Source: Aureispira sp. CCB-QB1 (GTDB lineage: Bacteria > Bacteroidota > Bacteroidia > Chitinophagales > Saprospiraceae). Taken from it: a DNA stretch of 40,429 nt. The stretch spans positions 1 to 40,429 of the forward strand of contig CAMBRK010000038.1 of NCBI GenBank assembly GCA_945870185.1, in the 5' to 3' direction. Under the pieces are notes generated by a model that was given only the letters and a program-made list of their open reading frames with translations, ran no database searches and was not told the origin of the DNA. The translations under genes were made by a program, and so were the position numbers. Position 1 is the first letter of the stretch. The number at the start of each line of letters is the position of its first letter. This document shows positions 1 through 40,429 of this stretch, in pieces.

Positions 1-281
1 AACCCGGATTATGCGTTAGAACTTTGTCATAGCCTGTCCCGCTTTAGCGGGAAGAAGCTAAAATGCAACCAGCCTGACCACTACATGGTAGGCGGGCAGG
101 TAAATCAGCTATTTATATTCGAAAAGCGTAGCACCGCTACGGTTACAGAAGAATAATAGTCCGCCGCGGCGGATTCTGATTTGCAGACCTTGTCGAGCCA
201 AAGGCACGAAGTTTAGCTTCGGAATACCTGCCTCGCCGTACCGTAGGGCAGGCAGGGATTTTCTAATGCATAATCCGGGTT
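1..281. repeat. Multi-hairpin interspersed repeat with terminal inverted repeats (MITE-like), complete copy
   Basis: The element starts aacccggattatgc and ends in the near-exact reverse complement, giving about 21-nt terminal inverted repeats with one mismatch. Inside are several short palindromes: 37-52 (tcccgct/agcggga), 127-141 (cgtagc/gctacg), 160-173 (tccgccgcggcgga), 207-221 (cgaag/cttcg) and a longer imperfect one at about 227-256. There is no ORF, so it is non-autonomous. The last 144 nt recur in inverted orientation at 40286-40429 with a single substitution. The GC-rich stems stand out from the AT-rich surroundings. It could be a MITE moved by a transposase elsewhere or a composite REP element; the sequence alone does not decide. 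Confidence 0.85.
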
Positions 282-312
282 AAAGCTTATTAAGAATGGG
301 GCGAAGTCAAAA

Positions 313-672
313 TCACGTATTTTGCTCTTTTCCAAGATCCAGGAAATCTTTAGTGGCTTTTTTGAGCTCAGAAAAAGGCATGGTTGCTAGAGTATCATTA
401 AGCGTAGGCTCTGATACAGAGACTCTCAGTTTTTCTAATGGATTTTGGGGGGCATACTGTACATTTTGATCTGATGTCCAAGCTAAGAGATCATTGGGCT
501 CACATACTAGGATGCGGCATAAATCTTCGATATGGTCCAGTCTAAAGGTTCGGGTTTGACTATGCAAAATGCTTTTGGCTGCATGATGGGTAAACCCAGA
601 TTTTACTAAAAAACTATACGGTCTTTTGATACTGCGAGCTGAAAATATGGGGCCAAGATTTAAGTATAACAT
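313..672 (-). CDS. Small Cro/C1 (XRE)-type HTH transcriptional regulator
   Basis: This 119-residue protein has its HTH at about residues 18-66. It carries the pattern seen in small Bacteroidota XRE regulators: an N-terminal strand and helix, then RPYSFLVKSGFT, then a recognition segment, then the closing helix LEDLC-like (here IEDLCRILVCEPNDLLAW). The C-terminal 50 residues form a charged tail of unknown role. It probably binds DNA as a dimer, target unknown. The gene stands alone, with its 3' end 31 nt from the terminal repeat element; I see no partner toxin. No clear TAnnTTTG box was found upstream. The family call is from HTH pattern recognition. Confidence 0.75.
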   Translation of the reverse strand: MLYLNLGPIFSARSIKRPYSFLVKSGFTHHAAKSILHSQTRTFRLDHIEDLCRILVCEPNDLLAWTSDQNVQYAPQNPLEKLRVSVSEPTLNDTLATMPFSELKKATKDFLDLGKEQNT

Positions 673-1591
673 AATGTAAGTTTGAAATTTTACAATGTAA
701 ATGACACTATCGAAGTTACTGATCTAAGTTTACCTATTATAAATACAAAAATGATGATATTTATTGTAAAAAGTACACTTTATGGTTTCAAAAGTGCAAT
801 ATTATATTTTATAATCACTATATACTTTGGTAAAATATAACTGTTTTATTCAAATTATACACAGTTTTATAGGAATAATGATATATTTTGTTTGAATAAT
901 GAACATAAATATTTAAATAATATACTATTTTATTAAAAAACTACGCCATTTTTTGCAAAAAGTAAGAAAAACCTTATTGCTTCTAAATAGGGTGCCTATT
1001 GCTTAGGATGAGCTCCCTGATGTGTAAATTAATCAATTTTGACGTAAAAAAAACTAACGATTAAATTATAACTACAAGAAAACGTAACCAAATTTAGTAC
1101 ATTTGATATTAAGAATAAACACATATAGCTATGAATGTGCTAATTATATTCTGAATAATTTATTATACGCAAAATAAAAATATTTATAGCTCTTTTTTAT
1201 TTGAATATCAGGTACTATATTTGCCCTACAATTAAACAGAAAGCAAATTAATGAAAGAATTATAAAGCTTTCAAATTTTTTAAATTTTCCAAAAACGATT
1301 TTATGAAACAACCAAAATTTAGTCACAAAATTGACCCATAGTATTCATTTGAGTCATTTACTTTTTATGTAAAATTGATATAACTTTAGGGATTCCGACT
1401 ACCTAAATTTTTCTATAAATCAATTCCTTTACATAAACTACCAAATGGTATATCTTAATACCATTTCCCGGCATACTTTAAGAAACCAACTATTACCGCA
1501 TTATCGACTCTTCAAGACTGGCTATAGTATAACTCTTCGGGGACTATATACTGTATCTCCATATTTTCCAAAATTAAAAAAAAATATAATC
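673..1591. other. AT-rich gap without a supported gene
   Basis: About 900 nt of very AT-rich sequence between the divergent HTH gene and the outer membrane protein. A 60-codon minus-strand frame at 1144-1326 has no recognisable features. The plus-strand frame of the next gene extends back to 1445, but those 49 extra residues look non-coding. One short palindrome is present at 776-796 (cacttt/aaagtg). I see no tRNA or ncRNA signature. Confidence 0.5.
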
Positions 1592-2332
1592 ATGAATTGT
1601 GGTTTATTAACTAGGCTCATTTTTATTATGGCTCTTCCATGTATTGCTTTTTGTCAAACTGATAATGAAAACCCAAAAAGTGAAATCAGATGGAACGAGT
1701 ATAAAAATGAAATAGCCTTGGACTGTAAGTTCCTAAATAAAGATTTAAATCTCAACACCATAGGGTCAAATCTAATCTATAAGAAAAGATTTGGAGAGAA
1801 AAAATTTATTGCTGTAAATGAAAAGAAATCTTGGAGATTTCAGATAGGCGGATATGCGGACTATCCGGTCAGTAGTAAGGATAGTTTTAATTACAGTAAC
1901 CAAGGACCCAGATTTATCGACAGTGAAAAAATCATCAATGTTAGGTTGCTTGCAGGTATAGAATGGCAAAAGCAAATGGGCAGGTTTCAGCTTTATTACG
2001 GTTTGGATACAGGGTTAAGCTTTGATAAACGAATAGATCCAGTAGATAGATACAGTGCATATAGTAATGGAGATGTTTATTACGAAGGTTTTGAAAGATT
2101 GGATGCAGGGGTGCCTTTTATAGGGTTTATGGGGCTTAAATATTTTTTCCATCCAAGATTTAGTGTGGCCATAGAGAGTTCCTTAACTCTTGGGGTTTTC
2201 TACTCGAAATATATAACCATTGGTCATGATGTTTCACTCAATGAATCTTACAGATATGAAAACATAAACAGTACAAATATCACTTTTGGCACCAGCTATT
2301 TAAGATTTATCAATGCTGCCTTTCATTTATGA
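1592..2332 (+). CDS. Putative outer membrane beta-barrel protein, unknown function
   Basis: The protein is 246 residues from the ATG at 1592. This start is preferred over an in-frame ATG at 1445 because it places a signal peptide at the N-terminus: MNCGLLTRLIFIMALPCIAFC, followed by Q, the usual Bacteroidota cleavage context. The mature part is rich in alternating aromatic and polar residues typical of beta strands (for example GRFQLYYGLDTGLSF and GLKYFFHPRFSVAIESSLTL). It ends in a strand-like RFINAAFHL. This suggests a small outer membrane barrel, but I do not recognise a named family. It is monocistronic as far as can be seen. Confidence 0.6.
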   Translation: MNCGLLTRLIFIMALPCIAFCQTDNENPKSEIRWNEYKNEIALDCKFLNKDLNLNTIGSNLIYKKRFGEKKFIAVNEKKSWRFQIGGYADYPVSSKDSFNYSNQGPRFIDSEKIINVRLLAGIEWQKQMGRFQLYYGLDTGLSFDKRIDPVDRYSAYSNGDVYYEGFERLDAGVPFIGFMGLKYFFHPRFSVAIESSLTLGVFYSKYITIGHDVSLNESYRYENINSTNITFGTSYLRFINAAFHL

Positions 2333-2486
2333 TATTGAGTTAGAGAAGTAAATTTATTACAATAATTATATACAAACATATATGAACAAGGGACAAAAAA
2401 TTCCTATCTAATTTATGGACTCAAAAAGAAAACACCCGTCATACATAATGCATTTCACTAAGTGTGAGCATAGGATATTTGATTCG

Positions 2487-2513
2487 TAGCACCATTATCA
2501 ATTAATGGAGCTA
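2487..2513. repeat. Perfect-loop hairpin, 11-bp arms
   Basis: Arms tagcaccatta (2487-2497) and taatggagcta (2503-2513) pair with one mismatch around a 5-nt loop. It lies 155 nt after the barrel gene and about 95 nt before the lipoprotein gene. There is no T-tract, so it is not a standard intrinsic terminator. It may be an RNA stem in the leader of the downstream gene or a protein-binding palindrome. Confidence 0.4.
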
Positions 2514-2606
2514 TTTGACAGCTGATACAGCAAATAACTGTTGATGCAGGAAATTTGCAAATAGAAAGATTATTATAAGTTTATCAAATTTTTTAAATCT
2601 AAATTT

Positions 2607-3755
2607 ATGTCTATATTAAAATCAAAAATTAAAAATGGTGTTCAAATCATACCATTTATCATAGCATCATTGTTGATGTCAATTGTTATTATCTCTTGTG
2701 GTGGATGTAAGGGGGCTAAGGTGGTCACACAAGCTAGTTCAAATCCACAGAATGAGCATAGTAGTGACAATAATGAAAAAAAAGACCTACAAAATTCTCA
2801 GACAATAAAACAATATCCTTACACAGAAAACAATACTATTTATATAAATGATACAACAAAAATAATTGGTGGAATAAAAATCGTTACAACACGAAATACT
2901 TCCAAATTGGTCTTTCCAAATGGAAAAGTATTATATAATGACTCTAATGATATGCCTATTTTAAAAAATTTGCCAAATTCGAACTATGATTATGGATATA
3001 GTCAAGGCAAAAAAAATTTTGGATTTTATGATTTTTCTAATATTAGTATTGATAAAAAAAGAAAGCTCTTTTCAAATATGAATGGTTATAATCCTAACAA
3101 AGTAAAAGAAATAAACAAGGCTAGGTTTAGTTGTCAAATATACGGGTTACATGAGTTAGATGAAAGGATATATAGGGTTCTAAGTATGAAAATATTTCAG
3201 GAAGATAAAGATTCTGATAGGCAACTATCAGTGATTGGCAACATTGGCTTTTTGGAAATATACAACAGAAACGGTGATCTGCTTTATGAAATTAAATTAG
3301 ATAAATTTGGTGGGGACAACTTATGTATTACTCCTGATAATAAACATATTGTTCTAAACACCATCGGAGATGAAGGGAGCGATTATTATATGGTAAGCAA
3401 AGGAGCAACAACAATTTGGAGTTATGAAAATCCTAAACTACTTGATATTGTATATCATATTGAAAATAGTTATGGTACTAGGAGTTTTGAATGTTTTAAC
3501 AATCACATTCTATTTCAATCTAATTTAAATAATACTGATTCCATTTTTGCTATGAATATTCTTTTAGATAAAAAGACAGTTTCTACTTTATCTTATCATC
3601 GTACTAAAATCGCAAATTATAAGATTGTACATGATGGATCATTTATTTTCGAGGATGGAACCAAGTACAATAAAGGCTCATCTGGTTTTAGTCAATATAT
3701 CATTGAAGATTGGAACGAATATGTTGAAAATTCATCAAAAGAAAAAGATAAATAA
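2607..3755 (+). CDS. Putative lipoprotein, unknown function
   Basis: A 382-residue protein with a hydrophobic N-terminal segment (about residues 13-30) ending in a lipobox-like IIS-C31, so a lipid-anchored protein is likely. Residues 35-65 are a low-complexity, Asn/Ser/Lys-rich linker. The rest has strands with repeated NGDLLYEI- and TPDNKHIV-like patterns, reminiscent of WD/beta-propeller folds, but no blade motif is clear enough to name. The giant M23-type gene starts 47 nt downstream on the same strand, so the two may be co-transcribed. No function can be assigned. Confidence 0.65.
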   Translation: MSILKSKIKNGVQIIPFIIASLLMSIVIISCGGCKGAKVVTQASSNPQNEHSSDNNEKKDLQNSQTIKQYPYTENNTIYINDTTKIIGGIKIVTTRNTSKLVFPNGKVLYNDSNDMPILKNLPNSNYDYGYSQGKKNFGFYDFSNISIDKKRKLFSNMNGYNPNKVKEINKARFSCQIYGLHELDERIYRVLSMKIFQEDKDSDRQLSVIGNIGFLEIYNRNGDLLYEIKLDKFGGDNLCITPDNKHIVLNTIGDEGSDYYMVSKGATTIWSYENPKLLDIVYHIENSYGTRSFECFNNHILFQSNLNNTDSIFAMNILLDKKTVSTLSYHRTKIANYKIVHDGSFIFEDGTKYNKGSSGFSQYIIEDWNEYVENSSKEKDK

Positions 3756-3802
3756 ATTGGGAATAAACATTTTTAGTTAATAAAATATAAAAATAAAATA
3801 CA

Positions 3803-4378
3803 ATGAAGTATAAAATAATGGTTGCCATAATAATGGCGACAATGTATTGTTATGCACAAAACGATTTGGTAAGATATAGACCATGTTCATCAGGGTGTGA
3901 ACCAGATGATTATGGTGATATAACTGAATTTAAAACTCAAGATGTGATTTCTGACTATGGAGTTAGAAATGCTGATGGAGGAACTAGGTTTCACCAAGCT
4001 ATTGATTATACAGTTTATGACATTGAAGATATGGGTTATTCCATAGTCGCGGTTAAAGAAGGGACGGTCTCTGATATAAATGGTGACGATTCATATAAAG
4101 GCATTACTGTCGGAAATTATAGGTATACTCATATTTTTGATAGTTATTTAGTAAATGATGAGACTTTTTATAAAAGTGGTAAATTTCTACTTAAGAAAGT
4201 TAAACCAGTCTCTGGTAAAAATACGTGGTGGGCTATAGTAGATTTGGAGCATTGTAGAGCATTTTGTGAAGAAAGTGGACGGATTGTTGAAATAAGTGGA
4301 TATTGCAATAATTCTATTTCAACGGACAATTGGGTAAATGAAGGTTGGGATATAGCCCCAATAGGTGGGTCTGGATGA
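3803..4378 (+). CDS. M23-type peptidase N-terminal part, cut by an in-frame TGA
   Basis: 191 residues with a signal peptide (MKYKIMVAIIMATMYCYA, then Q). The M23/LytM first zinc motif HxxxD is present as H64-QAI-D68 in RFHQAIDY. Later strands (SIVAVKEGTVSDING, YRYTHIF) fit the fold. The frame ends in TGA at 4376-4378. Without that stop the same frame continues Y-P-T-H-L-H-L-E, which is exactly the M23 closing motif G-x-PHLHFE, and then runs through the next ORF to 11752. Alone, this product lacks the HxH needed for catalysis. It is best read as the 5' part of one gene of about 2650 codons. The stop could be a nonsense mutation (TGG or GGA to TGA), a sequence error or a read-through site. Confidence 0.8.
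   Translation: MKYKIMVAIIMATMYCYAQNDLVRYRPCSSGCEPDDYGDITEFKTQDVISDYGVRNADGGTRFHQAIDYTVYDIEDMGYSIVAVKEGTVSDINGDDSYKGITVGNYRYTHIFDSYLVNDETFYKSGKFLLKKVKPVSGKNTWWAIVDLEHCRAFCEESGRIVEISGYCNNSISTDNWVNEGWDIAPIGGSG
4376..4378 (+). other. In-frame TGA interrupting the M23-T9SS giant gene
   Basis: Codons around the stop are ata-ggt-ggg-tct-gga-TGA-tac-cct-aca-cat-ttg-cat-tta-gaa, i.e. IGGSG-stop-YPTHLHLE. The upstream and downstream ORFs are in the same frame with no other stop between them. TGA is an ordinary stop in this window (it ends genes at 2332, 12918 and 15068), so wholesale codon reassignment is excluded. I see no convincing SECIS-like stem directly downstream. Confidence 0.85.
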
Positions 4379-4390
4379 TACCCTACACAT

Positions 4391-7300
4391 TTGCATTTAG
4401 AAAGGAGAAACAGTGGTAAGAAGCATGATCCAAATCAAAATGTCAATCACAAAAGCCAGGATTTTCAAATAGAGTTAAAAATAAATAATAAGACTGATGT
4501 AATATTAAAGTACCCGGGTACAATTAGAAATGCAATAAGATTAAGAGCAACTATGAAGGATGGAATACCTGTTGGAAGTGATAGATTTTCTAATGTCACT
4601 ATGAATCTGGATAAAGCTGACATTTTGCTTCAAAGACAGGGCAGCGATGATTATGAGCATATTATAGGTTATGAAGGGTCTGGGGATGAAAAGACTAAGA
4701 TTGAGTCCAAACTTTGGCTTGGTGCCAATTTTAATACTTCAATTATTCCATCAAACTGGAATTCTAGGCCTTTTGGAAGTTGGACCCAAACTGGAACATA
4801 TCCCTATGCTCATAGTAGTCCAGATAAAATTTATGACGATTATTTTTTCTCTGATTTTTATACCCGAATTGATAAAACTGATTTTAAAAAACTGACTGAT
4901 CTACCTACAAATGCGAGGTATAATGATGGTAAATATAAGTTGAAGCCAACAGTCACAAACGTAAGAGATGAGTTATTTACTATACCAGCAATTAATTTTT
5001 CCTTAGACAATTTCAAACCATACATTTCATTTTTTAACGTAAAAACCAATGGATCTCCAATTTATCAGTTGAATAGAACAGGAAGTGAAGGGGATGAAAA
5101 AACCACTGATGATGGTACTGTCTCCAATGAAGCACAAAAATATGCACTAAAAATAGTAGAAGATGGTCCAAATACCTTGAGCATAGAGATCACGACTTCA
5201 GAACCTATGCAAAACTTACAATTTGCCCATAAAAAGGAAACACAAACTGCGTTTTCCCCACCAGCCCCTATGATTCCAAATGGAAGCAATAAGCTCAAAT
5301 GGTCTGGGAATATCAGTACTACTTTTTCTCAGGGCGATTGTTTTAATGTACAGTTTTTTGGGCAAGATTTATCTACAAATCAAATTTTGGGTATTCACAA
5401 AAACACAAATAAAAATAAAGCAGGAATTTCAGTAAAAATACCTACTCGAAAAGGAAATGGCCCTAATGATTGGAATAATAAGCCAACCAATAGTGGCATG
5501 GACCAAATCGATTTTTGCATAGAAGGCTGTACCAAGCGGTTACTATCCGACAATACTGGTAATAGAAACTCATCAGACTGCGAATCCCTCAGCGAAGTCT
5601 CATCTTCCATCAATTACATTTCTTGCAAAAATGCAGAGATCACTATCGAAGGTACTGGATTTGTACCTGGTAACTTTACTATTACTTGGACAGATGGTTC
5701 AGGTAATTCATTGCCGCAATATCAAGATGACGCCCAAATAAACGTATTCAATGCGGGCACTTATTGCTACAAAATAGAAGCTGTAGACGATTGCTGTGAG
5801 ATGGAAGGATGTGTGGATGTTATTGCTGAGGAATTGTTGAAACAAGACTTCAATCTAGATATTTTTAAAAATACAGAATGCAACAAAGAAACTGTAATGA
5901 TTTGGGATTCAAAATCCGAGTATAATTATAAGTGGTCAAATAGCTCTAATCAAGCTAATGTGCATACAGTGACCAGCCCTGGAGAATATTCGGTAACAAT
6001 AACCAACAAGATAAGCGGATGTCAACAAATTGAAACATTCGAGTTTCTAGACCATCAGTTTTCACTGGATGGCACCGTGACACAACCGTCCTGCAATGAA
6101 GCTGGTATGATAGATCTTTCAGTAATTCAAAATGATGGGAGCTTAGAATTAAGGTATTTATGGTCTGATGGTAGCAGAGAAGAAGATCGATATGAACTCG
6201 CTCCAGGGCAATATTGTGTGACGGTAACGAATGGTGATCAATCCACTCAAAACAATAGTCTTAGCTGTAAGCAGACAAAGTGTTTTGAAATATATACTAC
6301 ACCTTTTTATGTAAATGTTCTTTTAAATCAAACCAGCTGTAATGGACTGCCTGAATCCTTGATTTTAAAAGCAAATATGAATAATGGTCAAATAGGGACA
6401 TTTAAGTATTTGTGGGATAATGGAACTACAACAGCTGAAAATACGGTAACTCAAGCAGGTGAATATTGTTACACTGTCACTGACGTAAACACAGGTGCGT
6501 GTGTCATGGGGTGCTACAATGTTCGAAGCATAAGTTTAGTTAAAATCACTACGAGTACTTATCCAATATGTACCGAGTTTACAGGTAAAATAAATACAAT
6601 TATAACTAATGGGTCGCCCCCCTTTACATTTAAATGGAGCAATGGTGCAACAACTCAGAATGTTGTAGGACTAACTTCTGGTACCTATACTGTTACTGTT
6701 TCAGATGACAGTAATTGTACAGCAACTGCAGTATCAACTATAGAGTTAATGAATTTGGAAGCCAATATAAATTTTTATGAAATACCAATTTCTTGTGCAC
6801 AAAGAGAAATTAGATTTTCAAATAATTTTATTACAACTTTTCCTAATGCGAATCAACATATCTTGCCCTTAACATACAAATGGAGTACAGGTGAAACTGG
6901 TATTGCAGCTATTGTAACCAAATCAGGGGAATACTGCTTGACTATTACAACAGCTAATAATTGCACCTTTAGTAAATGTATTAATGTATCTTTAGAGCCG
7001 CAAATCTCTTTCAATGTCACTCAAAACACCAACTGTCCAAATCCACCTGGTAATGGAGTGATAAATGTAAATGCCACTGGCGGTACACCACCATACCAGT
7101 ATTCTTTTAATCCCGGACCACAAAATACAAGCAATCCTTCACTGACTGGTTTAGTGCCAGGAAGCTACAATGTGGTAGTGAGTGATGTAAATGGATGCAA
7201 AAGTTCAAAATATGTGCAAATTGAGCATAGTAATGGTTTAAATCTTACAGTTGAAACAAATGATCCATGTGCTGGCTCTAATACTGGTCAAGTGAAAATA

Positions 7301-10300
7301 AAATTGAAATGGGAATCTTTTCTAATGAATTTGTACCAAGTAGATAACAATGGTAACAGAGTTTTGTATTTTTCACAATATTATTTTACAGATATTATTG
7401 TTGTAAAAGACTTACCTGTAGGAAGTTATTTTGTAGAGGTGACAGATCTAAATAATTGCGATTATGGGTATAAGACTTTTGAAATAAAACAAAGTAACAA
7501 GCCCAGTATAAATAGTCTGGATGGAGCTGTCCAATGTGTCGTTCTTAAGGATGGTCAAGTTATAAAAAAAGGTACCATATCTATTAGTTTTAAGGGCGGA
7601 GTTTCTCCTTTTAGCTATAAGTGGAGTTCTGGGCAAACCACGCAAAATATTCAGGTAGAAAGTGCAGGTACATACACAGTATCTATTACGGATAGGAATG
7701 GTTGTTATGATAGTAAATCCTTTAATGTAAGCTCGACAGAAAATAATTTGATCGTTACTGGGGGTGGTATAGATAACCCTAATGGTTGTAGTTCATGGAT
7801 AGATAATCTTAATACAGGAATAAATATAATTAATGGAAATCCACCATACAATATCAAAATTGGTGGCTCTGGTGGGATTCCATTGACAGAATTGTATAAA
7901 CATGAAATTATGAGTAATCAAAACGGAGTTTTGCTTTTACCAGGGTTTATAAAAACACCACAATTCTATTATTGGAATAGTTTTACTTCTGAAATTGAAG
8001 TCACTGATGCCTGCGGATTGAAAACCTATTTAAATAAAGCAGTTGTATGTGAAGACTTTTGTGATTTCAATTGTGTAAAAATTTCTTTAGAAGCAACTGG
8101 AATTACTGGCTGTGCAAAAGTTATAAGTTCGGCAGCCGTTGGGTGGGTGGTTGGTTCTAAATTTGAAGTAAAATCCACATGCAATAGCAATGAAATAGAA
8201 GTTTATAATACAGTACAAAATGAATATATAACCATAAATGGCGGAGGGACGGAAAGATTCCTTAACGAATTATTTTATGATGGCTGGTATCATTTCAGAA
8301 TTACTAATAAAACTACAGGCTGTGTCAAAAATGAATGGATCAAAACAAAAGCATGTAAGAGTTTTGCCAAATGGTTTTTTAATTCAGGTGGGTCACCAAG
8401 TACTGGTGGCTCCGGGCCATCTTCTTGTGAATCAGGAGATTGGCAATTTAAAGGTAATGATGCTGAGAAATGTGAAAAAGTATATTATTGCGAAAAAAAT
8501 GGCTCTGAAAAAAGTGAGAAAGTTTCCTTGAAAAAATGTTCTGATATGTGTTGGGATAAAAACAACAAAAAATTCTTTATTAATTATGAAATTTGCCCAC
8601 TTGATAATTTATGTGAGCATCGTAAAAAAATTTCAGAATCTACTAATCAAGAACATCCATTATGTCCATGTAATCTTAAAGCATGCCCAATATTCCGTCC
8701 GTCTTTTGATCCACCAACATGTGCGGATATTGTAAAATGTGTTGTTGCTGATTCTATAAATGATAATTATATAATGTTTTGGAATGACTATGACAGCCTG
8801 AACCAAAAGGTATTGAAAGGATATTTCTTTAAAGATTCGGCGTATCCTACCGATTTTGGTCCATTCTCCAAAATAAATACATCATTAGACATTGAGCAGG
8901 TAAAGACGGATAAAGATTACAATCATTACATTTTGGGAAAAAATGGTAATTATTATTTCGAAAAACGATCAATAGATAATCAATTCTTATGGTCTGTAAA
9001 CCTTTCAAATATAAATGTAAAGGGTTTATCATCAAATAAATCTGGTGATTTTGATTTAACTGGCTTTGATATGAGTAATAACAATGTTTTGGTCAATGTT
9101 AAAATTGATCAAAATGGTAATGTGTTGTCTCAAGTTCCTGTTACCAATATTTCAGGATTTTTTGATAAAACTATTCAGGAGGACGGCATTTTTTACTCTT
9201 TAAAAAAGTCATCTAATGAAATGTATATTATTTCTCCAAATAACTTAATAACTAAACAAATACCTTCCAATATTATAATAAAGGACATTAATATAAATGG
9301 TAATAATATTATTGTTGCTGGTGAATTTAATGGTCAAACCACTTTGGCCGGAAAGAATATAAATACAAATTCATATACAAATATAATATTTTTGACATAT
9401 GATAAGCTAGGTAATCTTCTAAAAGCAAAGGTTGCATTAAAACCAAATAATATGTCAGTAGATGGTTTTGAAATGAAAGATCCTTCAGATATTACATTTT
9501 ATGGTAAAATTGAAACCATTTCATATGGACCTACTACGGAAGAAAATATTATAGATTCCTGCACATATATTTATTTATTTTCATTGGAAGAAGATGATTG
9601 CCCATCCTTCACATCCACCCTCACATCTCACCGCACCCCTTGCCAGCTCACCTGGAACGATCCACCTACCGGATATACCTCAGAGCTGCAGTGGAACGAA
9701 AATGGCATCTGGATTGAAGTATCAAGCATCGGCTTGGTAGCTCCGGGATATACATCGCCGTTCACGGTGCTGAAAGATGGAACTTACAGACTTATCCACA
9801 AAAAAGAAGGATGCCCTGATGTCGTATCTAATAGTGTGTCCACCACATGTTATGGCATATGTGTGTGTCCTGCACCAGTACTTTCGTACGACAATCAGGC
9901 ATGTCATCTCACATGGTCTACTGTAGAATGTCCTGGATACACAGCCAGATTACAACGTCAAAATGCAAACGGCTGGGATGATATAGCATTGACAGCTGCA
10001 TCACCTTACACCGTTACAGCTGCAGGCATATATCGTGTGTTGCTCACAAAACCTGGATGTAGCCAAGTACTCAGCAATGTAGTCACCACTACAGCTTGTA
10101 CACCTAATACCAATCCATGTACCTGTACCACAGCTTCACAGCTGACATTAAATACATCAGCTTGTAGTCTCAGCTGGAACACACCATCGTGCAGTGGATA
10201 CACCAGCACACTACAGCGATTTGTAGCGGGTGCATGGACAACCATTAATAGCACCAACCCATACGCCATCCCAGCCAACAATAATGGTCAGTACAGAATA

Positions 10301-11752
10301 CTCACATCGAAGCCAGGATGCGGTGACTTAGTATCCAATGTAGTGACGGCCAGCTGTAGTTGTAGCTCACCAGCAAGCATCACCGTATTTAATAGTACAT
10401 ACGGTCTAGGCCAAAATGTAAATCTGCAAAAATCGCAAACATACATGCACAATGTCACATCAGGCCATCCTAATGTATGCGACGACCAGTTTATAGAGCT
10501 TCGTTTTGATGCCAATGTTGTGAATAGCGATTGGAATATCTCAGGAACCGTAGGTATCTTACCAGCCACAATAATCAATGGTTACTTCACCTTTACTGTG
10601 ATCTTACCAGATCCGCCATCATCAGGCTATGGTGATGTATGGTTACAGAGTCCATGTGGTGATTTTTATACATTGAGATTGGTGTATGATTGTACATCAG
10701 GATGTGTGCCAATCAATGTTAATGTTTTAGGTAATGTAAATAACAGTTGTGAAAATCTTACGGTAAATGCTTCAGGGGGCACAGCACCTAATACTTATCA
10801 AATCAGCGGTGATGGAAGTCTAGGAACAGATATCAATCAAAATGGAAGTAGCAATATCATCAATTTATCATCATTACAAAATGGTGAATCGATCACGCTT
10901 TCAATTACAGTTACTGATGTGAATGGGTGTACAGGAACCAGTCAAGTGCTTTACACTAAATGTTCGAATGGATGTTCTGGAAATATATGCAATAATACAA
11001 CACCTGAATGTAACGATGTTTTAGGTAGTACAGATGGTTATAATCAAAATGCAATAATTAATTTCATAGTTCCTTCAGGAGTTACTCAGGTAACTTTAAA
11101 ATTTAATCCTCAACCAGTACCGCAGTCATATATTGTTAAACATAATAGCACAAATATAATTAATGTTGGAAATATTTATACTTCCTTTGAAACAGATCCA
11201 GATTCTCTTAACCCATGTCAAAACCAAGGTAGAAATATAATAGTACCTTCACAGTTGGATGATACTGGTTTGACTGCTCAAGGTAGTTGGGCTACTAATT
11301 CAATTTCTGTGAACCAAGGAGACTTAATTACTATTATTATTAATCATCCTAGCTGTTGCGGAGTAAGTTGGTGGAATCTTCAAATTCTTTGTGGTGGATC
11401 AGGTAGCAGACCTAGTACTGATAATAATTTGATAAATATCGGAAATCATTTACAAGATGCAGAAAATGAAAATTTATCAAATACATTCCAATTAAATGAT
11501 CTTATCCGCTTCTACCCCAATCCATTCTCCAAAGGCATCAATATGGAGTTTACAGCTCCACAATCTGATGTGATGAAAATGGAAGTGTACAACCAAGTAG
11601 GTATCCAGGTATTTACCAAGACCATAGACTTGATGCAAGGTATCAATTTAAGGTACATTGACGAATTTGAAAATATGCCAACTGGCGTGTATACTGTAAA
11701 AATGAGAGGTACTCAATCAGAACACCATACACGAGTGATCAAGATAGAGTAA
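4391..11752 (+). CDS. Giant T9SS-secreted adhesin-like protein with SprB/PKD repeats (continuation of the M23 gene)
   Basis: 2453 residues counted from a TTG at 4391, which is unlikely to be a true start: the frame is open back to 4379, and no signal peptide follows although the protein ends in a T9SS type A sorting domain (about residues 2370-2453, FYPNPFSKGINMEF to the end). The first residues are the M23 HLHLE motif. Residues ~400-1115 hold about nine Ig/PKD/SprB-like repeats (for example GSPPFTFKWSNG near 741 and GGTPPYQYSFNPG near 897). Residues ~1380-1450 are Cys-rich and ~1450-1735 propeller-like. Residues ~1738-1995 are three tandem LTW...Y repeats. Known roles of such proteins are surface adhesion, gliding or cell-wall work; the role here is inferred. 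Confidence 0.8.
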   Translation: MHLERRNSGKKHDPNQNVNHKSQDFQIELKINNKTDVILKYPGTIRNAIRLRATMKDGIPVGSDRFSNVTMNLDKADILLQRQGSDDYEHIIGYEGSGDEKTKIESKLWLGANFNTSIIPSNWNSRPFGSWTQTGTYPYAHSSPDKIYDDYFFSDFYTRIDKTDFKKLTDLPTNARYNDGKYKLKPTVTNVRDELFTIPAINFSLDNFKPYISFFNVKTNGSPIYQLNRTGSEGDEKTTDDGTVSNEAQKYALKIVEDGPNTLSIEITTSEPMQNLQFAHKKETQTAFSPPAPMIPNGSNKLKWSGNISTTFSQGDCFNVQFFGQDLSTNQILGIHKNTNKNKAGISVKIPTRKGNGPNDWNNKPTNSGMDQIDFCIEGCTKRLLSDNTGNRNSSDCESLSEVSSSINYISCKNAEITIEGTGFVPGNFTITWTDGSGNSLPQYQDDAQINVFNAGTYCYKIEAVDDCCEMEGCVDVIAEELLKQDFNLDIFKNTECNKETVMIWDSKSEYNYKWSNSSNQANVHTVTSPGEYSVTITNKISGCQQIETFEFLDHQFSLDGTVTQPSCNEAGMIDLSVIQNDGSLELRYLWSDGSREEDRYELAPGQYCVTVTNGDQSTQNNSLSCKQTKCFEIYTTPFYVNVLLNQTSCNGLPESLILKANMNNGQIGTFKYLWDNGTTTAENTVTQAGEYCYTVTDVNTGACVMGCYNVRSISLVKITTSTYPICTEFTGKINTIITNGSPPFTFKWSNGATTQNVVGLTSGTYTVTVSDDSNCTATAVSTIELMNLEANINFYEIPISCAQREIRFSNNFITTFPNANQHILPLTYKWSTGETGIAAIVTKSGEYCLTITTANNCTFSKCINVSLEPQISFNVTQNTNCPNPPGNGVINVNATGGTPPYQYSFNPGPQNTSNPSLTGLVPGSYNVVVSDVNGCKSSKYVQIEHSNGLNLTVETNDPCAGSNTGQVKIKLKWESFLMNLYQVDNNGNRVLYFSQYYFTDIIVVKDLPVGSYFVEVTDLNNCDYGYKTFEIKQSNKPSINSLDGAVQCVVLKDGQVIKKGTISISFKGGVSPFSYKWSSGQTTQNIQVESAGTYTVSITDRNGCYDSKSFNVSSTENNLIVTGGGIDNPNGCSSWIDNLNTGINIINGNPPYNIKIGGSGGIPLTELYKHEIMSNQNGVLLLPGFIKTPQFYYWNSFTSEIEVTDACGLKTYLNKAVVCEDFCDFNCVKISLEATGITGCAKVISSAAVGWVVGSKFEVKSTCNSNEIEVYNTVQNEYITINGGGTERFLNELFYDGWYHFRITNKTTGCVKNEWIKTKACKSFAKWFFNSGGSPSTGGSGPSSCESGDWQFKGNDAEKCEKVYYCEKNGSEKSEKVSLKKCSDMCWDKNNKKFFINYEICPLDNLCEHRKKISESTNQEHPLCPCNLKACPIFRPSFDPPTCADIVKCVVADSINDNYIMFWNDYDSLNQKVLKGYFFKDSAYPTDFGPFSKINTSLDIEQVKTDKDYNHYILGKNGNYYFEKRSIDNQFLWSVNLSNINVKGLSSNKSGDFDLTGFDMSNNNVLVNVKIDQNGNVLSQVPVTNISGFFDKTIQEDGIFYSLKKSSNEMYIISPNNLITKQIPSNIIIKDININGNNIIVAGEFNGQTTLAGKNINTNSYTNIIFLTYDKLGNLLKAKVALKPNNMSVDGFEMKDPSDITFYGKIETISYGPTTEENIIDSCTYIYLFSLEEDDCPSFTSTLTSHRTPCQLTWNDPPTGYTSELQWNENGIWIEVSSIGLVAPGYTSPFTVLKDGTYRLIHKKEGCPDVVSNSVSTTCYGICVCPAPVLSYDNQACHLTWSTVECPGYTARLQRQNANGWDDIALTAASPYTVTAAGIYRVLLTKPGCSQVLSNVVTTTACTPNTNPCTCTTASQLTLNTSACSLSWNTPSCSGYTSTLQRFVAGAWTTINSTNPYAIPANNNGQYRILTSKPGCGDLVSNVVTASCSCSSPASITVFNSTYGLGQNVNLQKSQTYMHNVTSGHPNVCDDQFIELRFDANVVNSDWNISGTVGILPATIINGYFTFTVILPDPPSSGYGDVWLQSPCGDFYTLRLVYDCTSGCVPINVNVLGNVNNSCENLTVNASGGTAPNTYQISGDGSLGTDINQNGSSNIINLSSLQNGESITLSITVTDVNGCTGTSQVLYTKCSNGCSGNICNNTTPECNDVLGSTDGYNQNAIINFIVPSGVTQVTLKFNPQPVPQSYIVKHNSTNIINVGNIYTSFETDPDSLNPCQNQGRNIIVPSQLDDTGLTAQGSWATNSISVNQGDLITIIINHPSCCGVSWWNLQILCGGSGSRPSTDNNLINIGNHLQDAENENLSNTFQLNDLIRFYPNPFSKGINMEFTAPQSDVMKMEVYNQVGIQVFTKTIDLMQGINLRYIDEFENMPTGVYTVKMRGTQSEHHTRVIKIE
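9600..10370 (+). repeat. Three tandem ~80-codon protein repeats of higher GC within the giant gene
   Basis: Three units share the pattern C-x-L-T/S-W, a short spacer, GYT(S/A)xLQ(R/W), a W, a P(F/Y)xV/I segment, Y-R-(I/V/L), KxGC and VSN-V/S. They start near 9636, 9896 and 10150. The DNA is visibly richer in C/G and in CAC/ACC codons than the AT-rich sequence on either side, and long minus-strand shadow frames appear here. This suggests a module acquired or amplified separately from the rest of the gene. Confidence 0.7.
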
Positions 11753-11777
11753 GCCATAAAGTAGGTAGTTTATCACA

Positions 11778-11826
11778 AGCCACTATCCCAAGTCAAAAAT
11801 GATTTTGGGGTAGTGGCTTTTTTTTG
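11778..11826 (+). terminator. Rho-independent terminator of the giant gene
   Basis: Arms agccactatcccaa (11778-11791) and ttggggtagtggct (11805-11818) form a 14-bp stem with one G-U pair. A run of eight T follows at once. It sits 26 nt after the stop codon of the giant gene. Confidence 0.9.
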
Positions 11827-11867
11827 TTTTGTGGCAGTCGCATTTTGTGATCTTGTGATCGGAGATC

Positions 11868-11927
11868 GGTGACTGAGCGGAGTCGAAATCACTTCTATAT
11901 CGTGGCTTCGACTATCGCTCAGCCACC
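11868..11927. repeat. Imperfect inverted repeat, 25/26-nt arms
   Basis: The left arm (11868-11892) begins ggtgactgagcgg and ends gtcgaaatcac. The right arm (11902-11927) reads gtggcttcgac and ends gctcagccacc. They pair with a few mismatches around a 9-nt loop. The ctgagcg-gtcgaa core resembles the short dispersed repeats common in Bacteroidota intergenic DNA (recalled, not searched). It would form a long stem in RNA or a cruciform in DNA. Confidence 0.7.
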
Positions 11928-12079
11928 ACCTTTGTCTTCGGGTGATGAGAATGGTCGATGGTGTCAATCTAAAGCTTGATTAAAAATGGTGCACAACATC
12001 GTGAAGCCGAAATCAGAAGGGTGGCTCTGCTTCAATGTAGCTTCGTTCATTTGAGAACGATGGCTGTTGGTTATTTGAG

Positions 12080-12100
12080 GCACAAGTTGCAAACTTGCGC
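12080..12100. repeat. Short REP-like hairpin
   Basis: The 21 nt from gcacaagtt to aacttgcgc form a 9-bp stem with one mismatch and a 3-nt loop. It belongs to the same intergenic repeat cluster as the inverted repeat 150 nt upstream. The sequence style matches small palindromic repeats seen across Bacteroidota genomes (recalled, not searched). Confidence 0.5.
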
Positions 12101-12480
12101 AATCACATTTAAATGGATTTTCTGAAAAGTAATCCAATAATAAGTGAAGCTGGAATGGACAATATGCATTATAGATTTAAACCTGTAAACTAATAATATA
12201 AAAATAAAATAGGTTATGAAATTATGAAACTAGTTGCTAAAAAGAGCTGAAAGATTACACATAACCCTATTTATTTATTGTTTTGTCCTTTTGATTCACC
12301 CTTTGTTTGCCAATATCAAAAGAACCAAACCCCAAAATAAAAGTAACGTAAAATGCAAATAAATAAGTCACTATTACATATTTTTGACTGTGATTTGATA
12401 GTCCTATATATTTAGTAGTAAGCGTTGCAGATATCATAGACATCGAAACCAAACAAATATTTACAATAAAAGGAAAACAA

Positions 12481-12918
12481 ATGGAGCTTAAAACCATAGA
12501 ATTAAATGTAGACCAGCCGAAAGAAATTTATGCATCGTCTGACTGCCAATCATTGATCAAATCTATGAACGACTATTATCCCATAATTGGCTTTCACAAA
12601 CCTTGGGTAGGATACTTTACTTTAGAAGACAATCAAGTTGTTGGTACAGGTGGTTTTACGGGTCAACCCAAAGACGGAAAAGTTGAAATTGCCTATTGGA
12701 CTTTTAAGGAGTTTGAAGGGCAAGGTATAGCTTCTTTCACTTGTAAGGAACTGATCATTATCGCCAAAACTGCAGATCCTGAAATAATTATAACAGCTAA
12801 AACAGCACCTGAGAATAACGCTTCGACAAAAATTCTACAGAACAACGGTTTTTCATTTACTAAAATAGTACAAGATGATGAAATTGGCGATGCCTGGTTA
12901 TGGACGCTTGATAAATGA
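12481..12918 (+). CDS. GNAT-family N-acetyltransferase (RimJ/RimL-like)
   Basis: 145 residues with the GNAT fold order. A strand pair GYFTLEDNQVVGTGGFTG is followed by VEIAYWTFKEFEGQGIAS, which holds the acetyl-CoA pyrophosphate loop as EGQGIA (about residues 79-84, motif A Q/RxxGxG/A). Then comes the C-terminal NNASTKILQNNGF, the usual N-x-AS-x-x-L-x-x-x-GF helix. The family moves an acetyl group from acetyl-CoA to an amine; the substrate here is unknown. It is cytosolic, with no signal. An AAAAGGAAAAC stretch lies just before the ATG. The aspartyl protease gene follows after 43 nt on the same strand and may be co-transcribed. Confidence 0.85.
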   Translation: MELKTIELNVDQPKEIYASSDCQSLIKSMNDYYPIIGFHKPWVGYFTLEDNQVVGTGGFTGQPKDGKVEIAYWTFKEFEGQGIASFTCKELIIIAKTADPEIIITAKTAPENNASTKILQNNGFSFTKIVQDDEIGDAWLWTLDK

Positions 12919-12961
12919 TAACACGATATTTTAAGGACACAAAGATTGATTTCCAAAAAAG

Positions 12962-14113
12962 ATGAGAAGTATTTACTTAGTATTATTTGTTTTAGTGCTT
13001 CAAAATTTGTCCGCACAGCAAAACCTGCCTGTTATTTGTGCCAATTCAAAAAACGTAAAAATTCACGATGGTCTACAATACAAACCAGATTATTGGGTGA
13101 TTTTTCCTGAAACCAAACCAGATGTATACTATGTAGATTTGCCGAGAAAAAAAACACTTGTCAAATTCATAACGGATATTGATAGTATTTCATTTACCTT
13201 AAATTATGGCGATGTCAAAGATTTTATTGTGCTTCTGAACGGGAAAGATTCTTGCTATACCCAAATTTCAGCAAGTTATCCTAATTTGAAAACACCCAAG
13301 AAACTACATACTGGAAATGATACTATTCCATTCACGATGAAGGATAATCGCATTTATTTTAAAGGAAAAATAAACAATTCGGAAGTACTGACCTTTCAAT
13401 TCGATTTGGGTGCAGAGGCTATGAATATAAATAAAAAGTCTGTTAAAAAAATCAAGGTAAATTTCGATAAAAAAGGAAATTTGTTCAATAGTGATGGCGT
13501 AAATGAAACAAGAGTAAGTTCGAAAAATGATATAGTAATAGCTGGATTAACTTGGAGTGGTATCGAAATGTATGAAACCAAAAATATGGAGCATTATGAA
13601 GATGCCATTATTGGAAATAGTTTCTTCCTAGACAAAATATACAAAATAGATTACGACAATACTCGTCTCATTGTATACCACAAATTACCAATTATAGAAA
13701 CAGGTTATGTAAAACAAGATATGATCTTGGACAATGGTATTCGACCAGCGATTGAAGGCTCTTTTATTTTTGGTAAAAATACCTATAAAGACTGGTTTTT
13801 ATTTGACACAGGCCAAACAGGTACTGGAATTTTAGGGAATAGTTATTTAGTCAAACACAATTTGTATGAAAAATTTTCAACCATTATGAGTTTGGGCAGT
13901 AAAAAAATTGCATTTATTCATCAACTACTGATTGCAAACCAAACTTTTTCAGACGGTGTGATTACGTTAGAAAAAAATAAGAAAAACGGTTCAAATTATA
14001 AATTTGGTGGTTTGATAGGAAATAAAATTCTTAAGTGTTTTAATGTAATTATTGATAATCAACAGGGATTTATATATTTGAAGCCTAATATATTTTTCAA
14101 AAAAGAGATTTAA
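12962..14113 (+). CDS. Secreted two-lobed retropepsin-like aspartyl protease
   Basis: 383 residues with a signal peptide (MRSIYLVLFVLVLQNLSA, then QQ). Two aspartyl-protease half-sites are visible: F-D148-L-G-A in the first lobe and F-D282-T-G-Q-T-G-T in the second. Each is followed by a (I)IGN-(S/K)-x-(F/I)L segment (IIGNSFFL near 217, LIGNKIL near 361), the usual psi-loop companion. Each lobe thus supplies one catalytic Asp. The first site has DLGA instead of D(T/S)G, so activity there is less certain. It probably acts in the periplasm or outside the cell; the substrate is unknown. It lies 43 nt after the GNAT gene. Confidence 0.8.
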   Translation: MRSIYLVLFVLVLQNLSAQQNLPVICANSKNVKIHDGLQYKPDYWVIFPETKPDVYYVDLPRKKTLVKFITDIDSISFTLNYGDVKDFIVLLNGKDSCYTQISASYPNLKTPKKLHTGNDTIPFTMKDNRIYFKGKINNSEVLTFQFDLGAEAMNINKKSVKKIKVNFDKKGNLFNSDGVNETRVSSKNDIVIAGLTWSGIEMYETKNMEHYEDAIIGNSFFLDKIYKIDYDNTRLIVYHKLPIIETGYVKQDMILDNGIRPAIEGSFIFGKNTYKDWFLFDTGQTGTGILGNSYLVKHNLYEKFSTIMSLGSKKIAFIHQLLIANQTFSDGVITLEKNKKNGSNYKFGGLIGNKILKCFNVIIDNQQGFIYLKPNIFFKKEI

Positions 14114-14366
14114 GGATTCTTTAATCACTAAAGTTTCCATCCATTTTTGTTATATGAATGGGTATCGTATTTCAATAGCTATAATTTATATACTTTGATG
14201 GTAACGCTCAAATAGTAAAACCATTTCTTAATTTTTTTCGTTTATAGATCTTGTTTGATACAGACGCTAAACGCCAATATTTCTTGAAGCGAATGTAGCC
14301 TATTTTCATCAAAATCCATTCATATTTAGATTATTCATAAATCCATTCAAAAAAATCATCGCCACA

Positions 14367-15068
14367 ATGAACACAATTATCACAGGAGCTACCAAAGGTA
14401 TTGGAAAAGCACTGGCTATTAAATTTGCTTCTGAGGGGCATTCATTAGCAGTTTGCGCAAGAAATGAGCAAGACTTGGCATCACTCAAAGCAGAGTTAGC
14501 GCTATCCTTCCCCAACATAAAGGTATTTACTCAAGTAACCGATATCAGTAAAAAAAGTGAAGTAGAAGCTTTTGGTCATGCTACCATCAAAGCCATGGGA
14601 CATATAGATGTACTTATCAATAATGGAGGAGTATTTTTGCCAGGATATACCACTGACGAAGTAGACGGAACTTTAGAAAAAATGATAGATACTAACCTGT
14701 ATAGTGCTTATCATCTGACCAGAATTATGGTTCCTTTTATGAAATCATCCACTAAGCCTCACATTTTCAACATGTGCAGTATTGCCAGTATTACTGCTTA
14801 TCCCAATGGAGGATCCTATGGTATTTCAAAATTTGCCCTTTTGGGATATACCAAAGTCTTGCGCCAAGAACTTAAAGAACAAAATATCAAAGTCACAGCG
14901 ATCATGCCAGGTGCGACATGGTCTGACTCCTGGGCTGGAGTGGAACTTCCTTATGATAGACTGATGGAAGCCAAAGATATTGCAGATAGCGTGTGGGCGG
15001 CTTATAATCTGGGCAAATCGGCAGTTGTAGAAGAGATTGTAATTCGGCCACAGTTGGGTGATTTATGA
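14367..15068 (+). CDS. Short-chain dehydrogenase/reductase (classical SDR)
   Basis: 233 residues, the normal length for a classical SDR. The nucleotide-binding motif is T6-GATKGIG13, where TGxxxGIG is expected. NNGG lies at 85-88, and the catalytic tetrad is N110, S138, Y151 and K155 in YGISK. A cytosolic NAD(P)H-linked oxidoreductase acting on a carbonyl or alcohol is expected. The substrate cannot be read from sequence, although 3-oxoacyl reductase-like or sepiapterin reductase-like enzymes have this layout. The gene stands alone with 250 nt upstream in which I saw no clear promoter box. Confidence 0.9.
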   Translation: MNTIITGATKGIGKALAIKFASEGHSLAVCARNEQDLASLKAELALSFPNIKVFTQVTDISKKSEVEAFGHATIKAMGHIDVLINNGGVFLPGYTTDEVDGTLEKMIDTNLYSAYHLTRIMVPFMKSSTKPHIFNMCSIASITAYPNGGSYGISKFALLGYTKVLRQELKEQNIKVTAIMPGATWSDSWAGVELPYDRLMEAKDIADSVWAAYNLGKSAVVEEIVIRPQLGDL

Positions 15069-15191
15069 TGTATATTTGCTTTGCATAGAGTTACCAAAGC
15101 GTTAAAAAAACTGTAAAATCAGATAAATAAGGATCCATTTGTAATAAAATAGATTTTTTTGCGTCTTAACATTTAACTAATCCTTTATACT

Positions 15192-15719
15192 TTGAAGTAC
15201 CACAGCATATTTCCTATTTTTGTTTTCTTTATGTTTTCTTTGATGGCAAATGGCCAAAAATACAGCACCGTTGGAGGTATCCGTATCGGTGATGATTTTG
15301 GTTTCTCTTTTGCCCAAAGAGTAGCTAACAAAACGACTTTAGAATTAAACCTTCAGCCTGGCACTTTTACAGGGAAAGAATTATATGCTTTACTTGCCAA
15401 ACAACACTACCCGTTGTTATCCAAGAGATTAAACTTTTTTGCAGGAGCAGGTGTATATTCGCGCAGCTTACCCATCACCTCTATAGAACCTGTCAAGACT
15501 CAAAATACTTCTGGTTTAGCTTTAGTATTGGGTGCCGAATTTACTATTGGTAAGCTAAATATTTCGACAGATTATCTACCACTAGTTACTTTATTTAATA
15601 AAGACACCAATCAACGCTTTCAGACTACCTCAGGAGTAAGCCTGAGATACGTGTTTGTGGGCAGAGACTCTTCTACTAAAAAGTTTTTCAAAAACTTATT
15701 TAAGAAAAAGAAAAAATAA
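15192..15719 (+). CDS. Small outer membrane beta-barrel protein with TTG start
   Basis: 175 residues read from a TTG codon at 15192. This start gives a good signal peptide, MKYHSIFPIFVFFMFSLMANG then Q; the first in-frame ATGs (15231 and later) would cut into that signal. The mature chain has short amphipathic strands (TTLELNLQP, RLNFFAGAGVYSRS, GLALVLGAEFTIG, GVSLRYVFVG) typical of an outer membrane barrel of about eight strands. It ends in a strongly basic tail, KKFFKNLFKKKKK, which is unusual and may face the periplasm. No named family is recognised. It stands alone and converges on the GIY-YIG gene. Confidence 0.7.
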   Translation: MKYHSIFPIFVFFMFSLMANGQKYSTVGGIRIGDDFGFSFAQRVANKTTLELNLQPGTFTGKELYALLAKQHYPLLSKRLNFFAGAGVYSRSLPITSIEPVKTQNTSGLALVLGAEFTIGKLNISTDYLPLVTLFNKDTNQRFQTTSGVSLRYVFVGRDSSTKKFFKNLFKKKKK

Positions 15720-15771
15720 TCTTTTTTGCTTAATCTGCCTTCATTGCATTACAGCAGACAGGCCTTATCCA

Positions 15772-16110
15772 TCAATTGCTCCACACAGCATATCTTTGCT
15801 TCCTTAATGCGGATGTAAGGCTTTTTTCTGCTTTTAAGGCCTCGGCTTGCGATTTGTATATAGGTAAGTGACTGTATAAACTCGGTCTCAGAAATGAACC
15901 ATACTTTTTTACAATAGCTGATGAGATATCTACCCCTTTTTCGCTGAGTATTCCTTCCTTGTGCTGCTTTAGTCTTTCTGTGGGTGACTTGCTAGTCATA
16001 CCTACATAGAGACATTCCAAGACGCCATTATATTGTGGATTGGCTTCGCGAAACTTTTTATGATCACTGAAAACTACTTTTCTCAGCTCTACTACATATA
16101 CTTGATACAT
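15772..16110 (-). CDS. GIY-YIG-like nuclease domain protein
   Basis: 112 residues. The second half of the GIY-YIG motif is clear as LYVGMTSKSPTERLKQH (34-50), with YVG standing for YIG and the conserved Arg at 46. The first strand, YQVYVVEL (2-9), replaces GIY. The loop between them is longer than in UvrC or Slx1 domains. The family cleaves DNA with a single metal ion. The standalone form, sometimes called YhbQ/URI-like, has an unclear role in repair. The usual C-terminal Glu may be E73 or E91 (uncertain). No neighbour points to a pathway. Confidence 0.75.
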   Translation of the reverse strand: MYQVYVVELRKVVFSDHKKFREANPQYNGVLECLYVGMTSKSPTERLKQHKEGILSEKGVDISSAIVKKYGSFLRPSLYSHLPIYKSQAEALKAEKSLTSALRKQRYAVWSN

Positions 16111-16246
16111 TCTTGGAAAATGGACTTTTTACTCATCGTGCAAAAATCATTCCATAATCATGTTTATTTAACAAACACCTATCTTTGACAAACTCTTGCA
16201 AAAATATTTGTAAATTTTTTGTTAATTTTTCTCTGCCATATAAAAT

Positions 16247-16254
16247 TAATTTTG
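16247..16254 (+). promoter_or_regulatory. Bacteroidota -7 box TAATTTTG
   Basis: TAATTTTG fits TAnnTTTG exactly and lies 52 nt before the ATG of the small HTH protein. A TTTG at 16218-16221 is the nearest -33 candidate but sits slightly farther away than usual. A second TAnnTTTG (TATCTTTG, 16180-16187) lies upstream. Confidence 0.5.
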
Positions 16255-16305
16255 TAATTTGCGGTCAATTCATAAGTATTTAATCACAATTTAATCATAA
16301 GCAAC

Positions 16306-16566
16306 ATGAATATTACATTTGATGAATTAAGAAGAGTCAAGCATGCCCTACCCACAGGTAGTGTAAGCAAAATTGCATCTGAGCTCAATATAGAAGAGCA
16401 AACCGTGAGAAATTATTTCGGAGCTAAAAAATATGAAAATGGTGAAGTGGTTGGTTGCCATATAGAGCCTGGCCCCGATGGCGGTATCGTACACCTCGAT
16501 GACGATGTTATTCTTAATATAGCAAAAAGAATGCTAGCCGACGCCCAAAATATTGGAGTGCATTGA
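16306..16566 (+). CDS. Small HTH DNA-binding protein, conserved in Bacteroidota
   Basis: 86 residues. Residues ~17-40 form a helix-turn-helix (TGSVSKIASELNIEEQTVRNYF). A hinge and a short HIEPGPDGGIVHLDDD beta-hairpin follow, then a C-terminal helix. I recall very similar short proteins annotated only as DNA-binding in many Bacteroidota, but no function is established. It is likely a cytosolic regulator or nucleoid-type protein. It has its own promoter box upstream and a strong bidirectional terminator downstream, so it is probably transcribed singly and well. Confidence 0.75.
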   Translation: MNITFDELRRVKHALPTGSVSKIASELNIEEQTVRNYFGAKKYENGEVVGCHIEPGPDGGIVHLDDDVILNIAKRMLADAQNIGVH

Positions 16567-16591
16567 CCTATTGGGATAATAAAACACCATA

Positions 16592-16640
16592 AAAAACACC
16601 TTTAGTATAAAAATCAAAAATATACCAAAGGTGTTTTTTT
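16592..16640. terminator. Bidirectional intrinsic terminator
   Basis: Arms aaaaacacctttagtata (16592-16609) and tataccaaaggtgttttt (16621-16638) pair over 18 bp with one mismatch. A T-run lies on the plus side and an A-run on the minus side. It sits between two convergent genes and can serve both. Confidence 0.92.
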
Positions 16641-16642
16641 AT

Positions 16643-17104
16643 TTATACTCCAAATTGGGTCAAGTGATGATCTAAATGTTTGTAAAACATATTATTCCAC
16701 TCTTCTAGTGAAAGTTTTCCAAAGGAATGCGACGCTCTTCCTTCAAAAAACGGAGCACCATCCTGTTGAGCTTTAGTCATGAAGTTTATTAATCTTTCCT
16801 TTTCTACTTCAAAAATTCTATTGTCTTTAATGATAAAGTCAGGAGCAGTACCAGAATTCCTTTTATACGGCACTTCATTACAAACACCATTTTTCACAAA
16901 CTTTTTTAAAACCCATGCCATTAAAAAATTAGGTTTTGAAAATTTTTGTGGCTCATATTCATATTGATAGGGCACACAACAATGAGCCAGCATTTGACTC
17001 ACAGTCATTTTTCCCCACTGTGGTTTAGTATCAGGGGTGAGCTTATTGATTCTATTCACAAGATTAGCTGTGGTTTCAGAACTAAATATGTTAGGAAAAG
17101 CCAT
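16643..17104 (-). CDS. DUF1569 family protein (DinB-like fold)
   Basis: 153 residues, the usual length. It shows the DUF1569 signature WGKMTVSQMLAHC near residues 30-42 and the C-terminal SFGKLSLEEWNNMFYKHLDHH near 127-147. H41 and the histidines of HLDHH would be the metal ligands of the DinB-type four-helix bundle. Biochemical function in the family is not established; DinB relatives include thiol-dependent transferases. It is cytosolic with no signal. It lies 32 nt downstream of trmD on the same strand and may be co-transcribed with it. Confidence 0.85.
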   Translation of the reverse strand: MAFPNIFSSETTANLVNRINKLTPDTKPQWGKMTVSQMLAHCCVPYQYEYEPQKFSKPNFLMAWVLKKFVKNGVCNEVPYKRNSGTAPDFIIKDNRIFEVEKERLINFMTKAQQDGAPFFEGRASHSFGKLSLEEWNNMFYKHLDHHLTQFGV

Positions 17105-17136
17105 ATTAAACTTAATATTTATTGGGTTAATAAAAT

Positions 17137-17823
17137 CTATATTTCTTGTTTTGCAAAAAGATCTGGACGCTTTTCCTTAGTGACTTTTAAAGCCATTTCG
17201 TAACGCCATTCATCTATCTTCTTCTCGTTTCCTGATAATAATACTTCTGGTACTTGATATCCTTTATAATCCGCAGGCCTGGTGTAAACAGGTGGAGCCA
17301 GTAAATCATCCTGAAAGGAATCTGTCAATGCACTAGTTTCATCATTGAGTACACCGGGAATGAGTCTTCCTACAGCATCTACAATGATTGCCGCTGCCAA
17401 CTCGCCTCCAGAAAGCACAAAATCTCCCACAGAAATTTCCATGGTTATGTGCATCTCTCGAATCCTTTGATCTATGCCTTTATAATGCCCACAAATGATG
17501 AGTAAATTTTCCATACATGAAAGCCTATTTGCCATTCGTTGATCAAAAGTTTTTCCGTCGGGTGTCATATAGATCACCTGATCATATGCTGTTTTTTCCT
17601 TAAGTTCAGAAATACAGCGATCCAAAGGCTCACACATCATGACCATACCAGCACCACCACCGTACTGCATATCATCCAATTGCTGATGCTTTCCGAGTCC
17701 ATAAGGACGAAGTGGTATCACATTGACATACAAGAGACCTTTATCTGCTGCTCTCTTCATGATAGAATGAGCAAATGGGCTCTGTAATAAGTCAGGAACA
17801 ACAGAAATAATATCTATTTTCAA
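17137..17823 (-). CDS. trmD: tRNA (guanine37-N1)-methyltransferase TrmD
   Basis: 228 residues, full length. This SPOUT-class enzyme methylates N1 of G37 in tRNAs read by C- and G-starting codons, using S-adenosylmethionine, and so prevents +1 frameshifts. Visible motifs are DDMQYGGGAGMVM (50-62), MTPDGKTFDQ (86-95), the knot region IICGHYKGIDQRI (109-121) with EISVGDFVLSGGELA (129-143), and VPEVLLSG in the C-terminal part. The bacterial rpsP-rimM-trmD-rplS operon is not kept: neighbours here are a DUF1569 gene downstream and an M20 dipeptidase 18 nt upstream on the same strand. Confidence 0.97.
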   Translation of the reverse strand: MKIDIISVVPDLLQSPFAHSIMKRAADKGLLYVNVIPLRPYGLGKHQQLDDMQYGGGAGMVMMCEPLDRCISELKEKTAYDQVIYMTPDGKTFDQRMANRLSCMENLLIICGHYKGIDQRIREMHITMEISVGDFVLSGGELAAAIIVDAVGRLIPGVLNDETSALTDSFQDDLLAPPVYTRPADYKGYQVPEVLLSGNEKKIDEWRYEMALKVTKEKRPDLFAKQEI

Positions 17824-17841
17824 TTTGTTTTATTTACAAAA

Positions 17842-19233
17842 TCAAGCCTTTTTTAATTGGGCATAATACTTATAAAAATGTGGAATGGTTTCTATCCCTT
17901 TATAATAATTAAACAAACCATAGTGCTCATTGGGTGAATGAATATCATCAGAATCCAAGCCAAAACCCATTAAAACTGTTTTGACATTGAGAACTTTCTC
18001 AAATAATGCTACTATGGGAATACTTCCACCACCGCGTACAGGAATTGGTTCTTTGCCATAAGTGTCTCTCATGGCCATGGCTGCTGCCTTATACTCAGGT
18101 GTATCTGATGGAGTCACAGCTGCTTCACCACCATGATGTGGTCTTACTGTAACCGTTATACCCGGAGGAGCGATACTTTCAAAGTAATTTTTAAATAATG
18201 ATGTTATTTGATCACTTTTCTGATTGGGTACAAGTCTCATGCTGATCTTGGCAAATGCCTTGGAAGGTAAAACTGTTTTGGCTCCTTCTCCGATGTAGCC
18301 GCCCCACATACCATTAACTTCTAAGGTAGGGCGGATGGATGTTTGCTCCAAGATGGTATATCCTTTTTCGCCCATGGTATCTGACACACCTAGTCCTTTC
18401 ATATATTCATCCCTATTAAATGGTGCCATATTCATGGCAGCACGCTCAGTATCAGAGACAACCACCACATCATCATAAAATCCGGGTATCGTGATATGTT
18501 TATTTTCGTCTTTAAGCGATGCGATCATATCACAAAGCACCTGAACAGGATTTGCAACTGCACCACCGTAAACTCCTGAATGTAAATCCTTATTAGGACC
18601 AGTAACTTCAACTTCTACATAAGATAAACCTCTAAGTCCTACTGTAATGGAAGGTATATCATTGGCTATTACCGAAGTATCAGAAATCAATACCACATCA
18701 CAAGTCAACATGCTTTGGTAATCCTGACAGAAGGTAGCAAGGTTTGATGATCCGATTTCTTCTTCTCCTTCTATCATAAATTTGACATTACATGGGAGCT
18801 GATTATTCTGGATCATAGCTTCAAAAGCTTTTACATGCATATACATTTGACCTTTATCATCACAGGAACCTCTTGCAAAAATCGCCCCATCTGGATGGAT
18901 AGTTGTCTTTTTGATCACAGGCTCAAAAGGTGGACTATCCCATAAGTCTAGTGGATCTGGAGGCTGAACATCATAGTGACCGTATACCAATACAGTAGGC
19001 AAAGCTGAGTCTAGCATATGCTCACCATATACGATGGGATGACCTTTGGTAGGATAAATCTCTACTTTGGCACATCCAGCTTTAGTCAGGCTTTCAGCTA
19101 CAAGGTCGGCTGTTTTTGCAACATCACCTTTGTATTTTGGATCTGCACTAATGGAAGGAATTCTGAGCATTTCTAGCAACTCATCCAAAAAGCGTTCCTT
19201 ATTCTCTTGAATATAATTTTGTATATTTTGCAT
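17842..19233 (-). CDS. M20-family metallodipeptidase
   Basis: 463 residues. The M20A metal site is intact: GH86-Y-D88-VQPP, then RGSC-D125/D126-KGQ, then EGEEEIGS (155-162) with the catalytic and bridging Glu residues, and a C-terminal H in DDIHSPNEH. The central dimerisation/lid domain carries DLHSGVYGG. The protein removes residues from dipeptides or short peptides using two zinc ions. No signal peptide is present, so it is cytosolic. The start is 3 nt after the stop of the S9 peptidase, and trmD follows 18 nt later. The pair with the S9 enzyme suggests stepwise peptide breakdown, the secreted enzyme first and this one inside. Confidence 0.95.
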   Translation of the reverse strand: MQNIQNYIQENKERFLDELLEMLRIPSISADPKYKGDVAKTADLVAESLTKAGCAKVEIYPTKGHPIVYGEHMLDSALPTVLVYGHYDVQPPDPLDLWDSPPFEPVIKKTTIHPDGAIFARGSCDDKGQMYMHVKAFEAMIQNNQLPCNVKFMIEGEEEIGSSNLATFCQDYQSMLTCDVVLISDTSVIANDIPSITVGLRGLSYVEVEVTGPNKDLHSGVYGGAVANPVQVLCDMIASLKDENKHITIPGFYDDVVVVSDTERAAMNMAPFNRDEYMKGLGVSDTMGEKGYTILEQTSIRPTLEVNGMWGGYIGEGAKTVLPSKAFAKISMRLVPNQKSDQITSLFKNYFESIAPPGITVTVRPHHGGEAAVTPSDTPEYKAAAMAMRDTYGKEPIPVRGGGSIPIVALFEKVLNVKTVLMGFGLDSDDIHSPNEHYGLFNYYKGIETIPHFYKYYAQLKKA

Positions 19234-19236
19234 TTT

Positions 19237-21378
19237 CTATTTATTATTTATTGAAAAATATTTATCCATATTGTAAAGCACAAAACAATATCGATCCGTT
19301 GCTTCTTCTATTGTTTTTGAAGTAGGCTTACCTGCTCCATGACCAGCACTCTTATCTATTCTGATCAGTACGGGGTTATTTCCTACATGCTTTTTCTGAA
19401 GCTCAGCTATAAACTTATAGGAATGCGCTGGCACTACCCTATCATCATGATCTGCAGTTGTTACCATCGTCGCGGGATAACTTACTCCTTTTTTTACCTG
19501 ATGCACAGGCGAGTAGTTATTGATGTATTCAAACATCTCTTTACTTTGTTCAGCTGTACCGTAATCAAATGCCCAACCTGCTCCTGCAGTAAAAGTATGA
19601 TACCTCAGCATGTCCAATACACCCACAGCAGGTAAAGCTACTTTAAATAGTTCTGGACGTTGAGTCATACAAGCACCTACGAGCAATCCACCATTAGATC
19701 CACCTGAAATGGCTAAGGTGGATGATGAAGTATGTTTTGTTGAAATTAAATATTCAGCTGCAGCTATGAAATCGTCAAACACATTTTGCTTTTGCATCTG
19801 AGTACCTGCAACATGCCATTTTTTTCCATATTCACCACCACCTCTTAAGTTGGCAACTGCGTAAATTCCACCATTTTCCATCCATACGGCATTGGAGATA
19901 CTAAATGCTGGAGTCAAGCTTATGTTAAATCCGCCATAACCATACAATATCGTAGGATTATTTCCATCCATCTTGATACCTTTTTTGTGTGTTATGATCA
20001 TAGGCACTTTGGTACCATCTTTGGATTTATAGAAAACTTGTTTGGATTCATATTGTGCCGGATCAAAATCGATACTTGGCTTGATAAATAGCTTAGACTC
20101 TCCATTGTTTGGATTCAATTGATAAATCGATCCTGGAGTAGTATAATTGGTAAATGAAAAATAAATTTCCTTTTCTTCTTTTTTAGCTCCTCCCATAGAT
20201 GCCGTACCTACACCAGGCAATGTTAAATCTCTTACCAATCCACCTTTGAAATCATATTGTTTGATCAGCGATAATGCGTCTTTCATGTAATGCGCAAAAA
20301 AATAACCACATCCAGTAGAAATACCCAAAACATTTTCCGTCTCAGGAATAAAGTCTTTCCAATTCCCAGGATTAGGGTTGGACGCATCTACTGTTACTAC
20401 CTTTTTATTAGGTGCATTTAGATTGGTCAGCATATATAAAGTGGTACCATCATTTTCGATGACATCAGTATCGTTATTGAAGTGATCCTGAATAGTTATC
20501 ATCTTAGCATTAGGCATAGAAAGATCAATCATGTACAGTTCGTTACCAGAAGTAGCATTGGATGCCGTGATAAATAAATATCGATCATCCTCACTGACTC
20601 CGCCTCCCACGTATCGACGTTTGATATCGCCACCGAAAATGACCTGGTCATTTTGTTGCCTCGAACCCAATCGATGGTAATAAAGCTTATGCTGATCTGT
20701 TTTAGCTGACAACTCACTTCCTTTAGGTTTATCATAACTAGAATAATAAAAACCTTCGTTTTTAAACCAGGATAATCCACTGAATTTGACATCCATCAAT
20801 GTATCTTCAATGATCTTTTTCTCAATAGCATCCATGATGATTACCTTTCTCCAATCGGAACCACCTTCAGATATTTGATAAGCGACTTTCGATCCATCCT
20901 TAGAAAAATTTATCCCTGCTAGTGATGTAGTTCCGTCTTTTGAAAAGGTATTGGGATCTAAAAAGATCTCAGGAGCACTTCCTTCTTTCTGTCTCCAGAG
21001 CACAAATTGGTTTTGCAATCCATTATTCTTATAGAAATAAGTAAAACTACCTTCTTTAAATGGTGCTGAAATTTTTTCATAATTCCATAACTTTTCCAAA
21101 CGAGCTTTAAATGCTGCTCTGTAAGGTATCTGATTGAGATAATCGAAAGTAACTTTATTTTGGGCATCCACCCACTGATCTGTTTCAGTAGACTTATCAT
21201 CTTCAAGCCATCTGTAAGGATCGGTCACTTCAGTTCCAAAATAAGTGTCTTTGACATTTCCTTGTTTAGTTACAGGATATTTAATTCCTTTGGAAGTTTC
21301 TTTTACTGCCATTTGATTTGTTTTGCTGCATGCTACCCATAGCAATGTGGTAACAACGAGGTAAAAATATTTGTTCAC
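19237..21378 (-). CDS. Lipoprotein prolyl oligopeptidase (S9A family)
   Basis: 713 residues. The N-terminus MNKYFYLVVTTLLWVAC is a lipoprotein signal with Cys17, so the enzyme is probably membrane-anchored on the periplasmic side. The seven-bladed propeller gate covers roughly residues 80-430. The alpha/beta-hydrolase part has YGYGGFNISL, then the nucleophile in SGGSNGGLLVG (Ser near 558), Asp in DHDDRVVPAHS (near 645) and His in SAGHGAG (near 680). The family cuts short peptides after proline. A TACTTTTG promoter box lies 89 nt upstream, and the gene forms an operon with the M20 dipeptidase 3 nt downstream. Confidence 0.96.
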   Translation of the reverse strand: MNKYFYLVVTTLLWVACSKTNQMAVKETSKGIKYPVTKQGNVKDTYFGTEVTDPYRWLEDDKSTETDQWVDAQNKVTFDYLNQIPYRAAFKARLEKLWNYEKISAPFKEGSFTYFYKNNGLQNQFVLWRQKEGSAPEIFLDPNTFSKDGTTSLAGINFSKDGSKVAYQISEGGSDWRKVIIMDAIEKKIIEDTLMDVKFSGLSWFKNEGFYYSSYDKPKGSELSAKTDQHKLYYHRLGSRQQNDQVIFGGDIKRRYVGGGVSEDDRYLFITASNATSGNELYMIDLSMPNAKMITIQDHFNNDTDVIENDGTTLYMLTNLNAPNKKVVTVDASNPNPGNWKDFIPETENVLGISTGCGYFFAHYMKDALSLIKQYDFKGGLVRDLTLPGVGTASMGGAKKEEKEIYFSFTNYTTPGSIYQLNPNNGESKLFIKPSIDFDPAQYESKQVFYKSKDGTKVPMIITHKKGIKMDGNNPTILYGYGGFNISLTPAFSISNAVWMENGGIYAVANLRGGGEYGKKWHVAGTQMQKQNVFDDFIAAAEYLISTKHTSSSTLAISGGSNGGLLVGACMTQRPELFKVALPAVGVLDMLRYHTFTAGAGWAFDYGTAEQSKEMFEYINNYSPVHQVKKGVSYPATMVTTADHDDRVVPAHSYKFIAELQKKHVGNNPVLIRIDKSAGHGAGKPTSKTIEEATDRYCFVLYNMDKYFSINNK

Positions 21379-21466
21379 TTTTGATTAGGTTTTATGATTT
21401 AATATCTTAACTAAAATGCTTTGCTCATTTTAATGTCCCTTTAAAATTAACTTCCAAAGAACACGC

Positions 21467-21474
21467 CAAAAGTA
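21467..21474 (-). promoter_or_regulatory. Bacteroidota -7 box for the S9/M20 operon
   Basis: CAAAAGTA on the plus strand is TACTTTTG on the minus strand, an exact TAnnTTTG match 89 nt before the ATG of the prolyl oligopeptidase. No clear -33 TTG is seen at the usual distance. Confidence 0.5.
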
Positions 21475-21634
21475 GCAGTATTTCACCACTTTTAAAAATA
21501 TTTGACTAAAAATAGAAACCAAATGTGTTCTAAAGTATTTTCTACTAGAAATATTTTATAATTTTGAACCCAATTTCTTTTTGACTTTAAATGATAACAT
21601 GTTTTAAGTCTTTGGATTAAAAATTCATAATTTT

Positions 21635-21648
21635 TTGATTAAAATCAA
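21635..21648. promoter_or_regulatory. Perfect FNR-type box TTGAT-N4-ATCAA
   Basis: TTGATTAAAATCAA is a perfect inverted repeat with the classical FNR/FixK/Anr layout. It ends 39 nt before the ATG of the His-rich lipoprotein that opens the Sco/cytochrome c operon. A receiver-CRP fusion regulator encoded at 38720-39766 keeps the Glu and Arg that read the TGA core in this family. Binding by that protein is inferred. Confidence 0.6.
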
Positions 21649-21687
21649 TCACCATTAAATAGTTATATAACCAATAAAAACAAATAT

Positions 21688-22107
21688 ATGAAACCCTTTT
21701 TTGCATTGATTCTTGTGGTCTTTATCGGATGTAAACACAATCATGACCAACATGACCATCATAACCATCAAACTAACGAAACAGAATCTCCACTTTACAA
21801 AGAAGTGATGTCCATACATGACGCTATTATGCCAGAAATGACCACTATTCATGATTTAAAAAAAGCTTTAAAAGCAGCTCAGGATGACTCCAATAAAGAA
21901 ATGGTTTTATCTCAAATCTTTAAACTCAATGAAGCCGATGAAGCTATGATGTCTTGGATGGCAGCTTTTAAAACACCTCAAGACACTGCTACCATCAACA
22001 CCTATCTTAACGATGAAAAAATAAAGATACAGGCAGTTAGTGATCTGATGCTAAACTCCATATTGTCATCTAATAAATTATTAGACTCTTTAAATACTGT
22101 GAAATGA
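21688..22107 (+). CDS. His-rich small lipoprotein of the Sco/cytochrome c operon
   Basis: 139 residues. The N-terminus MKPFFALILVVFIG-C15 is a lipoprotein signal. It is followed at once by a histidine-rich tether (KHNHDQHDHHNHQ, residues 16-28), which would bind Cu, Zn or Ni. The remaining 110 residues are helical, with heptad-like hydrophobic spacing, and resemble the poorly described Bacteroidota proteins annotated as viral A-type inclusion-like. The gene overlaps the Sco gene by 4 nt (ATGA), so the two are translationally coupled. The setting suggests metal handling for an oxidase, for example holding copper for Sco. This role is inferred. Confidence 0.75.
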   Translation: MKPFFALILVVFIGCKHNHDQHDHHNHQTNETESPLYKEVMSIHDAIMPEMTTIHDLKKALKAAQDDSNKEMVLSQIFKLNEADEAMMSWMAAFKTPQDTATINTYLNDEKIKIQAVSDLMLNSILSSNKLLDSLNTVK

Positions 22108-22724
22108 GTCCATTTAAATTGATTTTTTCGATGCTTTGCCTTACTGCGATTGCTTGTAATGACAGCCCAACGGAATTGCCTTATCTAGGTAACAAAGTCA
22201 TTGAAAATGGTAAAGAAATATATCATACTGTGGGCCAGTTTAATCACTATAATCAAGATAGTGTTTTGATGACCAATAAAGATTTTGCAGAATACATCTA
22301 TGTAGCTGATTTTTTCTTTACTTCTTGTCCTTCGATTTGCCCTAAAGTGGCTAAGGAAATGTTAAGAATCCATGATGCATTAAAGGACGATCCTCAAGTA
22401 AAAGTAGTCTCTTTCACTATTGACCCAATACGTGATACACCACAAAGACTTAAGCTTTATGGTGATAATTTAGGCATTGACCACAAAAAATGGATTTTTC
22501 TGACAGGAGATAAAGATGCTACCTTAGACTTGGCTGCTACATATTTTGTGGCCGCATTGGAAGATGCTGATGCTCCAGGTGGATTTGATCACTCTGGTAA
22601 AATCGTACTAATAGATAAACAAGGTCATGTGAGGTCATTTAGTGAAGGGACAGATCCGAGTACTACGCCTAAATTGATCGAAGATATTAAAAAGCTTTCA
22701 GCATCATATACTCACCCCAAGTAA
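22104..22724 (+). CDS. Sco1/SenC-family copper chaperone, lipoprotein
   Basis: 206 residues. The lipobox is TAIA-C18. The thioredoxin-like Sco domain has the copper-binding CxxxC as C75-PSI-C79 in FTSCPSICPKV and the third ligand H163 in GGFDHSGKI. TIDPIRDTPQRL (105-116) is also typical. Family members deliver copper to the CuA site of cytochrome c oxidase and keep its cysteines reduced. It would sit on the periplasmic face of a membrane. It is the middle gene of a coupled trio, overlapping the upstream gene by 4 nt and the cytochrome c gene by 1 nt. An FNR-type palindrome lies before the operon. Confidence 0.95.
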   Translation: MSPFKLIFSMLCLTAIACNDSPTELPYLGNKVIENGKEIYHTVGQFNHYNQDSVLMTNKDFAEYIYVADFFFTSCPSICPKVAKEMLRIHDALKDDPQVKVVSFTIDPIRDTPQRLKLYGDNLGIDHKKWIFLTGDKDATLDLAATYFVAALEDADAPGGFDHSGKIVLIDKQGHVRSFSEGTDPSTTPKLIEDIKKLSASYTHPK

Positions 22725-23104
22725 TGAAATATATAATGATTATTTTAGGTTTTTCGTTCATGTTGGCTTGTAATGAATCTCCTTATATGCAAGGTAAGCG
22801 ACTTTATGTAGCCAACTGCCAAAACTGCCATATGGAAGATGGCAGTGGCTTAGCTAAACTTGTACCTTCGCTTCAAGAGTCAGCACTATTAGGTTCTCCT
22901 GTGATAGCTTGTATCATTAAAAATGGTATTCAAGATACCATCAGGAATGATCAAACGTTTCTAGTCAAAGAAATGCCAGCTTTTGGAAAACTATCAGCCA
23001 CTGAGATCACCAATATCACGAATTACATCAATCACAGTTGGTACAAAAATTTTAAAGAAACAAACATAACAGAAATAGAGTCAGCTTTAAAAAATTGTCC
23101 ATAA
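22724..23104 (+). CDS. Lipid-anchored monohaem cytochrome c
   Basis: 126 residues. Lipoprotein signal MKYIMIILGFSFMLA-C16. The haem motif is C32-QN-C35-H36, with the class I axial methionine probably M84 in KEMPAFGKL, and a C-terminal helix SATEITNITNYINHSW. This is the layout of small electron-transfer cytochromes such as those feeding terminal oxidases. The start codon overlaps the stop of the Sco gene (TAATG). Together with Sco, this suggests a role in respiratory oxidase electron supply or in oxidase assembly. Confidence 0.93.
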   Translation: MKYIMIILGFSFMLACNESPYMQGKRLYVANCQNCHMEDGSGLAKLVPSLQESALLGSPVIACIIKNGIQDTIRNDQTFLVKEMPAFGKLSATEITNITNYINHSWYKNFKETNITEIESALKNCP

Positions 23105-23137
23105 TTACAATCTTAAAAACCTTTAATCCAAGGACTT

Positions 23138-26100
23138 ATGAAATTGTTTCCGCTTCTTAAATGCTTTTATTTTATGATGATTTTCTGCTTCAATAGTGAA
23201 ATACTGTGGAGTCAAACAATGCTGAAATACAACGGCAATGGCGAAAATAATCTTCCGGAATGGGCAGTAGAAATGTATAAAGACAATCCTGACTTGGGGT
23301 TAGTGATCGATAAGTATGAACAATATTACTCGGTAAATCCATTTGTAAAAAATAAACATACGCAATATTATAAGAGATTGATCAGAGAAATATCAAGAGA
23401 ACAAAAAAGAACATCTAATGAAGATAGGCAATATTTGAGCTTGATTTCAAAAAACCAATCATCAAGAACTATAAATATGTCCAATTGGCAGTGTTTGGGT
23501 CCTTTTGATTGGGACCATAGTGCCGCAGGAAGAAGTTATGCCCCAGGTTCTGCTCATGTTTATACAGTAGAACAGTCAATCTCAAATCCCAATGTCATAT
23601 ACGCAGGTACGGCTACCGCTGGCCTTTGGAGAAGTTCCAATAAAGGAATTTCATGGACTGCCCTGACAAATAACGCATTGATTTCTACTGTCTATGCTAT
23701 AGAGATTGATCATACTAATGAAAACGTTATTTATGCTTCGATGTTTAATTCGATTTATAAATCTACCAATGGAGGTACCACATTTCAGCCCACTGGCAAT
23801 AGTACATTTCAAGCTATATCATTAGATACCAGAGATATCCGCATGTTACCTTCTAATAATAATACGGTCTTTGCTTGTACAAGCAATGCCCTTTACAGAA
23901 CCATTGACGGAGGAACTACTTGGACCAATGTGGTTTCTGGAGATTTTCAGGAGGTCGAAATACATCCTACAAATAACAATGTAATCTATGCTGTAAAAAA
24001 GTCTGGAACTGCAACGCAGTTTTTTAAGTCTACCAATGGTGGTTCTAGTTTTACACAAATCATAAATGGATGGCCTGTACCGCCTGCTAATGGAAATCAA
24101 GAAAGAACCGAAATTTCTGTGTCGCCACACAATCCCAATTACGTTTTTGCACATTGCTCAGGATTAGCCAATGGTGGTAGCGGACTTTATGGAGTATACG
24201 TAAGCTCTGACCAAGGTCAATCATGGACATTCAGATGTTGTGGACCTCAGCCTGCTGGACCTCCTTCACTTTCCAACCCTAATCTTATGGGATGGAGTGA
24301 TGATGGTACAGATGATGGCGGACAATATTACTATGATATGGGTTTTGCTGTATCACCGACTAATAGCGATTCCATCTTTTTGGCAGGTGTAAATTTATGG
24401 GTTTCAAGTAATGGTGGCACTTCATTTACTTGTCCAGCCAAATGGTCTCATCCTCACAAAGCCAATTATGTGCATGCCGATATCCACGACATTAACTATT
24501 ACAACCATACAAGAGAATTGTGGATAGCATGCGATGGTGGAATTTTTTATTCCAATAATAATGGCTCAAGTTTCCAAAGAAGAAATATTGGTATTTTTGG
24601 TACAGATTTTTGGGGTTTTGGACAAGGATGGTGGTACGGAGATGTAATGTTAGGCGGAGCTTATCACAATGGAACATTACTCAAAGAAGAAAATGTTTAT
24701 CAAAATGACTGGCTATGTACAGATGGAGGTGACGGAACTTTAGGTTTTGTAAATCCAGGCCTAGATCGTCAGGTTTATAGCTGGTTTGACATTAAGAAAC
24801 TAAAATCAAACCGAACAGTAAGTCCTGAAACGAGAGCATTTGATTTCAAACCTAATAACACATACATCACAGGACAATCCAATGACTTACTTATTCACCC
24901 AGCATATTATGGTCATTGGTTGACAGGATACCAAACAAAACTTTACCAAACCAAAGATAATGGCTATACATTTACTGAGATATCTGACTTTGGGGCAAAT
25001 ATAGCTTCAGCAGCCCAAAGCTGGTCAAATCCAAACGTTCTTTATGCATGTACGTTTCCTGGATGGTGGAGTACAAAACGTATATTCAGATCCGTCAATG
25101 CTGGTGTAAACTGGGTAGAAATTACGCCTACTTCTGCACAATTGAATGGTAATATATGGATACCCTATGATATTGTAGTAGATCATGATGATCCTATGAA
25201 AATCTGGATTGTAAGAACATCTATGTATGATAGTAATATCAATGGATTTGCTGTATATCACTCTACTAACGGAGGTGATAACTGGCAAAATATAAGTGGT
25301 ACAGGATTAAATGGCCATTCACCTACCAGTTGTTATTTACAAAAAGGGACCAATGGTGGGCTTTATATTGGCACAAGGCGAGGAGTTTTTTATAAAAACA
25401 GTACTATGCCAGAATGGATACTATATAACACTGGATTACCTACTCTTACTCATAGTACAAGAATGGAAGGGTTTTACAGAAAACAAAAACTAAGAAATGC
25501 AACTACCAGGTCTGTTTGGGAAACAGATTTTTATGAAAATAGTACCCCTAAAGCATATCCATCTGCTCAAACGGATAAGATATTTTGCTCGAGAGACACC
25601 ATCTATTTCGTGGATCATTCTGTAGTAACAGATCAAAACGTAAGTTGGTCATGGTCATTTCCTGGAGGTACCCCAGCATCATCTAACCTAAGAAATCCTA
25701 AAGTCATCTATCCTGCATCAGGCAGTTATGATGTGACATTGACAGTAAGTGATATCCATGGTAGTTCTACCAAAACGATCCAAAATATGATCTTAGTGGA
25801 AAATCAATGTGCTCCCGAAACTATCGCTGGCAAATCTCTATTGGCAAGTGGAACCAATAAACATGGAAGCGTTCCCAACGCCAACCTTACTAATGTGAAC
25901 ACACTTACAGTTACCGCATGGGTAAAACCTAATGGTATTCAACCAGACTATAGTGCTATTTTCATGGGAGATGGAACAAATGCTGCTGGATTTAACTTCA
26001 AAGATGGTACCAACAAATTGGCATATCATTGGCCAGGTGGTCAGTGGTTTTGGAATAGTAATATCAATGTACCCCAAGATGAATGGAGTTTTGTAGCCAT

Positions 26101-27388
26101 GGTGGTTCAGCCTACTGGTATTACTTTATATTGTAATGGTATGCAAGCAACTCACAATTTCACATTACAAGCAACAGATATACCCGCATTCCGTATCGGA
26201 AGTTATAGAAACTGGGAAAGTAGAAATATGAATGGCATGATAGATGAAGTAGCAATTTATAACAGAGCACTTTCCACTAACGAACTGAGAGAGTTGAGAC
26301 ATCTTTGCAAAAAGCCTTCAGATGATGCTACACTGATTGCCTATTACCAATTTAATTCGAATAATGTAAATGACTTTGATAAAGTAGGTACCAGACATAT
26401 TTTCATGACCAACAATGCTGAAAAAGTGATTTCATCAGCCCCAGTAGGCGGTGGTAAATCTCAAAGAATCAATGTTACTTCAGGTGGTTTAAAAGATTTC
26501 GCAATGGCTGGATGTAAAATTTATTTTCCGCCTTCTGGTATTTATGCAAATGGTGATATGGTAGTTACTAGATTGGACAACCGACCCTTTAATCAACCTA
26601 ATGTAACCATTTCTACCAATAAATATTGGCTCATCAATAATTATGGTACCAATACCAATTTTACAAGACCTGATAGTATAAGATTTTATGATTCAGGAAA
26701 TATATCAGGTGGATGCCAAACTTCAGGATATGTACTGCAAAAAAGAAATCAGAATGAATTTCTTAACAATTGGAGTTACGGAGGTGAAGCAATTTATTAT
26801 AATGCTTATAACAACCCACCTTACATAACTTTAGGAAATAATACCATTACCACATCTGGTCAATTTTTCATGACACTCGAACCAAGAACAGTGGGAAATC
26901 CGCAGGAAATCTGCAATGGTATAGATGATGACTGCGATGGTTTGGTGGATGAAGTTTACAGTTTGAACGTAACCAATAACAATGACAGTGGTCCAAATAC
27001 ATTAAGAGCAATCATGAATTGTGCTCAACCTAATGAAGTGATCACTATAGACGCGAGTATAGACACAATAACCCTTGTAGCACCTCTTCTGATATCCAAA
27101 AACATTAGCATAATCGATCAAAACGGTGCCAAAGTGGTCATCAAATCAAATCTCAATCTTCCTGGTTTTAATGTGTCGAATGGTGCGATTGTACTTAACT
27201 CAAATTACAATATTAGTTTTGAAAATATTGAATTTTACCAAAACAATAATACATATAACAAACCAATGATTTATAATAACGCCAATCTTTCGATGACCAA
27301 TTGTATCATGAAAGGACAGCCAGATTCCATCATAAGAAATGAAACAGGCAGTGTGTTAACAGTAAATGGAACTGTATTTATTGAGTAA
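23138..27388 (+). CDS. Giant secreted VPS10/BNR-PKD-LamG-MopE protein without T9SS tail
   Basis: 1416 residues with signal peptide MKLFPLLKCFYFMMIFCFNSE-ILWSQ. Residues ~115-790 are sortilin/VPS10-type BNR propeller repeats (many STNGGTTF and S-N-GS-SF Asp-box-like motifs). Residues ~805-890 are a PKD domain, ~895-1060 a LamG/concanavalin-like domain (TAWVKP to DEVAIYNRAL), and ~1255-1272 a MopE-type motif ICNGIDDDCDGLVDE that would bind Ca. The rest looks like a right-handed beta-helix ending VNGTVFIE. The layout is typical T9SS cargo, yet there is no C-terminal sorting domain, and a convergent gene ends 10 nt later. It may bind sugars or proteins outside the cell. It starts 33 nt after the cytochrome gene; co-transcription is possible. 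Confidence 0.85.
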   Translation: MKLFPLLKCFYFMMIFCFNSEILWSQTMLKYNGNGENNLPEWAVEMYKDNPDLGLVIDKYEQYYSVNPFVKNKHTQYYKRLIREISREQKRTSNEDRQYLSLISKNQSSRTINMSNWQCLGPFDWDHSAAGRSYAPGSAHVYTVEQSISNPNVIYAGTATAGLWRSSNKGISWTALTNNALISTVYAIEIDHTNENVIYASMFNSIYKSTNGGTTFQPTGNSTFQAISLDTRDIRMLPSNNNTVFACTSNALYRTIDGGTTWTNVVSGDFQEVEIHPTNNNVIYAVKKSGTATQFFKSTNGGSSFTQIINGWPVPPANGNQERTEISVSPHNPNYVFAHCSGLANGGSGLYGVYVSSDQGQSWTFRCCGPQPAGPPSLSNPNLMGWSDDGTDDGGQYYYDMGFAVSPTNSDSIFLAGVNLWVSSNGGTSFTCPAKWSHPHKANYVHADIHDINYYNHTRELWIACDGGIFYSNNNGSSFQRRNIGIFGTDFWGFGQGWWYGDVMLGGAYHNGTLLKEENVYQNDWLCTDGGDGTLGFVNPGLDRQVYSWFDIKKLKSNRTVSPETRAFDFKPNNTYITGQSNDLLIHPAYYGHWLTGYQTKLYQTKDNGYTFTEISDFGANIASAAQSWSNPNVLYACTFPGWWSTKRIFRSVNAGVNWVEITPTSAQLNGNIWIPYDIVVDHDDPMKIWIVRTSMYDSNINGFAVYHSTNGGDNWQNISGTGLNGHSPTSCYLQKGTNGGLYIGTRRGVFYKNSTMPEWILYNTGLPTLTHSTRMEGFYRKQKLRNATTRSVWETDFYENSTPKAYPSAQTDKIFCSRDTIYFVDHSVVTDQNVSWSWSFPGGTPASSNLRNPKVIYPASGSYDVTLTVSDIHGSSTKTIQNMILVENQCAPETIAGKSLLASGTNKHGSVPNANLTNVNTLTVTAWVKPNGIQPDYSAIFMGDGTNAAGFNFKDGTNKLAYHWPGGQWFWNSNINVPQDEWSFVAMVVQPTGITLYCNGMQATHNFTLQATDIPAFRIGSYRNWESRNMNGMIDEVAIYNRALSTNELRELRHLCKKPSDDATLIAYYQFNSNNVNDFDKVGTRHIFMTNNAEKVISSAPVGGGKSQRINVTSGGLKDFAMAGCKIYFPPSGIYANGDMVVTRLDNRPFNQPNVTISTNKYWLINNYGTNTNFTRPDSIRFYDSGNISGGCQTSGYVLQKRNQNEFLNNWSYGGEAIYYNAYNNPPYITLGNNTITTSGQFFMTLEPRTVGNPQEICNGIDDDCDGLVDEVYSLNVTNNNDSGPNTLRAIMNCAQPNEVITIDASIDTITLVAPLLISKNISIIDQNGAKVVIKSNLNLPGFNVSNGAIVLNSNYNISFENIEFYQNNNTYNKPMIYNNANLSMTNCIMKGQPDSIIRNETGSVLTVNGTVFIE

Positions 27389-27398
27389 TTGGATTCAT

Positions 27399-28100
27399 TT
27401 ATTCAAAGGAAAATGTATTCCAAGGAAAAGTTCGAGGCTGCTCCGCACTGATAACGATTTTTTCCTTGGTAACGGGATGTTCGAAAGACATTTGAGCGCA
27501 GTGTAAAGCTATAGACTTATCTGGTAATGGGTATTCTGCTCCATATTTGAGATCTCCGACTATGGGACACTCGATTTTAAATAATTGAGCTCTAATTTGG
27601 TGTGGTCTCCCGGTAAGTGGCTCTACTTCCAACAATACTTTACCATCCAACTCACCTTTTTGGACGTACTTTAATATGGCCTCTTTAGTTCCACTCTTTT
27701 TTGAAGCATATGCTTTTACGATATTTTTCGTTTCATCCTTGGAGATATGATGTACCAAAGTACCCGATAACTCATCCGGTCTTGTAGAGACAATGGCAAA
27801 ATATTTTTTTTGTATCAACTTATCTTGCAGCATTTTATTCATTCGAATCAATGCTTTGGATGTTCTGGCAAAAATAACCACACCGCTTACAGGTCTGTCT
27901 AATCTGTGAATCACTCCCAAAAAAACATCACCTGGTTTTTTGTATCTGATCTTGATATAATCTTTGACAGCATCAGCAAGGGTTTTATCACCAGTTTCAT
28001 CACCGTGTACCAATGACCCTGCTGGCTTATTGATAGCGATCAGATGATTGTCCTCATGTATTACTACCAATCCGTTCAAATTTGTCTTTTCTCGTCTCAT
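27399..28100 (-). CDS. RluA-family 23S rRNA/tRNA pseudouridine synthase
   Basis: 233 residues from the ATG at 28100. A frame extension to a TTG at 28115 would start inside the promoter box and is rejected. The catalytic motif is HRLDRPVSG with the nucleophilic Asp near residue 68, and GRPHQIRAQL lies in the C-terminal part, as in RluA/RluC/RluD. There is no N-terminal S4 domain, so it is RluA-like in length. The family isomerises uridine to pseudouridine in 23S rRNA and some tRNAs; the exact target cannot be assigned. The ATG lies 4 nt after TACTTTTG, implying a leaderless or nearly leaderless mRNA. Confidence 0.92.
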   Translation of the reverse strand: MRREKTNLNGLVVIHEDNHLIAINKPAGSLVHGDETGDKTLADAVKDYIKIRYKKPGDVFLGVIHRLDRPVSGVVIFARTSKALIRMNKMLQDKLIQKKYFAIVSTRPDELSGTLVHHISKDETKNIVKAYASKKSGTKEAILKYVQKGELDGKVLLEVEPLTGRPHQIRAQLFKIECPIVGDLKYGAEYPLPDKSIALHCAQMSFEHPVTKEKIVISAEQPRTFPWNTFSFE

Positions 28101-28104
28101 GGTG

Positions 28105-28112
28105 CAAAAGTA
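28105..28112 (-). promoter_or_regulatory. -7 box TACTTTTG abutting the pseudouridine synthase start
   Basis: CAAAAGTA on the plus strand reads TACTTTTG on the minus strand, an exact TAnnTTTG. Only cacc separates it from the ATG at 28100. With transcription starting about 5-7 nt after the box, the mRNA would begin at or very near the start codon. Confidence 0.6.
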
Positions 28113-28162
28113 CAAAAAAAAGTCAATATCAGGATAGCTCAGTGTTTAAGAGCACGCAAATA

Positions 28163-29770
28163 CTAATCTCTAACAATATAAAATGTTTTGCTTGCTACAC
28201 TCTTTCCAGAAATAATGCTAGCTATGTATGGAACTTCCAACTGAAGTAAGGTTGTGAATCTAAGGATTTTTTCACCCACAACAGGTGGAACAAAATCTTC
28301 AGTGTAAATCTCGCGTCCATTAGAGTCATAAAGTTTCAATGTATACGTTTTATTATCTGGAGTTACGTAATTAATATTTACCTGATTTCCAAAGACTCGT
28401 ACTTGAGTAATTTGTAGATCTCCCTTAGGAGCTACAGCTCCACCACAATATTTTTCCAGGATAATATTCATGGCATTAAATACATTGAGTCGACCGCCTG
28501 TAGTCGTTTTATCTTGTAAAGAAGACTTGATTTCTACACCTTCTAAAATAGATTGTTTTACAGCAAGGACTGCTTCCGTTCTATTTTTAGTGACCAAACT
28601 ATGAAAGTCCTTACATTTTAATGAATAAACAAGTGCAGCCGCACCAGCTACCATTGGTGTAGATAATGACGTACCCGATTCTATTTTATATAAATTTTTG
28701 GATTTCAAATCTGTTGATAAGATACTCTCTCCAGGAGCTGCTAAGTCCACGCTGACCGCTCCATACCCTGTGACTCTATCCATTTGATCTGATTTGTCCG
28801 TACTGTTTACGATCAAGAGATATGGAGATGTACAAGTAGAAGGCATATCTCCTACTAACTCTACGTCTACAGCTTCATTGGTGGTAGATGCTACAGATAA
28901 GATGCCTTCCTGCCCCAGTTTATCATATAAGTTACACCATATAGCAAAGTCTTTAGCAAATGCATTTTGCAAACCTCCAGAATAACTTACGACCAAAATA
29001 TTTGAGCCTTTAGCTCCTTGCGTCGTATTATAGAGTCTCTTTTCAGTGAGAAAATAATTATAACATTCGATGATATCGGATACCCTGTTATTGGCCGTTA
29101 CGGGCAATAATTTTGCGTCCCAATTCATACCTACTATACCTTTCCCATTATTTCCTTTGGCTCCCAAAACACCCAAGATATTGGTACCGTGACTTTTCAC
29201 ATCGTGCACTCCATTTGAAGTACGTTGATTCCAACCATTAAAGTCGTCAACATACCCGTTGCCATCATTGTCTTTACCATCTCCTGCAATTTCATCAGGA
29301 TTACTGTACAAATTAGGTATCAAATCTTCGTGATCCATCTGATACCCATCATCTACTATACCAATAACAATATCCTTTCCATCAAAATCTTTTCCTCCCG
29401 TAGTAATATCCCAGGCATCATAACTCTTGATCACACCATGATGATACAACTCATTGATTCTTGCATCATTAGGTTTTAACCTTTTATCCAAAATATAATT
29501 TAAAGTAGTAGAAAGTACTTCAGGTTGTTTGATACACCAATTATAAAATTCCATATCATTATCTGATTCAATCAAAGTCAATTCATCTTCTGTCTTAAGT
29601 TTTTTAATGGAAGATACAAATTGTACTCTTTCAGTAGTATATCTTTGTATAAATCGAGTAACATTAAGGTCTTTTGTGCTGATTATAACACCTTGAGTTT
29701 TGGTATCCGTTTTTTGAGACAGCCCCAAAGTAACTTGCAAAATGAAAATGAAAATTAGTAATGACTTCAT
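28163..29770 (-). CDS. Secreted subtilisin-family serine protease (S8)
   Basis: 535 residues. Signal peptide MKSLLIFIFILQVTLGLS, then QK. A pro-region of about 110 residues is followed by the S8 domain with triad D140 (GIVDDGYQMDH), H194 (KSHGTNILG) and S368 (SGTSLSTPM). The oxyanion Asn is probably N298. The Asp motif is VDDG rather than the common VDTG/VDSG. GDGKDNDGNGYVDDFNGW (164-180) is the calcium-loop insert common in Bacteroidota subtilases. After residue 445 comes an ~85-residue beta domain (LKLYDSNGREIYTEDF), which resembles T9SS tails but lacks the usual end. It is monocistronic, with a TATCTTTG box 42 nt upstream. Confidence 0.92.
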   Translation of the reverse strand: MKSLLIFIFILQVTLGLSQKTDTKTQGVIISTKDLNVTRFIQRYTTERVQFVSSIKKLKTEDELTLIESDNDMEFYNWCIKQPEVLSTTLNYILDKRLKPNDARINELYHHGVIKSYDAWDITTGGKDFDGKDIVIGIVDDGYQMDHEDLIPNLYSNPDEIAGDGKDNDGNGYVDDFNGWNQRTSNGVHDVKSHGTNILGVLGAKGNNGKGIVGMNWDAKLLPVTANNRVSDIIECYNYFLTEKRLYNTTQGAKGSNILVVSYSGGLQNAFAKDFAIWCNLYDKLGQEGILSVASTTNEAVDVELVGDMPSTCTSPYLLIVNSTDKSDQMDRVTGYGAVSVDLAAPGESILSTDLKSKNLYKIESGTSLSTPMVAGAAALVYSLKCKDFHSLVTKNRTEAVLAVKQSILEGVEIKSSLQDKTTTGGRLNVFNAMNIILEKYCGGAVAPKGDLQITQVRVFGNQVNINYVTPDNKTYTLKLYDSNGREIYTEDFVPPVVGEKILRFTTLLQLEVPYIASIISGKSVASKTFYIVRD

Positions 29771-29811
29771 ATTTTATAAAATTATACTTACGGATTTATC
29801 GCATGATGCTA

Positions 29812-29819
29812 CAAAGATA
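29812..29819 (-). promoter_or_regulatory. -7 box of the subtilase gene
   Basis: CAAAGATA on the plus strand reads TATCTTTG on the minus strand and lies 42 nt before the subtilase ATG. It is an exact TAnnTTTG match. A -33 TTG is not evident. Confidence 0.55.
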
Positions 29820-30120
29820 GATGATAATATTTTGCTGATTTAATTTTTATTTAATTTTAACATATGTTTTCATCTTACGGGCATTAACCAGTAAGATATC
29901 CACCCACTTTGTGCTTTAAAAAATCCGGTCCTGCCAATGAAACAAATGCTGCTGCATAAGCCGAATGAAATGTCTCTTTCAAGTTTATGTTAAAGTTTTA
30001 GATGGAAGCTCGAACTTTTCAGAGCCTTCATGGTATGATATTATCAGATATTAAAAATTTAGTTGTAAAGATAAAACCATCACTGTAGTATATTGTTACC
30101 CTAAAATCTAAAATGATCAA
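29820..30120. other. Divergent intergenic region, subtilase / VWA protein
   Basis: About 300 nt with no gene. A weak hairpin tcttac/gtaaga with a 12-nt loop lies near 29874-29897. No TAnnTTTG was found close to the VWA start on the plus strand. No tRNA or ncRNA is recognised. Confidence 0.4.
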
Positions 30121-31221
30121 ATGATAGGATGGCAAATAAGTGATTTTACAGGCTTTGAAGATGAATCTTCATTTGAAAAATTATTTAAAATATTTAAAGA
30201 CTTATTGATTCACACTTCTGGTGATGTGAGCGAAGCATTATCTTGGCTTACAGAACTAGACAAACACTACAAACTTACTGATGATCAATATGGTATTGCT
30301 GACTTTATAGAAGACTTAACTGAAAAAGGATATATTTCGTCCAAAGGCGGACAAGGAAAAAGCCCACAAATTCCAACCTCAAAAATGGAATTAGAGCTCA
30401 GAAGGCAAGCACTAGATGATATTTTTGATCAGCTCAAAAAAACTAAAAGCGGCAATCATCAGACCAAAATGACTGGACAAGGCGACGAATCTACATCAGA
30501 AATGAAATCATATGAATTTGGGGACAAACTAGATAGTATTGCTATATCAGAAACCATAAAAAATGCCCAAATCAATCATGGTATTGACGATTTTCAATTG
30601 GCTGAAAATGATATTAGAATTTATGAGACCTTTCAAAAAAGTCAGACTAGTACCGTCTTGATGATAGATATATCACATTCCATGATACTTTATGGTGAGG
30701 ATCGGATTACACCTGCTAAAAAAGTAGCCATGGCATTATCAGAACTTATCATCACAAAATACCCCAAAGACACGCTGGATATCATCGTTTTTGGTGATGA
30801 TGCCTGGTCTATTGAAGTCAAGGACCTACCCTATCTTCAAGTTGGCCCTTATCATACCAATACGGTAGCAGGTCTTGAGTTGGCCATGGATCTCTTACGA
30901 AAGAGAAAGAATCCCAATAAACAGATTATGATGATCACTGATGGTAAACCTACGTGCATCAAAAAAGGTAAAAGTTACTATAAAAATAGTTTCGGATTAG
31001 ATAGAAAAATTCTTAATCGAACACTGGCTCTAGCTGCAAATTGCAGAAAAATAAATGTTCCCATTACTACCTTTATGATAGCCAGAGACCCTTATCTAGT
31101 AAATTTTGTAGATCAATTTACCAAAGCAAACAATGGCAAAGCCTTCTATTCTTCTTTGGAAGGTCTAGGCGAATTTATTTTTATGGACTACAAACAAAAT
31201 AAAAGAAATAGAAAAAACTAA
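30121..31221 (+). CDS. VWA-domain (MIDAS) protein, CoxE-like
   Basis: 366 residues, no signal peptide, so cytosolic. Residues 1-165 are helical and charged, with a KSGNHQTKMTGQGDES linker. The von Willebrand A domain begins at about 176 with the MIDAS motif D183-I-S185-H-S187 and continues with the second MIDAS region (Thr in THYT-like HTNTVAGLELA) and MMITDGKPT. Proteins of this type bind partners through a metal ion and usually work with a MoxR-type AAA ATPase, but no ATPase gene is present in this window. An upstream ATG at 30112 hits a stop at once, which fixes the start at 30121. Confidence 0.85.
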   Translation: MIGWQISDFTGFEDESSFEKLFKIFKDLLIHTSGDVSEALSWLTELDKHYKLTDDQYGIADFIEDLTEKGYISSKGGQGKSPQIPTSKMELELRRQALDDIFDQLKKTKSGNHQTKMTGQGDESTSEMKSYEFGDKLDSIAISETIKNAQINHGIDDFQLAENDIRIYETFQKSQTSTVLMIDISHSMILYGEDRITPAKKVAMALSELIITKYPKDTLDIIVFGDDAWSIEVKDLPYLQVGPYHTNTVAGLELAMDLLRKRKNPNKQIMMITDGKPTCIKKGKSYYKNSFGLDRKILNRTLALAANCRKINVPITTFMIARDPYLVNFVDQFTKANNGKAFYSSLEGLGEFIFMDYKQNKRNRKN

Positions 31222-31325
31222 GTTTTACTTTTGTTATCGATTTAGACAGAAGATTCTATCCATACAAGAACACAACTCAATAAGTTTAAAATTAGAGCCC
31301 TTTAATTGGAGCAGGTAGATCATAC

Positions 31326-32951
31326 CTATTTTCTATGATGATAAATCGTATTGACTCTCACCCCATTTTCATACACTGCTATAAATGCGTCTCTAAAACC
31401 AAGTTTTCGCACTTTATACAGATCATTTGCCGTCATCTTAATGTCGTTGTATCCTGACAGAGTATATCTGTACACCGACTTATTGGGATAAAACTCTGTC
31501 ACAATTTGCCCTACTTGTGATACACCTGGAAAAGTTGCATCTGGTTTTCTAATGGCAACAAACTGAATTTTATACTCCTTGGCCATTACATCAGTAGATT
31601 TCGCTTCAGAACCAAGCTTGTTGTTTAGAAGAGCGTTTTGAGCTTTCTTTTCTTTTTGGGAAGTTGCACATCTTTCAAACTGTGAAGCAAATATAATTTC
31701 TAAAGTTCGAGCATCACCTTCCTTATACTCTTTTGAAAATTCTTTATATTCTCTTTTACATTCTAGACAATTGCCCATGGCGCATAAAGAAAGTGCGAAC
31801 ATATACTTGGCTCTAGGATAGTTGGGATCTGCTTTTAATTTATTGAAAAAAGGTAGTGCATTTTCAAAATCGTTGAGAGCAAAATAAGATTCTCCAGCTT
31901 TATACAAGAATTCTGCTGCATCTGCGTCATAATTAGATTCCGGTGCGTCAAAAGAAGTAGATGGGACATCAACCGTTTCTAAAACTTTTTGATTTTCTTC
32001 CGCTCGCTTCATCTCAGCAACTTCATCAGCATTAACGACAGGAATGTCAACCACTTTTATTTCTGGATTCAGTTCTATGTCAGATTTTTCTAGTTGTTCC
32101 GTTGGTTTTTCTTCATAATTATCATTTTGATTTTGTACCAATGGAAGTGTATCAGAAGCAGGAAGCATTTGTACAGCCTTTGCTTTCTTAGATCCAAGCT
32201 GAAAAATCAAACCCATATTCAAATTTAAAACACTCAATACTGCATCACCTTCTTTTCTAAGTTTTTGAGCTTCAAAGTATTCCGGATCATCTATATAACC
32301 ATTCCTATTGCTATCATATACATCCCTATAGGTGTAATTATAAGCCATTTTACTTAGATATTGGGTGCTAAAATATTCTGCTCTTGCTTGTATACCTAGC
32401 CAATTGTTGAGTTTAAAGATCAAACTTGTGCCACCTGACCACGCTGATTGCCATGCTTCAGTGGTTCCTGAAAAGTCATAAATTTCATAACTTTGACCAA
32501 AAAAGGTTTTTGAAAACAATAAATGTGGTACGGTAATTTGACTTGCCCCTACTTTAGCAAATAAATCCATTTGAAATCTACCTACTGTAAACTTTACAGT
32601 AGGCCCGGCTAGTAAATACTTTACTTCCCAGTTTTCTATATGGGTATTTCTTGCTTTTTCTAAATACTTATATTGTATATAATCTTCAAATAATGACTTG
32701 CTCTCATTCTGAAAATATCCTCCTGCAACACCTAGTCCTATTTTTTTGATAAAATAATCCAAACCGCCACCATAATGATAACCTTGTCTCGCAAACATAT
32801 ATGGGTCGCTGAATGCTCCTACTGGTTTAGAAATACCGCCAAGAGCATATAATTGCAGACTATTTGTTTGACTGTGCGACAATGTTGACAGTAAACACAA
32901 ACTACTGATTATGATATATTTGCAACTAATTACTACTTGAGACAACCTCAT
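31326..32951 (-). CDS. Outer membrane barrel - TPR - SPOR-like protein
   Basis: 541 residues. The N-terminal signal is MRLSQVVISCKYIIISSLCLLSTLSHS, then Q. Residues ~30-260 are porin-like strands ending LNLNMGLIFQLG. Residues ~265-335 are an acidic Pro/Glu-rich linker. Residues ~345-425 are TPR helices (AAEFLYKAGESYFALNDFENALPFF), with cysteines at CLEC. Residues ~455-541 look like a SPOR domain (YKIQFVAIR at the start, GFRDAFIAVYENG near the end), which binds denuded peptidoglycan. The combination would tie the outer membrane to the cell wall and offer a protein-docking surface. The exact role is unknown. Confidence 0.8.
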   Translation of the reverse strand: MRLSQVVISCKYIIISSLCLLSTLSHSQTNSLQLYALGGISKPVGAFSDPYMFARQGYHYGGGLDYFIKKIGLGVAGGYFQNESKSLFEDYIQYKYLEKARNTHIENWEVKYLLAGPTVKFTVGRFQMDLFAKVGASQITVPHLLFSKTFFGQSYEIYDFSGTTEAWQSAWSGGTSLIFKLNNWLGIQARAEYFSTQYLSKMAYNYTYRDVYDSNRNGYIDDPEYFEAQKLRKEGDAVLSVLNLNMGLIFQLGSKKAKAVQMLPASDTLPLVQNQNDNYEEKPTEQLEKSDIELNPEIKVVDIPVVNADEVAEMKRAEENQKVLETVDVPSTSFDAPESNYDADAAEFLYKAGESYFALNDFENALPFFNKLKADPNYPRAKYMFALSLCAMGNCLECKREYKEFSKEYKEGDARTLEIIFASQFERCATSQKEKKAQNALLNNKLGSEAKSTDVMAKEYKIQFVAIRKPDATFPGVSQVGQIVTEFYPNKSVYRYTLSGYNDIKMTANDLYKVRKLGFRDAFIAVYENGVRVNTIYHHRK

Positions 32952-33073
32952 TACAACTTGTTTGAAATTAAAAAATGACTAAACTTTCAAAAATCGATTT
33001 CGGGGCCGCAAAACAAAAGGCAATATACATATTTAACTATAAATATATGTATTACATCGTTGTTTATAATTCA

Positions 33074-33081
33074 CAAATATA
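33074..33081 (-). promoter_or_regulatory. -7 box of the barrel-TPR-SPOR gene
   Basis: CAAATATA on the plus strand reads TATATTTG on the minus strand, an exact TAnnTTTG match 123 nt before the ATG. The region is AT-rich, so chance is possible. Confidence 0.35.
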
Positions 33082-33166
33082 TAAATGTTATTTGTAATAA
33101 TAAAATTTTAATAAATGTTTTCACTAATTTTACCTATTCAAAATTCATAACCTGATACAAATAATC

Positions 33167-33174
33167 TATATTTG
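33167..33174 (+). promoter_or_regulatory. -7 box of the APC permease gene
   Basis: TATATTTG fits TAnnTTTG exactly and lies 19 nt before the ATG of the permease. The expected -33 TTG is not seen. Confidence 0.55.
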
Positions 33175-33193
33175 AGCTTTAAAATATTCTTAG

Positions 33194-34534
33194 ATGTCAG
33201 CACAAAATAATCAGTTATTAAAATTGTTAGGGGTTGGATTTGGTATTGCTGTTACTGTAGGTGGCACTATAGGTACGGGTATACTGCGTAAACCTGGCCC
33301 CATAGCTGGTATGATCGGCGAGCCTTGGATGATCCTTTTATTATGGTTGGCTGTGGGTATTTACGCTTTATTGGGTGTGCTATGTGCCATTGAGCTTGCT
33401 ATCTCCATGCCACAAGCCGGAGCATGGTATGTCTATGCGAGGCGGGCTTTTGGTGACTATTTTGGATTTGTGACTGGGATTACAAGTTGGTTGGGTACAG
33501 TCTCAGCTTTAGGTTTTGGGGCTTATACGATGAGCGAATACATAGCTTTATTAATACCGAAGACAGAATCCTTGATACAATCCATAGCGATCGGATTATT
33601 GATTTTACTTACTGTTTTTCATTGGATGGGCACCAAAACTGCAGGAAAATCGCAGGAAATTCTAGCTGTAGTCAAAGCTGTGGGCTTACTTATATTTGTG
33701 GTGGTGTGTTTTGTTTTCGGGACGTCACCTAGTGGAAATGAACTCCAACAATCATTGAGCAACACAGCGGTTCCATTGACTTTTTTGGGCATCATTGGAG
33801 CCTTGCAAGCTATATTCTATACCTATGATGGATGGCATACTGCTACTTATTTTACCGAAGAAAATACCGATCCAGCAAAGACATTGCCTAAATCCATGAT
33901 CACGGGTGTCGTTATGATTATACTCATCTATATGTTGGTCAATGCTGCCATTTTATACGCTTTGCCTACAGAAATACTGATGACTTCAAAACTTGCAGCA
34001 GCAGATACCATCAGCTACATTTTTGGTGATGGATATTCTAAGATGATAACGTTATTTCTCATGATTTCCATTTTAGGCATCGTCAATGCACAAATCATGT
34101 TTGCACCCCGAGTCATTTTCAGTATGAGTAGAGATCACTTGTTTTTCAAAGCTGCTTCTCAGGTCAATGCCTTGGGCACACCTTCAGTAGCGATGCCTTT
34201 GACCTCAGTACTATCTATTCTTTTAATATTAAGTGGTAAGGATACTTGTGGCAAACTTTCAGATATTGCTACGTTCTTTTTTGTACTGAGTTATGCCGCC
34301 GGATTTGCAGCCCTAATCAAGCTCAGATATGCCGAACCAGAAATGCACAGACCATTTAAAGCACCTTGGTTTCCATTCTTACCTTATTTGTTGATTATTG
34401 TTTCCATACTATTTTTAGCTGGAGCAGTGTATAGCGACATGAATAGCAGCAAGTTTGCCTTGATATTTTTGGTCATCAGTTATCCTCTGTTTTTATGGGT
34501 AAAAAGCCTGAATAAGAAGTCAAGTATAGCTTAG
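33194..34534 (+). CDS. APC-superfamily amino acid permease
   Basis: 446 residues with about 12 hydrophobic segments. The first helix carries GTIGTGILRKPGPIAG, the unwound GxG substrate-binding motif of the APC fold. The second contains LWLAVGIYALLGVLCAIELA. The later YDGWHTATYFTEE in helix 6 and its loop is typical of the LAT/YfnA-type amino acid transporters. An inner membrane secondary transporter for amino acids is expected; the substrate is unknown. The gene converges on the LOG gene with overlapping stop codons (TTAG). Confidence 0.92.
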   Translation: MSAQNNQLLKLLGVGFGIAVTVGGTIGTGILRKPGPIAGMIGEPWMILLLWLAVGIYALLGVLCAIELAISMPQAGAWYVYARRAFGDYFGFVTGITSWLGTVSALGFGAYTMSEYIALLIPKTESLIQSIAIGLLILLTVFHWMGTKTAGKSQEILAVVKAVGLLIFVVVCFVFGTSPSGNELQQSLSNTAVPLTFLGIIGALQAIFYTYDGWHTATYFTEENTDPAKTLPKSMITGVVMIILIYMLVNAAILYALPTEILMTSKLAAADTISYIFGDGYSKMITLFLMISILGIVNAQIMFAPRVIFSMSRDHLFFKAASQVNALGTPSVAMPLTSVLSILLILSGKDTCGKLSDIATFFFVLSYAAGFAALIKLRYAEPEMHRPFKAPWFPFLPYLLIIVSILFLAGAVYSDMNSSKFALIFLVISYPLFLWVKSLNKKSSIA

Positions 34535-35250
34535 TCTTCTCCTAAAATCCAAGATGCCTTATACTTAATTTTATAATTGCTATGGATAAACATACGGATG
34601 TGATTGCAGGCCTCTTCATTGCTGTCTGTAAACAAAAGAAGTTTTTCATCTTCCGGAGATATCGTTTTTTCTGCTTTCATTTTATCCACCATTTCCAACA
34701 CATCCTTGTAATATGCCTTGCCAATGATGACTACTGGAAAGTTGTGCAAGATACCCGTTTGTATTAAAGTAAGGGTTTCAAATAATTCGTCCAATGTGCC
34801 AAAACCACCTGGCATGACCACAAATCCATAAGAATATTTGGTAAGCAGGACTTTCCTGATAAAAAAATAGTCAAAATGAGCCACCTTATTGATAAAGGGG
34901 TTATTAGTTTGCTCATTGGGAAGTTTAATGGTACAGCCTATAGAAATCCCTCCCGTATCATAAGCCCCACGATTAGCTGCTTCCATGATGCCTGGTCCGC
35001 CACCTGTCATGACCGCAAAGCCCATTTCGGAGATCATCTTACCTAATTCTCTGGCTTGCTGATAGTATCGATGTGATTCTGTAAACCTTGCTGAACCAAA
35101 TATCGTAATACAAGGACCTACAAAATGCAATGTCCTGAAGCCCATTAAAAACTGATAAAGTACTTTAAACAAAAAAAGAAATTCTCTTCCTCTGCTATTG
35201 GGTCCCGATAAAAACTGAGATTCTGCGTGGAATACTTTTTTGATGGCCAT
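34531..35250 (-). CDS. LOG-family (lysine decarboxylase-like) nucleotide phosphoribohydrolase
   Basis: About 239 residues from the ATG at 35250 (MAIKKVFHAESQFLSGPNS). The frame is open to 35361, but homologues as I recall them begin near this Met. The Rossmann-like LOG fold is shown by ITIFGSARF, MTGGGPGIMEAANRGA and the signature PGGFGTLDE. The family hydrolyses nucleoside 5'-monophosphates such as cytokinin ribotides to the free base. In bacteria with no plant contact the true substrate (AMP or other) is uncertain. It is cytosolic. The stop overlaps that of the convergent permease. Confidence 0.9.
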   Translation of the reverse strand: MAIKKVFHAESQFLSGPNSRGREFLFLFKVLYQFLMGFRTLHFVGPCITIFGSARFTESHRYYQQARELGKMISEMGFAVMTGGGPGIMEAANRGAYDTGGISIGCTIKLPNEQTNNPFINKVAHFDYFFIRKVLLTKYSYGFVVMPGGFGTLDELFETLTLIQTGILHNFPVVIIGKAYYKDVLEMVDKMKAEKTISPEDEKLLLFTDSNEEACNHIRMFIHSNYKIKYKASWILGED

Positions 35251-35361
35251 ATTCATGATCTTTTGATAAAGTATTTTAACAAAGAATCTATTTTTAGGTT
35301 TCAAAATGAAGTTATGGTATTTTAGGTCGGTATGGTTAGGTTTTATACCTTTAAACAACAT

Positions 35362-35665
35362 GAAGATATCGCAGTGATGGAGAGGAATAAGTGAGTGACA
35401 AATGTAGCCACTTCACATCGCGTCACTAATTAATAACAATTACCAAAGTAATTTCAAGCGCAACAAGTAACCGCTCTAAACCCGAAATTTTCGATTAATA
35501 TATGAAGATAGGTTGATTTGTTGTTGGAGGTATGTTTATATTTATATTTCCTATGGGTACTGTATTATAGTACCAGTTGGCAGCTTTATTCCATTGTTGG
35601 GAATAGACTCAACTAAGCATGTTACTCTATACAATAAATGTCGGAATAATGTATCTTATGGCTAA
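35362..35665. other. Intergenic region with two short hairpins
   Basis: Some 300 nt without a gene. Two hairpins lie close together: ggtact/agtacc at 35556-35574 and tattcc/ggaata at 35587-35605. They are downstream of the Usp gene on its strand but lack T-tracts, so a terminator role is weakly supported. Confidence 0.4.
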
Positions 35666-36763
35666 TCAACTCACTTTATCGCTAAGAATGAGTATAGGTG
35701 AGATACTATTGAGCGCAGCAAACTCTGATAAGCTTTTATGAAACAAGTTCTGAAATATATTACGATGCTTAGTAGACAATACTATCAAGTCATCAGGATC
35801 TCGAGAAACCAAATCTTTGACACTTGCAAATAAATCGATAGTATCTATGATCTCTATATGGTACTTGAGTTCAGGAAAATAATTTTGTAAGATCTGAATC
35901 GTATCGCGTACATCATATACATCATTTTCTTTGGTTCTGAAATGTATCAATCGAAACTCAGCATTAGTTTTTTCGCATAATCTACCCGCATATAATAGGT
36001 GTAAGGTATCATTTTTAAGATCTTCGGACAGATAGGTTATTCTTTTTAACGCAGAATATCCAGCATTTGGTGGAACTAAAAACAGAGGACTGTGGCTTTT
36101 TTCAAGCATATCCAAAGATAAGGAACCGAATATTTTTTTAAATGTGGCTCCCGCTCCAGTTGTTCCCATTACCAAAATCGTATCTTTCTCTTTGGAAAGT
36201 TCGACAAGTTCCATACCAGGAAAACCCACTTTAAATAATCCTTCTACCATAGGCTGCTCAACAAAACTTCCAATCCAATCCTGATTGAGCGAAGCAACTA
36301 AATCATTTAACTTTTCATGGTGCACCATTTCAGCTTCTTCATTGATAGCTACAAATTGATTGGCATCTGTGGATGTAGGGTAATAAATGTGAGTGAGTAA
36401 AATAACTCCTGAAAAATCTTTTGCCAAATGATGTGCAAAGTTATAAGCATTTAAGGAAACCTCTGAAAAATCAGTAGGTACGATTATTTTTGTCATTTTA
36501 CCATAATTTTTAAGTTTCAAAATTCCTTGAATAGCCATCCTAAGCGAAGCATTGTAATGGCCATTAGGCTTTATTTCAAATAAAAGATCATCATTCACTT
36601 TTAACGCAGGTACAGAAGCAACATGATCGTGCATAATATCAGCAACCTTAGTAATCTCTTCAATATGATACGGCACGTGAGCACTATCCAATACTTCTTT
36701 TAGTTTGGCTTTTGCAAGTTGAAATGCTGGGGTCTTGGTGCCATATATTTTGATTGTTATCAT
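35666..36763 (-). CDS. Universal stress protein with N-terminal Cys-less thioredoxin-like domain
   Basis: 365 residues in three parts. Residues 1-85 (ITIKIYGTKTPAF, then SVPALKVND with cis-Pro52) look like the thioredoxin_3/glutaredoxin-like fold, but the CxxC is replaced by KTPAF. Residues 91-232 are a complete UspA domain with IIVPTDFS and the ATP motif G200-x2-G203-x9-G213-S. Residues 238-362 are a second, degenerate Usp domain. The family binds ATP or senses stress, often in hypoxia or energy-shortage regulons. An internal Met at 90 could give a Usp-only form. It lies next to CBS and oxygen-sensor genes. It is cytosolic. Confidence 0.85.
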   Translation of the reverse strand: MITIKIYGTKTPAFQLAKAKLKEVLDSAHVPYHIEEITKVADIMHDHVASVPALKVNDDLLFEIKPNGHYNASLRMAIQGILKLKNYGKMTKIIVPTDFSEVSLNAYNFAHHLAKDFSGVILLTHIYYPTSTDANQFVAINEEAEMVHHEKLNDLVASLNQDWIGSFVEQPMVEGLFKVGFPGMELVELSKEKDTILVMGTTGAGATFKKIFGSLSLDMLEKSHSPLFLVPPNAGYSALKRITYLSEDLKNDTLHLLYAGRLCEKTNAEFRLIHFRTKENDVYDVRDTIQILQNYFPELKYHIEIIDTIDLFASVKDLVSRDPDDLIVLSTKHRNIFQNLFHKSLSEFAALNSISPILILSDKVS

Positions 36764-36839
36764 TTTATAACTTCTGTAGGTGTATTTATTACCATTTAAT
36801 AATCATTCTTTATATCAACTGCAAATATGAAGTAAATTT

Positions 36840-37280
36840 TTATTCATATTCAGCTATAGCCAATGAATCAATAGCCAATCTATTGATGATATCAAAAGTA
36901 GTGAGAATACCAACGATTCTGTCATCTTTAACGATAGGAATAGCGTGGAAAATATTTTCCTTAAATACTTCCAAAGCCACATTGATTTTATCATCAGGAT
37001 CCAATTTGGCCAATCGAGTGGTCATAATATCTTTGGCCGTATAATTGTTTAATCTAACTTCGTCTTCTAGCTTTTCTTGCTCATCAGATGTAAATCCACG
37101 TCTAAAAAATAAAAAATCAGATTTACTCAACATTCCTACCAATTTCCCTTCACTTTCTACAGGCAAATGGTGAATTTTATGTTGTTTGAATAATTTATCT
37201 GCAGTGATTAAAGGTTCGTTGGATCCAATACAAACTGGATTTGGGGTCATGATTGTAGATACAGGGTTGAGGAGATTCAT
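36840..37280 (-). CDS. CBS-pair protein
   Basis: 146 residues composed almost only of two CBS motifs, about 7-62 (MTPNPVCIGSN, HHLPVESEGKLVGMLSKSD) and 85-140 (MTTRLAKLDPDD, HAIPIVKDDRIVGILTTFD). A standalone CBS pair (Bateman module) binds adenine nucleotides (AMP, ATP, SAM) and acts on partner proteins. The neighbours suggest a link with energy or oxygen state. The linker between the two motifs is charged and longer than usual. It is divergent from the FixL-like kinase gene, with an FNR-like palindrome between them. Confidence 0.92.
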   Translation of the reverse strand: MNLLNPVSTIMTPNPVCIGSNEPLITADKLFKQHKIHHLPVESEGKLVGMLSKSDFLFFRRGFTSDEQEKLEDEVRLNNYTAKDIMTTRLAKLDPDDKINVALEVFKENIFHAIPIVKDDRIVGILTTFDIINRLAIDSLAIAEYE

Positions 37281-37332
37281 AATATTTGGTTTAAATTTGT
37301 GTCAAAGTTGAAGCAAAATAAATTGCAGATAT

Positions 37333-37346
37333 ATGATTTAAATCAT
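37333..37346. promoter_or_regulatory. FNR-like palindrome ATGATTTAAATCAT
   Basis: A perfect 14-nt palindrome of layout TGAT-N4-ATCA, one step from the TTGAT-N4-ATCAA FNR consensus. It lies in the 155-nt divergent promoter region between the CBS-pair gene and the FixL-like kinase, so it could serve both. Autoregulation by the adjacent receiver-CRP protein is inferred. Confidence 0.5.
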
Positions 37347-37435
37347 TACTTTACATGATTTTTGTCAAAACAAGGATTCTGAAATTAGAATGAACTTTGA
37401 TGTAAAATTGGAATAATGACCAATAAAAAACCTAA

Positions 37436-38701
37436 ATGAATAATTATCAAGACATTGTATTAAGATTAAAAGCTATTTTTGATGCCGCCGTAGATGGAAT
37501 CATCATTATCAATTCGAGAGGAGTGATTGAAGAAGTCAATCCTGCCTCATGTAAATTATTTGAATACTCCGAAAAAGAAATCATTGGAAATAACGTAAGC
37601 ATGTTGATGCCTATAAAGGATAGTATCCAACATGATAAGTATATACAAAACTATCACGATACCGGAAAAGGACAGATTATTGGAATAGGTAGAGAAGTCA
37701 AGGGCAAAAAAAAAGGTGGAGAAGAATTTCCATTTTGGTTGGCAGTGATCGAGGTCAAGCTGGAAGACAGAGTGATTTTTACTGGCTTTATTCATGATCT
37801 TTCAGAAATAAAAAGAGCTGAAAGCCAACTGATCCATATGAATGAAGAACTCGAGAATAAAGTGGTAGAGCGTACCTATGAGTTGGAAAACGTAGTTAAC
37901 CAATTACTTGCTATGAATAAGCAATTGGAATTAGAAATATATAAAAAAGAAAAAGCACAAGAAAAACTCAGAGAGCGTGAAGCTGAATTAAAATTAAGTC
38001 TAGCTAAAGAAAAAGAATTGGGTGAGTTAAAGTCACGTTTTGTATCTATGGCATCGCATGAGTTCAGGACACCACTGGCTACCGTGCTATCATCAGTGTC
38101 TCTTATATCTAGATACACCGAAACCACCCAACAACCCAATAGAGATAAACATATTCAAAAAATAAAGTCATCTGTTACCCATTTGACTGGTATATTGAAT
38201 GATTTCCTATCCATGAATAAACTGGAAGAAGGTAAAATAGTAGCACACCACGAAACATTTAATATTCAGGAACTTTGTGCAGAAGTAGTTGAAGAAATGA
38301 ACACCATATTAAAAGGAGATCAGAAAATCTTATGTATACACCAAGATTGTGATTTTCAGATTCTCAATGATAAAAAAATACTTAAAAATATTATGATTAA
38401 CCTTATATCCAATGCCATCAAATATTCTGACGAAAAAGGAATCATAGAGTGTACTGTAAGTATAAATGATAAAATTGCAATTTTCAAAGTTAAAGACCAT
38501 GGCATGGGGATACCAGAAAGTGAGCAAAAATATCTTTTTGATAGATTTTTCAGGGCTAGCAATGTCACCAACATAGAAGGTACCGGTTTGGGCTTACATA
38601 TAGTAAAAAAATATGTCGAAATTTTAAACGGTACCATAGATTTTGAAAGTAAATTATACGCTGGAACGACCTTCACTATACAAATACCCGTAATATTATA
38701 A
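37436..38701 (+). CDS. FixL-like haem-PAS sensor histidine kinase, soluble
   Basis: 421 residues, no membrane segments. PAS domain 8-125: the FixL proximal haem ligand aligns with H66 (QHDKYIQNY, His200 in Bradyrhizobium FixL) and the distal arginine with R86 (IIGIGREVKG, Arg220), with identical 20-residue spacing. I84 and L102 match distal-pocket residues I218 and L236, and FTGFIHDLSE closes the domain. A coiled coil covers ~126-200. The kinase has H208 in MASHEFRTPL, the N-box at 318-328, and ATP-lid motifs DHGMGIP and GTGLGLHIV. An oxygen-sensing kinase is expected. The partner receiver-CRP regulator starts 18 nt downstream. Confidence 0.9.
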   Translation: MNNYQDIVLRLKAIFDAAVDGIIIINSRGVIEEVNPASCKLFEYSEKEIIGNNVSMLMPIKDSIQHDKYIQNYHDTGKGQIIGIGREVKGKKKGGEEFPFWLAVIEVKLEDRVIFTGFIHDLSEIKRAESQLIHMNEELENKVVERTYELENVVNQLLAMNKQLELEIYKKEKAQEKLREREAELKLSLAKEKELGELKSRFVSMASHEFRTPLATVLSSVSLISRYTETTQQPNRDKHIQKIKSSVTHLTGILNDFLSMNKLEEGKIVAHHETFNIQELCAEVVEEMNTILKGDQKILCIHQDCDFQILNDKKILKNIMINLISNAIKYSDEKGIIECTVSINDKIAIFKVKDHGMGIPESEQKYLFDRFFRASNVTNIEGTGLGLHIVKKYVEILNGTIDFESKLYAGTTFTIQIPVIL

Positions 38702-38719
38702 CCTTTAAAAAAATAAATA

Positions 38720-39766
38720 ATGGAAACTAAAGTTTTAGTCATTGAAGATAATAAAGATGTTCGCGAAAACATAGAAGAACTCTTGCAGTTGACAGGATAT
38801 AACGTGATCACCGCTGAAAATGGCAAAGTAGGCACAAGTATGGCCCTAGAATATTTGCCTGACTTGATTTTGTGTGATATCATGATGCCGGAATTAGATG
38901 GTTTTGGTGTTTTGCGAATCCTGTCCAATCACCCATCTACCATGGATATACCGTTTATTTTTTTAACGGCGAAAACAGAGAAAGAAGACTTCCGCAAAGG
39001 CATGGGTTTGGGAGCAGATGATTACATCACCAAGCCATACGATGATGTACAACTCCTGGACACCATTGAAATTCGACTTAAAAAAAGTGAAAGAATTAAA
39101 AATTCTTTTGACAAAACTGGTCAAGGGCTACAGAGATTCATTGATGAAGCCAAGGCTCAAAAAGAATTTGATAAATTATCTGAAAACAGAGAACTCAGAA
39201 AGTATCATAAAAAAGATATGATATATGAGGTGGGCCAATATCCCAAATGGTTATATTTCGTTGCATCTGGAAGTTTAAAATCATTTCAAATCAATGATTT
39301 TGGCAAAGAATTCACTACAAATATTTACTCCAAAGGTGATTTTTTTGGTTACCTTCCACTCCTGCAAGGTGAAAAATATCATGACAATGTAGCAACTATT
39401 GATGACTGTGAGTTGAGATTGATTCCCATTGAAGATTTCACTTTGTTACTATTTAATAATAGAGAGTTTTCAGCCAAGTTCATCAAAATGTTGGCCAATC
39501 AATCCGAAGAAATTGAAAAGCAACTCATAGAGATGGCATATAGTTCCGTCAGAAAAAGGGTAGCCAATGCTTTACTCAAATTTAGTGAGTCCAAACACAC
39601 CACTGTGATGTCTATACTCAGAGATGACATAGCCAGTCTAGCGGGTACAGCAAAGGAAACCACCATACGTACTTTATCGGACTTCAAACAAGAAGGCATC
39701 ATAGCTATAGATGACAACAAAATAGAATTACTCAAGATAGACAAACTGAAGAATATGCCACAGTAG
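38720..39766 (+). CDS. Receiver-CRP/FNR fusion response regulator
   Basis: 348 residues. Receiver domain 1-120 with D10, phospho-acceptor D53 (LCDIMMPELDG), T83 and K105 (TKPYDD). Residues ~155-265 are a cyclic-nucleotide-like beta-roll (GQYPKWLYFVASGSLKSF, YSKGDFFGYLPLL). The C-terminal winged helix has a CRP-type recognition helix: AGTAKETTIRTLSDF, with E313 and R317 matching Glu and Arg of FNR/CRP that read the TGA core. The REC domain replaces FixJ, and the CRP domain replaces FixK, in one chain. It has no cysteine motif for an Fe-S cluster, so oxygen sensing is left to the kinase. It probably acts on FNR-like palindromes such as those at 21635 and 37333. Confidence 0.9.
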   Translation: METKVLVIEDNKDVRENIEELLQLTGYNVITAENGKVGTSMALEYLPDLILCDIMMPELDGFGVLRILSNHPSTMDIPFIFLTAKTEKEDFRKGMGLGADDYITKPYDDVQLLDTIEIRLKKSERIKNSFDKTGQGLQRFIDEAKAQKEFDKLSENRELRKYHKKDMIYEVGQYPKWLYFVASGSLKSFQINDFGKEFTTNIYSKGDFFGYLPLLQGEKYHDNVATIDDCELRLIPIEDFTLLLFNNREFSAKFIKMLANQSEEIEKQLIEMAYSSVRKRVANALLKFSESKHTTVMSILRDDIASLAGTAKETTIRTLSDFKQEGIIAIDDNKIELLKIDKLKNMPQ

Positions 39767-39775
39767 TGACTCAAA

Positions 39776-39791
39776 TCATTTGCCGAAATGA
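39776..39791. promoter_or_regulatory. Palindrome TCATTT-N4-AAATGA upstream of the CBS gene
   Basis: Six-base perfect arms around gccg, about 28 nt upstream of the -33 element of the CBS gene promoter. This is a plausible activator or repressor site. The halves do not match the TTGAT FNR consensus. Confidence 0.35.
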
Positions 39792-39803
39792 CTCCAATTA
39801 TTA

Positions 39804-39831
39804 TTTGAAGTAAAAAATACACCTATTTTTG
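39804..39831 (+). promoter_or_regulatory. Promoter TTTG-N16-TATTTTTG of the CBS gene
   Basis: The -7 box TATTTTTG (39824-39831) fits TAnnTTTG exactly, and a TTTG at 39804-39807 gives a -33 element 16 nt before it, close to the usual spacing. The ATG follows 21 nt later. It is the best-matched Bacteroidota promoter in the window. Confidence 0.65.
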
Positions 39832-39852
39832 TAACGTTAAAAAGAGATAAAC

Positions 39853-40269
39853 ATGTCATTAGGAAATGAAAGTGTAGTACAATGGATGACCAAAGATGTG
39901 ATGAGTGTTTCACCGCACGACAATGTAAAAACAGCTATCGATTTGATGAACAAACATTGCATCAGACATTTAATTGTTGTTAAAAATGATAAGCTTGTAG
40001 GTATCTTGAGTAAAAACGATGTAGATAAGTTTTCTCTTTCCAAAGACGATAAAAATGATGATATCAGGTCAAAGTTGTTGGAACAGATTAATGTAGATTT
40101 TGTAATGACAAAAAGTGTTAATACTGTTGAAATTCAAGACTCTATAAAGGATGCCGCAGAAATGTTGAGTTTGAGTTCATACCATGCATTACCTGTAATG
40201 GAAGATGATAAACTTGTAGGTATTATAACTAGTACAGATTTGATTCGATATTTATTAAAACATTGTTAA
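39853..40269 (+). CDS. CBS-pair protein (second copy)
   Basis: 138 residues made of two CBS motifs, about 8-62 (MTKDVMSVSPHDN, RHLIVVKNDKLVGILSKND) and 80-136 (MTKSVNTVEIQDS, HALPVMEDDKLVGIITSTD). It is a paralogue of the CBS pair at 36840-37280 (shared LVGxLSKxD and (V/I)GI(L/I)T(T/S)xD patterns). Standalone CBS pairs bind adenine nucleotides and modulate partners. It starts 86 nt after the receiver-CRP gene with its own good promoter. It may report energy state within the same oxygen-linked locus, but the partner is unknown. Confidence 0.9.
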   Translation: MSLGNESVVQWMTKDVMSVSPHDNVKTAIDLMNKHCIRHLIVVKNDKLVGILSKNDVDKFSLSKDDKNDDIRSKLLEQINVDFVMTKSVNTVEIQDSIKDAAEMLSLSSYHALPVMEDDKLVGIITSTDLIRYLLKHC

Positions 40270-40285
40270 TATCGAATTACCATTT

Positions 40286-40429
40286 AACCCGGATTATGCA
40301 TTAGAAAATCCCTGCCTGCCCTACGGTACGGCGAGGCAGGTATTCCGAAGCTAAACTTCGTGCCTTTGGCTCGACAAGGTCTGCAAATCAGAATCCGCCG
40401 CGGCGGACTATTTTTCTTCTGTAACCGTA
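40286..40429. repeat. Second copy of the multi-hairpin terminal repeat, truncated by the window end
   Basis: Starts aacccggattatgc and is the reverse complement of positions 138-281 with one substitution over 144 nt. It includes the TIR, the cctgcc palindrome, the cgaag/cttcg hairpin and the tccgccgcggcgga palindrome. It continues past the window. A ttaa motif flanks both copies at the TIR and may be a target site. Confidence 0.9.

Follow-up and report, generated by a model that had tools for sequence, protein, structure and literature searches.

M23 (LytM/lysostaphin-type) peptidases, the T9SS-exported SprB-type adhesins of Bacteroidota, programmed UGA recoding, and ordinary nonsense pseudogenes or draft-genome false stops are the described systems closest to the locus presented here. 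The window (the whole stretch of 40,429 nucleotides analysed, from Aureispira sp. CCB-QB1) contains a gene that shares features with each of them. Like the SprB-type adhesins, it has SprB repeats, a T9SS tail, and giant size, but it differs by its N-terminal M23 domain and by a tail that lies behind a stop codon. From other M23 peptidases it is set apart by a Pfam score below the cut-off, an in-frame stop, and fusion to a T9SS-tailed giant. With programmed UGA recoding (selenocysteine, suppressor, or tryptophan read-through) it shares a UGA that lies in frame inside a catalytic domain under conservation, whereas the machinery and conservation needed for recoding were not found. As in ordinary nonsense pseudogenes and draft false stops, the lesion is single and isolated, the gene is accessory, and the relatives are unbroken. 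Unlike ordinary nonsense pseudogenes, the gene has no further decay yet.

PMC10193787 mentions Saprospiraceae, M23, and type IX secretion; among the papers searched, none mentions all four of SprB, peptidoglycan, M23, and type IX secretion. For UGA decoding, the accessible portion of PMC5373646 describes a ribosome signal beyond stop codons in E. coli K-12, UGA above all, and an RF2 in this strain that is a weak form with Thr at one position. According to the portion of PMC13092985 at hand, a disrupted top pair of the tRNA-Trp anticodon stem promotes UGA reading.

The split gene occupies one reading frame, from ATG 3803 to the TGA at 4376-4378, and the frame is then open again to a TAA ending at 11752. 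The sequence-only reading had described two ORFs in one frame parted by this TGA alone, and the frame agrees with it: the post-stop part comprises 2457 codons from 4379, with no other stop or frame break. Its description of the zinc motifs holds as well, since H64 and D68 of HxxxD precede the TGA, and H196 (the fourth codon after the TGA) and H198 of HxH follow it. The second ORF begins at 4391 with a TTG, 12 bases behind the TGA, which is a mechanical ORF start only. The first in-frame ATG after the TGA is 58 codons on, beyond the HxH. The base after the TGA is T, and the site is outside any homopolymer.

Same-frame splits with both runs of at least 150 codons occur 14 times in a control sample of 440,429 bases (window included, 9% of the genome). 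Twelve have an ATG at most 7 codons from the stop and were counted as adjacent genes on that ground alone. In another, the ATG follows after 47 codons, and Pfam assigns the two runs to different genes (a weak EI24 and EamA). The window TGA is the sole split of the 14 shown to lie inside one protein.

Table: Parts of the split gene and its upstream neighbour (positions in the window).
Feature	Position	Strand	Remark
Partner gene directly upstream of the split gene: exported, lipoprotein-like, 382 aa, probably beta-propeller	2607..3755	+	
N-terminal part, 191 aa: signal-like start and first M23 half (H64, D68)	3803..4378	+	
TGA in frame with the M23 domain, within a loop that varies in length and lies shortly before HxH	4376..4378	+	
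Rest of the M23 domain with HxH (H196, H198)	4379..4450	+	fold match reaches residue 216
Ig-like beta domain, residues about 220-396	4451..4990	+	AF2 and VIA-align rows; conserved across family alignments
Long stalk with SprB repeats	4991..11512	+	PF13573 E 1.9e-14, 4 stretches
T9SS type A C-terminal sorting domain and true frame end	11513..11752	+	TIGR04183

Both sides of the TGA form one M23 fold of the LytM type with all four expected ligands, so that HxxxD and HxH are both present provided that the frame is read past the TGA. In the family alignment, H64 is kept in 14 of 15 rows, and D68, H196, and H198 in 15 of 15 each. The Pfam M23 model PF01551 gives 22.8 bits and does not reach its gathering cut-off of 28.7; 4 of 15 family members match it at E<=0.01. 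The domain is thus a divergent M23 member by fold and ligands, not by the Pfam cut-off. For the M23 model, Foldseek by itself found nothing significant. Its top row, a neurotoxin binding domain (E 0.04, probability 0.10), is non-significant, and we treat it as a shared beta arrangement, not kinship. A single-sequence search of PDB sequences returned two chance-level matches only (best E 0.3).

The N-terminal part opens with a signal-peptide-like helix. The sorting domain at residues 2379-2455 of the post-stop part scores 27.9 bits with TIGR04183, against a cut-off of 23, and 24.4 bits with PF18962, below its cut-off of 27. The gene therefore has a sorting domain, but its signal-like start is parted from the tail by the TGA. 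The earlier view of a signal-bearing first part and a T9SS-tailed second part, neither making sense alone, is correct as to architecture, with the M23 domain itself cut in two. In relatives (e.g., L029, L032-L034, L036) the signal-like start and the tail share one frame. The tail is over a cut-off in 9 of the 13 giants tested, window included, and no tail over the cut-off was found in those of L030, L031 (= L081), L082, and L086. SprA is present in the window genome.

The split gene belongs to a conserved two-gene unit of Saprospiraceae and their neighbours, in which an exported, probably propeller-fold protein is followed by an M23-Ig giant. The fast-evolving upstream gene lies directly before the M23 giants both in the window and at L078-L091; its profile has no match under E 0.02 among PDB sequences. 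The giants often have SprB repeats and a T9SS tail, and the unit is sometimes in tandem with short copies. The M23-Ig giant may hydrolyse peptidoglycan at the surface, and its dedicated partner may act as a restrainer, an immunity protein, or a chaperone. The first zinc-ligand His of HxxxD is replaced by Asn at L088 and L033, which are on the same contig, with the frame unbroken.

A search with a 396-residue query finds matches in 12 of 396 genomes of the order at E<=0.001, the own genome included, and among the 15 rows from this search only the window row has a stop inside. Twelve homologous ORFs align over the site and have no stop between the zinc motifs; the TGA interrupts a loop that differs in length among them and links GxSG to HLHL. 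A 13-row profile, with at most 4 candidates scored per genome, matches 127 of 398 genomes of the family at E<=0.001, most of the matches being short, apparently ordinary M23 genes. Twenty matches cover at least 380 of the 431 profile positions: 18 are stop-free, and the remaining two are the window copy with the TGA and the G514 copy with a TAA. In this comparison with relatives, of the kind that the sequence-only reading had proposed, none of the 19 matches besides the window copy has a stop at the window site. Named relatives of the gene are Saprospiraceae, Lewinellaceae, and other Bacteroidota records; a single-sequence scan of genome contigs gave no match. The nearest homologue in the tree is 31% identical, and the window copy has no settled position among the 17 rows of this tree. 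A search of nine genus mates gave no match to either half of the gene, which makes it an accessory gene whose loss is tolerable.

Lesions of other kinds recur in the family. Stops lie inside 14 profile rows, namely those of the window, the G514 copy, three short remnants, a piece of 33 positions in G251, and eight weak matches with E from 5e-5 to 6e-4 (G540, G423, G604, G419, G427, G554, G239, G382). In G514 the in-frame TAA is at the signal peptide, beside a T-run, and because a nearby ATG sits in another frame the copy has a frame break there. In the three remnants (an upstream copy in G020, and one each in G493 and G571) a stop interrupts the frame before HxxxD is reached. The reading frame of the G020 copy shifts near 7941-8002 of L039, on a contig with a stated coverage of 3.7. 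Short family copies occur in G258 and G437. The breaks in members or remnants, both frame breaks and in-frame stops, lie in L039 near 4362-4820 as well as near 7941-8002, in L134 near 2677-2703, and in L068 and L069. Lesions thus recur but not at the window site, as decay or draft-assembly error predicts and a conserved recoding signal does not. The remnants with stops are consistent with decay and leave the odds between the explanations unchanged.

Of single substitutions in 4379-11749, 3.6% would create a stop (transitions weighted). The chance of finding no further lesion is down to 0.05 at 22 neutral substitutions (0.3%) with indels at an assumed 0.1 per substitution, and reaches 0.05 at 83 neutral substitutions (1.1%) without indels. 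The lack of a further lesion indicates that the change is very young, that it is absent from the cells, or that the downstream part is still selected. Conserved columns are kept in 20 of 22 cases before the TGA and in 27 of 36 (0.75) after it; the latter value is the second lowest of the 15 rows and inside their range of 0.71-1.0. Many degenerating mutations downstream had been named earlier as the mark of plain pseudogene decay. None was found in the 2457 codons, which excludes plain old decay and leaves a young lesion possible.

In the 440,429-base sample, 29 of the 174 open runs with 300 codons or more end in TGA (runs unchecked as genes). RF2 is present (464.8 bits) and has Ala where the weak K-12 variant has Thr, the place being counted back from GGQ. 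The own prfB (L122, C84) keeps a CTT-TGA site behind AGGAGG, which we take to be the autoregulatory +1 frameshift site. No UCA anticodon is present among 33 tRNA matches, each read by ARAGORN, with 150 of 318 candidates scored; expected tRNAs such as Ile-GAT and Ala-TGC are missing from this list, which is therefore incomplete. A suppressor tRNA and a UGA-reading code like tables 4/25 are rejected, as RF2 is kept, the 33 tRNA matches include no UCA anticodon, and only one proven intragenic UGA split occurs in 440 kb.

A selenoprotein is likewise rejected. SelA has no match in the own genome. With 150 of 201 candidates scored, tRNA-Sec gives nine weak matches, none of them over the cut-off, and ARAGORN reads the eight that have loci as Ser, Leu, Trp, or Tyr tRNAs. 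There is no stem-loop behind the UGA, as stretches of 55 and 85 bases fold worse than the shuffle mean (z +0.6 to +1.6). The tRNA-Trp (CCA) has an unbroken anticodon stem of five pairs with a G-U wobble at the top. ARAGORN read 24 tRNA-Trp in 30 loci of the own and related genomes; 10, including those of the own genome and of six genus mates, have exactly the same stem, and the top pair is G-U in 15. The G-U-topped stem is thus common among relatives and not special to the window genome. Read-through by a tRNA-Trp with a 4-bp anticodon stem, as in the available part of PMC13092985, is rejected for this five-pair stem; stem lengths in that paper come from tRNAscan-SE and ours from ARAGORN.

What is observed is a stop that splits the M23 domain in intact surroundings, with no stop at this place in the relatives. 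Since the full-length relatives are stop-free at the site, they point to an error in the sequence or an inactivation of recent date and not to a special decoding signal. Two of the three options given by the sequence-only reading, nonsense mutation and sequence error, accordingly stand, while its third, read-through, found no support. The explanation that we prefer, at about even chances, is a real and recent isolated nonsense change that inactivates the gene of a secreted, T9SS-exported M23 peptidase-adhesin. The gene would code for one such protein, and a single change in the window genome, or in the strain dominating the assembly, would stop translation within the M23 domain. The exported product would be short, lack a surface anchor, have only half of the zinc site, and for these reasons be inactive. 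On this view the base would be real and translation would end at the TGA; the change would be recent because nothing else is broken in the codons downstream. A consensus or assembly error, or the base of a minority strain, with the gene intact in most cells, is a serious possibility that we hold at somewhat less than even. It would look identical to a real stop in assembled sequence, and the difference is a lone one of substitution type in an otherwise undamaged gene of more than 2600 codons. The genome is a draft of 168 contigs, and if the per-base error is taken to be 1e-5 to 1e-6, its 4.9 Mb would contain about 0.2 to 2 false stops. The G020 break at low coverage and the G514 break beside a T-run make draft-assembly damage plausible in this family. 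In contrast, the TGA is in no homopolymer, and the 440-kb sample has no other proven split, so the assembly is not generally error-ridden. Nor does the assembly contain a variant contig or second copy: none was found by DNA search (40 of 50 candidates scored), and the profile finds an ordinary M23 gene only (24 bits).

Low-level UGA read-through, yielding much inactive short product and little full-length surface peptidase, is improbable. The undamaged downstream frame is compatible with it, since the lesion-free state also fits continued selection, and so are the K-12 signal past stops and the wobble at the stem top. However, the TGA is not conserved in the family, the tRNA-Trp stem keeps its five pairs and is shared with relatives, RF2 has Ala, and neither an RNA structure after the stop nor SelA nor a tRNA-Sec over the cut-off was found. 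The next base is also unfavourable, as T after UGA is a strong termination context in E. coli. Slimmer still is the chance that a leaky UGA doses a dangerous surface peptidoglycan hydrolase, made mostly as a short exported half-domain and rarely at full length, with the upstream propeller-like partner as its restrainer. We give very little credence to two halves made separately, functioning jointly or independently, in which translation of the second begins at an internal codon. The TTG so close behind the TGA would allow such a start, but the first in-frame ATG comes after the HxH, none of the long family matches has this design, and a restart product without a signal peptide should not reach the T9SS. 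The stop itself is most likely ordinary, marking a copy of an accessory gene that is either broken or misread. The family itself may be what is worth keeping, and the idea of a hydrolase with its partner is testable on unbroken relatives.

A second large surface-type protein of 1416 aa (Laminin_G_3, PKD) is encoded at 23138-27388 of the window, 11 kb downstream, and is preceded by SCO1/SenC and cytochrome c genes. Elsewhere in the genome, on the minus strand of C151:1-3000 (L127), a 462-aa frame lies close to a 240-aa GGQ release-factor-like frame; we take the two to be RtcB-like and PrfH-like, respectively.
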